Of a stretch of 45,169 nt of DNA, positions 1-45,169 are shown piece after piece (position 1 is the first letter of the stretch; every line of letters starts with the position of its first letter). Source of the DNA: a virus; the IMG/VR virus record IMGVR_UViG_3300020442_002097, positions 1 to 45,169 of that record. One strand, given 5' to 3'. The translations under genes were made by a program, and so were the position numbers. The notes below the pieces were generated by a model. The model saw only the letters and a program-made list of their open reading frames with translations. It was not told where the DNA came from and did not search any database.

Positions 1-225
1 TCCAGTTGTGTTCGCAGTTGACAGTAATATATCCACACCGCCATCCGCAATCTTTGGAAAGGACGCTCTGTTAGATAACGGCCAGAAAGCCCTTTTGAAC
101 AGAGAGGGTAGAAACTTCTCTTTCCTTGAGCCTAAGTCCCTATGGAATATAGAAGATTTTATAGCTGGGTGGCAATGAAGATCAGCCACAATAGCTTCGT
201 CGTGCAAGCCTTCTGGAGTAATCAT
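1..225 (-). CDS. Metallo-dipeptidase / amidohydrolase-like protein, N-terminal part
   Basis: Only the first 75 codons are inside the window; the rest lies beyond position 1. The start ATG (225-223) shares a base with the upstream stop (TAATG), so translation is probably coupled. Residues 14-18 read DLHCHP, an HxH metal-binding motif next to an Asp, as at the start of amidohydrolase-fold metallo-hydrolases. Further on, ASFPKIADGGVDILLST resembles the segment that follows in membrane (renal-type, M19-like) dipeptidases and relatives. These enzymes hydrolyse dipeptides or related amides with a binuclear zinc centre. The family call rests on recalled motif similarity, and the second metal-binding half is not visible. 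A phage could use such an enzyme on peptidoglycan peptides, but that is a guess. Confidence 0.5.
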   Translation of the reverse strand, partial: MITPEGLHDEAIVADLHCHPAIKSSIFHRDLGSRKEKFLPSLFKRAFWPLSNRASFPKIADGGVDILLSTANTTG

Positions 226-557
226 TAGAATAAACCTTTAACGCCGCTAAGTATACTTCCTCCAAAACCAGTATAACTTACTATTAGATAAGCGGCAATC
301 GCAGCCGCAATAATAAAAAACAACCACTTCCTTTTGGCCGCTACAGCATATATCTTTTCTTTCAGCGCATTTATCTTTTCTATGCGGTAATCTCTACGAG
401 CCTCGACCTTAGCCAGTCTTTCTTCTGCCCTTTTACGGCGAGCCTCTTGTCTTTGTTCTCGTTTTGTTTTTTCTTCTGGGGTTTCATTTTCTGGTATGAC
501 TTCTACTTCGCTGTCACCACCCTTAAAAAAATCTATTACCCATCTTATGATACCCAT
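225..557 (-). CDS. Coiled-coil membrane protein, unknown function
   Basis: A 110-residue protein whose residues 25-80 are highly charged (Lys, Arg, Glu) and probably form a coiled coil. One hydrophobic segment follows at about residues 79-98 (WLFFIIAAAIAAYLIVSYTG), leaving a short glycine-rich tail. The ATG has an upstream AGGGGA ribosome site. The stop overlaps the start of the dipeptidase-like gene, so the two are likely co-translated. A charged coil with one span recalls phage membrane or lysis accessory proteins, but no family is recognised. Confidence 0.75.
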   Translation of the reverse strand: MGIIRWVIDFFKGGDSEVEVIPENETPEEKTKREQRQEARRKRAEERLAKVEARRDYRIEKINALKEKIYAVAAKRKWLFFIIAAAIAAYLIVSYTGFGGSILSGVKGLF

Positions 558-558
558 T

Positions 559-951
559 TTATTCCCCTATCTCCAGTATAGCATCGACGCTCCCGCCAAT
601 CCATACTTTTATGTGAGTCTGACTAACACCTACAAACCAGCTACCTTTACCTTCTTCTGGGATTGTAGCTGAACCACCGAACATATATTTGTCATGGTCT
701 TTATCTTTAACATATATATTAACACGACCTAACTGGTAGTCACCTTTTTTCCAATCCGGTCTTTTCCAGCCAGCAGGAGTCGTGTATTCTTTGAATAGCT
801 TAACTTTTTCTTTAATAATGCCTTCGGGCTTTCCGTAATGCTTATACAAAGTGTCCAGTATTTCCCTGTCACTTGGTAGCACTTCCTTGTTTGATCGTTG
901 CTCTTTTGGCACTGCTTTACTTTTTACGGTTTTTTTCTTTAATTCGTTCAC
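559..951 (-). CDS. Hypothetical protein
   Basis: A 130-residue soluble protein starting at GTG (951-949), preceded by AAGGA at a suitable spacing. The first 25 residues are Lys-rich. The C-terminal half (from about residue 65) looks like a compact beta domain, with GRVNIYVKDKD and SWFVGVSQTHIKVWIGGSV. One base separates it from the next gene, so both are on one transcript. No family recognised. Confidence 0.75.
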   Translation of the reverse strand: MNELKKKTVKSKAVPKEQRSNKEVLPSDREILDTLYKHYGKPEGIIKEKVKLFKEYTTPAGWKRPDWKKGDYQLGRVNIYVKDKDHDKYMFGGSATIPEEGKGSWFVGVSQTHIKVWIGGSVDAILEIGE

Positions 952-968
952 GATATTTCCTTTTACTA

Positions 969-1310
969 TTAACGGTTATATTTATCTGTTATCCTAACTA
1001 TATCGTCCTCTTCACATACTCCACACTGCATCTCAAAAATGATTAAGTCTTCCTTGCCATCATTTCTAATCATGTGTTTGCTTCCCAGCGGTATTACCAA
1101 AGACATACCAGAGCTTACCTTACAATCCTCATCATCAAACGTAAACACGCCAGTCCCAGACGAAACAAACCAGAACTCTTCACGTTTATAATGATACTGG
1201 TAAGACAATTCCTCGTTAGGGAACACTACGATCTTCTTCATTACGACATCGTTCTGCCTAAGAATATCGACGTAAAATCCCCACGGCTTTACTGTAATAT
1301 TGCTTTCCAT
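969..1310 (-). CDS. Cupin, phosphomannose isomerase type
   Basis: A 113-residue single-domain cupin. The first conserved motif is visible as H40 with E44/E45 and the following GTGVFTFDD turn, and the second as IPLGSKHM with H79. The order PWGFY, then LSYQYHYKREEFWFV, then GSGTG-like turn, matches the C-terminal cupin of type II mannose-6-phosphate isomerase / mannose-1-phosphate guanylyltransferase. Family members bind a metal and act on mannose phosphates. With only the cupin half present, catalysis is not assured. A GDP-mannose 4,6-dehydratase lies in the late arm, which suggests a GDP-mannose-derived sugar route. Its ATG falls about where transcription from the promoter at 1317-1344 would begin. 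Confidence 0.8.
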   Translation of the reverse strand: MESNITVKPWGFYVDILRQNDVVMKKIVVFPNEELSYQYHYKREEFWFVSSGTGVFTFDDEDCKVSSGMSLVIPLGSKHMIRNDGKEDLIIFEMQCGVCEEDDIVRITDKYNR

Positions 1311-1316
1311 GTAAGT

Positions 1317-1344
1317 ATTATACCTTATTTTCCTTATTTGTCAA
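1317..1344 (-). promoter_or_regulatory. Sigma70-type early promoter
   Basis: On the minus strand, TTGACA at 1344-1339 and TATAAT at 1322-1317 are 16 bp apart. The site lies at the end of the upstream gene. The expected start of transcription is within a base or two of the cupin ATG, so the mRNA may be leaderless. Confidence 0.7.
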
Positions 1345-1549
1345 CATTATTCTCATAAAATTTTTTGTGTTGCCTGTATAAGTCCTTATCTTGATAGTAT
1401 TTAGACATCAAACTTTCCATCAGCAATTCTACTAACTCTTCCCGTCTACCCTCTAGCATAAACCTAGCGACTGGCTCTGCCTGCGATCTTATCACCAGAT
1501 CTTTAGGCGGCTCTACAATCTTCTTTGTCTTATATGGTCTATACGCCAC
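1334..1549 (-). CDS. Hypothetical protein
   Basis: I prefer the GTG at 1549-1547, giving a 71-residue basic protein beginning with (M)AYRPYKTKKIVEPP. A longer reading from an ATG at 1627 would lie largely inside the nucleotidyltransferase gene. The chosen start overlaps the end of that gene by 11 bases. The product looks helical and charged (GRREELVELLMESLMSKYY). No family recognised; the start is uncertain. Confidence 0.6.
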   Translation of the reverse strand: MAYRPYKTKKIVEPPKDLVIRSQAEPVARFMLEGRREELVELLMESLMSKYYQDKDLYRQHKKFYENNVDK

Positions 1550-1985
1550 GAATTTTACTCTTTTCCAATAGTCTGCTTGATGATTCTGTTTTACCACCAC
1601 CAATATTATACAGTGTCTCAATCCCAACTTCTCGACAGTATTCTTCTTCAGGCGTGTTGCCTGCTACTCTATCACCGCCGTTCATAAACACAAATGAATC
1701 AATGAATGGATCGTCCTTGTTCCAATTATAAATCCATTCTATACTCTTAACTACAGTCCCGTCATCGTCCTTAGCGATCAACCCTCTGTTTACAGATTGT
1801 AACGCTTTAACAATTCTTAGTCTACTCTCCTCATCCATAAACACTTCGCTACCCTTGATCTCTACCTGCTTATCACTGTTCACAATAACGTACAAAAGAT
1901 CACAGTTCTGGTTAGCTGATTCTATATAGTCTAAGTGTCCTGTATGCAACGGGTTGAAATACCCTGATATGATACCAATTCTCAC
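1539..1985 (-). CDS. Cytidylyltransferase-fold nucleotidyltransferase
   Basis: A 148-residue enzyme of the HxGH nucleotidyltransferase family. H14-T-G-H17 lies in GYFNPLHTGHLDYI, which binds the nucleotide phosphates, and GGGKTESSSRLL near residue 135 corresponds to the second phosphate-binding loop. The length suits single-domain glycerol-3-phosphate cytidylyltransferase or heptose-1-phosphate adenylyltransferase (RfaE/HldE C-terminal) types. These activate a phosphorylated sugar or polyol for envelope polymers. The start is GTG (1985-1983), overlapping the upstream stop as GTGA, with GGAGG ten bases before. The nearby cupin and methyltransferase suggest a role in sugar modification; the substrate cannot be read from sequence alone. 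Confidence 0.85.
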   Translation of the reverse strand: MRIGIISGYFNPLHTGHLDYIESANQNCDLLYVIVNSDKQVEIKGSEVFMDEESRLRIVKALQSVNRGLIAKDDDGTVVKSIEWIYNWNKDDPFIDSFVFMNGGDRVAGNTPEEEYCREVGIETLYNIGGGKTESSSRLLEKSKIRGV

Positions 1986-2227
1986 TTCTGACTATCCTCC
2001 TTGTAAACATATTTGTTGTCGTCGTAATACTTTTTGTTTTCCAGAACAGAAGTTGCTTCGTGTTCGTGTTTGAAATAGTGCTTAAACTGTTTGTATAGAG
2101 CCTTTACTTGGTCGAAAGCCTCGTTCTCATCAATCTTGCCTCCCTGTTCTAAGTCGCAGATTATTGACATCTGTATATTGAAAGCCCTAAAGGGGTCATC
2201 ATACTTTTCAAACTTGAATTTACTCAT
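1982..2227 (-). CDS. Hypothetical protein
   Basis: An 81-residue charged protein that looks mainly helical, with a His/Lys-rich middle (FKHYFKHEHEATSV). Its ATG overlaps the end of the upstream gene by eight bases, and its own stop overlaps the nucleotidyltransferase GTG, indicating a tight operon. No family recognised. Confidence 0.75.
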   Translation of the reverse strand: MSKFKFEKYDDPFRAFNIQMSIICDLEQGGKIDENEAFDQVKALYKQFKHYFKHEHEATSVLENKKYYDDNKYVYKEDSQK

Positions 2228-2453
2228 TGTGAAAGCCTATCGTTCTCTTTGGTTTGTCGCACATGACTTCTAAAATATCATCTACCGAAAACCAATCTCT
2301 GGTTCTGGCTTCACCTGTCCACCAAGCGCACTCATACTGGACTACATCTCCAGCGTGTATTGCAACTGTTATAATCTTTGCCACAAGGTCGTCGTCATTC
2401 AACCTGACTTTTGTCCCAACCTCATGTATCTCCAACGTCTTTCTTTTTACCAT
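2220..2453 (-). CDS. Small beta-rich conserved-type protein
   Basis: The start at ATG 2453-2451 is set by AAGGAG six bases upstream; a TTG two codons earlier would sit on the ribosome site itself. The 77-residue product contains VGTKVRLNDDDLVAKI and YECAWWTGEARTRDWFSVDDI. This is the pattern of small SH3-like proteins of phages and bacteria whose function is unknown. It lies directly downstream of the tmRNA gene. Confidence 0.7.
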   Translation of the reverse strand: MVKRKTLEIHEVGTKVRLNDDDLVAKIITVAIHAGDVVQYECAWWTGEARTRDWFSVDDILEVMCDKPKRTIGFHNE

Positions 2454-2478
2454 TTTCAACTCCTTATTGTTATCCGAG

Positions 2479-2816
2479 TGGAGGTGGGCGGAATCGAACC
2501 GCCGTCCTGCCTAGCTTCCACAATAAACTCTACATGTTTAGTATAATTGTTATCGCCCACTATACTAGGCTATCCGATTATCGGAGTCAGGCAGTTTACT
2601 GCCATCATATGTATTTAGTTCAAGTACATAATCTTTATCAGAATTATCTGAGTCATCACTATTTGGTTTGCGGGGCTGTGATACCCTTGCCGCTAGGCGG
2701 CTAGTGAGAAATTCTCTTCTGCACTTAAAAAATTTGAACGATTTTTACAGTAGCCATTCGTTCAACTACTACATGCAATCATTGTTTTAACTATCAGTCG
2801 AATCCAATTCACCCCC
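2479..2816 (-). ncRNA. ssrA: Transfer-messenger RNA (tmRNA)
   Basis: tmRNA frees stalled ribosomes by acting first as tRNA-Ala and then as mRNA for a degradation tag. The 5' end (from 2816) reads GGGGGTG then GGATTCGAC, and the 3' end reads CACCTCC-A. These give a 7-bp acceptor with a G3-U70 pair, the alanine identity element. The T arm is GGCGG-TTCGATT-CCGCC, preceded by ACTAAACATGTAGAG as in bacterial tmRNAs. Pseudoknot 1 is clear: AGTAG pairs with CTACT and TTGAACGA pairs with TCGTTCAA, with GTAAAAA between. After it the resume codon GCA (2722-2720) opens the tag AEENFSLAA, ending at TAG (2695-2693). The later pseudoknot region is short and less clear. CCA is not encoded. No smpB is seen, so host SmpB is presumably used. 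The first 30 nt overlap a protein gene. Confidence 0.93.
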
Positions 2817-3179
2817 GTTTTTCTTCTTCTTCTTCTTCTTTTCCTCTGCTACCTTTTTTCCCTCTTCAGTCAGAGTAAAGTAGAACTGCCCATCTTCTCC
2901 GACTAGCGGTTCCACTAAGCCCTGTTTTACTAAGTTTTCCACAACAACTCCGGCTGTCCCATCACTGAAGACCTCTATTACCTCGCTATTGTCGTTATTT
3001 ATTATTTTGTTTGTTGGTATACTCATCACGTCGTATATCTTATTTTCAGTCTCAGGTGGTAGTTTCTCCAAAGCTGACATGGCCTTATTTAGTGACGTAA
3101 AAGCTCCAACGACATCGTAGTCAAACTCAGTGAACTTCTCTGAAAATCTGTATTCAAATATAATATGTATGTTTCTCAT
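2787..3179 (-). CDS. Hypothetical protein overlapping the tmRNA 5' end
   Basis: A 130-residue protein with a probable winged-helix-like C-terminal half (VVENLVKQGLVEPL...FYFTLTEEGKKVAEE) followed by a Lys run. Its last nine codons (GGELDSTDS) and stop are read from the tRNA-like 5' end of the tmRNA. The ATG at 3179-3177 is nine bases from the tRNA-Arg 3' end, whose GGGAG acceptor bases could serve as the ribosome site. A TTG two codons earlier is possible. The gene therefore sits between, and shares bases with, two structured RNAs. No family recognised. Confidence 0.8.
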   Translation of the reverse strand: MRNIHIIFEYRFSEKFTEFDYDVVGAFTSLNKAMSALEKLPPETENKIYDVMSIPTNKIINNDNSEVIEVFSDGTAGVVVENLVKQGLVEPLVGEDGQFYFTLTEEGKKVAEEKKKKKKKNGGELDSTDS

Positions 3180-3187
3180 AATCAAAG

Positions 3188-3260
<73 letters not shown>

Positions 3261-3266
3261 ATAGAC

Positions 3267-3488
3267 TTACTCTCCATCTTCGTATTTTTTAATAAGGTAT
3301 CTATTTATCAAAAGGTCGTCCACAAGCACATCCTCCATGTGCCAAGAGTACCCTCTCTCGGAAACTCTCCAATTTATTCCAGCCGTTGCGCAGCCAAGCC
3401 TGTCCCAAACTTTAGCACAAGCCTCGACTGGAGTTTCTGCCGAAACAGTCTCCTTTATTCCTAAACAGCTAACATAAAACTTAGCCAT
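3267..3488 (-). CDS. Hypothetical protein
   Basis: A 73-residue protein with GGGAGG placed five bases before the ATG. It begins MAKFYVSCLGIKETVSAETPVEACAKVWDRLG, a beta-beta-helix pattern seen in small uncharacterised phage proteins. It overlaps the upstream HTH gene by eight bases and ends just before the tRNA. No function can be assigned. Confidence 0.75.
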   Translation of the reverse strand: MAKFYVSCLGIKETVSAETPVEACAKVWDRLGCATAGINWRVSERGYSWHMEDVLVDDLLINRYLIKKYEDGE

Positions 3489-3696
3489 CCTGTCCTCCCG
3501 TTATTGTTCCTGTTATTAAGTCTATGCTCGTAATATCTGGGACATCATAAACTATCGTAGGTCGTCCACGATTCTTTTTCTTTATCGTTGAGGACTCTGT
3601 AGCAATACCTTTTGTGGTCAGCACTTTCAATATACTACTGGCCTGTAAGTATTCAACGTCTAGTATCTCAGATAGTTGCTTGCATGTAACTAACAT
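3481..3696 (-). CDS. Small winged-helix DNA-binding protein
   Basis: A 71-residue protein with a helix-turn-helix pattern at residues 4-31 (CKQLSEILDVEYLQASSILKVL). A basic wing follows (KKKNRGRPTIVYDVPD) with a GRP segment typical of DNA-binding regulators. It is probably a phage transcription regulator; its target is unknown. GGAG lies ten bases before the start. Confidence 0.6.
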   Translation of the reverse strand: MLVTCKQLSEILDVEYLQASSILKVLTTKGIATESSTIKKKNRGRPTIVYDVPDITSIDLITGTITGGQDG

Positions 3697-3698
3697 TT

Positions 3699-3902
3699 TT
3701 AATCATCTCCATACATCCTGTCAAAACAGGTTCCGCATGTGTGGCTCAAGATCATTTCTCTTGCGTCATCATCTAAATACCACAATACGTCTTGTATTAA
3801 ATCCTCCCCATCTCTCCATTCGATATAGTCTCTTTCTCTGACTTCTATCTTTTGTGTTTGACCACATATCCTACACTCAGGCTCTAAAATTACATTTTTC
3901 AT
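3699..3902 (-). CDS. Small zinc-ribbon protein
   Basis: The start at ATG 3902-3900 is fixed by AGGAGG six bases upstream; an ATG two codons earlier directly abuts that site. The 67-residue product has two Cys pairs (CRICGQ near the N-terminus and CGTCFDRMYGDD at the C-terminus), likely binding one zinc, around an acidic helical middle. It is the first gene after the promoter at 3922-3949. No known family. Confidence 0.75.
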   Translation of the reverse strand: MKNVILEPECRICGQTQKIEVRERDYIEWRDGEDLIQDVLWYLDDDAREMILSHTCGTCFDRMYGDD

Positions 3903-3921
3903 CTTCATCCTCCTGCAAAGT

Positions 3922-3949
3922 ATTATAGCATAGGAATACTGTTTGTCAA
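3922..3949 (-). promoter_or_regulatory. Sigma70-type early promoter
   Basis: Minus strand TTGACA (3949-3944) and TATAAT (3927-3922) are 16 bp apart, about 20 bases upstream of the zinc-ribbon gene. The spacer lacks the CGATA seen in most other early promoters. Confidence 0.75.
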
Positions 3950-3964
3950 CATTTTTTATAAAAA

Positions 3965-4153
3965 TTATACCAAAAGGTATATCACGGTAGAAAGCACGAC
4001 TACTGTCAGGAAGGACAATCCAAGAAACATCAATTTCGCTTTTCTTAAATCTTTTTCTCTCTGAATCATCCTCTGCTTTATTTCAGCGGCTGAAGCAAAG
4101 TAACCGTCTTCTGTTGGGTTAAAGCCCAGATCGTTCCAGTCGTCTATATTCAC
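3965..4153 (-). CDS. Small C-tail-anchored membrane protein
   Basis: A 62-residue protein starting at GTG (4153-4151) with AGGAG just upstream. Residues 1-38 are soluble and charged. Residues 41-62 are a single hydrophobic segment ending at the C-terminus (MFLGLSFLTVVVLSTVIYLLV). It overlaps the upstream gene by 35 bases. Function unknown. Confidence 0.7.
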   Translation of the reverse strand: MNIDDWNDLGFNPTEDGYFASAAEIKQRMIQREKDLRKAKLMFLGLSFLTVVVLSTVIYLLV

Positions 4154-4313
4154 GATGCTCCTGCCTTTCTTGCTTTCTTTCTTCTTTGTCTACCAACTTA
4201 CTATACGTTTTATATATTCTGTCTAACCTCCAGAATCCCGTCTTGGAATTTCTATCAAGTGGCGACCAGACTATAAGCAGCGACAAACTAATGCTAATTA
4301 TTTTACCTATCAT
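4119..4313 (-). CDS. Small membrane protein with basic tail
   Basis: A 64-residue protein with an N-terminal hydrophobic stretch (IGKIISISLSLLIVW) and a strongly charged C-terminal helix (DKEERKQERQEHREYRRLER). TAGGAG precedes the ATG at a good distance. The layout suggests a span with a cytoplasmic charged tail. No family recognised. Confidence 0.7.
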   Translation of the reverse strand: MIGKIISISLSLLIVWSPLDRNSKTGFWRLDRIYKTYSKLVDKEERKQERQEHREYRRLERSGL

Positions 4314-4387
4314 AATGTGACTCCTATATAAAAGTTTGTTCCTAGTATACAGTATCGTCCATCCAGTTAGGTTTCTTTAGTCCTTTA

Positions 4388-4504
4388 CTAATTTATTTTT
4401 TCTTTTCTCCACTTGTAAAATATAATCAACAGTACATACACACAACCAGTCATTACAAGAAAATCCAACATTTCAAAATCTCCAATTTCAAAAGGCTCGT
4501 TCAC
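4388..4504 (-). CDS. Single-span membrane peptide
   Basis: A 38-residue peptide from GTG at 4504-4502, or 27 residues from the in-frame ATG at 4471-4469 (GGAG lies eight bases before it). It contains one hydrophobic span, FLVMTGCVYVLLIIFY, followed by a basic tail, KWRKEKIN. The GTG is close behind the stop of the upstream gene. Function unknown. Confidence 0.55.
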   Translation of the reverse strand: MNEPFEIGDFEMLDFLVMTGCVYVLLIIFYKWRKEKIN

Positions 4505-4513
4505 TCGCCATAC

Positions 4514-4708
4514 CTACCCGCCTTGATTCTGATGCTTTGGTTGATACATCTCGATCTTTCGCTGAATCAGGTCGATCTCTGACTCTAGCTCTAGCCCAGA
4601 GTACATCAACGCCTCAAGGTCATGGTCGTCGTAGTTTGTTACCAGAACCTGCAAAGCCCTGTCGATAATCTCAAGTTGGTAATCTTTCAAGTTGTTCATT
4701 TCCATCAT
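4514..4708 (-). CDS. Hypothetical protein
   Basis: The start at ATG 4708-4706 overlaps the stop of the upstream membrane peptide as ATGA, and AGGA lies five bases before it. The 64-residue product is acidic and helical (DYQLEIIDRALQVLVTNYDDHDLEALMYSG). Longer readings of this frame would run through the upstream gene and are less likely. No family recognised. Confidence 0.65.
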   Translation of the reverse strand: MMEMNNLKDYQLEIIDRALQVLVTNYDDHDLEALMYSGLELESEIDLIQRKIEMYQPKHQNQGG

Positions 4709-4815
4709 ATTAATCCTATCCAATGTAATAAGTATATCAAAAAGTAACCAATGATATAGCCTCCTAAGTACCAGCATAACACTATAGCAACTAAGTCAAC
4801 TAAATCCCTCAACAT
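4705..4815 (-). CDS. Single-span membrane peptide
   Basis: A 36-residue, very hydrophobic peptide (VAIVLCWYLGGYIIGYFLIYLL) with an acidic start, MLRDLVDL. Its stop overlaps the next start as ATGA, supporting translation. A TATAAT-like sequence lies about 20 bases upstream without a clear -35. Function unknown. Confidence 0.6.
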   Translation of the reverse strand: MLRDLVDLVAIVLCWYLGGYIIGYFLIYLLHWIGLI

Positions 4816-4851
4816 TTCTTATGTCTCTCTATTATAATATATACACTTTCT

Positions 4852-5493
4852 CTAGTCTTTCCTGACTACAGCCTTCACTTGAAAAGTACCCGTACTGCGT
4901 GCTTGCTCTACACACCTGTCATGGTAATTATCGTCAGCGTAAGCAGTCTCGAAGTCAGGAGTCCAGCAATGGTGCAGTGTGTCACACATGACAACCCTGA
5001 AGCCAGCGTGCCTAATCAGATTTCCTAGACTTTGTGGACACCATGTATATACATGCTGGTTCACATCGTTTGCCTTGTAGGAAAACTGCTCTTGCCCAAA
5101 TTGCTCACAAGGAACGACAATCACCATCGTACCGCCAACCTTTAGCTTCTTGTATAATATACTAAGCACACTCAGAGGCTCCATCACATGCTCAAGCGCA
5201 TGATTAGAGACTATTGTATCAACTGACCCGTCTTCTATGCAGTCCCAGTCGTCAGTGACCTCCAAGCCAACTGAGCGCGCCCTGCTGAGAGCGTGTTCGT
5301 TAATCTCAAATCCAAGTTTCTTTTCGCAGTTGATTGTTTCAAGCAGATAACCGCCGCCACAACCAAAATCTAGTACAGTATCATTGGGCGATATGTGACT
5401 TTCAAACTTAAATAAGTTTAGCATCCCTCCTATGCGACCAATTCTACTTTGATAATCCCAGTATTTCTTGTCGTATTCTATGGAGCTACTCAT
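4852..5493 (-). CDS. SAM-dependent methyltransferase (class I)
   Basis: A 213-residue protein starting MSSSIEYDKKYW, with AAGGAG seven bases before the ATG. Motif I, VLDFGCGGGYLL, is at residues 40-51 and binds S-adenosylmethionine. The SNHALEHVMEP segment at about 95-105 is motif-IV-like, and VGGTMVIVVP is the next strand. The pattern matches UbiE/Methyltransf_11 type small-molecule or sugar methyltransferases, not DNA methylases; no DPPY or PC motif is seen. With a cupin, a nucleotidyltransferase and GMD nearby, glycan methylation is a reasonable guess. It overlaps the upstream gene by eight bases. Confidence 0.9.
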   Translation of the reverse strand: MSSSIEYDKKYWDYQSRIGRIGGMLNLFKFESHISPNDTVLDFGCGGGYLLETINCEKKLGFEINEHALSRARSVGLEVTDDWDCIEDGSVDTIVSNHALEHVMEPLSVLSILYKKLKVGGTMVIVVPCEQFGQEQFSYKANDVNQHVYTWCPQSLGNLIRHAGFRVVMCDTLHHCWTPDFETAYADDNYHDRCVEQARSTGTFQVKAVVRKD

Positions 5494-5680
5494 CTCCAAT
5501 CTCCTTCAGTATCTTTTCTTTGCGTAGTGTGTAGAGAGCCTGTAACAAGTCCTGCTCTAGCTCTGTAGCCTCAGTCAGGCTGTACACGTTGTTCGCTACG
5601 GTAAGCTCAACAGTGGTATCAACCATCTGAACCAACACATACTCACCAACATAAACATCTTTTATAATACTTTCACTCAT
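5486..5680 (-). CDS. Hypothetical protein
   Basis: A 64-residue protein from ATG 5680-5678, with GGGAG five to eight bases upstream. It begins MSESIIKDVYVGEYVLVQMVDTTVELTVANNVYSL, a small beta domain, then a helical end (ATELEQDLLQALYTLRKEKILKE). It is coupled by overlap to both neighbours. Function unknown. Confidence 0.7.
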   Translation of the reverse strand: MSESIIKDVYVGEYVLVQMVDTTVELTVANNVYSLTEATELEQDLLQALYTLRKEKILKEIGDE

Positions 5681-5936
5681 TTGTCCACTCCCATTTTTCT
5701 GCATGATATTCAAACACATCGCTACAGTTATACATGGTTTCTACTAATTCCTCATAAACATATTGCTTTAGCTCTTCAACACTCATGGATTCAACCTCCA
5801 TGTCTGCAATCTTCTCACAGGCTTCTCTGTGTGTAGCCCATTTTTTAGCGGTTTCTTCGTAGTGAAGGCCATCGTTACCATTCTGTCCAATTACATTCAT
5901 TCGCTCATCATTCTCCTCGTAGTGATCTTTACTCAT
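5673..5936 (-). CDS. Hypothetical acidic protein
   Basis: An 87-residue acidic protein from ATG 5936-5934, set by AAGGAG seven bases upstream. It contains ATHREACEKIADMEVESMSVEELKQYVYEELVETM, probably helical. It lies in the operon between the MGLDQYA-type gene and the methyltransferase. No family recognised. Confidence 0.7.
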   Translation of the reverse strand: MSKDHYEENDERMNVIGQNGNDGLHYEETAKKWATHREACEKIADMEVESMSVEELKQYVYEELVETMYNCSDVFEYHAEKWEWTNE

Positions 5937-5947
5937 CTTCAATCTCC

Positions 5948-6367
5948 TTACCACCAGCTATGATAGACTACAGTATAACCTTGTTTGATTGCGGCACGAG
6001 CCTGCACAATAAACTCACGGTCTGCTTCTGCGTAATAATCGTCAGCATTTGAACCAAAGAAGAAACCAGCAGTTTCTGGTAGTGCCTCTTCATCAAGAGT
6101 AGCTTCTAGTGCATCTAAGTCTCCAAGCGTCAGCTCAAGGTCAACACAATTAAACTCACCCTCTCCACCCTTTTCATAGTAAAGTTCTTGCATCCATCCC
6201 TGTAGGTTAGGATGCTTACGCCAATTAGCTAATTCAATAGTGTCATCCCATTCATTGTAGTATTCTACAACTTCTTCTTCATTGCCGTCTTCGTCTGTGG
6301 TAGTCCACGTTTGCGCTACTTTGCGCGGTTCGCCTTTACGAGCAGTTGCGTATTGATCTAATCCCAT
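5948..6367 (-). CDS. Conserved phage protein of the MGLDQYA type
   Basis: A 139-residue protein beginning MGLDQYA, with ELANWRKHPNLQGWMQELYY, FNCVDLELTLGDLDALE, LPETAGFFFG and a C-terminal YHSWW. These blocks match a family I recall from cyanophages and other T4-like phages, of unknown function and sometimes mislabelled as phosphoglycerate kinase. AAGGA precedes the ATG. It is the first gene after the structured leader at 6402-6651, so any RNA switch there would control this gene and those after it. Confidence 0.8.
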   Translation of the reverse strand: MGLDQYATARKGEPRKVAQTWTTTDEDGNEEEVVEYYNEWDDTIELANWRKHPNLQGWMQELYYEKGGEGEFNCVDLELTLGDLDALEATLDEEALPETAGFFFGSNADDYYAEADREFIVQARAAIKQGYTVVYHSWW

Positions 6368-6401
6368 GTTGATTTCCTTATATTTAATGTTTAGTAAAAA
6401 A

Positions 6402-6496
6402 ACTGGCTTATCCGACTTGACGTAAGCGCAACAAACTCAAAATGTCACTTACTCGGTTACGGTTTTGGATCACACCGGAATTGTGACCTCGCCAGT
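6402..6496 (-). promoter_or_regulatory. Structured leader RNA, possibly cobalamin-riboswitch-like
   Basis: The 95-nt segment is closed by ACTGGC (6496-6491) pairing with GCCAGT (6407-6402), followed at once by seven T. Inside are a GGTCACA/TGTGATCC hairpin containing GGTG, and a GTAAGTG/CGCTTAC stem. Its 3' end, AAGTCGGATAAGCC, resembles the B12 box of cobalamin riboswitches (AAGYCxGGAxACCxGCC). The GGGAA part of the usual core is missing, so the ligand assignment is weak. The end could act as an intrinsic terminator in front of the gene at 5948-6367. Confidence 0.4.
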
Positions 6497-6651
6497 AAAA
6501 AAGGAAGGGCAGGATTTATAATTTACCTGCAACTTTCAGGGCTAGTTTAACCTTACTAGTACCTAGACGACTCTAGCTCAGTCATTTGACCATCGTTTCA
6601 AAAGTCCTCTGTGCTTTACTGTTACTAGCAACAGCGTTCAGCCACCTTCCT
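6497..6651 (-). ncRNA. Candidate small RNA with its own promoter and terminator
   Basis: About 155 nt from the predicted start of transcription to a T6 run. The two ends pair (GGAAGG at 6650-6645 with CCTTCC at 6508-6503), directly followed by TTTTTT. Inside, CTAGTA pairs with TACTAG, and GCAGG/CCTGC forms a hairpin near the 3' end. No ORF with a ribosome site is seen. It resembles a free-standing structured RNA of unknown class, or the first half of a long leader. Confidence 0.45.
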
Positions 6652-6657
6652 ATCAGT

Positions 6658-6685
6658 ATTATAACATACTAATCGTCTTTGTCAA
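6658..6685 (-). promoter_or_regulatory. Sigma70-type early promoter
   Basis: TTGACA (6685-6680) and TATAAT (6663-6658) on the minus strand are 16 bp apart, with GACGAT in the spacer. It drives the structured leader at 6402-6651. Confidence 0.8.
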
Positions 6686-6948
6686 TAACCAATTTTCTCA
6701 ATTTCACCATTATCTAGTAATTCATACTCAAAAGGCCACATGTCAGTTATCTCACAAAACCAAAGGCACTCATCAAAATCAGGGTTTCTGATGTTTTGAT
6801 AGGCAGAGAAAGTTACCACTTGCTTATCGTCCAAGTTTTCCTCTACTTTAAGACAAACTCCATGCTTCTCCATTAAGTCACGCAATTCCCATATGAACTC
6901 ATTGACTTTCATCTCGTCTTCAGGCTTGTTTACACAATAGTTAATCAT
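6682..6948 (-). CDS. Hypothetical protein
   Basis: An 88-residue acidic protein with an N-terminal helix (DEMKVNEFIWELRDLMEKHG) and a beta-rich end (CLWFCEITDMWPFEYELLDNGEIEKIGY). Its ATG overlaps the upstream stop as ATGA. The promoter for the next unit overlaps its last codons. No family recognised. Confidence 0.75.
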   Translation of the reverse strand: MINYCVNKPEDEMKVNEFIWELRDLMEKHGVCLKVEENLDDKQVVTFSAYQNIRNPDFDECLWFCEITDMWPFEYELLDNGEIEKIGY

Positions 6949-7115
6949 ACTTCCTCCTTATAATCTAGTACCCCGTAAGTTTCATCACCGTCATGCACAG
7001 TATAGTCCAGTGACTCATTTTCAATCAGTTCCTCAAGGTAATCCCAAACATCACAGTTCAATACCTTGCGGCCATTACTCGCATCAAATTCTAATTCAAT
7101 TACTACTTTAGCCAT
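6945..7115 (-). CDS. Small acidic protein
   Basis: A 56-residue acidic protein (MAKVVIELEFDASNGRKVL ... DYTVHDGDETYGVLDYKEEV). GGGGAG lies eight bases before the ATG at 7115-7113. The stop overlaps the next start as ATGA. Function unknown. Confidence 0.7.
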   Translation of the reverse strand: MAKVVIELEFDASNGRKVLNCDVWDYLEELIENESLDYTVHDGDETYGVLDYKEEV

Positions 7116-7129
7116 GTTGTAAACTCCCC

Positions 7130-7540
7130 TTACATAAAACTTAAAACTTTTTTATTATCGTAATAGTTTGGTAGGCTTTTACTGTGAGATGGCTTAGGTA
7201 AGCAAACTCCATGAATAGTGTACTCGGTGTCGATATATTCTACTTCGCTACCCTTGAGTACATCGTACCACTCAATGGTAACTTTGCCTTCATAGTCTAG
7301 TACCTGACCATGAAAGTCAACATCCTCAATCTTCACAATGTGATTCTTGCCAAGTAACTTACTGTGACCACTCAAAGTCAGGACATCAACAAATTCACCT
7401 TCCATATCTATGTCGGTTGCATACTCGTACCACTTACTGCCAGCCATTCCACCGCCGCAAGTCATTAGTATTCTTTTGCCGCCTTTTAGATTGGGGGTTT
7501 CTACTCTTCTTGAGTATTTACTGTCTAATCCAATTTTCAT
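7130..7540 (-). CDS. Hypothetical protein
   Basis: A 136-residue protein from ATG 7540-7538, one base after the stop of the upstream gene; an ATG seven codons earlier lies inside that gene. Features are SRRVETPNLKGGKRILMTCGGGMAGSKWYEYATDIDMEGEF and a beta-rich rest (KIEDVDFHGQVLDYEGKVTIEWYDV). The glycine-rich CGGGMAGS does not match a nucleotide-binding motif I can name. Function unknown. Confidence 0.7.
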   Translation of the reverse strand: MKIGLDSKYSRRVETPNLKGGKRILMTCGGGMAGSKWYEYATDIDMEGEFVDVLTLSGHSKLLGKNHIVKIEDVDFHGQVLDYEGKVTIEWYDVLKGSEVEYIDTEYTIHGVCLPKPSHSKSLPNYYDNKKVLSFM

Positions 7541-7541
7541 A

Positions 7542-7652
7542 TTATTGTTTACCTTTCTCATAATCCCAGATGGCGTTTGATAGAAATGATCTGTCTATCT
7601 TCCCACCATCCTCAATGTGCTTGTTTATTCTCTTGGCTAAGTATCGCAACAT
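7542..7652 (-). CDS. Small hypothetical protein
   Basis: A 36-residue peptide from ATG 7652-7650 (MLRYLAKRINKHIEDGGKIDR...). AAGGAG is 18 bases upstream, a poor spacing. An in-frame ATT four codons earlier is better placed relative to AAGGAG, so a rare start is possible. The only longer ATG lies inside the -10 box at 7681-7686 and cannot be transcribed from that promoter. Function unknown. Confidence 0.45.
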   Translation of the reverse strand: MLRYLAKRINKHIEDGGKIDRSFLSNAIWDYEKGKQ

Positions 7653-7680
7653 ATCGTTGTCAATTACTACGCTCCTTAAC

Positions 7681-7708
7681 ATTATATAATACCTATCGTC
7701 GTTGTCAA
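7681..7708 (-). promoter_or_regulatory. Sigma70-type early promoter
   Basis: TTGACA (7708-7703) and TATAAT (7686-7681) are 16 bp apart, with GACGATA in the spacer, upstream of the 7542-7652 and 7130-7540 genes. Confidence 0.8.
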
Positions 7709-7755
7709 GTGTTTTCTTTAGTTATTTTCGTTGATCTTTCTAGTTTGTGCGAGAC

Positions 7756-7797
7756 AAAAAACCAGTGACCCGCTGATAAAGGCAACAGGCCACTGGC
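7756..7797 (-). terminator. Rho-independent terminator
   Basis: On the minus strand CCAGTG (7796-7791) pairs with CACTGG (7768-7763) with further pairs inside, followed by a run of seven T. It lies just behind the stop of the DUF932-like gene and ends that unit. Confidence 0.75.
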
Positions 7798-7813
7798 TCA
7801 ACGAAAGGTGCGC

Positions 7814-9016
7814 TTACGCGCTCAACATGAATATCTTCTCAAAGTCTTTGTCAGTCAGAGACTCTGCACGCTTGATGATGTTGTTCCAGCGCGTGTCTGT
7901 AGTACCAACGAGACTTCCACCAATCTCATCGAATCGTACCCAAGTGGCTGAGTCTAGCTCTTGCCCTGCTCTGGTGATAGCATTGACGACACCGAATAGG
8001 TTACGCTCATGCTGTTCGTAGCTCACATATTGCTCCAGAATGGTCGTAGCTTCACGCTTGTTGATACGCTCATCCTTGCATACAGCACCAATGATGTGCT
8101 TCATGGATGTCCCGCCAGAGTCAAGCTCACGCAGTTTCAGGAACTCAGTGATGCCGTTGGGCAGTAATGGTAGCTGGTACTCAATGTTCTCAGCAATCTC
8201 TGTCTTGAGTTCGTGCAGGTCGATCTCGCCAATGTGACGACGACGAATTTGCTTGCCACTGACCTGTCCCCAGATACAGCCGTTGAGACAGATAGAACGG
8301 AAAAGGCTAGGGGTTTGCGAGATGCGGCGTTTACCAATCTCACAGTTGCCAATGCTAATCATACCACCGTAGTCAGAATCGTCATCAGTGCCGTAGTCCA
8401 TGATGGTATCAGGTAGTAGGATATTGCCGTAGATAGTATCCTCATCGCCACGCCAGTGAGACAATCGACCCTCTGGTAGAAATTCCTGCAAAGTCTCCAA
8501 GTACCAGCGGTTGTCGATAGGTGCGTATTTGTCAGTAACAAATGCACGGCAAGTGCCATCAGTGTATGTCCGTAAACGGAACACTTTGTCCTGATCTAGT
8601 CGTCGCAGAGCATTGTTAGCCAAGTATGCCATAACGTCTGCGTCCTGTGCGTCGTAATCTTCCTGACCACGCAGCTCACGCAATACCGTAGAGCTTGGTA
8701 CTTTAGAGCGTATAGAAAACTGCTGTAATGAATGGTCAGTTGGTGCGAATTCTCTGTCGCCCACCATAAACACAAAGTTGTCGTTGGAATCCACTGACCC
8801 TTGAATGTCGCTGACCTTAGCCATGATGTCCTCACGGTCACGGGCTGCGTCCTCAGCTACCTCAAGAGCATCTTCATAGCTCATGGTAGTTTTCCACCAG
8901 TCTTTGTGAACGTGTGTGTTCTCTTGGAATCCCGTACCAGTTGCACCCTGTAGGTTACGCACAAAGGAACCTTCGTTCTTGTCAGCAGTCATTTGCAATG
9001 TTTTGTAGTCGTTCAT
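7814..9016 (-). CDS. DUF932-like protein
   Basis: A 400-residue protein, the largest of the left arm. FRAFVTDKYAPIDN near residues 157-171 and GGMISIGNCEIGKRRISQTPSLFRSICLNGCIWG near 217-250 match the pattern of DUF932 / phage-plasmid TIGR03299-type proteins, found on phages and plasmids and of unproven role. It is alone in its transcription unit, with a promoter at 9058-9085 and a terminator at 7756-7797. It looks less AT-rich than its neighbours. Such proteins are often linked to DNA metabolism or mobile elements, but no catalytic motif is visible. Confidence 0.75.
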   Translation of the reverse strand: MNDYKTLQMTADKNEGSFVRNLQGATGTGFQENTHVHKDWWKTTMSYEDALEVAEDAARDREDIMAKVSDIQGSVDSNDNFVFMVGDREFAPTDHSLQQFSIRSKVPSSTVLRELRGQEDYDAQDADVMAYLANNALRRLDQDKVFRLRTYTDGTCRAFVTDKYAPIDNRWYLETLQEFLPEGRLSHWRGDEDTIYGNILLPDTIMDYGTDDDSDYGGMISIGNCEIGKRRISQTPSLFRSICLNGCIWGQVSGKQIRRRHIGEIDLHELKTEIAENIEYQLPLLPNGITEFLKLRELDSGGTSMKHIIGAVCKDERINKREATTILEQYVSYEQHERNLFGVVNAITRAGQELDSATWVRFDEIGGSLVGTTDTRWNNIIKRAESLTDKDFEKIFMLSA

Positions 9017-9057
9017 GTTTTCAACCTTTCAAGTCAATAGTTTATGTTACGCTTTGA

Positions 9058-9085
9058 ATTATACAATAGGTATCGTCAATGTCAA
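9058..9085 (-). promoter_or_regulatory. Sigma70-type early promoter
   Basis: TTGACA (9085-9080) and TATAAT (9063-9058) are 16 bp apart, spacer with GACGATA. It lies inside the last codons of the upstream small membrane gene and drives the DUF932-like gene. Confidence 0.85.
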
Positions 9086-9214
9086 GTAATAATCTTTAAT
9101 CTTTTTGTAAATTTTTCCTACAGCTATATATCCAGCCAAAACCCACAGTGATGCTAATAGTGGTAGCTGGATTGTGAGCATTGTCGCTATAAATGCAATA
9201 TCAGCTTTCCTCAT
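9059..9214 (-). CDS. Small membrane protein
   Basis: A 51-residue peptide from ATG 9214-9212, overlapping the end of the upstream gene. It has one or two hydrophobic stretches (DIAFIATMLTIQLPLLASLWVLAGYIAVG) and a basic tail. Its last codons coincide with the promoter of the next unit. Function unknown. Confidence 0.6.
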   Translation of the reverse strand: MRKADIAFIATMLTIQLPLLASLWVLAGYIAVGKIYKKIKDYYLTLTIPIV

Positions 9215-9464
9215 TGACACGCTTCTTCCAAGAAAACAGATTATTGAGCCAAGCCTTACGTTTAGAGCAGTTGCACTCTTTGAGTCCAAACCACTTCTTG
9301 AATTTCTCCTCTGTCACTCCAAACTTTTGAAGCGTATTCTCAACTACATCTCCAAGACCAGTCATAGACTCGTCGTCTGCAACTCCCTTGTGGCTATGCT
9401 GATTTAGTCCCTGCTTCTGCAAGTCGTTAATCACTTCATCCATTTCTTTCTTTATGTCACTCAT
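9201..9464 (-). CDS. Hypothetical protein
   Basis: An 87-residue soluble protein from an ATG with GGGAG six bases upstream. The N-terminal half is acidic and helical, the C-terminal half basic with CNCSKRKAWLNNLFSWKK. It overlaps the upstream gene by eight bases. No family recognised. Confidence 0.75.
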   Translation of the reverse strand: MSDIKKEMDEVINDLQKQGLNQHSHKGVADDESMTGLGDVVENTLQKFGVTEEKFKKWFGLKECNCSKRKAWLNNLFSWKKRVNEES

Positions 9465-9951
9465 TTGTAACTCCCTCGTTGTATGTAACCCAGTAAGGTG
9501 TTGGCCTGTTCTTCCAACTGAACAGGTGATGTTTCTCGTTGTTGTAATAGTTACGATAGCCCATAACAGCGTCAGGTAACTTACAGTAGTCGTCCATAGC
9601 CTGCGGATGTGGTGTTAGACCAATATCAGGCATGGTTGGTATATTATCTATACAGTCATTGATAACTGCTTCACACTTATGTACTTTATCATAACGATAT
9701 GTATACTCATCACACAACGCTAAACCAAGATCACACAACCATAGATAGTTGTCTACTGATTCAGTCGCCCATAATGTGCATGGGTGCTTAGGATGCGCCT
9801 TACGATACGGTACAGTCTCAGATGACTCACCTAGCAACAAACGTGCAGTACAGAGCATCTGAGCAGATTCTAAAGGCATCTTGACTACATGTTTGTCAAC
9901 GTGATACTGTGCAGCCTTAGTAATATCATTATCTAATACAAAAATGTTCAT
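9457..9951 (-). CDS. Conserved phage protein, unknown function
   Basis: A 164-residue protein starting MNIFVLDNDITKAAQYHVDKHVVKMPLESAQML. This opening, with conserved His residues, and the later PHPQAMDDYCK and GYRNYYNNEKHHLFSWKNRPTPYW match a family I recall from cyanophages and other large phages. Its function is not established to my knowledge. It starts an operon with two small genes. Two promoter-like sites lie 80-170 bases upstream. Confidence 0.8.
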   Translation of the reverse strand: MNIFVLDNDITKAAQYHVDKHVVKMPLESAQMLCTARLLLGESSETVPYRKAHPKHPCTLWATESVDNYLWLCDLGLALCDEYTYRYDKVHKCEAVINDCIDNIPTMPDIGLTPHPQAMDDYCKLPDAVMGYRNYYNNEKHHLFSWKNRPTPYWVTYNEGVTNE

Positions 9952-10033
9952 AATATATCCTAAATGTGGGATTTTCTCCCATTTTCTATCCTAGTCAGAG
10001 AAAACAGTGGGACTGTTGACCATGACTAATAAC

Positions 10034-10042
10034 ATTATACAC
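10034..10042 (-). promoter_or_regulatory. Possible late-type promoter
   Basis: GTGTATAAT on the minus strand with no TTGACA-like -35 matches the motif ahead of three late plus-strand genes. It would allow late expression of the gene at 9457-9951. Evidence is one short match in an AT-rich gap. Confidence 0.3.
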
Positions 10043-10090
10043 ATATACATACATAGAGATATAACACTGTATATATAATACATACTATAC

Positions 10091-10118
10091 AATATAACAT
10101 ACGAAATCTATATGTCAA
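10091..10118 (-). promoter_or_regulatory. Sigma70-type early promoter
   Basis: TTGACA (10118-10113) and TATATT (10096-10091) are 16 bp apart, upstream of the 9457-9951 gene. The roughly 140-base leader contains short hairpins such as AACAGT-CCC-ACTGTT. Confidence 0.6.
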
Positions 10119-10171
10119 GGGAGTACGGAATTGGGATTTGTACCACGCTGACCGGCGATAAGTAAATAATA

Positions 10172-10453
10172 TTATACAAACCCGCCATCACGAGCCATTT
10201 CTAGGATATACATATATTGATCTACTTGCATAGGAGTCATTTCATATCCCTTCTCTGCTAATTCTGTACGCCATATTAATCTATCCTGTGTATCCATGTT
10301 TAATAGCGCGTTTACTACTGGTTCTGGATAATCGTCAGGCTTCGTAACGATCTCGTTCCATAGTTCCCATGAATCATCCATAGGCGTGAACCACCATCCA
10401 AAATCGTTGGCGGCCTCATTCATTATATGTTCAAACTCATCTCTATTCATCAT
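10172..10453 (-). CDS. Hypothetical protein
   Basis: A 93-residue acidic protein. Starts at 10453 or 10450 both fit the AGGAGG upstream; an ATG at 10459 is too close to it. It contains EFEHIMNEAANDFGWWFTPMDDSWELWNEI and two predicted helices at the C-terminus. It forms a single-gene unit. Behind the stop a GGGTTTGTA/TACAAATCCC inverted repeat could mark the transcript end. No family recognised. Confidence 0.7.
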   Translation of the reverse strand: MMNRDEFEHIMNEAANDFGWWFTPMDDSWELWNEIVTKPDDYPEPVVNALLNMDTQDRLIWRTELAEKGYEMTPMQVDQYMYILEMARDGGFV

Positions 10454-10470
10454 CGTCATCCTCCTCCTGT

Positions 10471-10498
10471 ATTATATAATAGTAATGTTCAAAATCAA
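10471..10498 (-). promoter_or_regulatory. Sigma70-type early promoter
   Basis: TTGATT (10498-10493) and TATAAT (10476-10471) are 16 bp apart, immediately upstream of the 10172-10453 gene. The -35 box is weaker than in the other early promoters. Confidence 0.55.
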
Positions 10499-10562
10499 TG
10501 TTTTTTTATAAAAAATAGTCACAAATTGCCGCAAAAGCATCCAAAATGGGCGAATATATATG

Positions 10563-10970
10563 TTACCTTTTAGCAGGTGCGCATACTTTATATATCTTGT
10601 GTGGAGCCTGTATTAAATTATCTAATAGATTAGATTTCTTTTTCTTGCCCATATAGATATAATTGATACCCGCTACGTTTCTATTGGCGCCAGTAACTGC
10701 AATACCATTAGCATCAACGGATTTCACTATATATACTCCAGCGTCTGACATATATATCTTCTCTCCGTCATCCTTGATATAATAAGTACCTGAACGACCA
10801 ACGACTCTAATATATTCACCAGACTCTAATAGTCTCCAATCCTTCACCTCTCGCTTGACAGTCTTGGGGCGCTTCTTCATTGGAAACGCATATTCACATT
10901 CCTTACAATAATATGTACGGACTCCATTGACCGTCCCACATTCAGGACACGTCTTGCGACCCTTGCTCAT
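10563..10970 (-). CDS. Zinc-ribbon phage protein
   Basis: A 135-residue protein with an N-terminal zinc ribbon, CPECGT...YYCKECEYAF, followed by a basic linker. A beta-rich domain follows (ESGEYIRVVGRSGTYYIKDDGEKIYMSDAGVYIV) and then YIYMG. This two-part layout resembles a protein common in cyanophages and related phages, of unknown role. Its ATG overlaps the stop of a small membrane peptide. Confidence 0.8.
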   Translation of the reverse strand: MSKGRKTCPECGTVNGVRTYYCKECEYAFPMKKRPKTVKREVKDWRLLESGEYIRVVGRSGTYYIKDDGEKIYMSDAGVYIVKSVDANGIAVTGANRNVAGINYIYMGKKKKSNLLDNLIQAPHKIYKVCAPAKR

Positions 10971-11131
10971 TTTACAATCCTCGTAATTGAACTAATTAAA
11001 TGGAATACGGCACACGCTCCTACTATATAAAATAGGGGCGACTCGTTAGTATATAATCTATCTGCCGCAATCGTAAGTAGCACTGTACTAATCATAGTAC
11101 CTGCTGATAATAAGCCATTTTCAGATTTCAT
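10967..11131 (-). CDS. Small two-span membrane peptide
   Basis: A 54-residue peptide from ATG 11131-11129, with GGAGG five bases upstream. Hydrophobic stretches are near residues 11-24 and 33-50 (SPLFYIVGACAVFHLI). The stop overlaps the next start. Function unknown. Confidence 0.65.
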   Translation of the reverse strand: MKSENGLLSAGTMISTVLLTIAADRLYTNESPLFYIVGACAVFHLISSITRIVK

Positions 11132-11207
11132 AAAAACCTCCATTTTCGCTGGCTATACTATAAACGCTTGACCCTCTTACATTAGACGAGACAAGACTCA
11201 ACATAAC

Positions 11208-11235
11208 ATTATACTATATTATCGACACATGTCAA
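11208..11235 (-). promoter_or_regulatory. Sigma70-type early promoter
   Basis: TTGACA (11235-11230) and TATAAT (11213-11208), 16 bp apart, spacer with TCGATAATATAG. It drives the membrane peptide and zinc-ribbon genes. Confidence 0.85.
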
Positions 11236-11356
11236 ATGATTCTTTATGAAAAAGTCGATTTTTCACTGGCTATTACTAAATTACTTTGACCCTGCGGGTT
11301 TGACTGAGACACAGAGACGATGAGAGAGAGATACGGATAGACGCAACACTATAACC

Positions 11357-11384
11357 ATTGTACCATATTATTTCCCAATGTCAA
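11357..11384 (-). promoter_or_regulatory. Sigma70-type early promoter
   Basis: TTGACA (11384-11379) and TACAAT (11362-11357) are 16 bp apart, in tandem with the promoter at 11208-11235 and serving the same unit. Confidence 0.7.
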
Positions 11385-11456
11385 CCATTTTTCGCTGGCT
11401 ATTACTAAATTACTATATAGGAAAGCATTAGATGATACTGAGACTCAATATCAATA

Positions 11457-11519
11457 GGGGGATGGGGTTCCCACCAAAAAAGTGGGGAGTGGGCCCCCCA
11501 CGCCCCCCGACAGAGGGGT
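11457..11519 (-). repeat. GC-rich hairpin element 1
   Basis: Very GC-rich blocks in an AT-rich surrounding: CCCCTCTGTCGGGGGG, then GTGGGGGGCCCACTCCCCAC. It shares the G-run/C-run order and the neighbouring GAGACT sequence with six other copies and lies about 73 bp upstream of a promoter. Between it and the terminator at 11604-11653 a GTTTGTAG/CTACAAAC stem (about 11538-11575) encloses about 24 nt. Confidence 0.6.
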
Positions 11520-11603
11520 AGTAAAAATTGGGGCAGTTTGTAGACTGCATACGCGGTTGCCTCCGACCTACAAACTAAGTTCCCTTGACAACTAGATAGC
11601 CCC

Positions 11604-11653
11604 AAAAAAAAGCGGCGGGGGTAGCGGCCAAATGACCAAACCCCCTTTGCCGC
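11604..11653 (-). terminator. Rho-independent terminator with conserved hairpin
   Basis: Directly behind the stop at 11661. GCGGC pairs with GCCGC outside a GGGGGTTTGG...CTACCCCC inner hairpin, followed by eight T. The inner part is nearly identical to that at 13448-13492, while the outer stem differs with pairing kept. Confidence 0.8.
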
Positions 11654-11660
11654 CCTCCGG

Positions 11661-11951
11661 CTAGGTGTATTTCCTAACCTTGAGATTCACCATGCGCCCA
11701 TCGTAGAACGCTTTGGTGTCCCCGTCTTTAAGCTCGACGGTAATCAGGTTCTCCGACCTGTCGCCTTTGATGTTGCCATAACGCAACGTCTGATTAGAAA
11801 CGGGGTGATCTTTAAGGGAGCGAATTTCAACAACCTTACCTTTATAGTTTTCCGCTTTGGCGGCGTAATCTGTTGTAAGGATTCCGTTGACTAATCCCTT
11901 TTGTGCTTCTTTTAAGTAAGTGAAGCGAACTTTATTTCCAACTTTAATCAT
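11661..11951 (-). CDS. SH3-like small protein, unknown function
   Basis: A 96-residue protein from ATG 11951-11949, with GGAGAA upstream and an ATGA overlap with the preceding peptide gene. It is beta-rich: KVGNKVRFTYL, GKVVEIRSLKDH, NLITVELKDGDTKAFYDGRMVNLKV. This resembles KOW or SH3-like barrels. A terminator follows directly. No known role. Confidence 0.7.
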   Translation of the reverse strand: MIKVGNKVRFTYLKEAQKGLVNGILTTDYAAKAENYKGKVVEIRSLKDHPVSNQTLRYGNIKGDRSENLITVELKDGDTKAFYDGRMVNLKVRKYT

Positions 11952-12034
11952 TTCAATAATTCTCCATTTTCTTGATTGTCTAAATAACTTGCCGCCCATA
12001 TATATGCTAGGACAACAACAACTAATTGAAACAT
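11948..12034 (-). CDS. Single-span membrane peptide
   Basis: A 28-residue peptide beginning MFQLVVVVLAYIWAASYL, then a polar tail. AAGGA lies eight bases before the ATG. The stop overlaps the next start as ATGA, which supports translation. Function unknown. Confidence 0.6.
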   Translation of the reverse strand: MFQLVVVVLAYIWAASYLDNQENGELLK

Positions 12035-12055
12035 AGGCAATTTCCTTTTACTAAA

Positions 12056-12847
12056 TCATGTTACTACCTCCAGTGAATTGTTTTTCTTTCGTGAATATGA
12101 GCCCTTGCCTTTAAGCTCTCTGAGTGCGGTTGATGCTTCGCTACCCTTTGGCTGTGTGCCGTGAATGAGTAGTGCGAAACTCTCATCTCGTAGCGATGGC
12201 TTCGCTGCGTGGCTGTCGTCGTGGTCAATCGCCAAACCTAATTCTTCCGCTTCCGCTTCGCTGAATACGACTTTGGCTGAGCGTAGATTGAACTCGTCAA
12301 TCATATGGTCGTCACGTCCACCGTATGAGGCGGTCAAAACAAAATTGTGTAGGATAGGCAATTCATTTATTCCGCCTACCCAATAACGCAACGACTTTGT
12401 ATAGGCATAGAATAGCACATTAGGGTTTAATGCTGCGACTGTATACCATGCGTGCATATAGGGAAGATTGAAAAAATCACCTGCTACATGGATGCGAACA
12501 ATACCGGCGTTTTCAGGTAGTGAACTATTGATTAGCTTTACCATTTGTTCGTGGTTTTCTTTACGCAATAGGTCAAAATTGTGTTTGCGTAAGTTATACA
12601 CGTTGGTATATTGCACTTCTTGCGACGCTGAGAAACAACGGAACTTTGTATGTTTACCGTCTTGGATTTTACGCTTGCCGTTGGATAATTCTACGGCCTT
12701 AGAATGACACTCGTGAGCGAATGGGCACGAATGGCCTGATAGCAAGTCAAGCGAATAGATTTTACGCTTGTCAGTCAAGTATTCTGCGAGTTCTGAGTCG
12801 TTGGCGAGTGCTTTTGTTTTGGCGTTTGCGTTACTGAATTTTAGCAT
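12056..12847 (-). CDS. Gp88-like phage protein
   Basis: A 263-residue protein from ATG 12847-12845, with AGGA seven bases upstream; an ATG ten codons earlier has no ribosome site. Blocks are LDLLSGHSCPFAHECHSKAV, DGKHTKFRCFSASQEVQY, VRIHVAGDFFN, FYAYTKSLRYWV, ASYGGRDDHMID and FALLIHGTQPKGSEA. This order fits the gene-product-88 family known from mycobacteriophages and others. Conserved Cys and His suggest metal binding. The function is not established. It starts an early unit from the promoter at 12876-12903. Confidence 0.8.
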   Translation of the reverse strand: MLKFSNANAKTKALANDSELAEYLTDKRKIYSLDLLSGHSCPFAHECHSKAVELSNGKRKIQDGKHTKFRCFSASQEVQYTNVYNLRKHNFDLLRKENHEQMVKLINSSLPENAGIVRIHVAGDFFNLPYMHAWYTVAALNPNVLFYAYTKSLRYWVGGINELPILHNFVLTASYGGRDDHMIDEFNLRSAKVVFSEAEAEELGLAIDHDDSHAAKPSLRDESFALLIHGTQPKGSEASTALRELKGKGSYSRKKNNSLEVVT

Positions 12848-12875
12848 GTTATTTTCCTTTGTGTGATACTCTAAC

Positions 12876-12903
12876 ATTATACTATATATATCGGCGTTGT
12901 CAA
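12876..12903 (-). promoter_or_regulatory. Sigma70-type early promoter
   Basis: TTGACA (12903-12898) and TATAAT (12881-12876), 16 bp, spacer with GCCGATATATATAG, and AAAGTTT upstream of the -35. It drives the gp88-like gene. Confidence 0.85.
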
Positions 12904-13301
12904 GCGGAAACTTTAGTATTTTCTGAAAAATATTCTCTAGTAAATATAGCTTCTACGTTTTTCCAACCCTTGCCCGATGATAGATAGGCATACTCTGACC
13001 AATCTTGCGGTTCGTGGTCTTCTGTGTTAACGAATGTTTTATACTTAAATGGATTGTAGGTAACGTCAAAACTGACAACGGGAACGGGTACGCTGTCAAT
13101 CATATAACCGGATAGGCCTGCGTGAACATTTTTGACGCCTGATTTTATTACACGCTTGCGGCCTGCTGGTTGTACTAGATAGCGAACATCACGCAAACAG
13201 ATATTTTTGTGATGCTCTACGCGGTTGCCTGATTGGCGGACACTCCAAATTTTACGGTGAAGATTGTAATAGACGTATACACGCCGGTTGCGGTCAATCA
13301 T
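12900..13301 (-). CDS. Hypothetical protein
   Basis: A 133-residue basic protein from ATG 13301-13299, preceded by AAAGGGAAAATT. It begins MIDRNRRVYVYYNLHRKIWSVRQSGN and contains HHKNICLRDVRYLVQPAGRKRVI, both typical of small phage proteins of unknown role. Its last codons overlap the -35 of the next promoter. No family name can be given. Confidence 0.75.
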   Translation of the reverse strand: MIDRNRRVYVYYNLHRKIWSVRQSGNRVEHHKNICLRDVRYLVQPAGRKRVIKSGVKNVHAGLSGYMIDSVPVPVVSFDVTYNPFKYKTFVNTEDHEPQDWSEYAYLSSGKGWKNVEAIFTREYFSENTKVSA

Positions 13302-13329
13302 AATTTTCCCTTTCATGGTTTATACTAAT

Positions 13330-13357
13330 AGTATACTATATTATCGACCAGAGTCAA
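13330..13357 (-). promoter_or_regulatory. Sigma70-type early promoter
   Basis: TTGACT (13357-13352) and TATACT (13335-13330), 16 bp, spacer with TCGATAATATAG, about 38 bp downstream of GC-rich element 2. Confidence 0.75.
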
Positions 13358-13394
13358 GCGAAAACTTTAATAAATCCTGAACTATTTTGCAAAC

Positions 13395-13446
13395 TCCCCC
13401 CAGAGAGGGGGTTGGGGGGCCGGGTCCCCACCTGCCATTTTGGCAG
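13395..13446 (-). repeat. GC-rich hairpin element 2
   Basis: Reads CTGCCAAAATGGCAG, then GTGGGG...CCCCAC-like and CCCCCTCTCTGGGGGG blocks on the minus strand. It matches the elements at 14716, 16567 and 17514. Confidence 0.75.
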
Positions 13447-13447
13447 A

Positions 13448-13492
13448 CCTTGCGGGGGTAGCGGCCAAACGACCAAACCCCCATATGCAAGG
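13448..13492 (-). repeat. Conserved hairpin, second copy
   Basis: Same inner sequence as the terminator at 11604-11653 (GGGGGTTTGGTCG...GGCCGCTACCCCC), but the outer stem is CCTTGC/GCAAGG in place of GCGGC/GCCGC and no T run follows. The changed but still paired stem suggests selection for structure. Confidence 0.65.
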
Positions 13493-13502
13493 CTACCTAA
13501 GT

Positions 13503-13628
13503 CTATACGACTTCTTCCCATTCCCAGTTTTCTAAATCCTCTAGTGATGCGTGATATTCTTGCTCCCACTCCGGACTTTCAAACCAGTAGTTTTCAAATT
13601 CTTCAAATAAAATTGTGTCGTCGTTCAT
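13503..13628 (-). CDS. Very acidic small protein
   Basis: A 41-residue protein from ATG 13628-13626, with AGGAGA eight bases upstream. It is dominated by Glu, Asp, Trp and Phe (MNDDTILFEEFENYW...LEDLENWEWEEVV). Such a charge pattern can mimic DNA, as in some anti-restriction proteins, but no homology is claimed. The conserved hairpin follows the stop. Confidence 0.65.
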   Translation of the reverse strand: MNDDTILFEEFENYWFESPEWEQEYHASLEDLENWEWEEVV

Positions 13629-13655
13629 AGCTGCGTCTCCTGATATTGTTTTGTA

Positions 13656-13697
13656 AAAGGGCGAGCTAGCCCCGTTCTCGAAAAAGACTAGCCCGCC
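13656..13697 (-). terminator. Hairpin with T tract, possible attenuator
   Basis: GGCGGGCTAG (13697-13688) pairs with CTAGCTCGCC (13669-13660) with one G-U pair, followed by TTTT. It lies between the 13719-13931 and 13503-13628 genes and could reduce read-through. Confidence 0.5.
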
Positions 13698-13718
13698 ACA
13701 CTCACGAAAGGAAAGCGA

Positions 13719-13931
13719 TTAGCCCACAGAGAGGTCAATCATCTTTTCCAGTGACAGGCTACGAACCTGTCCATTCTCTGAGCGAATGGTTGCATATACG
13801 CCGTTGTGCGTACAGCCCATAGCTTCTACTACGCCGGTGTGACGCTTGAGAATGTTTCTTCGTCCATGCTTTGGGTATTTGCATGTAAGAGTTTGACCCT
13901 TGCGGATATTTGGTTTAGTGAATAGTGACAT
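13719..13931 (-). CDS. KOW/SH3-like small protein
   Basis: A 70-residue basic protein from ATG 13931-13929, with AAGGA nine bases upstream. RKGQTLTCKYPKHGRRNILKRHTGVVEAMG and GVYATIRSENGQVRSLSLEKM form a beta pattern like small KOW or SH3 domains. Two bases separate it from the upstream gene. Function unknown. Confidence 0.7.
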   Translation of the reverse strand: MSLFTKPNIRKGQTLTCKYPKHGRRNILKRHTGVVEAMGCTHNGVYATIRSENGQVRSLSLEKMIDLSVG

Positions 13932-13933
13932 AA

Positions 13934-14086
13934 CTATTTTCCTTTCTGGCATAAAGCCTTTTCAACTGTGGCAAAGTCAACCGTTGACTGTTTGCCGTTA
14001 TTATCAACAACTACACCGTTGTTTGCAATTTTGACGATAGTGCCTTGCGGCAACTTGGTTCCTACTTTAGCTAGATTCTTCGGCAT
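13934..14086 (-). CDS. Small hypothetical protein
   Basis: A 50-residue protein (MPKNLAKVGTKLPQGTIVKIANNGVVVDNNGKQ...), from ATG 14086-14084 with AAGGAG seven bases upstream. It has a small beta-barrel-like pattern similar in style to its downstream neighbour. It overlaps the upstream gene by 20 bases. Function unknown. Confidence 0.7.
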   Translation of the reverse strand: MPKNLAKVGTKLPQGTIVKIANNGVVVDNNGKQSTVDFATVEKALCQKGK

Positions 14087-14327
14087 TTTCTAACTCCTTC
14101 TTTCTGGCAATTTCCTGTTCGTAATTCTCTAAGTCTTGAGTTAGCTCTTTGACTAATGCACGAGCTTTTTCAAGCGGTAGTGTCAGAACTAAGTGGTGTT
14201 CTGATGCGTCAGGTGCATAGCTATTAAACTTTAGCTCTACGTTGCCTGACCAAGTGGAAACGTAAGTGTTGATGTAAACTTCGTTGCTGTAGTCCAAAGC
14301 AATCTTTTCCGTCTTTTGAATCTTCAT
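14067..14327 (-). CDS. Hypothetical protein
   Basis: An 86-residue protein: an N-terminal beta half (DYSNEVYINTYVSTWSGNVELKF) and a helical charged C-terminus (EKARALVKELTQDLENYEQEI). First gene behind the promoter at 14369-14396. No family recognised. Confidence 0.75.
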   Translation of the reverse strand: MKIQKTEKIALDYSNEVYINTYVSTWSGNVELKFNSYAPDASEHHLVLTLPLEKARALVKELTQDLENYEQEIARKKELENAEESS

Positions 14328-14368
14328 GCGATTCTCCTTTGTGAGTGGTTAGTGTTTGTTACTCTTGA

Positions 14369-14396
14369 ATTATACTATAATTATCGTCATTGTCAA
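14369..14396 (-). promoter_or_regulatory. Sigma70-type early promoter
   Basis: TTGACA (14396-14391) and TATAAT (14374-14369), 16 bp apart. The spacer GACGATAATTATAG carries the common CGATA, and AAAGTTT lies upstream of the -35. It is the best single match to the shared pattern. Confidence 0.9.
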
Positions 14397-14405
14397 GCCC
14401 AAACT

Positions 14406-14561
14406 TTAACTTTTTTTGAACTTTTTCCGCTGGCGAATAATAGCGGCCTTTACCCGTCTGGGTAAGATAAGACACCACCACGATGGCAAGCCGTACCATC
14501 TGCACCAAGCACTGCGTCCTTTTTTAAGTTCACTAGGAACCGGATTAGGCTTACGCCTCAA
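14406..14561 (-). CDS. Possible Trp-rich basic small protein
   Basis: In the otherwise gene-free stretch 14397-14640 one frame stays open from TTG 14561-14559 for 51 residues: (M)RRKPNPVPSELKKG..., then AWCRWYGLPSWWCLI and a basic end. AGGGG lies four bases before the TTG. The unit would start at the promoter at 14653-14680. No ATG or GTG is available, so the region may instead be a noncoding RNA. Confidence 0.35.
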   Translation of the reverse strand: MRRKPNPVPSELKKGRSAWCRWYGLPSWWCLILPRRVKAAIIRQRKKFKKS

Positions 14562-14652
14562 TGCACCCCTAAATCGTCTTACCGATCCTGTCCTTACGTA
14601 ATGGCTATGAAGGCCTTGAAGGGGTTGTGATGTTGTCGTCTCTTATACTAAG

Positions 14653-14680
14653 AGTATACTATATATATCGTCAAAGTCAA
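14653..14680 (-). promoter_or_regulatory. Sigma70-type early promoter
   Basis: TTGACT (14680-14675) and TATACT (14658-14653), 16 bp, spacer with GACGATATATATAG. It lies 36 bp downstream of GC-rich element 3. Confidence 0.75.
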
Positions 14681-14715
14681 GGATAAACTTTAGAAAATCC
14701 CAGACTTTTTTCTTA

Positions 14716-14767
14716 TTGAGACTGAATCTCAAGTGGGGGCCCGGCCCCCCACCTGCCATTATGGCAG
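14716..14767 (-). repeat. GC-rich hairpin element 3
   Basis: CTGCCATAATGGCAG, GTGGGGGGCC-GGGCCCCCAC, and a TTGAGA/TCTCAA hairpin follow one another on the minus strand. The stop codon of the 14759-15031 gene is inside the first palindrome. Confidence 0.75.
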
Positions 14768-15031
14768 GCTGCAGTATTTGTCGGGGTTGTTCTTCATGTC
14801 GTGAACGACATAGCTCCACAGCTTCCAGTTGTGGCCAAAGTTTAGCCAGTACTTGCTTCGCTGTTCTTCTGCTCGCCTTGCGTCCCACCAGCCATTGTTC
14901 CAAAAATAATAATGGTCTGATTCTAACGCTCCGTCATATGGGTTGCCGTCCTTTGGGGTGCCGTCATAACTGGCGGCGTATCCCCATCGGTAGGCGTCCC
15001 CGTGTGATGTTGCTTTACTAAAGTTATTCAT
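14759..15031 (-). CDS. Hypothetical protein
   Basis: A 90-residue protein rich in Trp, Tyr and Asn (GDAYRWGYAASYDG, YYFWNNGWWDARRAEEQRSKYWLNFGHN). Its ATG overlaps the upstream stop as ATGA. Its final codons CTG CCA and stop TAA are part of GC-rich element 3, so the element seems to have moved into or grown from the gene end. Function unknown. Confidence 0.75.
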   Translation of the reverse strand: MNNFSKATSHGDAYRWGYAASYDGTPKDGNPYDGALESDHYYFWNNGWWDARRAEEQRSKYWLNFGHNWKLWSYVVHDMKNNPDKYCSLP

Positions 15032-15309
15032 CCTATCAACTCCTCCAGCTCTTTGGCTTCTGCTTCAGCCTTGAGCATCTCATAGGTCATGAACATTACA
15101 GACGACAGGATTGTGCTGTGTGCTACAATCTCAGCGGTGTCGTCAGTCTCGAACCAACTGCGAGCCATCTCGACGGCGAGAGCTGAAAGCGTGTCGGCTG
15201 TCTGCTTGTTCTCAGTCAAGAACCGCCCACAGTATTCGACGGGGTCGTTCTGCATAGCCTTCTCAACTACGGCCAACATTGTCACATCTTTAATTTGAGG
15301 AAATCCCAT
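15028..15309 (-). CDS. Hypothetical protein
   Basis: A 93-residue helical protein from ATG 15309-15307 with AGGAG eight bases upstream; an earlier in-frame start would overlap the upstream gene. It contains KDVTMLAVVEKAMQNDPVEYCGRFLTENKQTADTLSALAVEM and a Glu-rich end. No family recognised. Confidence 0.7.
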   Translation of the reverse strand: MGFPQIKDVTMLAVVEKAMQNDPVEYCGRFLTENKQTADTLSALAVEMARSWFETDDTAEIVAHSTILSSVMFMTYEMLKAEAEAKELEELIG

Positions 15310-15320
15310 TTTCAATTCTC

Positions 15321-15410
15321 CTATCGTGTTACCCAAATAATCCAAGATCCAAAACTTGCGATGCTAATAGCACCAAACCAAAACAGATATTCATTAAACT
15401 TCTTTACCAT
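15321..15410 (-). CDS. Single-span membrane peptide
   Basis: A 29-residue peptide, MVKKFNEYLFWFGAISIASF..., with GGAGG five bases before the ATG at 15410-15408. It overlaps the upstream stop by seven bases. Hydrophobic from residue 9 to 27. Function unknown. Confidence 0.65.
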   Translation of the reverse strand: MVKKFNEYLFWFGAISIASFGSWIIWVTR

Positions 15411-15541
15411 TCTTTCCTCCAAGCGGCACGCTGTGCCTGTCTAGTACGTTTACGTTTGGGTTGATTACTGTGATAGCCTGACCCGCTTGCGTGTTGTTTG
15501 TGTCCTGTTGACACCTTTATGTCAGCGGCTTTAATTGTCAT
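15404..15541 (-). CDS. Small basic protein
   Basis: A 45-residue strongly basic protein (PKRKRTRQAQRAAWRKEW at the C-terminus), perhaps nucleic-acid binding. Its ATG lies two bases behind the upstream TAA, suggesting coupling, but its own ribosome site is weak. Function unknown. Confidence 0.55.
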   Translation of the reverse strand: MTIKAADIKVSTGHKQHASGSGYHSNQPKRKRTRQAQRAAWRKEW

Positions 15542-15542
15542 T

Positions 15543-15608
15543 TTAATACTTTTCATCGTAATCACTCGCAATCATGTAAATCAAAATCAATACAACTATA
15601 AGTAACAT
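15543..15608 (-). CDS. Single-span membrane peptide
   Basis: A 21-residue peptide: a span MLLIVVLILIYMIA plus an acidic-polar tail SDYDEKY. GGAG, shared with the end of the upstream gene, lies four bases before the ATG. Among the smallest calls here; supported by packing and hydrophobicity. Confidence 0.5.
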   Translation of the reverse strand: MLLIVVLILIYMIASDYDEKY

Positions 15609-15609
15609 T

Positions 15610-15957
15610 CTACTCCAGAAAGTCATCGCTGTCAAGGATACCGCCAGCGACAAGGCCATCACAAAATGATTGCTCATTTTTGTATTGACGGTCAGCGTCA
15701 ACGTCGTACTCGAACTCGCCTCTCTCTGCATACTCCGCAGCGTACTTAGCGACCCGTTTCGCTTTCTCGGCTTGAATACGTTGGTATTCTAAATTCGGTT
15801 CTACTTCGTTTTCGTAAACGTCTTGGATACGTTCCAAAGTTCTACCACCTTCACGCTCATCATGATAACGCTCCGGCAGTAAATCGTTAGGAATCCAAAT
15901 GGCCTCCATCGTGGCGGCTTCCAAGTCAGCTAGCATTTGTTTAGTTTTATCGTTCAT
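15610..15957 (-). CDS. Hypothetical protein
   Basis: A 115-residue, helical, charged protein (MNDKTKQMLADLEAATMEAIWIPNDLLPERYHDE...). AAAGGAAAGATT precedes the ATG. The first gene of an operon of six from the promoter at 15982-16009. No family recognised. Confidence 0.75.
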   Translation of the reverse strand: MNDKTKQMLADLEAATMEAIWIPNDLLPERYHDEREGGRTLERIQDVYENEVEPNLEYQRIQAEKAKRVAKYAAEYAERGEFEYDVDADRQYKNEQSFCDGLVAGGILDSDDFLE

Positions 15958-15981
15958 AATCTTTCCTTTCGTTATACCAAT

Positions 15982-16009
15982 ATTGTACCATACGATAAGC
16001 GTATGTCAA
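15982..16009 (-). promoter_or_regulatory. Sigma70-type early promoter
   Basis: TTGACA (16009-16004) and TACAAT (15987-15982), 16 bp apart. The spacer carries TATCGTATGG, not the usual CGATA. Confidence 0.7.
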
Positions 16010-16010
16010 A

Positions 16011-16325
16011 TTAATTTTTCCCGATTACCCGAACTTTCCAGACTTTTCCAGAGTAGTCCATGTAATTATCGCCGTCGCTGTAAACAGTGATACCGTTGCC
16101 ATAACCATACGACGAAGGTCGTCCCTGTGCGTCGTCGTCGTGGACAGGATACCAACGATCCCCGCAACAATCGCAGTCAACGCCATCGGCTACACCGTTG
16201 AAGTAGACACCGTTTTGCTGTGCGATGCTGTTAGCATCGGCGGCATTATCTGCCTGAACAAATATCAACGGAGTCCCGACGAAGTGACCAAATGAATTGT
16301 TTTGTCTGAATTTGAACCAGCTCAT
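16011..16325 (-). CDS. Hypothetical protein with Cys cluster
   Basis: A 104-residue protein (MSWFKFRQNNSFGHFVGTPL...). An NAADANSIAQQNGVYFNG block is followed by CDCCGDRWYPV, whose closely spaced Cys may bind metal. The GYGNGITVYSDGDNYMDYSGKVWKV end is beta-rich. It forms its own unit. The pattern resembles small uncharacterised phage proteins. Confidence 0.7.
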   Translation of the reverse strand: MSWFKFRQNNSFGHFVGTPLIFVQADNAADANSIAQQNGVYFNGVADGVDCDCCGDRWYPVHDDDAQGRPSSYGYGNGITVYSDGDNYMDYSGKVWKVRVIGKN

Positions 16326-16349
16326 AATTATCTCCTTTGTGATAACTAC

Positions 16350-16378
16350 ATTATACCATAAACTAGGCCGGTTGTCAA
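16350..16378 (-). promoter_or_regulatory. Sigma70-type early promoter
   Basis: TTGACA (16378-16373) and TATAAT (16355-16350) are 17 bp apart, upstream of the 16011-16325 gene. Confidence 0.75.
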
Positions 16379-16406
16379 GAGGAAAACCGGAATTTTTGGA
16401 AAGTTT

Positions 16407-16481
16407 TTATTGGGCGTTCATAACCTCCGCACCAACAAGACCAACCAAACAAGCACCAACAAGTAAAACAAAAAACGTCAT
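16407..16481 (-). CDS. Single-span membrane peptide
   Basis: A 24-residue peptide: MTFFVLLVGACLVGLVGAEVMNAQ split as a hydrophobic span and a short polar end. AAGGAG lies six bases before the ATG, an ideal ribosome site, and a TATAAT (16505-16500) with CGATA lies upstream. Function unknown. Confidence 0.6.
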   Translation of the reverse strand: MTFFVLLVGACLVGLVGAEVMNAQ

Positions 16482-16499
16482 ATCAATCTCCTTTATTCT

Positions 16500-16527
16500 A
16501 TTATATATTATCGGCAGGCACAAGCCC
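16500..16527 (-). promoter_or_regulatory. Weak early promoter
   Basis: TATAAT (16505-16500) is preceded by the usual GCCGATAATATA spacer sequence but only a poor -35 (GGGCTT or CTTGTG). It lies 40 bp below GC-rich element 4 and would drive the 24-residue peptide. Confidence 0.4.
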
Positions 16528-16566
16528 AAACCTTTAACAATTCCAGAAAAAAAGAGAAATATTTTA

Positions 16567-16619
16567 CCCCCCCCGAAGAGGGGCGTGGGGCGCCGGCCCC
16601 CCACCTGCCATTTTGGCAG
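16567..16619 (-). repeat. GC-rich hairpin element 4
   Basis: Starts at the base after the stop of the 16620-16862 gene: CTGCCAAAATGGCAG, GTGGGG..GCCCCAC, and CCCCTCTTCGGGG. The three hairpins in a row make this the clearest copy of the family. Confidence 0.8.
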
Positions 16620-16862
16620 TTAGTCCCAATAGTCGGGATCGTCGAAAACCATATACAGGTCATTCGGTAAATCCATGATAGGCTCACCGCCGTAAAGCTC
16701 GTCGGGATGCATACCTTCCTCCCACGCGATGGCTTCGTCAGTCCATTCATAGAAATCGGTGTCGTGTTCGTCTTGAAACGCCTCCCATTCAGCCTGTGCG
16801 TCGTACAGGTCAGCGGCGGTCAGTTCGTCGGATTGTGGGTTGGTGTCAAATTTAGAGAACAT
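16620..16862 (-). CDS. Very acidic small protein
   Basis: An 80-residue protein from ATG 16862-16860. Roughly a third of the residues are Asp or Glu (QAEWEAFQDEHDTDFYEWTDEAIAWEEGMHPDEL). It is preceded by a CGATA-type promoter and followed at once by GC-rich element 4, so it is a single-gene unit. A DNA-mimic or inhibitor role is possible but not shown. Confidence 0.7.
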   Translation of the reverse strand: MFSKFDTNPQSDELTAADLYDAQAEWEAFQDEHDTDFYEWTDEAIAWEEGMHPDELYGGEPIMDLPNDLYMVFDDPDYWD

Positions 16863-16901
16863 AGTCAAAAGCCTTTCAAAAGTGTTATTTGTTATGCCTT
16901 A

Positions 16902-16929
16902 AGTATACCATATATATCGGCAATGTCAA
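16902..16929 (-). promoter_or_regulatory. Sigma70-type early promoter
   Basis: TTGACA (16929-16924) and TATACT (16907-16902), 16 bp, spacer with GCCGATATATATGG; drives the acidic 16620-16862 gene. Confidence 0.8.
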
Positions 16930-16955
16930 GAGGAAACTTGAGGAAAAGTGAGATT

Positions 16956-17129
16956 TTATTCCTCACTATAAGTCCCATCATAGGGATTGTCCTCGTAAGG
17001 TTCGGCATCCCAGCCAAACATCCAATCGTCACCACCCGCCACAGGGTGATTGTCCTGCTCTTGCGGTTCGTAACCGCCGTTGATGATGGACTCTTGGAAG
17101 TTGTCGAAGTTTTCAGGTAGATAGCTCAT
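16956..17129 (-). CDS. Acidic small protein
   Basis: A 57-residue acidic, Trp/Tyr/Asn-rich protein from ATG 17129-17127 with AAAGGG upstream. It contains GGDDWMFGWDAEPYEDNPYDGTYSEE. The C-terminal half resembles NPYDG in the 14759-15031 product. Single-gene unit. Confidence 0.7.
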   Translation of the reverse strand: MSYLPENFDNFQESIINGGYEPQEQDNHPVAGGDDWMFGWDAEPYEDNPYDGTYSEE

Positions 17130-17167
17130 AATGAACCCTTTCGTTGAAGTGAATTTGTTATGTCTTA

Positions 17168-17195
17168 AGTATACTATAATTATCGGCAATGTCAA
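17168..17195 (-). promoter_or_regulatory. Sigma70-type early promoter
   Basis: TTGACA (17195-17190) and TATACT (17173-17168), 16 bp, spacer with GCCGATAATTATAG. It is almost identical, including upstream bases, to the promoter at 16902-16929. Confidence 0.85.
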
Positions 17196-17213
17196 GAGGA
17201 AACTTGAGAAAAT

Positions 17214-17402
17214 TTAGAAAAAATCACAAGTATCGCAGTCGACCACGCCGACCCGTTCCATTAGGTCGGTGGTCAGTTCGCCCCAATGCGATGGGTGCCA
17301 ATCCACATGGATGACAACCCTGTCACCATCGAGGGCAACAACAGGGAAGTCATTGAAGTTGGCGGCGAGTTCGGCGGTTTCAAAGAAAATTTCAACGTGC
17401 AT
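17214..17402 (-). CDS. Hypothetical protein
   Basis: A 62-residue acidic protein, MHVEIFFETAELAANFNDFPVVALDGDRVVIHVDWHPSHWG..., ending CDTCDFF. AAAGGA lies before the ATG. The beta-alpha-beta pattern suggests a small ferredoxin-like fold. Function unknown. Confidence 0.7.
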   Translation of the reverse strand: MHVEIFFETAELAANFNDFPVVALDGDRVVIHVDWHPSHWGELTTDLMERVGVVDCDTCDFF

Positions 17403-17438
17403 TGTAAATCCTTTCGATTGATTAACTTGTATGACTCT

Positions 17439-17467
17439 AATATATTATATATCGGCAGGAAAGTCAA
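17439..17467 (-). promoter_or_regulatory. Sigma70-type early promoter
   Basis: TTGACT (17467-17462) and TATATT (17444-17439), 17 bp, spacer with GCCGATATATAA; 47 bp below GC-rich element 5. Confidence 0.6.
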
Positions 17468-17513
17468 CAGCTCTTGAGCATAAAACCAGAAAAAAGTCAA
17501 AGTATTTCAGAAA

Positions 17514-17565
17514 CCCCCACCCTCGGGGGGCGTGGGGCGCCGGGCCCCCACTTTGCGATTTTGTC
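17514..17565 (-). repeat. GC-rich hairpin element 5
   Basis: AAAATCGCAAAGTGGGGG then CCGGCGCCCCACGCCCC and CCCGAGGGTGGGGG on the minus strand. It shares the CCGGCGCCCCACGCCCC core exactly with element 4. It lies behind the 17593-17829 gene. Confidence 0.75.
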
Positions 17566-17592
17566 AACCCCAGCTCTACCCGTTTGTTTTAG

Positions 17593-17829
17593 CTAAGACT
17601 TCCATTCCTCACCTTTCTCTGCCGGCTTCTTCCTAGCTACCACCTGCACATCATAGCGACCATTGCCAATGCCGCCTAAGCTCTTGACGGTTATGCTTCC
17701 GCTTTCCTCTTGGTCAACCCATAGCGTAACAACTAGATCATCAAACAGGTCGCGCACTTCTACGATTCCGATTTCAGTCTCGCCATTGAATCGCATATCC
17801 TTGCCGTTCATTTTCCATTGTGGAATCAT
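17593..17829 (-). CDS. Hypothetical protein
   Basis: A 78-residue beta-rich protein (MIPQWKMNGKDMRFNGETEIGIVEVRDLFDDLVVTLWVDQEESG). Its ATG overlaps the upstream stop as ATGA. No family recognised. Confidence 0.7.
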   Translation of the reverse strand: MIPQWKMNGKDMRFNGETEIGIVEVRDLFDDLVVTLWVDQEESGSITVKSLGGIGNGRYDVQVVARKKPAEKGEEWKS

Positions 17830-17999
17830 TGCTTCACCTCTGATTCTTCCCAGCTGTTACCGTTTGCAATACTTGGTTTGGTGCCATCGCCAATTAACAA
17901 ATACTGTTTGCCTTCTTCGGGCTTGTCTTGTTTCTTGGGTTTGTAGATTTCATCATTCCAAGGGTCTTGGTTTAGTCTGTAGTAATTTCGTTTACCCAT
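17826..17999 (-). CDS. Small protein, MGKRNYYRLNxDPW type
   Basis: A 57-residue protein with a basic start MGKRNYYRLNQDPWND and a middle KQYLLIGDGTKPSIANG. The opening is shared with the product of 18933-19094 (MSKRNYHRLNYDPWAW), so the two are partial paralogues. It overlaps the next gene as ATGA. Function unknown. Confidence 0.7.
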   Translation of the reverse strand: MGKRNYYRLNQDPWNDEIYKPKKQDKPEEGKQYLLIGDGTKPSIANGNSWEESEVKQ

Positions 18000-18001
18000 A
18001 A

Positions 18002-18256
18002 TTAAAATTCCTCTTCTATCTCAACAGTCAACTCGTCATCGTATAGCGAACCACAAACGCCATTCTCCGACCACGATAAAGTAAACAACGTATTTCCGTC
18101 TGCGTCTTTTATGGTCAGGCCTCGCACAGAGTACCATATCGAACCATCTTCATCCGCACACATCCGAAGCGTTTCGTTTTTCATCTCAAACGATTCTGTT
18201 CCGTCTATGTCGAAAAGCTCTAAGCCGTTTTTGGCTCTTTCATCTGCAACTATCAT
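18002..18256 (-). CDS. Hypothetical protein
   Basis: An 84-residue acidic beta-rich protein (WYSVRGLTIKDADGNTLFTLSWSENGVCGSLYDDELTVEIEEEF) with AAGGAG seven or eight bases before the ATG. In a run of four closely spaced genes. No family recognised. Confidence 0.75.
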   Translation of the reverse strand: MIVADERAKNGLELFDIDGTESFEMKNETLRMCADEDGSIWYSVRGLTIKDADGNTLFTLSWSENGVCGSLYDDELTVEIEEEF

Positions 18257-18268
18257 TTTATAATCTCC

Positions 18269-18577
18269 TTAACCTGCTACCCATGCGTGCAATGATGCTT
18301 CATCCCACTTGCGAGGAAAACCCATTTCGTCGCAGTCGCTAGGACAACCGCATTGAATCCAAACCTTGACGGAGTTGAGCAACTCACTCAGCGGTGCATA
18401 TGGCGAGTAATGAAACAGCAAAGGCCTGCCCAACGGGTCGACAACGTAAGCGATGAGCTTAGTAACCATTGCGTTACCATTCTCATCAAGTTCGACAATC
18501 TTATCGACTGTCAGCGTGTGGTCTTCAAGACCGTAATCTTCTGATTGGAAGATAGTTTTTACAGCTTCAGTTTTCAT
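18269..18577 (-). CDS. Hypothetical protein
   Basis: A 102-residue protein with a beta half (DHTLTVDKIVELDENGNAMVTKLIAYVVDPLGRP) and a Cys-bearing, Trp-containing end (VKVWIQCGCPSDCDEMGFPRKWDEAS). First gene behind the promoter at 18605-18632. Function unknown. Confidence 0.75.
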   Translation of the reverse strand: MKTEAVKTIFQSEDYGLEDHTLTVDKIVELDENGNAMVTKLIAYVVDPLGRPLLFHYSPYAPLSELLNSVKVWIQCGCPSDCDEMGFPRKWDEASLHAWVAG

Positions 18578-18604
18578 AATTTTTACCTTTCGTTGTATAC
18601 TAAT

Positions 18605-18632
18605 ATTTTACCATAGCATTTATGGAAGTCAA
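18605..18632 (-). promoter_or_regulatory. Early promoter
   Basis: TTGACT (18632-18627) and TAAAAT (18610-18605), 16 bp apart, without the CGATA spacer motif. Confidence 0.5.
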
Positions 18633-18634
18633 AT

Positions 18635-18868
18635 TTATTTTTCTGAGTTTCTGAAGTTTTTACTACAGGCCAAGTATCCCGTATTATCGTAACACGTCAA
18701 GAAAGCGTACATTCTCTCATCTAGGCCATCATTACCGTAACGGTCACTTACTGCATAAATCCAATCCCAACATTGCTGATTGCTTTCGCCATCATAGCCT
18801 AGCGCCAATGAGATTCGGGTCATTGTGTCTTGCAGGTAAGTCGGTGATTCTGTATTTGGTAAACTCAT
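18635..18868 (-). CDS. Hypothetical protein
   Basis: A 77-residue protein (MSLPNTESPTYLQDTMTRISLALGYDGESNQQCWDWIYAVSDRYG...), with two predicted helices and a Tyr/Asn-rich end. It has its own promoter at 18897-18925. No family recognised. Confidence 0.7.
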   Translation of the reverse strand: MSLPNTESPTYLQDTMTRISLALGYDGESNQQCWDWIYAVSDRYGNDGLDERMYAFLTCYDNTGYLACSKNFRNSEK

Positions 18869-18896
18869 TTTATTTCCTCTCGATTAAGATAACCCT

Positions 18897-18925
18897 ATTA
18901 TAACATATATCGGCTAATTTGTCAA
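18897..18925 (-). promoter_or_regulatory. Sigma70-type early promoter
   Basis: TTGACA (18925-18920) and TATAAT (18902-18897), 17 bp, spacer with GCCGATATATG. Confidence 0.8.
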
Positions 18926-18932
18926 TAGGTCT

Positions 18933-19094
18933 TTAGCCTTTTTTTAATATTTTTAGGGATTTTATTTTTACTCGTTTTTCTGCCGCGATAGCTTCACGGC
19001 GTTTACGGTCTGCCTTTTCTTCAGCAGTTTCCGGCGCGACTGGTTTCCACGCCCAAGGGTCATAATTCAATCTGTGATAATTTCGTTTACTCAT
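18933..19094 (-). CDS. Small basic protein, MSKRNYxRLNxDPW type
   Basis: A 53-residue protein from ATG 19094-19092. The first 14 residues parallel those of the 17826-17999 product; the rest is a basic helix (AEEKADRKRREAIAAEKRVKIKSLKILKKG). GGAAAG precedes the ATG. Function unknown. Confidence 0.65.
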   Translation of the reverse strand: MSKRNYHRLNYDPWAWKPVAPETAEEKADRKRREAIAAEKRVKIKSLKILKKG

Positions 19095-19202
19095 AATCTT
19101 TCCTTTTGTTTAACTCTTATATATATATTATCGCACATGGTCGTGACACATCTGGTCACTCTCCCAGCATTTTCTCAAAATAATATAGTTTATTTACAGA
19201 AT

Positions 19203-19240
19203 CCCCCACCTCAGAGGGGGGTGGGAGCCCGCGCCCCCAC
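19203..19240 (-). repeat. GC-rich hairpin element 6
   Basis: GTGGGGGCGCGGGCTCCCAC then CCCCCTCTGAGGTGGGGG on the minus strand, behind the 19278-19364 gene. Less similar to the others, but with the same order of blocks. The AT-rich TCGTGAC...CGATAATATATATATAAG about 60 bp further on may be a degenerate early promoter. Confidence 0.6.
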
Positions 19241-19277
19241 CGTATATGCCGCCCTTAGGCGAGTGCATTGGGTAAGA

Positions 19278-19364
19278 CTACCCTATTAACAGCAGTACTA
19301 TCCAGCCCGCCAACAATGATAGTACACAGTAGGCTATCGCCTTAGCTTCACTCTCTCTATTCAT
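19278..19364 (-). CDS. Single-span membrane peptide
   Basis: A 28-residue peptide: a charged start MNRESEAKA and a span IAYCVLSLLAGWIVLLLIG. The ATG is inside the end of the upstream gene (eight-base overlap), so translation is probably coupled. Function unknown. Confidence 0.6.
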   Translation of the reverse strand: MNRESEAKAIAYCVLSLLAGWIVLLLIG

Positions 19365-19497
19365 CTCTATACCCCATCAATCTACTAATGATACCACGAC
19401 GTTTACTCTGCTTCTTATCTATGTCGCGCTTCTTCTGATTCTCTACACGTTGTAGTTCTCTTGCTATCTGTATAGCGTGTATTCGTCGCATCTTCAT
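19357..19497 (-). CDS. Small basic protein
   Basis: A 46-residue, strongly basic helical protein (MKMRRIHAIQIARELQRVENQKKRDIDKKQSKRRG...). The start shares a base with the upstream stop (TAATG). An ATG two codons later is also possible. Function unknown. Confidence 0.65.
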   Translation of the reverse strand: MKMRRIHAIQIARELQRVENQKKRDIDKKQSKRRGIISRLMGYRDE

Positions 19498-19664
19498 TAT
19501 ACGCACTCCATATTGTATTCGTGTTCTGCTATTGAGTAATCGGTACAGTTGAATACAGGTATACCGTCAACGATTACCTCGTATGTCTCACAGTGTTTAT
19601 TCTGTACAAGCTCAACTAACCGGCCTTGTGCTGCTTCTGATTTATATACTACGAAATCTTGCAT
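19497..19664 (-). CDS. Small hypothetical protein
   Basis: A 55-residue protein (MQDFVVYKSEAAQGRLVELVQNKHCETYEVIVDGIPVF...). AAGGAG lies seven bases before the ATG. The beta-alpha-beta pattern is plausible for a compact fold. First gene of a three-gene operon with the two genes downstream. Function unknown. Confidence 0.7.
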   Translation of the reverse strand: MQDFVVYKSEAAQGRLVELVQNKHCETYEVIVDGIPVFNCTDYSIAEHEYNMECV

Positions 19665-19726
19665 TGTGTTTCTCCTTGTGTATTGTTGTTGTCCAGCTTT
19701 ATAGGATTGGTTAAGGTAGTACTAGC

Positions 19727-19981
19727 CTACGAGTAACTATTCCAGCTACATCCACATTCGTTACAGGTTTCTGTACGCTTGACGCTGTACGTGCCTACCT
19801 TTGTTACTACAGTGTCGTACTTGCGACGTGTTTCTTGTCGCTCTTTACGCACTAGGCCAACGCCGTTAGGGTTTGGCTCATTGTAAATTATAGTTGCTTG
19901 GTACTCAGTACCACACTCAGCAAGGTGCTTTGTGTATTCTTTTGGTTGTTCTTTCCAACCGTTCATAGTTCCTAAATTCAT
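19727..19981 (-). CDS. Small Cys-containing protein
   Basis: An 84-residue protein from ATG 19981-19979, overlapping the upstream peptide stop as ATGA, with AAGGA before it. It ends CNECGCSWNSYS, which with an earlier Cys (AECGTEYQ) could bind zinc. The middle is basic (VRKERQETRRKYDTVV). No family recognised. Confidence 0.7.
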   Translation of the reverse strand: MNLGTMNGWKEQPKEYTKHLAECGTEYQATIIYNEPNPNGVGLVRKERQETRRKYDTVVTKVGTYSVKRTETCNECGCSWNSYS

Positions 19982-20064
19982 TTTGTTTTCCTTATGTTGT
20001 TTTCGTATATCGTGAACACTAATGGTAGTGTGACTATTGAGCAAAGTAGAATTTCTGTAAACAT
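19978..20064 (-). CDS. Single-span membrane peptide
   Basis: A 28-residue peptide (MFTEILLCSIVTLPLVFTIY plus basic tail ENNIRKTK). AAAGG lies six bases before the ATG, and the stop overlaps the next start. It is just below the promoter at 20095-20123. Function unknown. Confidence 0.6.
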   Translation of the reverse strand: MFTEILLCSIVTLPLVFTIYENNIRKTK

Positions 20065-20094
20065 GTCAAACCTTTCGTTGTTTGTTATGCTTTA

Positions 20095-20123
20095 AGTATA
20101 TCATACTTATCGGCTATTGTCAA
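20095..20123 (-). promoter_or_regulatory. Sigma70-type early promoter
   Basis: TTGACA (20123-20118) and TATACT (20100-20095), 17 bp, spacer with GCCGATAAGTATG. Confidence 0.8.
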
Positions 20124-20132
20124 GGGTAAACT

Positions 20133-20321
20133 TTAACTATTTATGAAATTAACTAAAATACTTTTCTTAGCCCAAAGCTGTTCTAGTTCACGTTCAACAA
20201 TGTCGGTATTGTGTTTACCCAACTCGTTAACGTGTTGTTCAATCTTCTTTTCGATCCGACGATCAATCTTGAACAGTTCTAGTTTAGCTTGGCTCTTGCT
20301 TCCGATTTTAGTAACGATCAT
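20133..20321 (-). CDS. Hypothetical helical protein
   Basis: A 62-residue protein from ATG 20321-20319, with AAAGGG upstream. A long charged helix or coiled coil, DRRIEKKIEQHVNELGKHN, makes up most of it. A longer upstream reading would cross the promoter at 20367-20395 and is rejected. Function unknown. Confidence 0.7.
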   Translation of the reverse strand: MIVTKIGSKSQAKLELFKIDRRIEKKIEQHVNELGKHNTDIVERELEQLWAKKSILVNFINS

Positions 20322-20366
20322 ATTTTGTGTCCCTTTCAAGAACTTTTGTTTAATTGTTATACTCTT

Positions 20367-20395
20367 AGTATACCATAAGTATCGGCATTTGTCAA
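20367..20395 (-). promoter_or_regulatory. Sigma70-type early promoter
   Basis: TTGACA (20395-20390) and TATACT (20372-20367), 17 bp, spacer with GCCGATACTTATGG. Confidence 0.8.
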
Positions 20396-20403
20396 GGGTA
20401 ATC

Positions 20404-20526
20404 TTAACAATTATCAAACTTTTCTATAAGTTTTTCTACAACAAATCCTACTGGTAATAGTAACGCAGGAATGATTACAAACATTACTAACGCTTCGTTT
20501 TCCAATGACCATTCGTATAAATTCAT
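20404..20526 (-). CDS. Single-span membrane peptide
   Basis: A 40-residue peptide: an acidic start MNLYEWSLENE, a span ALVMFVIIPALLLPVGFVV and an amphipathic end EKLIEKFDNC. GAAAGGA precedes the ATG. Function unknown. Confidence 0.65.
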   Translation of the reverse strand: MNLYEWSLENEALVMFVIIPALLLPVGFVVEKLIEKFDNC

Positions 20527-20559
20527 TTTCTTATCCTTTCGATTAACTCTTATACCTTA

Positions 20560-20588
20560 AGTATATTATATATATCGTCATTTGTCAA
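20560..20588 (-). promoter_or_regulatory. Sigma70-type early promoter
   Basis: TTGACA (20588-20583) and TATACT (20565-20560), 17 bp, spacer with GACGATATATATAA; 50 bp below GC-rich element 7. Confidence 0.8.
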
Positions 20589-20637
20589 TAGACTCTTGAG
20601 TATATTCTCAGAATAATCTCATCTTTTTTCTGCTGAT

Positions 20638-20680
20638 GAGACTGTGTCTCAATAAGGATGTGGGAGCCCCATTCCCCACC
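20638..20680 (-). repeat. GC-rich hairpin element 7
   Basis: GTGGGGAATGGGGCTCCCAC followed by a GAGACACAGTCTC palindrome, the same pair of parts as element 3. The rest of the gap 20527-20825 holds no convincing gene. Confidence 0.6.
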
Positions 20681-20825
20681 TATTTGCGGTGTACAGATTT
20701 TTTTCAGGTTTATAGCTTTGGTTTAGATGATACCACCACTTTTATCTTCAGTTCCGATTACTGTTGTTTACTCTCAAAAAGCCGGGGTGGTGCAGACATA
20801 ATTCGCTGACGCTCATTAGAATGTC

Positions 20826-21509
20826 TTACCTAATCTTTCTCGATACCCTCGTCATGCTTCTTCCGCCAAAGCTTCTCTTAGAATCTAAGAATCCCATCAT
20901 TGCTCCAGCACCTTCATGATCCCATTTGTCGTTCTTCTGCAGGTTAGCCTCAGCCCAGAGAGGTTGTAAATTAGAGTAGTGGTTCGTTCCGCCCTTAGAT
21001 AAAGGCATGATGTGGTCTATGTGCCACAAGCCGTAGTTCTCCCACTCCATGCTCTCGTCGAAAAGCGCCTCAATGTATTCTTTAAGAAACTCTGGTGAGC
21101 ATCCTATCTCGTCGTAGTCCCAGCTTTCCTTAATCTTTGATTCGCCCATTGCAATTGCCATGTATCTTTTTAGGTTGTTACGCATAGCTCTTCTAAGTAT
21201 AACATCAGGCATCTTATTTCTTTCATCGAAGTATCTTCTCCTGTGCTCTTTATTTCGACGTTCCCAATCCTTATCTTTTTGATTCCTTCGCTCCTTATTC
21301 TCAATATGATACTCATGATCACGCTCCGCAACACACTCTTTACATCTAGTCCTCACCCCATGATTAGCTTTATTGTTGCCATCCTTACTAAATTTCTCCC
21401 TGCCCATGGTTCGCTCACAAATATTGCAGAAGTACATACCCTGAGCATGAGCACGCTCTCTACCCTGCTGCTTTTCTTCTTGACTAAGTTTGCTTCTCAT
21501 ATTTCTCAT
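20826..21509 (-). CDS. HNH endonuclease, homing type
   Basis: A 227-residue protein with an N-terminal zinc finger (YFCNICERTMGREKF...RTRCKECV) and a long basic linker. A C-terminal HNH core is seen at about residues 164-195 (WHIDHIMPLSKGGTNHYSNLQPLWAEANLQKNDKW). HNH enzymes cut DNA with a single metal ion. Free-standing copies in phages often act as homing endonucleases. AAGGAGGAAGA lies before the ATG. It is the first gene of the minus arm, next to the control gap. Confidence 0.88.
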   Translation of the reverse strand: MRNMRSKLSQEEKQQGRERAHAQGMYFCNICERTMGREKFSKDGNNKANHGVRTRCKECVAERDHEYHIENKERRNQKDKDWERRNKEHRRRYFDERNKMPDVILRRAMRNNLKRYMAIAMGESKIKESWDYDEIGCSPEFLKEYIEALFDESMEWENYGLWHIDHIMPLSKGGTNHYSNLQPLWAEANLQKNDKWDHEGAGAMMGFLDSKRSFGGRSMTRVSRKIR

Positions 21510-21957
21510 ATCTTCCTCCTTATTTACGGACCCCTAGCTTTCTACCCTCCACGCAATAACAAACATGGGGATACAGATCCATCATCAGTGGGCAGCTCAT
21601 CAATACTATTGCGCGTCTGGGTTTGTGAGAAAGCGTCAACTCACGAGTATTGTCCACAAGCTTGCATGGATGGGTGATCTCATGCCTACCCGCCCCTGAC
21701 CATCACGTTTTCTAGCCCGCTCATCTTCCGTAACACATGGAAACCATAGAGCTGCAATGCCTAGACAGCAGAAATTATTTTACTAGGCCATATTTCGGTG
21801 AAAGAACCCGATCTGATGGATCTTTTACTAAATTATAGTGTCTCACCTGTATAAATGCAACAATCTTCGGTGGAAATATGCCATAAACGTGCAATTTGCT
21901 TCCTTGGAGTGTATAATATAGTGACGAAACAAACATTCCAATTGATTGGAGAACAGT
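21510..21957. other. Gene-poor gap between the divergent arms
   Basis: Starts of the minus arm and plus arm face away from each other across about 450 bp. I see no convincing gene, tRNA or strong terminator. The stretch is less AT-rich than other gaps up to about 21730. Its right end holds a candidate late promoter. It could contain an origin or a regulatory RNA, but nothing specific supports that. Confidence 0.5.
21909..21920 (+). promoter_or_regulatory. Candidate late promoter
   Basis: GTGTATAATATA, with no TTGACA-like box 16-18 bp upstream, 38 bp before the first late gene. The leader contains CATTCCAATTGATTG. Both the box and leader words recur before the portal gene. Confidence 0.55.
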
Positions 21958-22113
21958 ATGACTGATGAAAACAAACAAGAACCACGTCGAGCTTTCAGTT
22001 GCATGTACACAAAAGCGACTGCCAAGCTCGAAAAGGAAGTGGAACAAGAATTAGAGGCTGAGGACAAGTCTTTAGGAGAACTTTTGGATGGCGAATCTGA
22101 AGAGCAAGAATAA
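21958..22113 (+). CDS. Small acidic late protein
   Basis: A 51-residue protein (MTDENKQEPRRAFSCMYTKATAKLEKEVEQELEAEDKSLGELL...) with GGAG six bases before the ATG. The C-terminal two thirds is an acidic helix. It is the first gene of the late arm and overlaps the next gene by 26 bases. Function unknown. Confidence 0.7.
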   Translation: MTDENKQEPRRAFSCMYTKATAKLEKEVEQELEAEDKSLGELLDGESEEQE

Positions 22114-22921
22114 TTTTAGCTCAGGTAAGATAGAATCTGCAAAAACTGACTCAAAGTCTAACAGATTAATCTTACTAGCTAACAAAAACTTCGCCCATTG
22201 CCCGCCGCAGTATCGTGACGGAGCAAAAGAAGGCCGTTTCAATGACGTTCTTATAAGAAATCATTACGAAACTGGCATAAGATTCTTCTATCACTTAGAA
22301 AAATTTGAAAAAGACAGTAATTGTATAGAAAATTCCGTGTTATTTGCCGAACAAGGCGTTGGGTATACCGAAATTGAAGACGGAAATCTATATTTTGTAA
22401 GAGAACACGCCTGTTATAGCGGAAGAGACGCCTTTTCCCTTACCTACAACTCCGCAGGAAGGGAACCTCACTATATCCATAGCGACGACCCCGTAGTTAT
22501 TAGGTCAATTACTCCTAAAAACTACATTCACGCACTCGCATCGCCCCATTGTGTCATCGCTTCTGTTGATGCGTACTCTCCAACGCCAGTCGAACTCGAA
22601 GAAAACGCCCTTTTAGGTCGTAAAGATGACAGAGTACAGTCAATAGACAAGGATGAACTTAGAGAAATACTAACAGACGAACATATTATTGACGCAGTAA
22701 AGAAAACCCAAGGACAAATCGCCCTTTCCAGCCGCAGAGTCAATTTAACTCGCAAGAACTCTGTATTATCAGCTCCGATGGTAAGAGCCTATCCGCCTTA
22801 TAAAGAAAAAGCCAAACCAAAAGCACAAAAAGGTACAATCATATACAATGAAGACACAGATTGTTTAGAATATTTCACAGGAACTGAGTGGAGGACTATC
22901 AGCTGGGAGCTTAGTGAGTGA
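22088..22921 (+). CDS. Hypothetical late protein
   Basis: A 277-residue protein with GGAGAA seven bases before its ATG. No catalytic motif is seen. The end, GTIIYNEDTDCLEYFTGTEWRTI, is a short motif often found in phage tail fibre or structural proteins (GTxxYNxxTxxxxxYxGTxWxxL). This hints at a virion role. It overlaps the sigma factor gene as GTGA. Confidence 0.7.
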   Translation: MANLKSKNNFSSGKIESAKTDSKSNRLILLANKNFAHCPPQYRDGAKEGRFNDVLIRNHYETGIRFFYHLEKFEKDSNCIENSVLFAEQGVGYTEIEDGNLYFVREHACYSGRDAFSLTYNSAGREPHYIHSDDPVVIRSITPKNYIHALASPHCVIASVDAYSPTPVELEENALLGRKDDRVQSIDKDELREILTDEHIIDAVKKTQGQIALSSRRVNLTRKNSVLSAPMVRAYPPYKEKAKPKAQKGTIIYNEDTDCLEYFTGTEWRTISWELSE

Positions 22922-23421
22922 GGATACCACCAAGCATGACAGAAGAGCAGGTAATTGACACCATAATGCTCGTCGTCAACAGAACCGCAGCCAAGTATAC
23001 GTTTTATGGCTATACAGTTGATGATATAAAACAAGAATCCTTTATTATCTGCATGGACGCCCTTGACAGATACCAAGAAGGACGCCCACTAGAAAACTTC
23101 CTAGCAGTACATTTATCAAATAGACTAAAGAACTTTGTAAGAGATAACCACTTTAATAAAAACGAAGAAGAAAAAGCTAAAGTCCTAATGCCCGGCCAAC
23201 TTTCCAATGACAACACTATCATATCGCCCCAAAGCCTGCAGGCTAATCATCAAGATAAAATAGATACAAAAGAAATGCAAAGAATCGTAAATAACAAGTT
23301 GCCTTCAGAGTATAGAGTAGATTATTTAAAGATCGTTAATGATGTATACGTACCAAAAAAGCAACGAGAAGAAGTACTTCAATGTGTTTACCAAATTTTA
23401 GAGGAACATGGTCATGCGTAA
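22918..23421 (+). CDS. Sigma factor, T4 gp55-like (late transcription)
   Basis: About 167 residues from GTG at 22918 (GGGAG upstream), or 161 from ATG 22936. The segment YTVDDIKQESFIICMDALDRYQEGRPLENFLAVHLSNRLKNFVRD (about residues 32-76) matches sigma70 region 2, which binds core polymerase and the -10 element. No region 4 HTH is evident, as in T4 gp55, so promoters should lack a -35. GTGTATAA sites without -35 precede three late genes. It therefore likely redirects host RNA polymerase to late promoters. An alternative is an ECF-like regulator. Confidence 0.75.
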   Translation: MRIPPSMTEEQVIDTIMLVVNRTAAKYTFYGYTVDDIKQESFIICMDALDRYQEGRPLENFLAVHLSNRLKNFVRDNHFNKNEEEKAKVLMPGQLSNDNTIISPQSLQANHQDKIDTKEMQRIVNNKLPSEYRVDYLKIVNDVYVPKKQREEVLQCVYQILEEHGHA

Positions 23422-24199
23422 GGGGCGTATCTCTAAGAAAGAGGAAAAGTTTATAGAGGAGAATGTTAAATCTCTCTCTCACGAGGAAATTGCAGAACAA
23501 TTAGATAGAGACCCTGATAGTATCAAGGACTTTATTAAACGAAAGTTCAAAGTGGGGCTGACCTCTGAAGAAGAGGCGGCTTATCAACTGGAGACACGCC
23601 CCTACTGGCCTGAGCTCAAAGCCCAGTTTGACGAACAGGAGCTTGAGTTGTTTAAATACCACTGGACAAGGGTCATATCACAGTTTAAGGACGATGTGAT
23701 TCCTACAGAAGAAATACAAGTTGTTGACTTGATCAAGCTTGAGCTGTTAATGAACAGGTCTCTTAAGACAAATAAAAGCAACATGGATCAAATCAATGCA
23801 TTTACGGAATTAATACGCGAGGAGAGGGCTCTTGATCCTGATCAGCAGGATGTGGACACTGTAATCAACCTAGAACGGCAAGTGGCATCGCTAAGAGCAG
23901 CTCAGGAGTCCCTGAATCGCGACTACAGAGACTTACAGACAAAGAAGAACTCTATGCTCAAAGAGATGAAGGCGACGCGAGAGCAGCGTGTGAAGCGTTA
24001 CGAGGATAGTAAGCACAGCTTCACTGGCTGGGTTATTCATCTTATCAGCAACCCGGAGCTAACACGTTCTTACGGAATAGAAATGGAAAAGATGCGTCTT
24101 GCAACGCAGAAAGAAATGGATCGGTTGGGGCAATTCCACCAATATGAAGACGGGCAGGTGGATCAGCCCTTTCTGACTCCAGACACAGTTAAGGATTAA
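23414..24199 (+). CDS. HTH coiled-coil protein, candidate small terminase
   Basis: About 261 residues from ATG 23414 (GAGG nine bases upstream); ATG 23408 is also in frame. Residues 3-50 form an HTH (SKKEEKFIEENVKSLSHEEIAEQLDRDPDSIKDFIKRK). A long helical middle follows with a coiled coil at about 145-195 (NLERQVASLRAAQESLNRDYRDLQTKKN). DNA-binding head plus oligomerising coil is the layout of small terminase subunits. It precedes terL by several genes, which is unusual but not excluded. A transcription regulator is the main alternative. Confidence 0.5.
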   Translation: MRKGRISKKEEKFIEENVKSLSHEEIAEQLDRDPDSIKDFIKRKFKVGLTSEEEAAYQLETRPYWPELKAQFDEQELELFKYHWTRVISQFKDDVIPTEEIQVVDLIKLELLMNRSLKTNKSNMDQINAFTELIREERALDPDQQDVDTVINLERQVASLRAAQESLNRDYRDLQTKKNSMLKEMKATREQRVKRYEDSKHSFTGWVIHLISNPELTRSYGIEMEKMRLATQKEMDRLGQFHQYEDGQVDQPFLTPDTVKD

Positions 24200-24209
24200 A
24201 GGAACCAAA

Positions 24210-25280
24210 ATGAAGAAAGCGATTGTATTCGGGGTTACCGGCCAAGACGGGAGCCACTTAGCAGACTTACTGTTAGATAAGCAGTATAAGGTGATTGGAG
24301 TAAACAGAAGAGCCAGTACAGATAATACTGAACGTATCAGTCACATTTTGGATCACGAAAGATTCGAGCTGGTTCAAGCGGACATAACGGATGCACATAG
24401 TGTTTATCAGGTTCTTAAGGATAACGATGACGTAGATGAAGTCTATAATCTTGCGGCACAATCTCATGTAGGTGTCTCTTTCAAACAACCAGCACTAACT
24501 TGGGATATAACAGGAAAAGGATGCTTAAACATCTTACAGTCTATTGTGGAACTAGGCTTATTTGGATGCAGATTTTATCAAGCTTCTAGCAGTGAGATGT
24601 TTGGTGCTTCATACGATATCAATAGAGATCAAGTAAAATATCAAAACGAAGAGACTAAGTTCCTACCTCAGTCGCCATATGCTATCGCTAAGTGCGCCTC
24701 ACACTATATGACGAGGCTATGCAGAGAGGGGTACGGAATCCACGCAAGTGCCGGAATACTGTTCAATCACGAGGGACCAAGAAGAGGCGAAACATTCGTA
24801 ACAAGAAAAATTACTAAATGGATTGGAGACTTTATAAGATGGAAGAAAAAACACCAAGTAGAAGACTATTCTGTCCTGACTTTTTCAGAAGACCATATAC
24901 ATGTACATCCAAAGGCATCTGATGTAGATGCTAAATTTCCAAAGCTACGTCTGGGGAACCTCGAAGCATTTAGAGATTGGGGGTATGCGGGAGATTATGT
25001 TGAGGCCATGTGGATGATGCTTCAACAGGACCAACCGGATGACTATGTTATCTGCACGGGGGAAACCCACACTATTCGTGAGTTTCTCAACGTGGCCTTT
25101 GGACATTCAGGTATAGGAGACTGGGATAGTTTTGTTGTTCAAGACCCAGAGTTCTACAGACCTGCTGAAGTTGACTATTTAAGAGGAGACAACACAAAAG
25201 CAACAACCAAACTTGGATGGGAACCTAGACATTCTTTTGAAGATTTGGCTAAGCTAATGGTGGATCATGATATACAATGA
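24210..25280 (+). CDS. gmd: GDP-mannose 4,6-dehydratase
   Basis: A 356-residue short-chain dehydrogenase-type enzyme converting GDP-mannose to GDP-4-keto-6-deoxymannose, precursor of fucose, rhamnose and perosamine-type sugars. GVTGQDGSHLADLLL at residues 8-22 is the NADP-binding glycine motif in the form typical of GMD. RRAST follows, SSSEMFG is at about 126-132, and the YxxxK pair is Y157/K161. GDYVEAMWMMLQQD is also typical. Length is normal, so it is probably active. Phages that carry gmd are known, and the gene may alter host or virion glycans. AAAGGA precedes the ATG. Confidence 0.95.
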   Translation: MKKAIVFGVTGQDGSHLADLLLDKQYKVIGVNRRASTDNTERISHILDHERFELVQADITDAHSVYQVLKDNDDVDEVYNLAAQSHVGVSFKQPALTWDITGKGCLNILQSIVELGLFGCRFYQASSSEMFGASYDINRDQVKYQNEETKFLPQSPYAIAKCASHYMTRLCREGYGIHASAGILFNHEGPRRGETFVTRKITKWIGDFIRWKKKHQVEDYSVLTFSEDHIHVHPKASDVDAKFPKLRLGNLEAFRDWGYAGDYVEAMWMMLQQDQPDDYVICTGETHTIREFLNVAFGHSGIGDWDSFVVQDPEFYRPAEVDYLRGDNTKATTKLGWEPRHSFEDLAKLMVDHDIQ

Positions 25281-25525
25281 AAACATACAAAGTCTACATG
25301 GACTTGACTTTGATAATATACGAACTGACGAAGTTTGACTTAAAGGAATATAACACATCCTTCCCAATAGTATTTGTCGAATCAGACGATCCTGACGGAG
25401 CTTGTTATATTGCGTTATACAGACTAATACAGATAATACTAAGACAAGACGCTTCGTTAGAAACGACTACACTTTGTAGAAGACTTAAAAACGATATTAG
25501 AATAACAAAAGTTTTTGTGCCATGA
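25277..25525 (+). CDS. Hypothetical protein
   Basis: An 82-residue protein linked by ATGA overlaps to gmd and to the HNH gene. Mixed beta-alpha pattern (KTYKVYMDLTLIIYELTKFDL ... GACYIALYRLIQIILRQD). No family recognised. Confidence 0.7.
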   Translation: MKTYKVYMDLTLIIYELTKFDLKEYNTSFPIVFVESDDPDGACYIALYRLIQIILRQDASLETTTLCRRLKNDIRITKVFVP

Positions 25526-25806
25526 GAAGAAATTATGACGATCCAGTTTACAAAGACTGGAGAAAGAAAGTTTACAAGCGCGACGGCTTTAGATGCCAGA
25601 TGCCGCAATGTAATTCTAATTTCAGACTACAAGCACATCATATTAAAAAGTGGTCATCCGCCGCTGCATTGAGATACGAAGTTGATAATGGAATAACCCT
25701 ATGTCGTGAATGCCACGAAAAAGTAAACGGGTTTGAGTCCCATTACGAGTACATATTCAACACTATAGTATCTCAGAAAAATGCCAAAAAACGCAAGAGC
25801 ACCTAA
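25522..25806 (+). CDS. Small HNH endonuclease
   Basis: A 94-residue nuclease of the McrA-like HNH type. C25/C30 and C61/C64 form the zinc ribbon, H39-H40 start the HNH core in QAHHIKKWS, and NGITLCRECHEKV completes it. It lacks the long linkers of homing enzymes. Many tailed phages keep a small HNH protein beside the terminase to help DNA packaging, which fits this position. It overlaps both neighbours. Confidence 0.88.
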   Translation: MRRNYDDPVYKDWRKKVYKRDGFRCQMPQCNSNFRLQAHHIKKWSSAAALRYEVDNGITLCRECHEKVNGFESHYEYIFNTIVSQKNAKKRKST

Positions 25807-26284
25807 GTACACTGTCATAAGAGACACGAGAGAGCAAGAAGGTTATTACTTTAGCGAGTATGATCTGTGTCTTGGTATGATAGATCAAAAACTGGATACC
25901 GGAGACTATTCAATAGTTGGCCTTGAAGACAAAGTATGTATAGAAAGAAAAGGCTGTGTGGAAGAATTAGCTATTAACCTAGGACAAAAGAAACATACGT
26001 TCCTAAGAGAAATAGAAAGAATGAAAGATTTTCCGCATAAGTTTATAATATTAGAGTTCAGCCTATCTGAGTTAATAGACTTTCCTGAGAATAGTAGAAT
26101 ACCTGAAAAAAGCAAAAACTCGGTGAAGATAACCGGAAAGTATATGCTAAAGTGTTTAATGGAATTTCAGCTATATGACAACATCCATGTAATATTTTGC
26201 GGAAATAAGTATAACGCATTCCTTACCGTTAGTAGTTTACTAAAGAGGGTTAACGAGCTTTATACTGTCGGAAGAAAAAAATGA
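25781..26284 (+). CDS. ERCC4-domain nuclease
   Basis: A 167-residue single-domain nuclease of the XPF/Mus81 ERCC4 fold. RDTREQEGYYF (residues 14-24), LDTGDYSIVGLEDKVCIERKG with the signature ERK, and a conserved basic KHTFLREIERM helix are visible. The family cuts branched DNA or flaps near the ss/ds junction with a metal ion. In a phage it may resolve branched replication products before packaging. It lies between HNH and ClpP-like genes, overlapping both. Confidence 0.85.
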   Translation: MPKNARAPKYTVIRDTREQEGYYFSEYDLCLGMIDQKLDTGDYSIVGLEDKVCIERKGCVEELAINLGQKKHTFLREIERMKDFPHKFIILEFSLSELIDFPENSRIPEKSKNSVKITGKYMLKCLMEFQLYDNIHVIFCGNKYNAFLTVSSLLKRVNELYTVGRKK

Positions 26285-26925
26285 ACGATATCGTAGACTC
26301 AATACACGGACAAAGTGTAGATTTAAAACAAAGGGAAATATATCTACATGGACATCACGGACCATTCGACGACGATCCCGGTGTGGAATATCGTATGGCT
26401 ACCACCTTTATAAAAAACATTAGATATTTGGACTCCTTGAAAAATGAACCAATTCTTATTCATATGCACAGCCTTGGTGGAAACTGGGGCGATGGCATGG
26501 CTATATACGATGCTATCAAAGTCGCAAGATCGCACACAACAATAATTACATATGGCCAAGCAGAATCTATGAGTAGTATCATACTTCAAGCTGCTGATGT
26601 TAGAATCATGATGCCCAACTCATATTTCATGTGCCACTATGGCTCTAGCAGCAATGCTGGCAACTTCCTAGACACGCAAAACTGGGCTCAGTTTGAATTA
26701 AAAATGCTAGACACTATGCTTGACATATATATTGAAAAATGTATGAAGGGTAAGTTTTTCAAGGAAAAGTTTGAAGACTTAAGTGAGTCTAAGGTTAGAT
26801 CTTACATAAAGAGAAAGCTTAAAGATGGTGATTGGTACATTGACAGTAACGAAGCTGTCTACTACGGCTTTGCAGACGGTGTACTGTCTACTAGAAAGTA
26901 TAGAGGAATAGAAAGCTTAAAGTGA
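26281..26925 (+). CDS. ClpP-like serine protease
   Basis: A 214-residue protein of the ClpP/crotonase fold (S14). HMHSLGGNWGDGMAIYDAI is the substrate-lining loop. S96 in AESMSSIILQAAD matches the nucleophile of ClpP (ASMGA), and H119 in YFMCHYGSS the catalytic His. The Asp is not obvious. VYYGFADGV near the end matches the usual A-x-x-YGLID. ClpP-like enzymes serve as prohead proteases in many phages. Here a different protease-like domain is fused to the scaffold, so its target is open. It overlaps terL as GTGA. Confidence 0.8.
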   Translation: MNDIVDSIHGQSVDLKQREIYLHGHHGPFDDDPGVEYRMATTFIKNIRYLDSLKNEPILIHMHSLGGNWGDGMAIYDAIKVARSHTTIITYGQAESMSSIILQAADVRIMMPNSYFMCHYGSSSNAGNFLDTQNWAQFELKMLDTMLDIYIEKCMKGKFFKEKFEDLSESKVRSYIKRKLKDGDWYIDSNEAVYYGFADGVLSTRKYRGIESLK

Positions 26926-28913
26926 CAAACAGTCTTAAGAAAATAGATGAAGCTTGGCTAGGATTAGATATATCTGAAGAAGACCTGTTCAATCCAATGG
27001 ACATGTTAAACCCTACCGAAGACGACTACCACCTAAAGTTGTCTTGGTTAATGGTTAGGCCGGAATACTTCTCATTCCTTTGCAAACAAATATTCAACAT
27101 ACAAATCCTACCATCACAAGCCTTAATGCTTCAAGAAATGTGGAACAGAAGATTCCCAATGCTTATAGCTAGTCGTGGTTTTGGTAAATCTTTTATGCTT
27201 TCATTATATGCAATGATGAGAGCTTTGCTATTGCCTAATAGAAAAGTTGTTGTTGTCGGTGCTGCATTTAGACAGTCTAAAGTTTTGTTTGAATACATGG
27301 AAACTATATGGAACAACTCTCCTATCTTAAGAGATATATGCGATAGTAATAGCGGACCAAGAAGAGATGTCGATAGATGTGTTATGAGGCTAAACGATAG
27401 CAGGGTAACATGCCTACCTCTCGGTGATGGACAAAAAATTCGTGGTCAGCGTGCTAATGATATTATATCTGACGAGTTCGCGTCTATACCTAGAGATATA
27501 TTTGAAACAGTCGTTGCCGGTTTTGCCGCAGTTAGTGCAGACCCAATAGACAATGTTAAAAGAATAGCAGCTCAGAAGAAAGCAGAAGAACTTGGTATAT
27601 CACTAGATGCTCAAGAGGAATCTGTCGCAAACAACAAAGACAACCAGATCATACTTTCCGGAACAGCTTATTATGACTTCAACCATTTCGCAACATACTG
27701 GAAAAAATGGAAATCTATCATAAAAAGCAAAGGCGAGTTGTCTAGACTAAGGGATGTGTTTGGCGGTGAAGATCCACCGTCTGACTTTGACTGGACTGAA
27801 TATTCTGTAATAAGAATACCATACGAATTGCTTCCAGAAGGTTTTATGGACGCTGCTCAAGTGGCTAGATCAAAAGCTACAGTTCATGCAGGTATTTACC
27901 AAATGGAATTTGGAGCCTGCTTTACCAGAGACTCACAAGGCTTCTTCAAGCGCTCCCTAATCGAGTCTTGCGTCGCATCTGAACAAGAGCCTATAAAAAC
28001 TATAAATGGCGACGAGATCTCTTTTAGCGCATCTATAATTGGAGACCCTAAAAAACATTATATATTTGGTGTTGACCCAGCTTCTGAAGTAGACAACTTC
28101 TCAATTGTTGTACTAGAGGTCAATCCTGATCATAGACGAATAGTTCATTGCTGGACGACGACGAGGTCAGAACATAGAGAAAAGGTCAAACAAGGCTACT
28201 CTAGCGAAACAGACTTCTATGCATACTGCGCTAGGAAGATAAGAGACTTAATGAAAAGATATCCTTGCATTCATATAGCTATGGATGCTCAGGGTGGCGG
28301 CATAGCTGTTATGGAGTCATTACACGACAAAGATAAGCTTCAGCAGGGTGAGCAACCAATCTGGCCAGTAATAGACGAAGACAAAGAGAAAGACACTGAC
28401 GATGAAAAAGGCTTACATATACTAGAGATGTGTCAGTTTGCTAAATACGATTGGCTTTCTGAAGCAAATCATGGTATGAGAAAAGACTTTGAGGATAAAG
28501 CTCTTTTATTTCCTCACTTCGACGCCGTGAGCATAGGCTTGTCAAATGCTGAAGATGGACTTAAAGGGAGAGTGTTCGACACGCTAGAAGAGTGTGTTAT
28601 GGACATAGAGGAGCTTAAAGACGAACTCTCAATGATACAGATTACACAGACAGCTACTGGCAGAGACAGGTGGGACACTCCTGAGATCATAGTAGCTGCT
28701 GGCAAAAAAAGCAAGATGCGCAAAGACCGATACTCTGCCTTAGTAATGGCCAACATGGCAGCTAGATGCTTAGCTAGGATGCCGTCCCCTACAGAGTACA
28801 AATTTTATGGAGGATTTGCAACGATATCAGAGGCCGAAAAGAAGAGGGCTATGTCAGGAGAAGACTTCTCTGGCCCAAACTGGTTTACAGAAAATATGAA
28901 AGATATCTATTAG
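26922..28913 (+). CDS. terL: Large terminase subunit
   Basis: A 663-residue packaging motor: ATPase plus nuclease. It starts at GTG 26922. Walker A is SRGFGKS at residues 84-90, Walker B D184-E185 in NDIISDEFAS, and SGTAYYD at about 246 is the coupling region. The RNase-H-like nuclease shows GVDPASEVDNFSIVVL, HIAMDAQGGG and RKDRYSALVMANMAA with the expected acidic residues. It cuts concatemers and pumps DNA through the portal encoded next. Length and motif order are normal. Confidence 0.93.
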   Translation: MTNSLKKIDEAWLGLDISEEDLFNPMDMLNPTEDDYHLKLSWLMVRPEYFSFLCKQIFNIQILPSQALMLQEMWNRRFPMLIASRGFGKSFMLSLYAMMRALLLPNRKVVVVGAAFRQSKVLFEYMETIWNNSPILRDICDSNSGPRRDVDRCVMRLNDSRVTCLPLGDGQKIRGQRANDIISDEFASIPRDIFETVVAGFAAVSADPIDNVKRIAAQKKAEELGISLDAQEESVANNKDNQIILSGTAYYDFNHFATYWKKWKSIIKSKGELSRLRDVFGGEDPPSDFDWTEYSVIRIPYELLPEGFMDAAQVARSKATVHAGIYQMEFGACFTRDSQGFFKRSLIESCVASEQEPIKTINGDEISFSASIIGDPKKHYIFGVDPASEVDNFSIVVLEVNPDHRRIVHCWTTTRSEHREKVKQGYSSETDFYAYCARKIRDLMKRYPCIHIAMDAQGGGIAVMESLHDKDKLQQGEQPIWPVIDEDKEKDTDDEKGLHILEMCQFAKYDWLSEANHGMRKDFEDKALLFPHFDAVSIGLSNAEDGLKGRVFDTLEECVMDIEELKDELSMIQITQTATGRDRWDTPEIIVAAGKKSKMRKDRYSALVMANMAARCLARMPSPTEYKFYGGFATISEAEKKRAMSGEDFSGPNWFTENMKDIY

Positions 28914-28915
28914 TT

Positions 28916-28927
28916 GTGTATAATACT
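28916..28927 (+). promoter_or_regulatory. Candidate late promoter
   Basis: GTGTATAATACT directly behind the terL stop, no -35 box. The leader has CATTCCAATT twice and ends before the portal start. It closely parallels the site at 21909. Confidence 0.6.
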
Positions 28928-28971
28928 GTAACCATTCCAATTACATTCCAATTGTTTGATAAGAGATGAAA

Positions 28972-30978
28972 ATGAGCGATAATCAGAACATGATAACTTG
29001 GGGAAGTGAAGAGGAAAGAGGGAAAGCCTTCGCCTCTCATGGACAAAACATAGATGCGTATGATGGAATATCAAAGACTCAAGGAAACCACTATAGAAAC
29101 TTTATTGGTATAGAGCCAAACAGATCTGTTAGACCCGGATTTAGAAGTTCTGACTACTACGCTTTTAGACCAGACGAAAACATACCTAGAGAGCAAAAAC
29201 GCATCATGAAGATGTGTATGGACGCTTACGATAAAGTTGGTATAATTCGCAACGTAATTGACCTGATGGGAGATTTTGGTTCTCAGGGAATAAATCTGGT
29301 ACACGAAAATAAAACAGCTGAATCATTCTTCAAGCAATGGTTTAAAAAAATAGATGGTAAAGAAAGATCAGAACGCTTCTTAAACACTCTATATAGATGT
29401 GGGAATGTAATAGTATACAGAAGCAATGCTAATATGACTCCAGAGCTAGTGAAGTATATGAGATCTGTTGCTAATGATATCAAGGTTGAAGTACCACAGA
29501 TCAAACAAAACGAAATTCCTTGGAGGTATAATTTCTTTAACCCAACCACAGTAGAGCTTAAGGATGGAAACCTTTCCTTGTTCTTAGGTAGGAAGAACTT
29601 CAACATATCTACAACATCGCTTCTGGATAATTATAAGAACGGATCAATACCTTCGCACATCCTAGACACGCTCCCTCCAGACACAAAAAGAAGAATAGAG
29701 CGAGGCGACAAGCAAATACCATTAGATCCAGACAGACTCTCAGTATTCTACTACAAGAAAGACGATTGGAAGCAATGGGCAAACCCCATGATATACGCAA
29801 TACTTGATGATATTGTTATGCTAGAAAAAATGAGACTTGCTGACATGTCTGCTCTAGACGGGGCTATATCGAATATTAGGCTGTGGACTTTAGGTAACCT
29901 AGACCACAAGATACTCCCTAACAAGTCAGCCATTAATAAGCTAAGAGATATATTAGCCAGCAATGTTGGTGGTGGTACTATGGAATTAGTATGGGGGCCT
30001 GAGCTTTCTTATACAGAATCAAATAGCCAAGTATATAAATTTTTAGGCTCTGAAAAGTACTCATCCGTTCTCAATAGTATTTATGCAGGACTTGGAGTTC
30101 CTCCTACACTTACTGGAATAGCGGGACAAAGCGGAGGTTTCACCAATAACTTCATCTCTCTAAAAACTCTTGTCGAGAGGCTGCAATATGGTCGCGACAT
30201 GCTTATTAAATTTTGGCAGAAAGAAGTCGAGATTGTAAGAAAAGCAATGGGCTTCAGGAAGGGCGCGCATGTCCAATTTGACCAAATGAGCCTGTCTGAC
30301 GAAACCGCTGAAAAGAACTTGCTAATTCAATTGGCTGACAGGGATATTATAAGCCATGAAACAATTCTAGAAAGATTTAAAGAAATCCCTCAAGTTGAGA
30401 AGATCAGACTAAAAAGAGAAAACAAAGACAGAGATAAAGACAATCTACCAGATAAAGCGAGTCCGTTCCATAACGCTAATCACCAAAAAGACATGGAAAA
30501 AATGGAAAAGCAATCCGAAATGAACCGCAAAGAGCAGGAAAGCAAACCATCGCCAAAGAAGGACAATGGTAGACCCCCTTTCAAACAGGACGAGGAACCA
30601 AGAAAGAAAAGGGTTGAAACTCCAAAATCTAAACCCGGCGTTGCTGAGACGTTGGTTTGGCTAGAAGACTCTTGGGACGAGATCTCCTCAATAGTAAACG
30701 CCGCCTATCTTGGTAGTAAGAATAAAAAGAACCTTAGACAACTGACAAAGTCTGATGTTTCTGACTTAGAAAACCTTAAGCTTTCTGTTCTAACAAACAC
30801 CAAGGTTTTGTCTAATGTCACCAATGAGTCAGTTCTTAAAACTATAACTGAAGGAAACCCAACCCCAAAAGACTTCAAAGCGATCTTATCATCTAAAGGC
30901 ATAGACACTTACAACTTAAGTATAGACGAGTATAGAAGGAGGACGCTTAGCTGCTTTTTGGAGTTTTTGCTAAGGTAA
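28972..30978 (+). CDS. Portal protein
   Basis: A 668-residue protein from ATG 28972 (AAGAG six bases upstream). Typical portal parts are the clip/stem helix region with DAYDKVGIIRNVIDLMGDFGSQGINL and the wing region with FLNTLYRCGNVIVYR. The block SVLNSIYAGLGVPPTLTGIAGQSGGFTNNFISLKTLVERLQYGRDML corresponds to the stem and tunnel loop area in large-phage portals. The C-terminal 150 residues are charged and helical, probably facing the head interior. It forms the dodecameric DNA channel at the head vertex. It follows terL and its own late promoter. Confidence 0.88.
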   Translation: MSDNQNMITWGSEEERGKAFASHGQNIDAYDGISKTQGNHYRNFIGIEPNRSVRPGFRSSDYYAFRPDENIPREQKRIMKMCMDAYDKVGIIRNVIDLMGDFGSQGINLVHENKTAESFFKQWFKKIDGKERSERFLNTLYRCGNVIVYRSNANMTPELVKYMRSVANDIKVEVPQIKQNEIPWRYNFFNPTTVELKDGNLSLFLGRKNFNISTTSLLDNYKNGSIPSHILDTLPPDTKRRIERGDKQIPLDPDRLSVFYYKKDDWKQWANPMIYAILDDIVMLEKMRLADMSALDGAISNIRLWTLGNLDHKILPNKSAINKLRDILASNVGGGTMELVWGPELSYTESNSQVYKFLGSEKYSSVLNSIYAGLGVPPTLTGIAGQSGGFTNNFISLKTLVERLQYGRDMLIKFWQKEVEIVRKAMGFRKGAHVQFDQMSLSDETAEKNLLIQLADRDIISHETILERFKEIPQVEKIRLKRENKDRDKDNLPDKASPFHNANHQKDMEKMEKQSEMNRKEQESKPSPKKDNGRPPFKQDEEPRKKRVETPKSKPGVAETLVWLEDSWDEISSIVNAAYLGSKNKKNLRQLTKSDVSDLENLKLSVLTNTKVLSNVTNESVLKTITEGNPTPKDFKAILSSKGIDTYNLSIDEYRRRTLSCFLEFLLR

Positions 30979-31011
30979 AAAAAGGCGTTTGTACATTATT
31001 TTTAAAATTTT

Positions 31012-31023
31012 GTGTATAAGTAT
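31012..31023 (+). promoter_or_regulatory. Candidate late promoter
   Basis: GTGTATAAGTAT, 16 bp before the protease-scaffold ATG and without a -35. The same GTG could be read as an upstream start codon but has no ribosome site, so it is better read as promoter. Confidence 0.55.
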
Positions 31024-31038
31024 TCTAGAGGTAATACA

Positions 31039-32547
31039 ATGAAAATATATCAATCAGAGATAGATGACGGGGTGGGCGATTTAGTCAAAAGTTCAGCCTC
31101 AATAGCTTATTGTTCAGTAGCTAATATTGTTAGCTCTGCCAAAGCGAGTGAGCTTCCTGATAGCAAAGACCCTAACATCGAAAAGCTGATTGCTGGAAGC
31201 AATCCAGATCAAGTAGACTTGTATTACCTTGACTCCGTTTTAGTTTCTACTGGATGGAATAAAAACGATGATGTCTTTCTTTCTGACTCCACTTGGGCCG
31301 CCAGAAAAACCCCGGAAGACAAACAGTTTAATTTCATGCATGATGAAAATGACATCATTGGACACATAACTGGTTGTTATGTTGTTGATAAAGATGGAAA
31401 CAAAGCTGAAGGGGAACAATCTCCTGAGGCTTTTGATATTATAACGGAGGCTGTTCTTTACAATAGCTGGACAGATCCAGAAAATAAAGAGCGGATGCAA
31501 AACATAATAGCTGAAATCGAAGATGGAAAGTGGTTTGTCTCGATGGAGTGCTTATTTTCAGATTTTGACTATGCCTTAGTAGACCCCCAAGGCAAACATC
31601 AACTTCTTGAAAGAGATCAGGCTTCGGCGTTTTTAACTAAACACCTAAGAGCCTACGGAGGAGAGGGAGAGTACGAAGGATATAAGATAGGTAGGGCTTT
31701 ACGCAATATTGCTTTTTCAGGTAAAGGCTTGGTCTCAAATCCAGCTAATCCAAGAAGTGTCATTCTAAACTCTACTAAAGCTTTTGACATTTCAGAAGAA
31801 GAAAAAATCACCATATTTTCAGGAGAAATTAACATGTCTAATGACAATACTAAAGTTTTGGAACAGCAAATTGCTGACCTGAAGTCAGGTTTGGAAGCTG
31901 CTCGTGCCGAAAACGAAGCTATGAAGCAAGACATCGAAGCCGCAAAAGATAAAGAGTTTGCAGCAACGGTTGAAGCTTTTGAAGCTGATATTGCATCGAA
32001 AGATGAAAGTATCGCAAATCTAGAAGAAGCCGCTAAAGCTTCCGAAGAAAAAATTTCTGAACTTGAAGATGCTGCAGCAAAGAAAGACGAAGCACTTGCA
32101 GAAGCAATCGCAAAGATTGAACAACAAGAAGCTGAAGCTAAACTTGCAGCACGCAAAGCCGCTTTGATTGAAGCTGGTGCAGAAGAAGAAGCCGCTGAGG
32201 AAACTTTGGCAGCATTCGCAGACGCAACAGACGAAATGTTTGAGCAAGTTGTTGCTCTTACAAAAACTGCAGCTAAACCAAATGATGCAGAAATGAAAAA
32301 GAAGGGTCAATTCCCTCCAAAAGATAAAGAAGACGACGAAAAGAAGAAAGACAAAAAAGCTGATGCCGATGAAACTACTGAAGAAGTAGCTGAAGAAGCA
32401 GAAGCTGTTGAAGCGTCTGATGAAACTTTTGAAAATGTAGAATCTTCTGAAGCAACTCTCGTTGAGGCTTCACCAGAAGAAGATGAACTGGAGTCCACAA
32501 GAGCTAGTGTAGCCCAGTGGTTAACAGAAAATGTCCTCTCGAAATAA
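31039..32547 (+). CDS. Prohead protease-like and scaffold fusion
   Basis: A 502-residue protein from ATG 31039 with AGAGG six bases upstream. Residues 1-250 resemble phage prohead proteases: FNFMHDENDIIG with H101, EAVLYNSWTDPE and KWFVSMECLF with S168 could be the catalytic pair of the herpesvirus-type fold. GYKIGRALRNIAFSGKGLVSNPANPRSVIL follows. Residues 266-435 are a long Ala/Glu/Lys coiled coil, and the rest is an acidic tail, both typical of scaffold proteins removed during maturation. An internal start at 31834 could yield scaffold alone. The protease call is by pattern and may be a non-catalytic head protein. Confidence 0.75.
   Translation: MKIYQSEIDDGVGDLVKSSASIAYCSVANIVSSAKASELPDSKDPNIEKLIAGSNPDQVDLYYLDSVLVSTGWNKNDDVFLSDSTWAARKTPEDKQFNFMHDENDIIGHITGCYVVDKDGNKAEGEQSPEAFDIITEAVLYNSWTDPENKERMQNIIAEIEDGKWFVSMECLFSDFDYALVDPQGKHQLLERDQASAFLTKHLRAYGGEGEYEGYKIGRALRNIAFSGKGLVSNPANPRSVILNSTKAFDISEEEKITIFSGEINMSNDNTKVLEQQIADLKSGLEAARAENEAMKQDIEAAKDKEFAATVEAFEADIASKDESIANLEEAAKASEEKISELEDAAAKKDEALAEAIAKIEQQEAEAKLAARKAALIEAGAEEEAAEETLAAFADATDEMFEQVVALTKTAAKPNDAEMKKKGQFPPKDKEDDEKKKDKKADADETTEEVAEEAEAVEASDETFENVESSEATLVEASPEEDELESTRASVAQWLTENVLSK
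31834..32547 (+). CDS. Nested scaffold protein (internal start)
   Basis: ATG 31834 lies in the same frame, eight bases after AGGAG (31821-31825), exactly where the coiled coil begins (MSNDNTKVLEQQIADLKSG). The product would be 237 residues of pure scaffold. Lambda C/Nu3 has this arrangement, with excess scaffold made from an internal start in the protease gene. Here it is an inference from the ribosome site and the domain border. Confidence 0.55.
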   Translation: MSNDNTKVLEQQIADLKSGLEAARAENEAMKQDIEAAKDKEFAATVEAFEADIASKDESIANLEEAAKASEEKISELEDAAAKKDEALAEAIAKIEQQEAEAKLAARKAALIEAGAEEEAAEETLAAFADATDEMFEQVVALTKTAAKPNDAEMKKKGQFPPKDKEDDEKKKDKKADADETTEEVAEEAEAVEASDETFENVESSEATLVEASPEEDELESTRASVAQWLTENVLSK

Positions 32548-32565
32548 TTTAAGGAGAATGATATA

Positions 32566-33045
32566 ATGGCTCTTAAAGCAGACAGATACGAACTACAAAC
32601 TGATATCAGTTTCTTCTGCGACGAAGTAACTACTAGAGGTGGACTCGTTCACTTTAGCAGTACAGCTTCAGGCGCAGCTATGGATCAAGGCGTAAACAAA
32701 GTCGTTACGAAAGCATCGGTTGCAGGCACAGATGTAGCAGCTGGTATTTTACTTAACGACGTTGTTAACAAAGACCTTACCAGAACACATCTTAATCAAT
32801 ACAAAGATGAAGTTCAGAAGGGCGGTAAAGTAACTGTTCTTAGAAAAGGATACGTTGTAACTGACAAGGTCAGTGGAACACCTTCAGCTGGTCAATGGGC
32901 AGTAGCCCATATTAATGGTACGGTTTCAGGTGTTTCCGCAAGAACTGGGCCATATGCCCCGATCAGCGGTCAACTTGTCGTTGGAAAATTCCTTTCCGCA
33001 AAAGATAATGATAACTACTGCAAAGTAGAAATCAACCTTCCGTAA
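32566..33045 (+). CDS. Head decoration protein
   Basis: A 159-residue protein (MALKADRYELQTDISFFCDEVTTRGGLVHFSS...). Small beta-rich proteins with KADRYELQTDI, then AAGILLNDVVNKDLTRTH and a glycine-rich end typically lie just before the major capsid gene and bind the capsid surface. AAGGAG precedes the ATG. The family call is by position and pattern. Confidence 0.7.
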   Translation: MALKADRYELQTDISFFCDEVTTRGGLVHFSSTASGAAMDQGVNKVVTKASVAGTDVAAGILLNDVVNKDLTRTHLNQYKDEVQKGGKVTVLRKGYVVTDKVSGTPSAGQWAVAHINGTVSGVSARTGPYAPISGQLVVGKFLSAKDNDNYCKVEINLP

Positions 33046-33071
33046 CTTTAACTCTTGAAGGAGAATAAATA

Positions 33072-34079
33072 ATGTCATATTCAAACAGACCTACTGATGA
33101 ATTCATCGCTCTGCTAAAGCAGTCTGGCGATGGTGACATCAACACTGCTCAAGCAGCGCAAAGAGAGTTTGCTAAGGCTCTTGAATTGCCACTCCGCAAG
33201 GGGGTTTTGGCAGGTGATGTTCTTGGCAACATCTTTGAAACTATTACTGTCGAAGCTGGAAGCTCAACTGAATTTCCTCTCGACTTAATTTCCCCCGGTA
33301 TGGAAGGCGAGCACATCGCTTATACGAATCCGGGCCACGGTAGAATTCCTGAACGTGCAGTCGAAAGTGACTACGTCATGATTCCAACCTACAGCATCAC
33401 ATCGTCTATCGACTACTTACTTCGATATGCTCGTGAAGCTCGTTGGGATATTGTTGGTCGCGCAATGCAAGTTCTCGAAGCTGGCTTTACTAAGAAGCTT
33501 AATGACGACGGATGGCACACTCTTCTCGCCGCTGGTGTAGATAGAAACATCCTTGTTTATGATGGCGATGCTACTCGTGGTATGTTCAGCAAGCGTCTAG
33601 TTTCATTGATGCAGACAGTTATGCGCCGTAATGCCGGTGGTAACACAGGTTCTGCCAATCGAGGACGCTTAACAGATCTTTACGTTAGTCCAGAAGCACT
33701 TGAAGATGTGCGTAACTGGGGACTTGATCAAGTAGATGAAGTCACACGACGTGAGATCTATACGGCAACTGAGGGCGGCGCACCAATTACCCGCATCTTT
33801 GGTGTGAATCTTCACGACCTAGACGAACTTGGCCAAGGCCAAGAGTACCAAGTCTTCTTTGAAGGAGACCTAGCTGGTGACTTACATGCGTCAGATGACG
33901 AGTTAGTTGTTGGCTTAGACCAGTCCGCTAATGACAGCTTTGTAATGCCTGTTAAAGAGGCTCTTCAGGTATATGAAGATCCTACTCTACATAGACAGCA
34001 AAGAGCTGGTTACTACGGTTGGATGGAAATGGGCTTTGGCGTACTCGATAACAGAAGAATTCTTTTGGGATCGTTCTAA
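33072..34079 (+). CDS. Major capsid protein (HK97 fold)
   Basis: A 335-residue protein with AAGGAG before the ATG. Elements are an N-terminal arm, ITVEAGSSTEFPLDLISPG, then IPTYSITSSIDYLLRYAREARWDIVGRAMQVLEAGFTKKLNDDGWHTLL (spine helix). RGRLTDLYVSPEALEDVRNWG and a C-terminal beta segment ending DNRRILLGSF follow. The order and its place between decoration gene and terminator mark it as the capsid building block. No long delta domain is seen, fitting a separate scaffold. Strong expression is suggested by the terminator directly behind. Confidence 0.88.
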   Translation: MSYSNRPTDEFIALLKQSGDGDINTAQAAQREFAKALELPLRKGVLAGDVLGNIFETITVEAGSSTEFPLDLISPGMEGEHIAYTNPGHGRIPERAVESDYVMIPTYSITSSIDYLLRYAREARWDIVGRAMQVLEAGFTKKLNDDGWHTLLAAGVDRNILVYDGDATRGMFSKRLVSLMQTVMRRNAGGNTGSANRGRLTDLYVSPEALEDVRNWGLDQVDEVTRREIYTATEGGAPITRIFGVNLHDLDELGQGQEYQVFFEGDLAGDLHASDDELVVGLDQSANDSFVMPVKEALQVYEDPTLHRQQRAGYYGWMEMGFGVLDNRRILLGSF

Positions 34080-34105
34080 TCGTCAGGTTTTAACTGCCGT
34101 ATTTA

Positions 34106-34143
34106 CAAAGACCACCTCCAGACATGGGGGTGGTTCTTTTTTT
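34106..34143 (+). terminator. Rho-independent terminator after the capsid gene
   Basis: ACCACCTCC (34111-34119) pairs with GGGGGTGGT (34126-34134) around a short loop, followed by CTTTTTTT. It ends the head gene transcript. Confidence 0.92.
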
Positions 34144-34145
34144 AC

Positions 34146-34158
34146 GTGTATATATAAA
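34146..34158 (+). promoter_or_regulatory. Possible late promoter for the tail genes
   Basis: GTGTATATATAAA directly behind the terminator resembles, but is not identical to, the GTGTATAA sites. It would start the 34207 gene and the fibre genes. Confidence 0.4.
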
Positions 34159-34206
34159 CTAGAAAGATATCTTTTTCAAGGATCTAATTACATATAGGAG
34201 ATTAAA

Positions 34207-34662
34207 ATGGCCGCACTTTCAGATTACTTAGAATCTGGTTTGCTCAACCATGTTTTTAGAGGAGGGTCATTTAGTAAACCTTCTAATATTTCGCTAGCCC
34301 TAACTAGCGGTATACCACTCGACTCTAACACTGGTCAAACAATACCTGAACTTCCTAGTGGTATTAATGGCTCTGGAACTGGTTATAGTCGTATAGATTT
34401 AGGAGCACCCAATAATGAGACTTGGTCTCACCTTACTACAGACATAGCGTCAGGCATCGGAACCATACGAAATAGTGGACAACTGGTGTTTAATACCGCC
34501 CTCTTAGACTGGGGCTGGGTTTCTGGAATAGCTATAACAGACCACGCTGACGTAGGATCTGGCAATCTTTTGATGCACGCACAGCTAGATAACCCTAGAA
34601 TCATATACACAGGGGACAACGCAAAGTTTGATGCGAGTACTTTAGAAATAAGCTTTAAGTAA
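34207..34662 (+). CDS. Virion protein (fibre/decoration type)
   Basis: A 151-residue protein with TAGGAG before the ATG. LSDYLESGLLNHVFRGGSF...NISLALTSGIP, then GTGYSRIDLGAPN, RNSGQLVFNTALLDWGWVSGIAITDHADVGSGNLLMHAQL match a beta-rich protein found in many phages near tail or head genes (LSDYLENxLLDHVLR...LALFTxxP). It is usually annotated as structural protein. Its exact place in the virion is unknown. Confidence 0.75.
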   Translation: MAALSDYLESGLLNHVFRGGSFSKPSNISLALTSGIPLDSNTGQTIPELPSGINGSGTGYSRIDLGAPNNETWSHLTTDIASGIGTIRNSGQLVFNTALLDWGWVSGIAITDHADVGSGNLLMHAQLDNPRIIYTGDNAKFDASTLEISFK

Positions 34663-34673
34663 GGTAGTTAATA

Positions 34674-37600
34674 ATGATCGTAAATAAGCCGTCGCTTGTA
34701 ACAAAAATAAATGAGCAGCTAGCAGATAATTCAACGCAGGAAATATCTCCAAGAGACATAAGAGATAATCTGTTAGACATTATAGATTCAGTACATCTAT
34801 TTACGGCAGATCAAAATTTAGAGGCTCAGAACTTTGCAACTCCCTCAACCAGAACTACAAGGGCTGGTGAAGATGCTTTAGGCAGCTTAAAACTTGCTGG
34901 ATATAGTAGCGTAGACAACTCAGCGTTTGGGTTTTCAGCCTTAAAAGGTAACTACGACGGAGTTAGAAATACAGCTATTGGTACATATTCCATGAGCTGT
35001 AATCTATATGGTTCTACAAATGTTGCCATTGGATATAACTCCCTCGCTGGAAATGTGTTTGGAAGCAATAACGTTTCTCTAGGCTCCTATACTCTACAGT
35101 CTAACAAAAGAGGAAACAACAATATAGCCATTGGTCATGGCGCTGGATACTACATAGGAGAGGATGACAACTACAAGTTATTCGTTGCCAGTCATGACAT
35201 AAACAATGATGACCTATGCACTATTACTCCCGGATCTGGTCCAAACCCTCTTATATACGGCGATCTACAGGGAAATAGGTTAGGAGTAAATACTACACTC
35301 CTCCATTCTTTTGGAACCCTGCAAGTAAACGGCGCCTTGTCGCCAACCTCAGGAAATATGCACGACCTAGGTTTTTACTCACCTACATATGACTATAGGT
35401 GGAAAAACGCACACCTCTCCAACTCTATAAATGAAAAAATATACTTTAACGACTCCTCAGCGGCTAGAGTTAAAGGGGATATAGTCCCAGACGTAACAAA
35501 CATATATAAAATAGGGGACTCTGGCAGAGGTCTTCTGTGGGATGGGTATTTTAACGACCTAACCGTAAGCGGCGTAGCTAATATAACCAATCTAAATTGG
35601 ACAACTATATCAGAGTGTATCTATGACTGCAGAACACTATACTTGGCCTCCAGCGGCATGTGTAGTTCTGGAAACCATCCTTGCGGTTATCTTTCTGACA
35701 CACAAATAGAAGGCGGTGGTATAGTACTTCAAGCAAGTGGCACGGATTATAAAAGAGATTATCACTGGACCTATCTAGCTCCTGACTATTCTCAACTTTG
35801 TGTTGCCCCTGATTTGTCTGGCGATGATTCCGCTATGGCTCACGCTAGTTGGTACAGTAATATAAGTGTTAAGATAGAGTCTGGTAGACACGTAAAGACA
35901 GATAGGGTAGTAGGTAGAGATTTTCTATCTCTAGCCAATACAAACGACTGCTTTGGCGTGTTCTTAAGAAAAGATTCTGAAGAAATTAGAACCGGAAAGA
36001 ACTGGAGAAATGAAAAACAGCGGCTGGCAATTTCTGCTACCTCAGGAACGTTTACAATAACTTATAAAGAAACAGAGGCATCAGCATCCTCAACAACGGC
36101 TGCATTAGCTTATAACGCAACGGCTAGTGAGATACAAGCCGCTCTAGAAGCGATAGGAGCAACCGTATCAGTATTGCAATCTGACAATACAGAATACTTC
36201 TATGGAATAACAGCTAGAATCTTTATAATAGAGTTCACAGGAGCTCTATCAAAGAAAGACATACCGTTAATGACGGTGGACGCAAGCTCACTAGTAGGAG
36301 CTAGCACAGGTTCTGGCGGAGGTTCTACTACACAGTGCAGAACTATTCCGGGAATAAACGAAGTCCAAAAGATAGATATTGTAGCCGATGGAGGCACATT
36401 TATATTAAAGAATGGCGGAGATCCAGTAACTCATAGCTCATTTGGCTCATGGGAAGGTTTAAATCAGCTCATACCATACAATGTTTCTGAGGCAAATCTA
36501 AAGGCGGCTATTGAAGATTCGTTTGGTAAGACCACAGTAACTGTTTCAAGATCATCTCTTTCAGCAGGTTATTCTTACACTATAACGTTTAGTGGTGACC
36601 TTGGAGAAACAAACCATAACCTCCTTGTCCCTGACCTACATGGCTTAACTCTTTCTTCTGGCTCCGCAAGCACTGGTGGTAAAAATGAGCGGAAAAAGAT
36701 AAGAGTTGTTGGAGACGAAGGGAAGTGGAAAATAGGATGGAAAGCATCTGGAGCTTCTTCCTACACTTACTCTTCCGCGTTGAATGCTTCAGCTACTTTA
36801 TCAGATGTAGATTCTGCACTTGACGGACTGCTAGGAGACTCAAATCACGAGACAATATTTAATTCAGTGACAGAATCGGCACCAGATGGTTCTACTTGGA
36901 TTGTTAAAGAGTACGAAGTTACATTTAAGGGCTCTTTAGCAAACACAGATATAGATGACGATCAATTAATCGCTATTTCTGACTCGTCTGATCCTCTTAG
37001 AAAGTCAGGAGCTTCAACCTCTCCTAACGTACCGTTTACTCCTCAGTCTTATATGTTTGTAGATGGGTTTAACAAACACTATATTCCGGGTTCGTACTCA
37101 GACCCTATTGGTAAGGTTAGGGTTGGTATTGGTGACGTAGCGCTTCGCGGAACTGTAGGTCCCGGCGCTGGCGACGTGTGGATGACATCCGAGTGGGCAA
37201 AACAAAAACTAGGCTCAAGTTATGACTCAAAGCCGCTATATTTCTTCATACCTTTTATTATACGTAAGTATACCGCAGCGCCTCAAACAGGCAACAACAA
37301 ATCAAAAGAGGCAATTACATGGGACGCGACATTAGTCGCTAGAATACCGCTAAGCGTAAATGCAGACGGTGATGTTATAGGCGTTCAAATTGGTCAAATA
37401 ATAGACGCTTTGTCGAAAGAAATTGCTAAACAAGGGATTAAAGACGTAACCTTCATACCTTACAACTCAAAAACTTTGCACAGGCAGGGCGGCACCGCTA
37501 GACCTTTTCCTTGGGGCGTACAAAACATAAACAGACAATATCCTCAGTCCTACTTTATGCACGAAACCGAGGATGCAAAATTTTTCCAAGCTCTTCAAAT

Positions 37601-40600
37601 TCATCCATACTGGGCAAAGTTCCCAGTTGTATATATGAACAGACCTGCCGGTAGCAGGGTTGACTATGTTGAACTTACATGGCCCTCTATAGCAGTTAAA
37701 TACAACGGCCCAATAGCTGTTAGAGAGTTTGAAAAAACCACTGGTTCATCTGGTCGTTCTGAAGACAACGGGACTTTCTTACCAACAGTTGATGTTATAT
37801 TTGGTGGAGTAGATTTTGTTGGCGGCTGGGATAAAGGCACGGCGCTTGGATGTTACATTGGTCACTTAGACCAGATACCAACTAGTTCAAGACCAAATAA
37901 CCTATATCCTTTTGGTAGTCTTATTGGCGGGATGGCCCCCGCTTTGGAAGAACAGCTTTACAGCAGCGCTGTTCCACACGATAAATTTAGTAAACAACAC
38001 CGCCTCAGACTCAAAGGCGGAGGGGAGATGTACTATAAGGTTCAGGTCATAAAAAGCGACATGCTTGGCGGTATCAACGATAACGACCTACTTAAAAGTA
38101 CACATGAAATTGTCTACACTAGTGATGTTATATCTACTAAAGATACAATATCTACGATACAAACAAAGTTGGACCAACATTACTCAGGCTATATCAAAGC
38201 TCGTAAGCAGGATTCTATTGGTACATACCACGGAGACGACACCAGTAATACGCATCTAAGATCTTCTGTAATGAACGGTCACATGGACCAAATTTCTGGT
38301 ATGGAAAGGGATATAATAGTCGGCCTGAACGAAACCGATACTTATACTAGATATGGTGTAATATTTGACGTAGTAAACAACGCCCTTAGTAAATCCCTAT
38401 ACCTTGCAAGCAACAGATCTTATGAGCACGTAAAAGATGGTCAAAAACTCATAAGCAATATGAGCTCTTACGGCGGCGGCGGGGGTTTTGGCGATGAGCC
38501 TTTCTTCTATATACGCTATTGCGACAAGTACGGCAATGATTTACCGTACACAAGAAAGCCTCCTTCTTTTCAAGAAAACTACATGTTGGGTGTGGGAAGC
38601 TATGCAAGAGCGTGGGATGACTCAGTAAAACAAGAGGCTACGAGGTCTTACAAAACTCAAATATCCGGTTATAACCCACCCCTCTATGACACCAACACAC
38701 TAGATCAAAAACCTCACTTGATAGAATACACTCAGCACAGAGGTGGCGATGCTCCTTTAATGGGGTCGGCAAGTGTTTCTACTTTAGTCGAAGGTGAGTC
38801 ATCCACAACAACAAATGAAGCTAGCGCAAAATCAACAGAAGTTCAAGACGGTAGAGCCCCACGGGAGGAATGCATAATTCTTGGTGGAGGTGATATAGAC
38901 CCAGTACTCACAATAACGGCGATACAAGACGGCACCGACTTAATAGACGACAGCACAGAATGCGTAGACAATGTAGCTTACATAACTGAAGAGCCTTTAA
39001 TAACACCTAACCCTCTCTCTCCTTCCGGCAAGCTAGGAAACATAGGAGATGTAAACTTTATATCTTCAGGCTGTGCGTCAGATTATGTAATAGCCTACTC
39101 CACCATAGACTCTGGGCACAACATAACGCAAAGATATGCCAGCAACATACAGACAACATTAAACGAAAACAAAAACAAAGAAAAGATAATCGGTTTTGAT
39201 CTAACCTATAGAGACGAAGGCGAGCAGGTAGATGATTTAACTGAGCAGAAAAAAGACAGGTTTACTATTTCTGCATACGATAACTCTATAATTCCAATCA
39301 ACGCTTTGACCATTATGAGGAGTAGAGATGTTGGCTTGGTCGGCATAACCGACATGATTGGGAATGCAGAAGAGATATTACCTGAAACTATATTTAATAT
39401 TCAAGCCACGGGAATCCCCGAAAACAGAACTACAGGCGCTGGGGGAGCTAAGCTTCAGCTTCTAGGCGGCTCAAACAACAAAAAGAAAAGCGGCGTTGAA
39501 ATTGAGTATGTAGAAGGTTCGCGTGTAGCCAACATAAATATGTTCAGAGACTTCGATAAAGAACAAGCTGTACGTATTTCTGAAATAAACCATATATCAA
39601 TCGGGCATCCAGACCCTAATGAAATTCTTACTATAGGGAGTGGAATCAGTGCTGACAACAAAGCCGCCATATCTATCATAGAATCTTCAGGAACTGTCTC
39701 TTCAAGCGATAAGTTTGGTAAGGTTTATGTAAAAGAAGTAGAAGAAAATAATCAGTGCCAAAGCATATTCTTCTTAGATGATTGTGGCAATGAGTTTGAT
39801 TTAGTCGGCAATAAATTTGCTGTATCTGGTGATAGAGTCTATACTGATGATAGGTGCAATACACATGTTGGCAACCACTCGCCAGATGACAGACACTTGA
39901 TTGATTCTAAAGGACAATTTGGAAATACGACTGTAGGCAGCCATGCCTTACAAGATGCTACTAATGCTGCGGACAACATAGCTATTGGTTGTGAGGCTGG
40001 TTCTGGCGTTACTGGCGGTTGGCAAAACATCCTTATCGGAAACCGTGCAGGAGCTATGGATAAAGTTCAGGATGGCTATAGTGATGCTGAAGTCTTAACA
40101 ACTGGATATAGAAATATTATAATAGGCCATAATATGGATGCTGGAAACTCCAGCTATAGATTCCTTCTTGGTACTGACAATCAGCTTATGTTGAGCGGAA
40201 TCATGGGGCCAGAAAATTCCGATAAGATTTTGACACTACCACGAGGTAAATTCTGTATCACGTCTTCAGACGGTTTTGATAAACTAACCTTAGATAGTAA
40301 GACTATAAAATTAACTGACCTTGCTAATGAGTATCCAGATCAATCATTAGACTTCGTTTTTGAGGGGCCTAACTCTAACAATGTGTTAACTTCTAATACG
40401 ATGCTATCTTTGAAACACCATGTTTCTCCAATGGACCCAACCTGCTGTACATACAGCGACGCATCTCCAGAAAGACCATACGCGACACTGAACGGCGACT
40501 TAAGACTAGCTGGATCTTTAAGGTTCTGTGATGGAACAAGTATGGATTCCGCCACGCTTCTTGGTGGCCTCAACACTGTTGGTCGTAGTGGAATAAAAAC

Positions 40601-41708
40601 AGAGTTAAGCACGTCAGAAAATTCTGTTGACCTAGCTATAGATAGGCTTAAATTTAATACCGCAGCAAACGCCACAGATTTCTACATTCCAGTGGCTAGT
40701 GGAACTGTACACAGCAAGATTAACTTTACTGATTTGGCTGGATACATAAGTCCACTATCAGCTAGAATAGATAACTGTGAAGACGGACAGGCTGGATATA
40801 GGTACCTATTCACTAATAACAGCACAATAGGTGAGCTAGGCTGTAATACTGTTTATATGGGAAATGAGGCTGGTCACAACTCAAATGGCTGGAATCACTC
40901 CGTAATGATTGGTACACACGCTGGTAGAAGCTCAACTATAAGCTATTCTTCCGAAAGTGAACATGCATCTGTGTTCATTGGTCACCAAGCTGGCGAAGAT
41001 ACTGTTGGGTGTTATTCGGCTACGTTTATTGGCCCTAACGCAGGGTTTAACGCAGACAACTCATACAGATCTGTATTCATTGGAGACGAAGCTGGTCAAA
41101 ACGCAAACACTAATCGCTCTGTTGGTATTGGGGATAACGCGCTAGAAGGCGTTACTGGTACACACAATATAGAAATATGCACAGGCATTGGCAAGGACGG
41201 CGCGCAACCTTGGGAAACTAGACTCATGACAGGAAACATGAGTTACAAAATGAATATTGGAGACATACTTGCTGGAGATATGGGCGTTAGAAGAATGAAC
41301 GTAGGCTCTGCTAATGTTCACTGCGAAGACGCTGTCTGGTCTGTTAGAAAAGATTCATACCAAGGTCACAATGATATAGAATGGATACAAGACTCTCAAC
41401 AAGATGATGTTCGAGTTGCTGGTATTAAAAAGGATGGCGTACCATTCGCTGCGTTCACCAAAGATTCCGGCGAGGTTGTCGGTAGAATATATATAGAAGG
41501 GTATGCTCAATCCAGTATTGCGTCACCATCTTCTTCTGACTCTCCAACTGAGGGTCAGATACTTATCAAAGACTCTTCTTGGGCTGATGACATACTAGTT
41601 ACTATTTCTAATAGAGACACAACTTTAGATATTCAATCAGGTGATTATGTGATTGCCATACTAATAAACGGGGAGTATCGTCCTATATGGGTAAGCTGTC
41701 AATCCTAA
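34674..41708 (+). CDS. Giant tail fibre with YadA-like head repeats
   Basis: A 2344-residue protein, the largest in the window. The N-terminus (to about residue 40) resembles fibre attachment segments. YadA-like head repeats of the AIGxxSL/NVAIGY type are found at about 75-165, 1750-1840 and 2065-2190, and should form a trimeric left-handed beta roll. Residues about 455-790 hold three related beta domains of the GTFTITY...YNATASEIQAALEAI...FxGxLS type, common in large surface proteins. The centre has no known domain but contains a glycine stretch (YGGGGGFGDEPFF). The end (about 2280-2344) may be a tip domain. It probably recognises the host surface. Confidence 0.85.
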   Translation: MIVNKPSLVTKINEQLADNSTQEISPRDIRDNLLDIIDSVHLFTADQNLEAQNFATPSTRTTRAGEDALGSLKLAGYSSVDNSAFGFSALKGNYDGVRNTAIGTYSMSCNLYGSTNVAIGYNSLAGNVFGSNNVSLGSYTLQSNKRGNNNIAIGHGAGYYIGEDDNYKLFVASHDINNDDLCTITPGSGPNPLIYGDLQGNRLGVNTTLLHSFGTLQVNGALSPTSGNMHDLGFYSPTYDYRWKNAHLSNSINEKIYFNDSSAARVKGDIVPDVTNIYKIGDSGRGLLWDGYFNDLTVSGVANITNLNWTTISECIYDCRTLYLASSGMCSSGNHPCGYLSDTQIEGGGIVLQASGTDYKRDYHWTYLAPDYSQLCVAPDLSGDDSAMAHASWYSNISVKIESGRHVKTDRVVGRDFLSLANTNDCFGVFLRKDSEEIRTGKNWRNEKQRLAISATSGTFTITYKETEASASSTTAALAYNATASEIQAALEAIGATVSVLQSDNTEYFYGITARIFIIEFTGALSKKDIPLMTVDASSLVGASTGSGGGSTTQCRTIPGINEVQKIDIVADGGTFILKNGGDPVTHSSFGSWEGLNQLIPYNVSEANLKAAIEDSFGKTTVTVSRSSLSAGYSYTITFSGDLGETNHNLLVPDLHGLTLSSGSASTGGKNERKKIRVVGDEGKWKIGWKASGASSYTYSSALNASATLSDVDSALDGLLGDSNHETIFNSVTESAPDGSTWIVKEYEVTFKGSLANTDIDDDQLIAISDSSDPLRKSGASTSPNVPFTPQSYMFVDGFNKHYIPGSYSDPIGKVRVGIGDVALRGTVGPGAGDVWMTSEWAKQKLGSSYDSKPLYFFIPFIIRKYTAAPQTGNNKSKEAITWDATLVARIPLSVNADGDVIGVQIGQIIDALSKEIAKQGIKDVTFIPYNSKTLHRQGGTARPFPWGVQNINRQYPQSYFMHETEDAKFFQALQIHPYWAKFPVVYMNRPAGSRVDYVELTWPSIAVKYNGPIAVREFEKTTGSSGRSEDNGTFLPTVDVIFGGVDFVGGWDKGTALGCYIGHLDQIPTSSRPNNLYPFGSLIGGMAPALEEQLYSSAVPHDKFSKQHRLRLKGGGEMYYKVQVIKSDMLGGINDNDLLKSTHEIVYTSDVISTKDTISTIQTKLDQHYSGYIKARKQDSIGTYHGDDTSNTHLRSSVMNGHMDQISGMERDIIVGLNETDTYTRYGVIFDVVNNALSKSLYLASNRSYEHVKDGQKLISNMSSYGGGGGFGDEPFFYIRYCDKYGNDLPYTRKPPSFQENYMLGVGSYARAWDDSVKQEATRSYKTQISGYNPPLYDTNTLDQKPHLIEYTQHRGGDAPLMGSASVSTLVEGESSTTTNEASAKSTEVQDGRAPREECIILGGGDIDPVLTITAIQDGTDLIDDSTECVDNVAYITEEPLITPNPLSPSGKLGNIGDVNFISSGCASDYVIAYSTIDSGHNITQRYASNIQTTLNENKNKEKIIGFDLTYRDEGEQVDDLTEQKKDRFTISAYDNSIIPINALTIMRSRDVGLVGITDMIGNAEEILPETIFNIQATGIPENRTTGAGGAKLQLLGGSNNKKKSGVEIEYVEGSRVANINMFRDFDKEQAVRISEINHISIGHPDPNEILTIGSGISADNKAAISIIESSGTVSSSDKFGKVYVKEVEENNQCQSIFFLDDCGNEFDLVGNKFAVSGDRVYTDDRCNTHVGNHSPDDRHLIDSKGQFGNTTVGSHALQDATNAADNIAIGCEAGSGVTGGWQNILIGNRAGAMDKVQDGYSDAEVLTTGYRNIIIGHNMDAGNSSYRFLLGTDNQLMLSGIMGPENSDKILTLPRGKFCITSSDGFDKLTLDSKTIKLTDLANEYPDQSLDFVFEGPNSNNVLTSNTMLSLKHHVSPMDPTCCTYSDASPERPYATLNGDLRLAGSLRFCDGTSMDSATLLGGLNTVGRSGIKTELSTSENSVDLAIDRLKFNTAANATDFYIPVASGTVHSKINFTDLAGYISPLSARIDNCEDGQAGYRYLFTNNSTIGELGCNTVYMGNEAGHNSNGWNHSVMIGTHAGRSSTISYSSESEHASVFIGHQAGEDTVGCYSATFIGPNAGFNADNSYRSVFIGDEAGQNANTNRSVGIGDNALEGVTGTHNIEICTGIGKDGAQPWETRLMTGNMSYKMNIGDILAGDMGVRRMNVGSANVHCEDAVWSVRKDSYQGHNDIEWIQDSQQDDVRVAGIKKDGVPFAAFTKDSGEVVGRIYIEGYAQSSIASPSSSDSPTEGQILIKDSSWADDILVTISNRDTTLDIQSGDYVIAILINGEYRPIWVSCQS

Positions 41709-41720
41709 GGAGGAATAAAA

Positions 41721-43220
41721 ATGGGAAGACCTCCTAGTTGTCATTGCAAGTGTGGCGTAAGCACTGAAATTCCACCGCCACCACCAGAAAAGTCTAACTT
41801 CTTCACTATCATATTTCAAGACGAAGCTGAGCAGTCTTACTGCTGCGATGCAAAATACGAGAGTGTTTATATTGAAGATCTAATATACCTAAGACAAAAA
41901 TCTCAGAGAATTGGGCGTTGTGACATGGCCTTCATGCACGTTGAGGAAGGCGCGTATGGGACTGAACTAAAGCCTAGAACAAGAGACGACGGAGGGGTAG
42001 AAGGTCTTCCCGAGGAAGTATTGTACATCAAGAAAAATGTAAAAAGAAATACTATCACCTCTGCTGACAGAGCCGCTTTAAAACATATAACAGAACAGAT
42101 CTTAAGAGGCAACTATGACTGCTTTGCTGTTTTTATAGATAATAGCGGTAGTTTGGGAGTAGCCAAAGTTAGAGCCCTAATAGACGAGTGGTATTGGAAC
42201 ATATCCACAAACGAAGCTAGCCATGCGACCTACCAAAGATATATAGTCGATTCTAATGGCGATCCAAATCCTCTTCCTAGTTGCTTGAATGGCGGTGGAA
42301 ACAAAACAGGCGATGGATTTACCGTAAAAGCTAATGGCTGTGCATACGAGATTTTAAACATAAACGAAAGGTGGCTCCTACACGCTGCTAATGGTTCTCA
42401 AGCCATATACGACGCACCCGGACTTTGCGCTAGCCGGCCAGACATAGACGAAGACGAAGACGGTATTCCTGATTGCGACTGCACAACTGGCTTGGGCTGG
42501 CCTGAACTGTGCGCTGTTTTTATGGATAGAAACAAAGTTCCTACAACTGTTAACTTTAATGTAAGCTGGATAAAAGCAGGCACTTTGTCCGAAGACGATA
42601 CTGACGACGACATCGATAACCCAGCTGTCTTTGTTGAACTCAAAGATCAATTTGGAAATGTTTCAAACTCAGAGTTTAAAGCAGATATAATGGAGGCTTT
42701 TGCTGTCTGGAAAGCGGCTCTTGAAAATGCTTGCTCTTGGTTAACTGTCACATTTACTGATATAGGCGATGAAACTATAACAACCCTAAGGAGTACCGGA
42801 GGACGAGGAAGGCCCGGCGACTCCACGGGAACTTACAGATTCTCAGACTACCCCGGAGCAAATATAGGGGATATAAGAGTGGGTATGCACACGATGGCTA
42901 AAGCTAGCGTGCTGGCACATGCTTATTATCCCGGAGCTATTCTAGGAGTTACTGGAAATCATGGGGGAGACATGCACTTTGACTATGCTGACAGATGGAG
43001 AAGAGATGGTCAGGTAGTAGCTAACGCTTTTAGCATAAAAATGGTAGCTGTTCATGAATTTGGCCACGCACTAGGCTTACCACACTTCTCCGACCCAAAT
43101 ACTATAATGTATTCCTTCGCCAAAGGGTCTAGCACAGATTACGATACTGAATGGGCAGACGGAGTTATAGGCGACACAACAACATACAACGCTTTAAAAG
43201 CGCTTTACTGCGGAGTTTAA
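41721..43220 (+). CDS. Matrixin-type zinc metalloprotease, tail-linked
   Basis: A 499-residue protein with AAGGAGG before the ATG. The C-terminal half is an M10 (matrix metalloproteinase-like) domain: DIRVGMHTMAKASVLAHAYYPG, GGDMHFDYADRW and the zinc site HEFGHALGLPH (H445, H449, H455, general base E446). The Met turn is M463 in NTIMYSF. Other parts are DNSGS at residues 140-144, like a MIDAS metal motif of von Willebrand A domains, and DIDEDEDGIPDCDC at 241-254, like a thrombospondin type 3 calcium repeat. An N-terminal KCGV segment recalls a cysteine switch but is weak. Between two fibre genes, it is probably virion-bound and may digest surface proteins of the host. Confidence 0.88.
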   Translation: MGRPPSCHCKCGVSTEIPPPPPEKSNFFTIIFQDEAEQSYCCDAKYESVYIEDLIYLRQKSQRIGRCDMAFMHVEEGAYGTELKPRTRDDGGVEGLPEEVLYIKKNVKRNTITSADRAALKHITEQILRGNYDCFAVFIDNSGSLGVAKVRALIDEWYWNISTNEASHATYQRYIVDSNGDPNPLPSCLNGGGNKTGDGFTVKANGCAYEILNINERWLLHAANGSQAIYDAPGLCASRPDIDEDEDGIPDCDCTTGLGWPELCAVFMDRNKVPTTVNFNVSWIKAGTLSEDDTDDDIDNPAVFVELKDQFGNVSNSEFKADIMEAFAVWKAALENACSWLTVTFTDIGDETITTLRSTGGRGRPGDSTGTYRFSDYPGANIGDIRVGMHTMAKASVLAHAYYPGAILGVTGNHGGDMHFDYADRWRRDGQVVANAFSIKMVAVHEFGHALGLPHFSDPNTIMYSFAKGSSTDYDTEWADGVIGDTTTYNALKALYCGV

Positions 43221-43223
43221 AAA

Positions 43224-45169
43224 ATGTTAAAATTAGCAAACAGAGTTAAAGAAACATCAATAACTAGCGGGACAGGCTCCGTTCTGTTAGCTGGTGGTTT
43301 TGGTGCTTTTCAAACCTTTTCCTCCGCCATAGGCAATGGAAACACTACATTCTACACCATTGAAAACGACATAAGGTGGGAAGTTGGCATAGGCACCTAT
43401 GCTTCTGACACTAACACTCTTTCTAGAGATACTGTCCTAAGCAGCAGCAGCGGAGGGTCTAAGATAGACCTAAATGGTGTATCAATAGTGTTTTGTACTT
43501 TGCCCGCAGAGAAGACTGTATTTTTTGGAGATAACAATTACCTACCAGAAGGCAAACCTTTAACTTTGACGAGACAAAGCGCTGGCAATTTTATCCACGC
43601 TTTTGTAGATAACTCTTCTGATAAAACCGTCGCTCTCCACATGCAAGATTCAAGCGATCCAACGTGGAAGTTTGGCTTAAAGGATTCTCCCAGTTCAGAA
43701 ACAACAGCTCCACAATATGGATATGTCTATGGCTCAAATGGTACAGCAGGGCTTTATGGCGATTCTGATGCGTATGCCTATATAGACTCTAACCTAGGAT
43801 TTTATATATCCCATGAAGGGTCAAATTTAGTACAAGTAACAAAAGATGGTGGAACTGAAATAAAAAATGGTTCAGCCAATGTTAATGCTTTAACCGTCAA
43901 AGGAGCAGCGGCCCAATCTTATCCACTTCAGGTATGGGCTAACAATGCGGGCACAACACTTTCTTCCGTAGGCTCTGACGGCTCTTTGGCTTTAGGAAAA
44001 GCTACAGCCCCAAATTACACCCTAGACGTTAACGGCACAGCTAATGTAACTACAGTTAGATTTTCAGATGGTTCTCTACAAACAACCGCATCAAAACCCT
44101 CCGGAGAGTTCGGGGCTTTGAGTGGGGTAGTAGAAACTAATAAAAGCGACATAGCAACCATAAACTCTACATTTATGCCATTATCAAGTGGTGATGTTAT
44201 TAACACACTTCTTGGAGCGCACAACTATATACCTGATACCAGCGGCAGCGTTATAAACACAGCTTTCTCAAATGTCATTTCCGGTAGGATGGCGGCTTCT
44301 AGTGGTGATGTAATAAATACAGCATTATCAAATGTTTTATCAGGCAGTATACCAGTTTCTAGTGGGTACATACCAGTAAATAGTGGTGATGTAATAAACA
44401 CCGCTTTTTCAAATCTTGCTTCAGCCTCTACAGGTCTTCCCACATCTAGTGGCGCTGTAATAAACACAGCCCTAAGCAATGTGCTTGCTGGCAGCATACC
44501 CGTCAGCAGTGGTTACTTACCTATCTCTAGCGGAGCTGTTATCAATAGTGAGATTACAAAGGGTGTTACCAACTATGCGCTACCTATCACTAGCGGTGGC
44601 GTCATAAACGACGCCTTTGATGCCATAGTTAACGGGGCTATGTCAGCATCCAGCGGAGATGTCATCAATACATTAATTGGAGCTGCTCTCGGTCTACCAG
44701 CAACTAGCGGGGACGCAATCGCCCAGCACTTTATGCCTCTCAATAGCGGGTTAGCTATTAATTCTGATTATATGCTTACATCTTTAGCTATGCCACTCAC
44801 TAGTGGTTCAGCTATCATGCCCAGCGCCAGCGGTGACATAATCAACACCTTGATTGCGGCTGCTGGAGGCAGTGCTGGTTTGCCCACAAGTAGTGGTGAT
44901 GTAATAAACACGGCTTTGGGCAACGTGCTTGCTGGCAGCCTTCCAACAAGTAGTGGGGCTGTAGTAAACACGGCTTTGGGCAACGTGCTTGCTGGCAGCC
45001 TTCCAACAAGTAGTGGGGATGCTATTGCCCAACACTTCATGCCTATCAACAGTGGTTCACTAATCATGCCCAGTGCCAGTGGTGACATAATCAACACCTT
45101 GATTGCGGCTGCTGGAGGCAGTGCTGGTTTGCCTACAAGTAGTGGTGATGTAATAAACACGGCTTTGGG
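43224..45169 (+). CDS. Tail fibre with SSGDVINTAL repeats, 5' part
   Basis: At least 648 codons, open to the right edge. GGAG lies eight bases before the ATG. The N-terminal 90 residues (RVKETSITSGTGSVLLAGGFGAFQTFSSAIGNGNTTFYTI, then GGSKIDLNG and TLPAEK) are a common phage fibre attachment domain. A beta region follows, with a TLDVNGTANVTTVRFSDGS segment typical of trimeric fibres. From about residue 310 units of roughly 20 residues recur (LPTSSGDVINTALSNVLAGS). The end of the protein is missing. Confidence 0.88.
   Translation, partial: MLKLANRVKETSITSGTGSVLLAGGFGAFQTFSSAIGNGNTTFYTIENDIRWEVGIGTYASDTNTLSRDTVLSSSSGGSKIDLNGVSIVFCTLPAEKTVFFGDNNYLPEGKPLTLTRQSAGNFIHAFVDNSSDKTVALHMQDSSDPTWKFGLKDSPSSETTAPQYGYVYGSNGTAGLYGDSDAYAYIDSNLGFYISHEGSNLVQVTKDGGTEIKNGSANVNALTVKGAAAQSYPLQVWANNAGTTLSSVGSDGSLALGKATAPNYTLDVNGTANVTTVRFSDGSLQTTASKPSGEFGALSGVVETNKSDIATINSTFMPLSSGDVINTLLGAHNYIPDTSGSVINTAFSNVISGRMAASSGDVINTALSNVLSGSIPVSSGYIPVNSGDVINTAFSNLASASTGLPTSSGAVINTALSNVLAGSIPVSSGYLPISSGAVINSEITKGVTNYALPITSGGVINDAFDAIVNGAMSASSGDVINTLIGAALGLPATSGDAIAQHFMPLNSGLAINSDYMLTSLAMPLTSGSAIMPSASGDIINTLIAAAGGSAGLPTSSGDVINTALGNVLAGSLPTSSGAVVNTALGNVLAGSLPTSSGDAIAQHFMPINSGSLIMPSASGDIINTLIAAAGGSAGLPTSSGDVINTAL
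44816..45169 (+). repeat. Near-identical DNA repeats in the fibre gene
   Basis: The block 44816-44920 recurs at 45064-45169 with only a few changes, and a 60-bp unit starting GGCTTTGGG occurs in tandem at about 44911 and 44971. The window ends exactly at a point identical to position 44920. This suggests recent unit duplication, and a sequence assembly may have stopped here. Confidence 0.8.

Follow-up and report, generated by a model that had tools for sequence, protein, structure and literature searches.

tmRNA genes in phages are not new. Mycobacteriophages Bxz1 and Wildcat and the Bacillus phage G have one (PMC4131195), and the OM43 phage Melnitz has a tmRNA made of two pieces (PMC9004378). 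Altogether, 402 of 18,146 phage genomes (2.3%) contain a tmRNA gene, in one-piece or two-piece form (PMC9004378). A first-pass annotation of the DNA considered here had stated that few phages carry tmRNA; in view of these numbers the statement is fair, yet within the phage group to be described the gene is common. A reduced form is also known: mycobacteriophage DS6A has an RNA that comprises the tRNA-like domain only, and a similar molecule is reported to be a strong inhibitor of tmRNA, possibly through titration of SmpB (PMC4131195). The tmRNA gene presented below is thus a newly found, well-supported member of an established class.

The tmRNA gene and its fold

The window, i.e., the whole stretch of DNA that was analysed, is a linear IMG/VR record of 45 kb (45,169 nt). 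The elements of its tmRNA gene are the following.

2479 to 2816, minus strand: one-piece tmRNA (ssrA) with a mature length of 338 nt; CCA not encoded (full-length RF00023 match, ARAGORN, covariation)
2810 to 2816, minus strand: 5' strand of the acceptor stem, GGGGGUG, with the G3 of the identity pair G3-U70 (RF00023; 7 of 7 pairs in 10 of 10 homologues)
2734 to 2770, minus strand: pseudoknot 1 (PK1), S1 AGUAG/CUACU, S2 UUGAACGA/UCGUUCAA (homologue alignment; motif GTAGTTGANNGAANGGCTAC)
2693 to 2722, minus strand: tag reading frame with resume codon GCA, AEENFSLAA and stop UAG (ARAGORN, reading frame, shuffles)
2655 to 2686, minus strand: pseudoknot 2 (PK2), S1 GGGU/GCCC, S2 AUCAC/GUGAU (homologue alignment)
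2540 to 2570, minus strand: 3'-most pseudoknot, GCCU/GGGC and AGUAUA/UAUACU (compensatory changes in some homologues)
2480 to 2503, minus strand: T arm and 3' strand of the acceptor stem (RF00023, homologue alignment)

Positions 2479 to 2816 are a full-length one-piece tmRNA gene. The covariance search proposed in the first-pass annotation yields a match to RF00023 at 2476-2816 on the minus strand with 116.2 bits (E 7e-45), far above the gathering score of 47, and all 374 model positions (1-374) are covered. ARAGORN reads the same tag, AEENFSLAA, from the window as the RF00023-matched gene contains. The complete ssrA that had been proposed, with G3-U70 in the acceptor, T arm, PK1, GCA and a tag ending in LAA and stop, is thereby confirmed end to end, and the strand, which had not been named, is the minus strand. 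The 474-nt gene that ARAGORN delimits, with its 5' end at 2951, is over-extended; the mature RNA runs from 2816 to 2479. GGGGGUG pairs with CACCUCC, G3-U70 included, and is followed by the discriminator A and then by CUC, which means that CCA is absent from the gene. The window and nine homologues all have the 7-bp acceptor stem with the alanine identity pair G3-U70. The layout is not the permuted one of RF04321: the T arm lies downstream of PK1, and RF00023 is the sole model reported. That the gene is phage-encoded, as had been assumed, is borne out by the terminase and head genes of the window and by its being a viral record.

Downstream of PK1 the frame reads GCA GAA GAG AAU UUC UCA CUA GCC GCC UAG. 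The resume codon is thus followed by a short frame with a hydrophobic end of the AA type and a stop (AEENFSLAA-UAG), a pattern that occurred in none of 100 shuffled sequences.

Pairing was counted in ten homologous tmRNAs from phages over 15 helices, among which are the crossing ones of PK1, PK2 and the 3'-most pseudoknot. Pairing is kept in 96.5% of the cells, a percentage that leans towards the window because the structure was drawn from its sequence; the compensatory changes elsewhere are free of this bias. Both sides have changed in 20 pairs. When the 3' partners were slid by 1-3 columns as a control, 35-43% of the cells were paired and at most 5 pairs had a double change. Most of the double changes sit in helix 2, in the T stem and in the hairpins that separate PK2 from the 3' pseudoknot. 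PK1, an H-type pseudoknot of 5 + 8 bp with at least 92.5% of its cells paired, and PK2 are near-invariant across the ten homologues, and their support comes from position and conservation, not from covariation. Pseudoknots resembling PK1 arise in 3% of shuffles; PK1 alone was therefore dropped as proof of a tmRNA, and covariation was relied on instead. The region of the usual PK3 consists of simple hairpins, while PK2 and the 3' pseudoknot are supported. The 3' half, which had been singled out beforehand as the place where the assignment might fail, does fold: its helices are kept, with compensatory changes across the ten homologues. The intact tag frame, the stop and G3-U70 are present in every aligned homologue.

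Gene neighbourhood and phage group

The following features surround the gene or served to find its relatives.

3922 to 3949, minus strand: consensus promoter of the sigma-70 type, TTGACA-16-TATAAT, preceding the string with tRNA and tmRNA (consensus match only)
3187 to 3260, minus strand: tRNA-Arg (UCU), preceding the tmRNA within the gene string (ARAGORN; RF00005, 74.5 bits)
2787 to 3185, minus strand: ORF of 132 aa, the last 30 nt of which overlap the 5' end of the tmRNA
26922 to 28913, plus strand: terminase large subunit (PHROG 2, E 9e-25), the query used for finding the phage group

On the minus strand, the order is promoter (3949-3922), three small ORFs, tRNA-Arg(UCU), the 132-aa ORF, tmRNA and further ORFs including a cytidylyltransferase-like one. 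If this string is one transcript, the 5' end of the tmRNA must be cut out of it, as by RNase P. No relatives of the ORF at 2787-3185 were found in the viral contigs searched.

The rest of the window contains the terminase, head genes and a protein of 2344 aa. A ClpP-like protein at 26281-26925 (plus strand), directly upstream of the terminase, was considered as part of a phage “tag plus protease” module. The idea was rejected: PHROGs classifies the protein as a head maturation protease (E 1e-29), the best NCBIfam match also points to head maturation, although no NCBIfam model reaches its cut-off, and a head maturation protease is what it most likely is. Some further observations concern the window at large. 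Between 12900 and 20600 on the minus strand, at least seven sigma-70-like promoters of similar sequence (TTGACA..GCCGATA..TATAGTATACT), mostly placed right before a small ORF, look like a family of phage promoters. A sigma-70-like factor at 22918-23421 (plus strand; weak match) might regulate late phage genes. The 94-aa ORF at 25522-25806 (plus strand) matches positions 182-248 of the RNA-guided endonuclease IscB with 36 bits, far under the cut-off, and possibly represents its HNH domain only. At 41721-43220 (plus strand), in the region of the structural genes, a protein of 499 aa ends in a metalloprotease domain of the matrixin type (Peptidase_M10). Sugar-nucleotide genes are seen at 24210-25280 (plus strand), 969-1310 and 1539-1985 (both minus strand); they encode a GDP-mannose dehydratase, a cupin resembling mannose-6-phosphate isomerase and the cytidylyltransferase-like protein.

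Terminases 74-91% identical to that of the window occur in many IMG/VR contigs, four of which measure 157-174 kb. Among isolated phages, the best matches covering most of the protein are only about 23-26% identical. With many close relatives in IMG/VR and distant ones among the isolates, the window is a piece of a large type of phage that has not been cultivated and to which no isolate in the collection searched belongs. The group is probably mostly marine, as judged from its spread.

A nucleotide search of 50,697 phage records with the window tmRNA gave no match at E 1e-5. The PK1 motif GTAGTTGANNGAANGGCTAC, in contrast, was found in 39 IMG/VR stretches, mostly tmRNA genes; at least 30 IMG/VR contigs have tmRNAs with the PK1 signature of the window, while none of 121 sampled bacterial tmRNAs shows it. 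The one-piece copies among these stretches have the tags AEENFSLAA, AEKNFSLAA and VEENFALAA, the permuted ones, i.e., those matching RF04321, GVENYAMAA, ADESLALAA and others. In relatives with VEENFALAA (L268, L273, L276, L294, L300 and L303) the resume codon is GUA (Val), which differs from GCA (Ala) by a single base. Four contigs longer than 150 kb were searched, and each has a tmRNA in one form or the other. Together with the kin in at least 30 contigs, this argues that the gene is kept and not drifting. An SmpB gene was found in none of 13 records (the window and 12 related ones, including the four large contigs); host SmpB would therefore have to serve.

One-piece, permuted and tag-less forms

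The four largest contigs, which had been chosen by terminase alone (77-79% identity to the window's), differ in the architecture of their tmRNA. G028 has a one-piece gene with the tag AKTTSFALAA; G013, G027 and G031 have permuted genes, in which the 3' half of the acceptor precedes the 5' half. In the terminase tree one-piece and permuted genomes are interleaved; the seven genomes that were labelled require three changes or more, though several forks of the tree are weak. Five ORFs on the same strand follow downstream in the same order when one-piece G028 is compared with permuted G013 or with G031, and in the window, G028 and G013 the cytidylyltransferase gene is no more than about 1.5 kb away from the tmRNA. 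From the common gene order and the near cytidylyltransferase it follows that one-piece and permuted tmRNAs are situated at similar places.

The permuted (two-piece) genes in phages with terminases close to the window's include L088, L089, L090 and further loci. In L088 (1625-1735), the segment between the permuted halves contains the direct repeat AAAGTTGGGTCAGGGTTCCC twice; in L289, near 3080 on the minus strand, a perfect hairpin (GGAATCCAC...GTGGATTCC) is inserted in PK1 of a permuted tmRNA. In Maribacter phage Panino (PP540027.1, 27,557-27,889; L312), the annotated tmRNA matches the permuted model RF04321 with 62 bits; in Bacteroidota, the phylum of Panino's host, 40 of 41 sampled genomes have a one-piece tmRNA. 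Within Planctomycetota, the presumed host phylum (see below), a permuted tmRNA was detected in 1 of 392 genomes. This single case, L264, also matches the alphaproteobacterial model RF01849 and is possibly a foreign contig, and the idea of permuted tmRNAs in that phylum was dropped.

A relative with a terminase 79% identical to the window's, G030, has an RNA of 80 nt (L087:1501-1580; G030:C1:37849-37931) with a tmRNA-like acceptor, T arm and G3-U70, without a tag. Its score of 38.9 bits is under the gathering score of RF00023, and shuffled sequences fold almost as well, without a clear difference (z -1.4). It is a candidate for an RNA that consists of the tRNA-like domain only. It lies at a different place, beside homologues of the window's 12-16 kb region, where the window itself has no second tmRNA-like element.

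It is conceivable, with a chance somewhat below even, that in one marine phage lineage the tmRNA has switched, at one genomic place, between one-piece and circularly permuted two-piece form, one member having a tRNA-like domain only, perhaps as an inhibitor. If so, permutation would have taken place in viruses, independently of the known two-piece bacterial lineages, while the likely hosts keep a one-piece tmRNA. Permutation within the phage lineage and gene replacement by recombination are both possible; AU tests on the short tmRNA alignment reject neither. We found no description of mixed architectures in closely related phages in the open literature.

Tag, host, function and known systems

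The tag family AEENF-x-LAA was sought across the species genomes of GTDB. AEENFSLAA differs by one residue from its nearest bacterial tags, AEENFALAA, carried by Rhodopirellula, other Planctomycetota, Veillonella and two Clostridium genomes, and AEENFVLAA, found in one genome of Pirellulales; the exact tag is absent from the GTDB genomes scanned. The C-terminal LAA is the signal read by host ClpXP. The suggestion of the first-pass annotation that tagged proteins might be directed differently, if the host tag differs, is not supported: the tag is near-canonical, only one residue off bacterial tags, and keeps the LAA end, and nothing supports an altered targeting.

When the tag was left out and the two RNA ends were scored, the window copy and two further phage copies had their best scores with Planctomycetota, not with Veillonella or Clostridium; three of the comparison genomes had been chosen by tag. 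A BLAST search with the window tmRNA in 197 genomes of the order Pirellulales gave 72% over 123 nt. The closest bacterial tmRNAs sampled are those of Planctomycetota (Pirellulales), with 66-72% over the first 123-144 nt, the likeness being mainly within the 5' domain. A terminase search for prophage kin in 392 Planctomycetota genomes returned weak, distant matches only. The planctomycete link, based on 66-76% identity over about 125 nt plus the tag, is suggestive and falls short of proof; the probable donor of the gene is a planctomycete-like host. In a tree of the tmRNA core, one-piece and permuted phage copies group together beside Pirellulales, but the phage contigs were partly chosen by the PK1 motif, and without PK1 the group is less clean and L084 jumps. 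AU tests on the short alignment reject no alternative origin (p 0.2-0.7). In view of the biased sampling and these tests, a single origin of the phage tmRNAs is not claimed.

What is the gene good for? With a probability of roughly 75%, we consider it a working phage-borne one-piece tmRNA that performs ordinary trans-translation with host factors. Starting from the gene, its fold and tag, G3-U70, its conservation in the phage group and the nearby promoter match, we infer expression, processing, charging, the use of host SmpB and a benefit to the phage. Host RNA polymerase would transcribe the tmRNA together with tRNA-Arg in the gene string; RNase P would trim the 5' end and the host would add CCA. 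Host alanyl-tRNA synthetase would charge the RNA with alanine via G3-U70, and host SmpB and EF-Tu would bind. Breakage of mRNA during infection may raise the need for ribosome rescue. The tmRNA would then enter ribosomes stalled on broken mRNAs, translation would switch to its frame, AEENFSLAA would be added, the ribosome would be freed and the fragment delivered to host ClpXP. The phage might thus gain additional or host-independent ribosome rescue at a time when the transcripts of the host are being degraded and no new ones are made.

Instead of helping, the RNA could act as a decoy that inhibits trans-translation of the host by titrating SmpB or by different tagging. The candidate tag-less tRNA-like domain of G030 resembles the DS6A RNA, and such a molecule is reported to inhibit tmRNA (PMC4131195). 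Yet the window copy and its relatives keep resume codon, frame, stop and canonical LAA end, which are needed only for productive tagging, and we regard a decoy as rather unlikely. The sparse occurrence of tmRNA in phages overall (PMC9004378) might suggest a decaying passenger gene taken from a host, but the compensatory changes, the intact frame and the G3-U70 pair in every aligned homologue make this very improbable. Least probable of all is a remnant of integration. Since ssrA is a frequent attachment site of mobile elements (PMC4131195), the phage or its ancestor might integrate in host ssrA and carry the restoring piece. Attachment sites, however, hold a 3' piece, whereas nothing is missing from this gene, which includes the 5' half of the acceptor, PK1, tag and PK2. 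It is also embedded in a gene string and keeps compensatory changes across the group; the terminase search of the 392 Planctomycetota genomes found no prophage kin, and Pfam, PHROGs and NCBIfam revealed no integrase in the set of proteins scanned.

Beyond the single gene, the group offers many divergent natural tmRNA copies, one-piece and permuted ones sharing their genomic neighbourhood, and a tag-less form as well. It makes two questions approachable: whether phages want more or less ribosome rescue, and how a one-piece tmRNA gene turns into a permuted two-piece one.

With the bacterial ssrA of RF00023, the window tmRNA shares the acceptor with G3-U70, T arm, helix 2, PK1, resume codon, LAA tag, PK2 and 3' pseudoknot; it differs in being phage-borne, in the reduction of the PK3 region to hairpins and in the lack of an encoded CCA. 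The tmRNAs of Pirellulales, e.g., of Rhodopirellula with AEENFALAA, have the same tag but for one residue and are 66-72% identical over the first 123-144 nt, but past the 5' domain there is little likeness, and their PK1 sequence is unlike the window's. The known phage tmRNAs, those of Streptomyces phages included, are likewise phage-borne, often lie beside tRNA genes and presumably work with host SmpB; that of Melnitz is two-piece, that of the window one-piece. The permuted tmRNAs of G013, G027 and G031 (RF04321), finally, have a PK1 sequence similar to the window's, but their genes, unlike that of the window, are circularly permuted.
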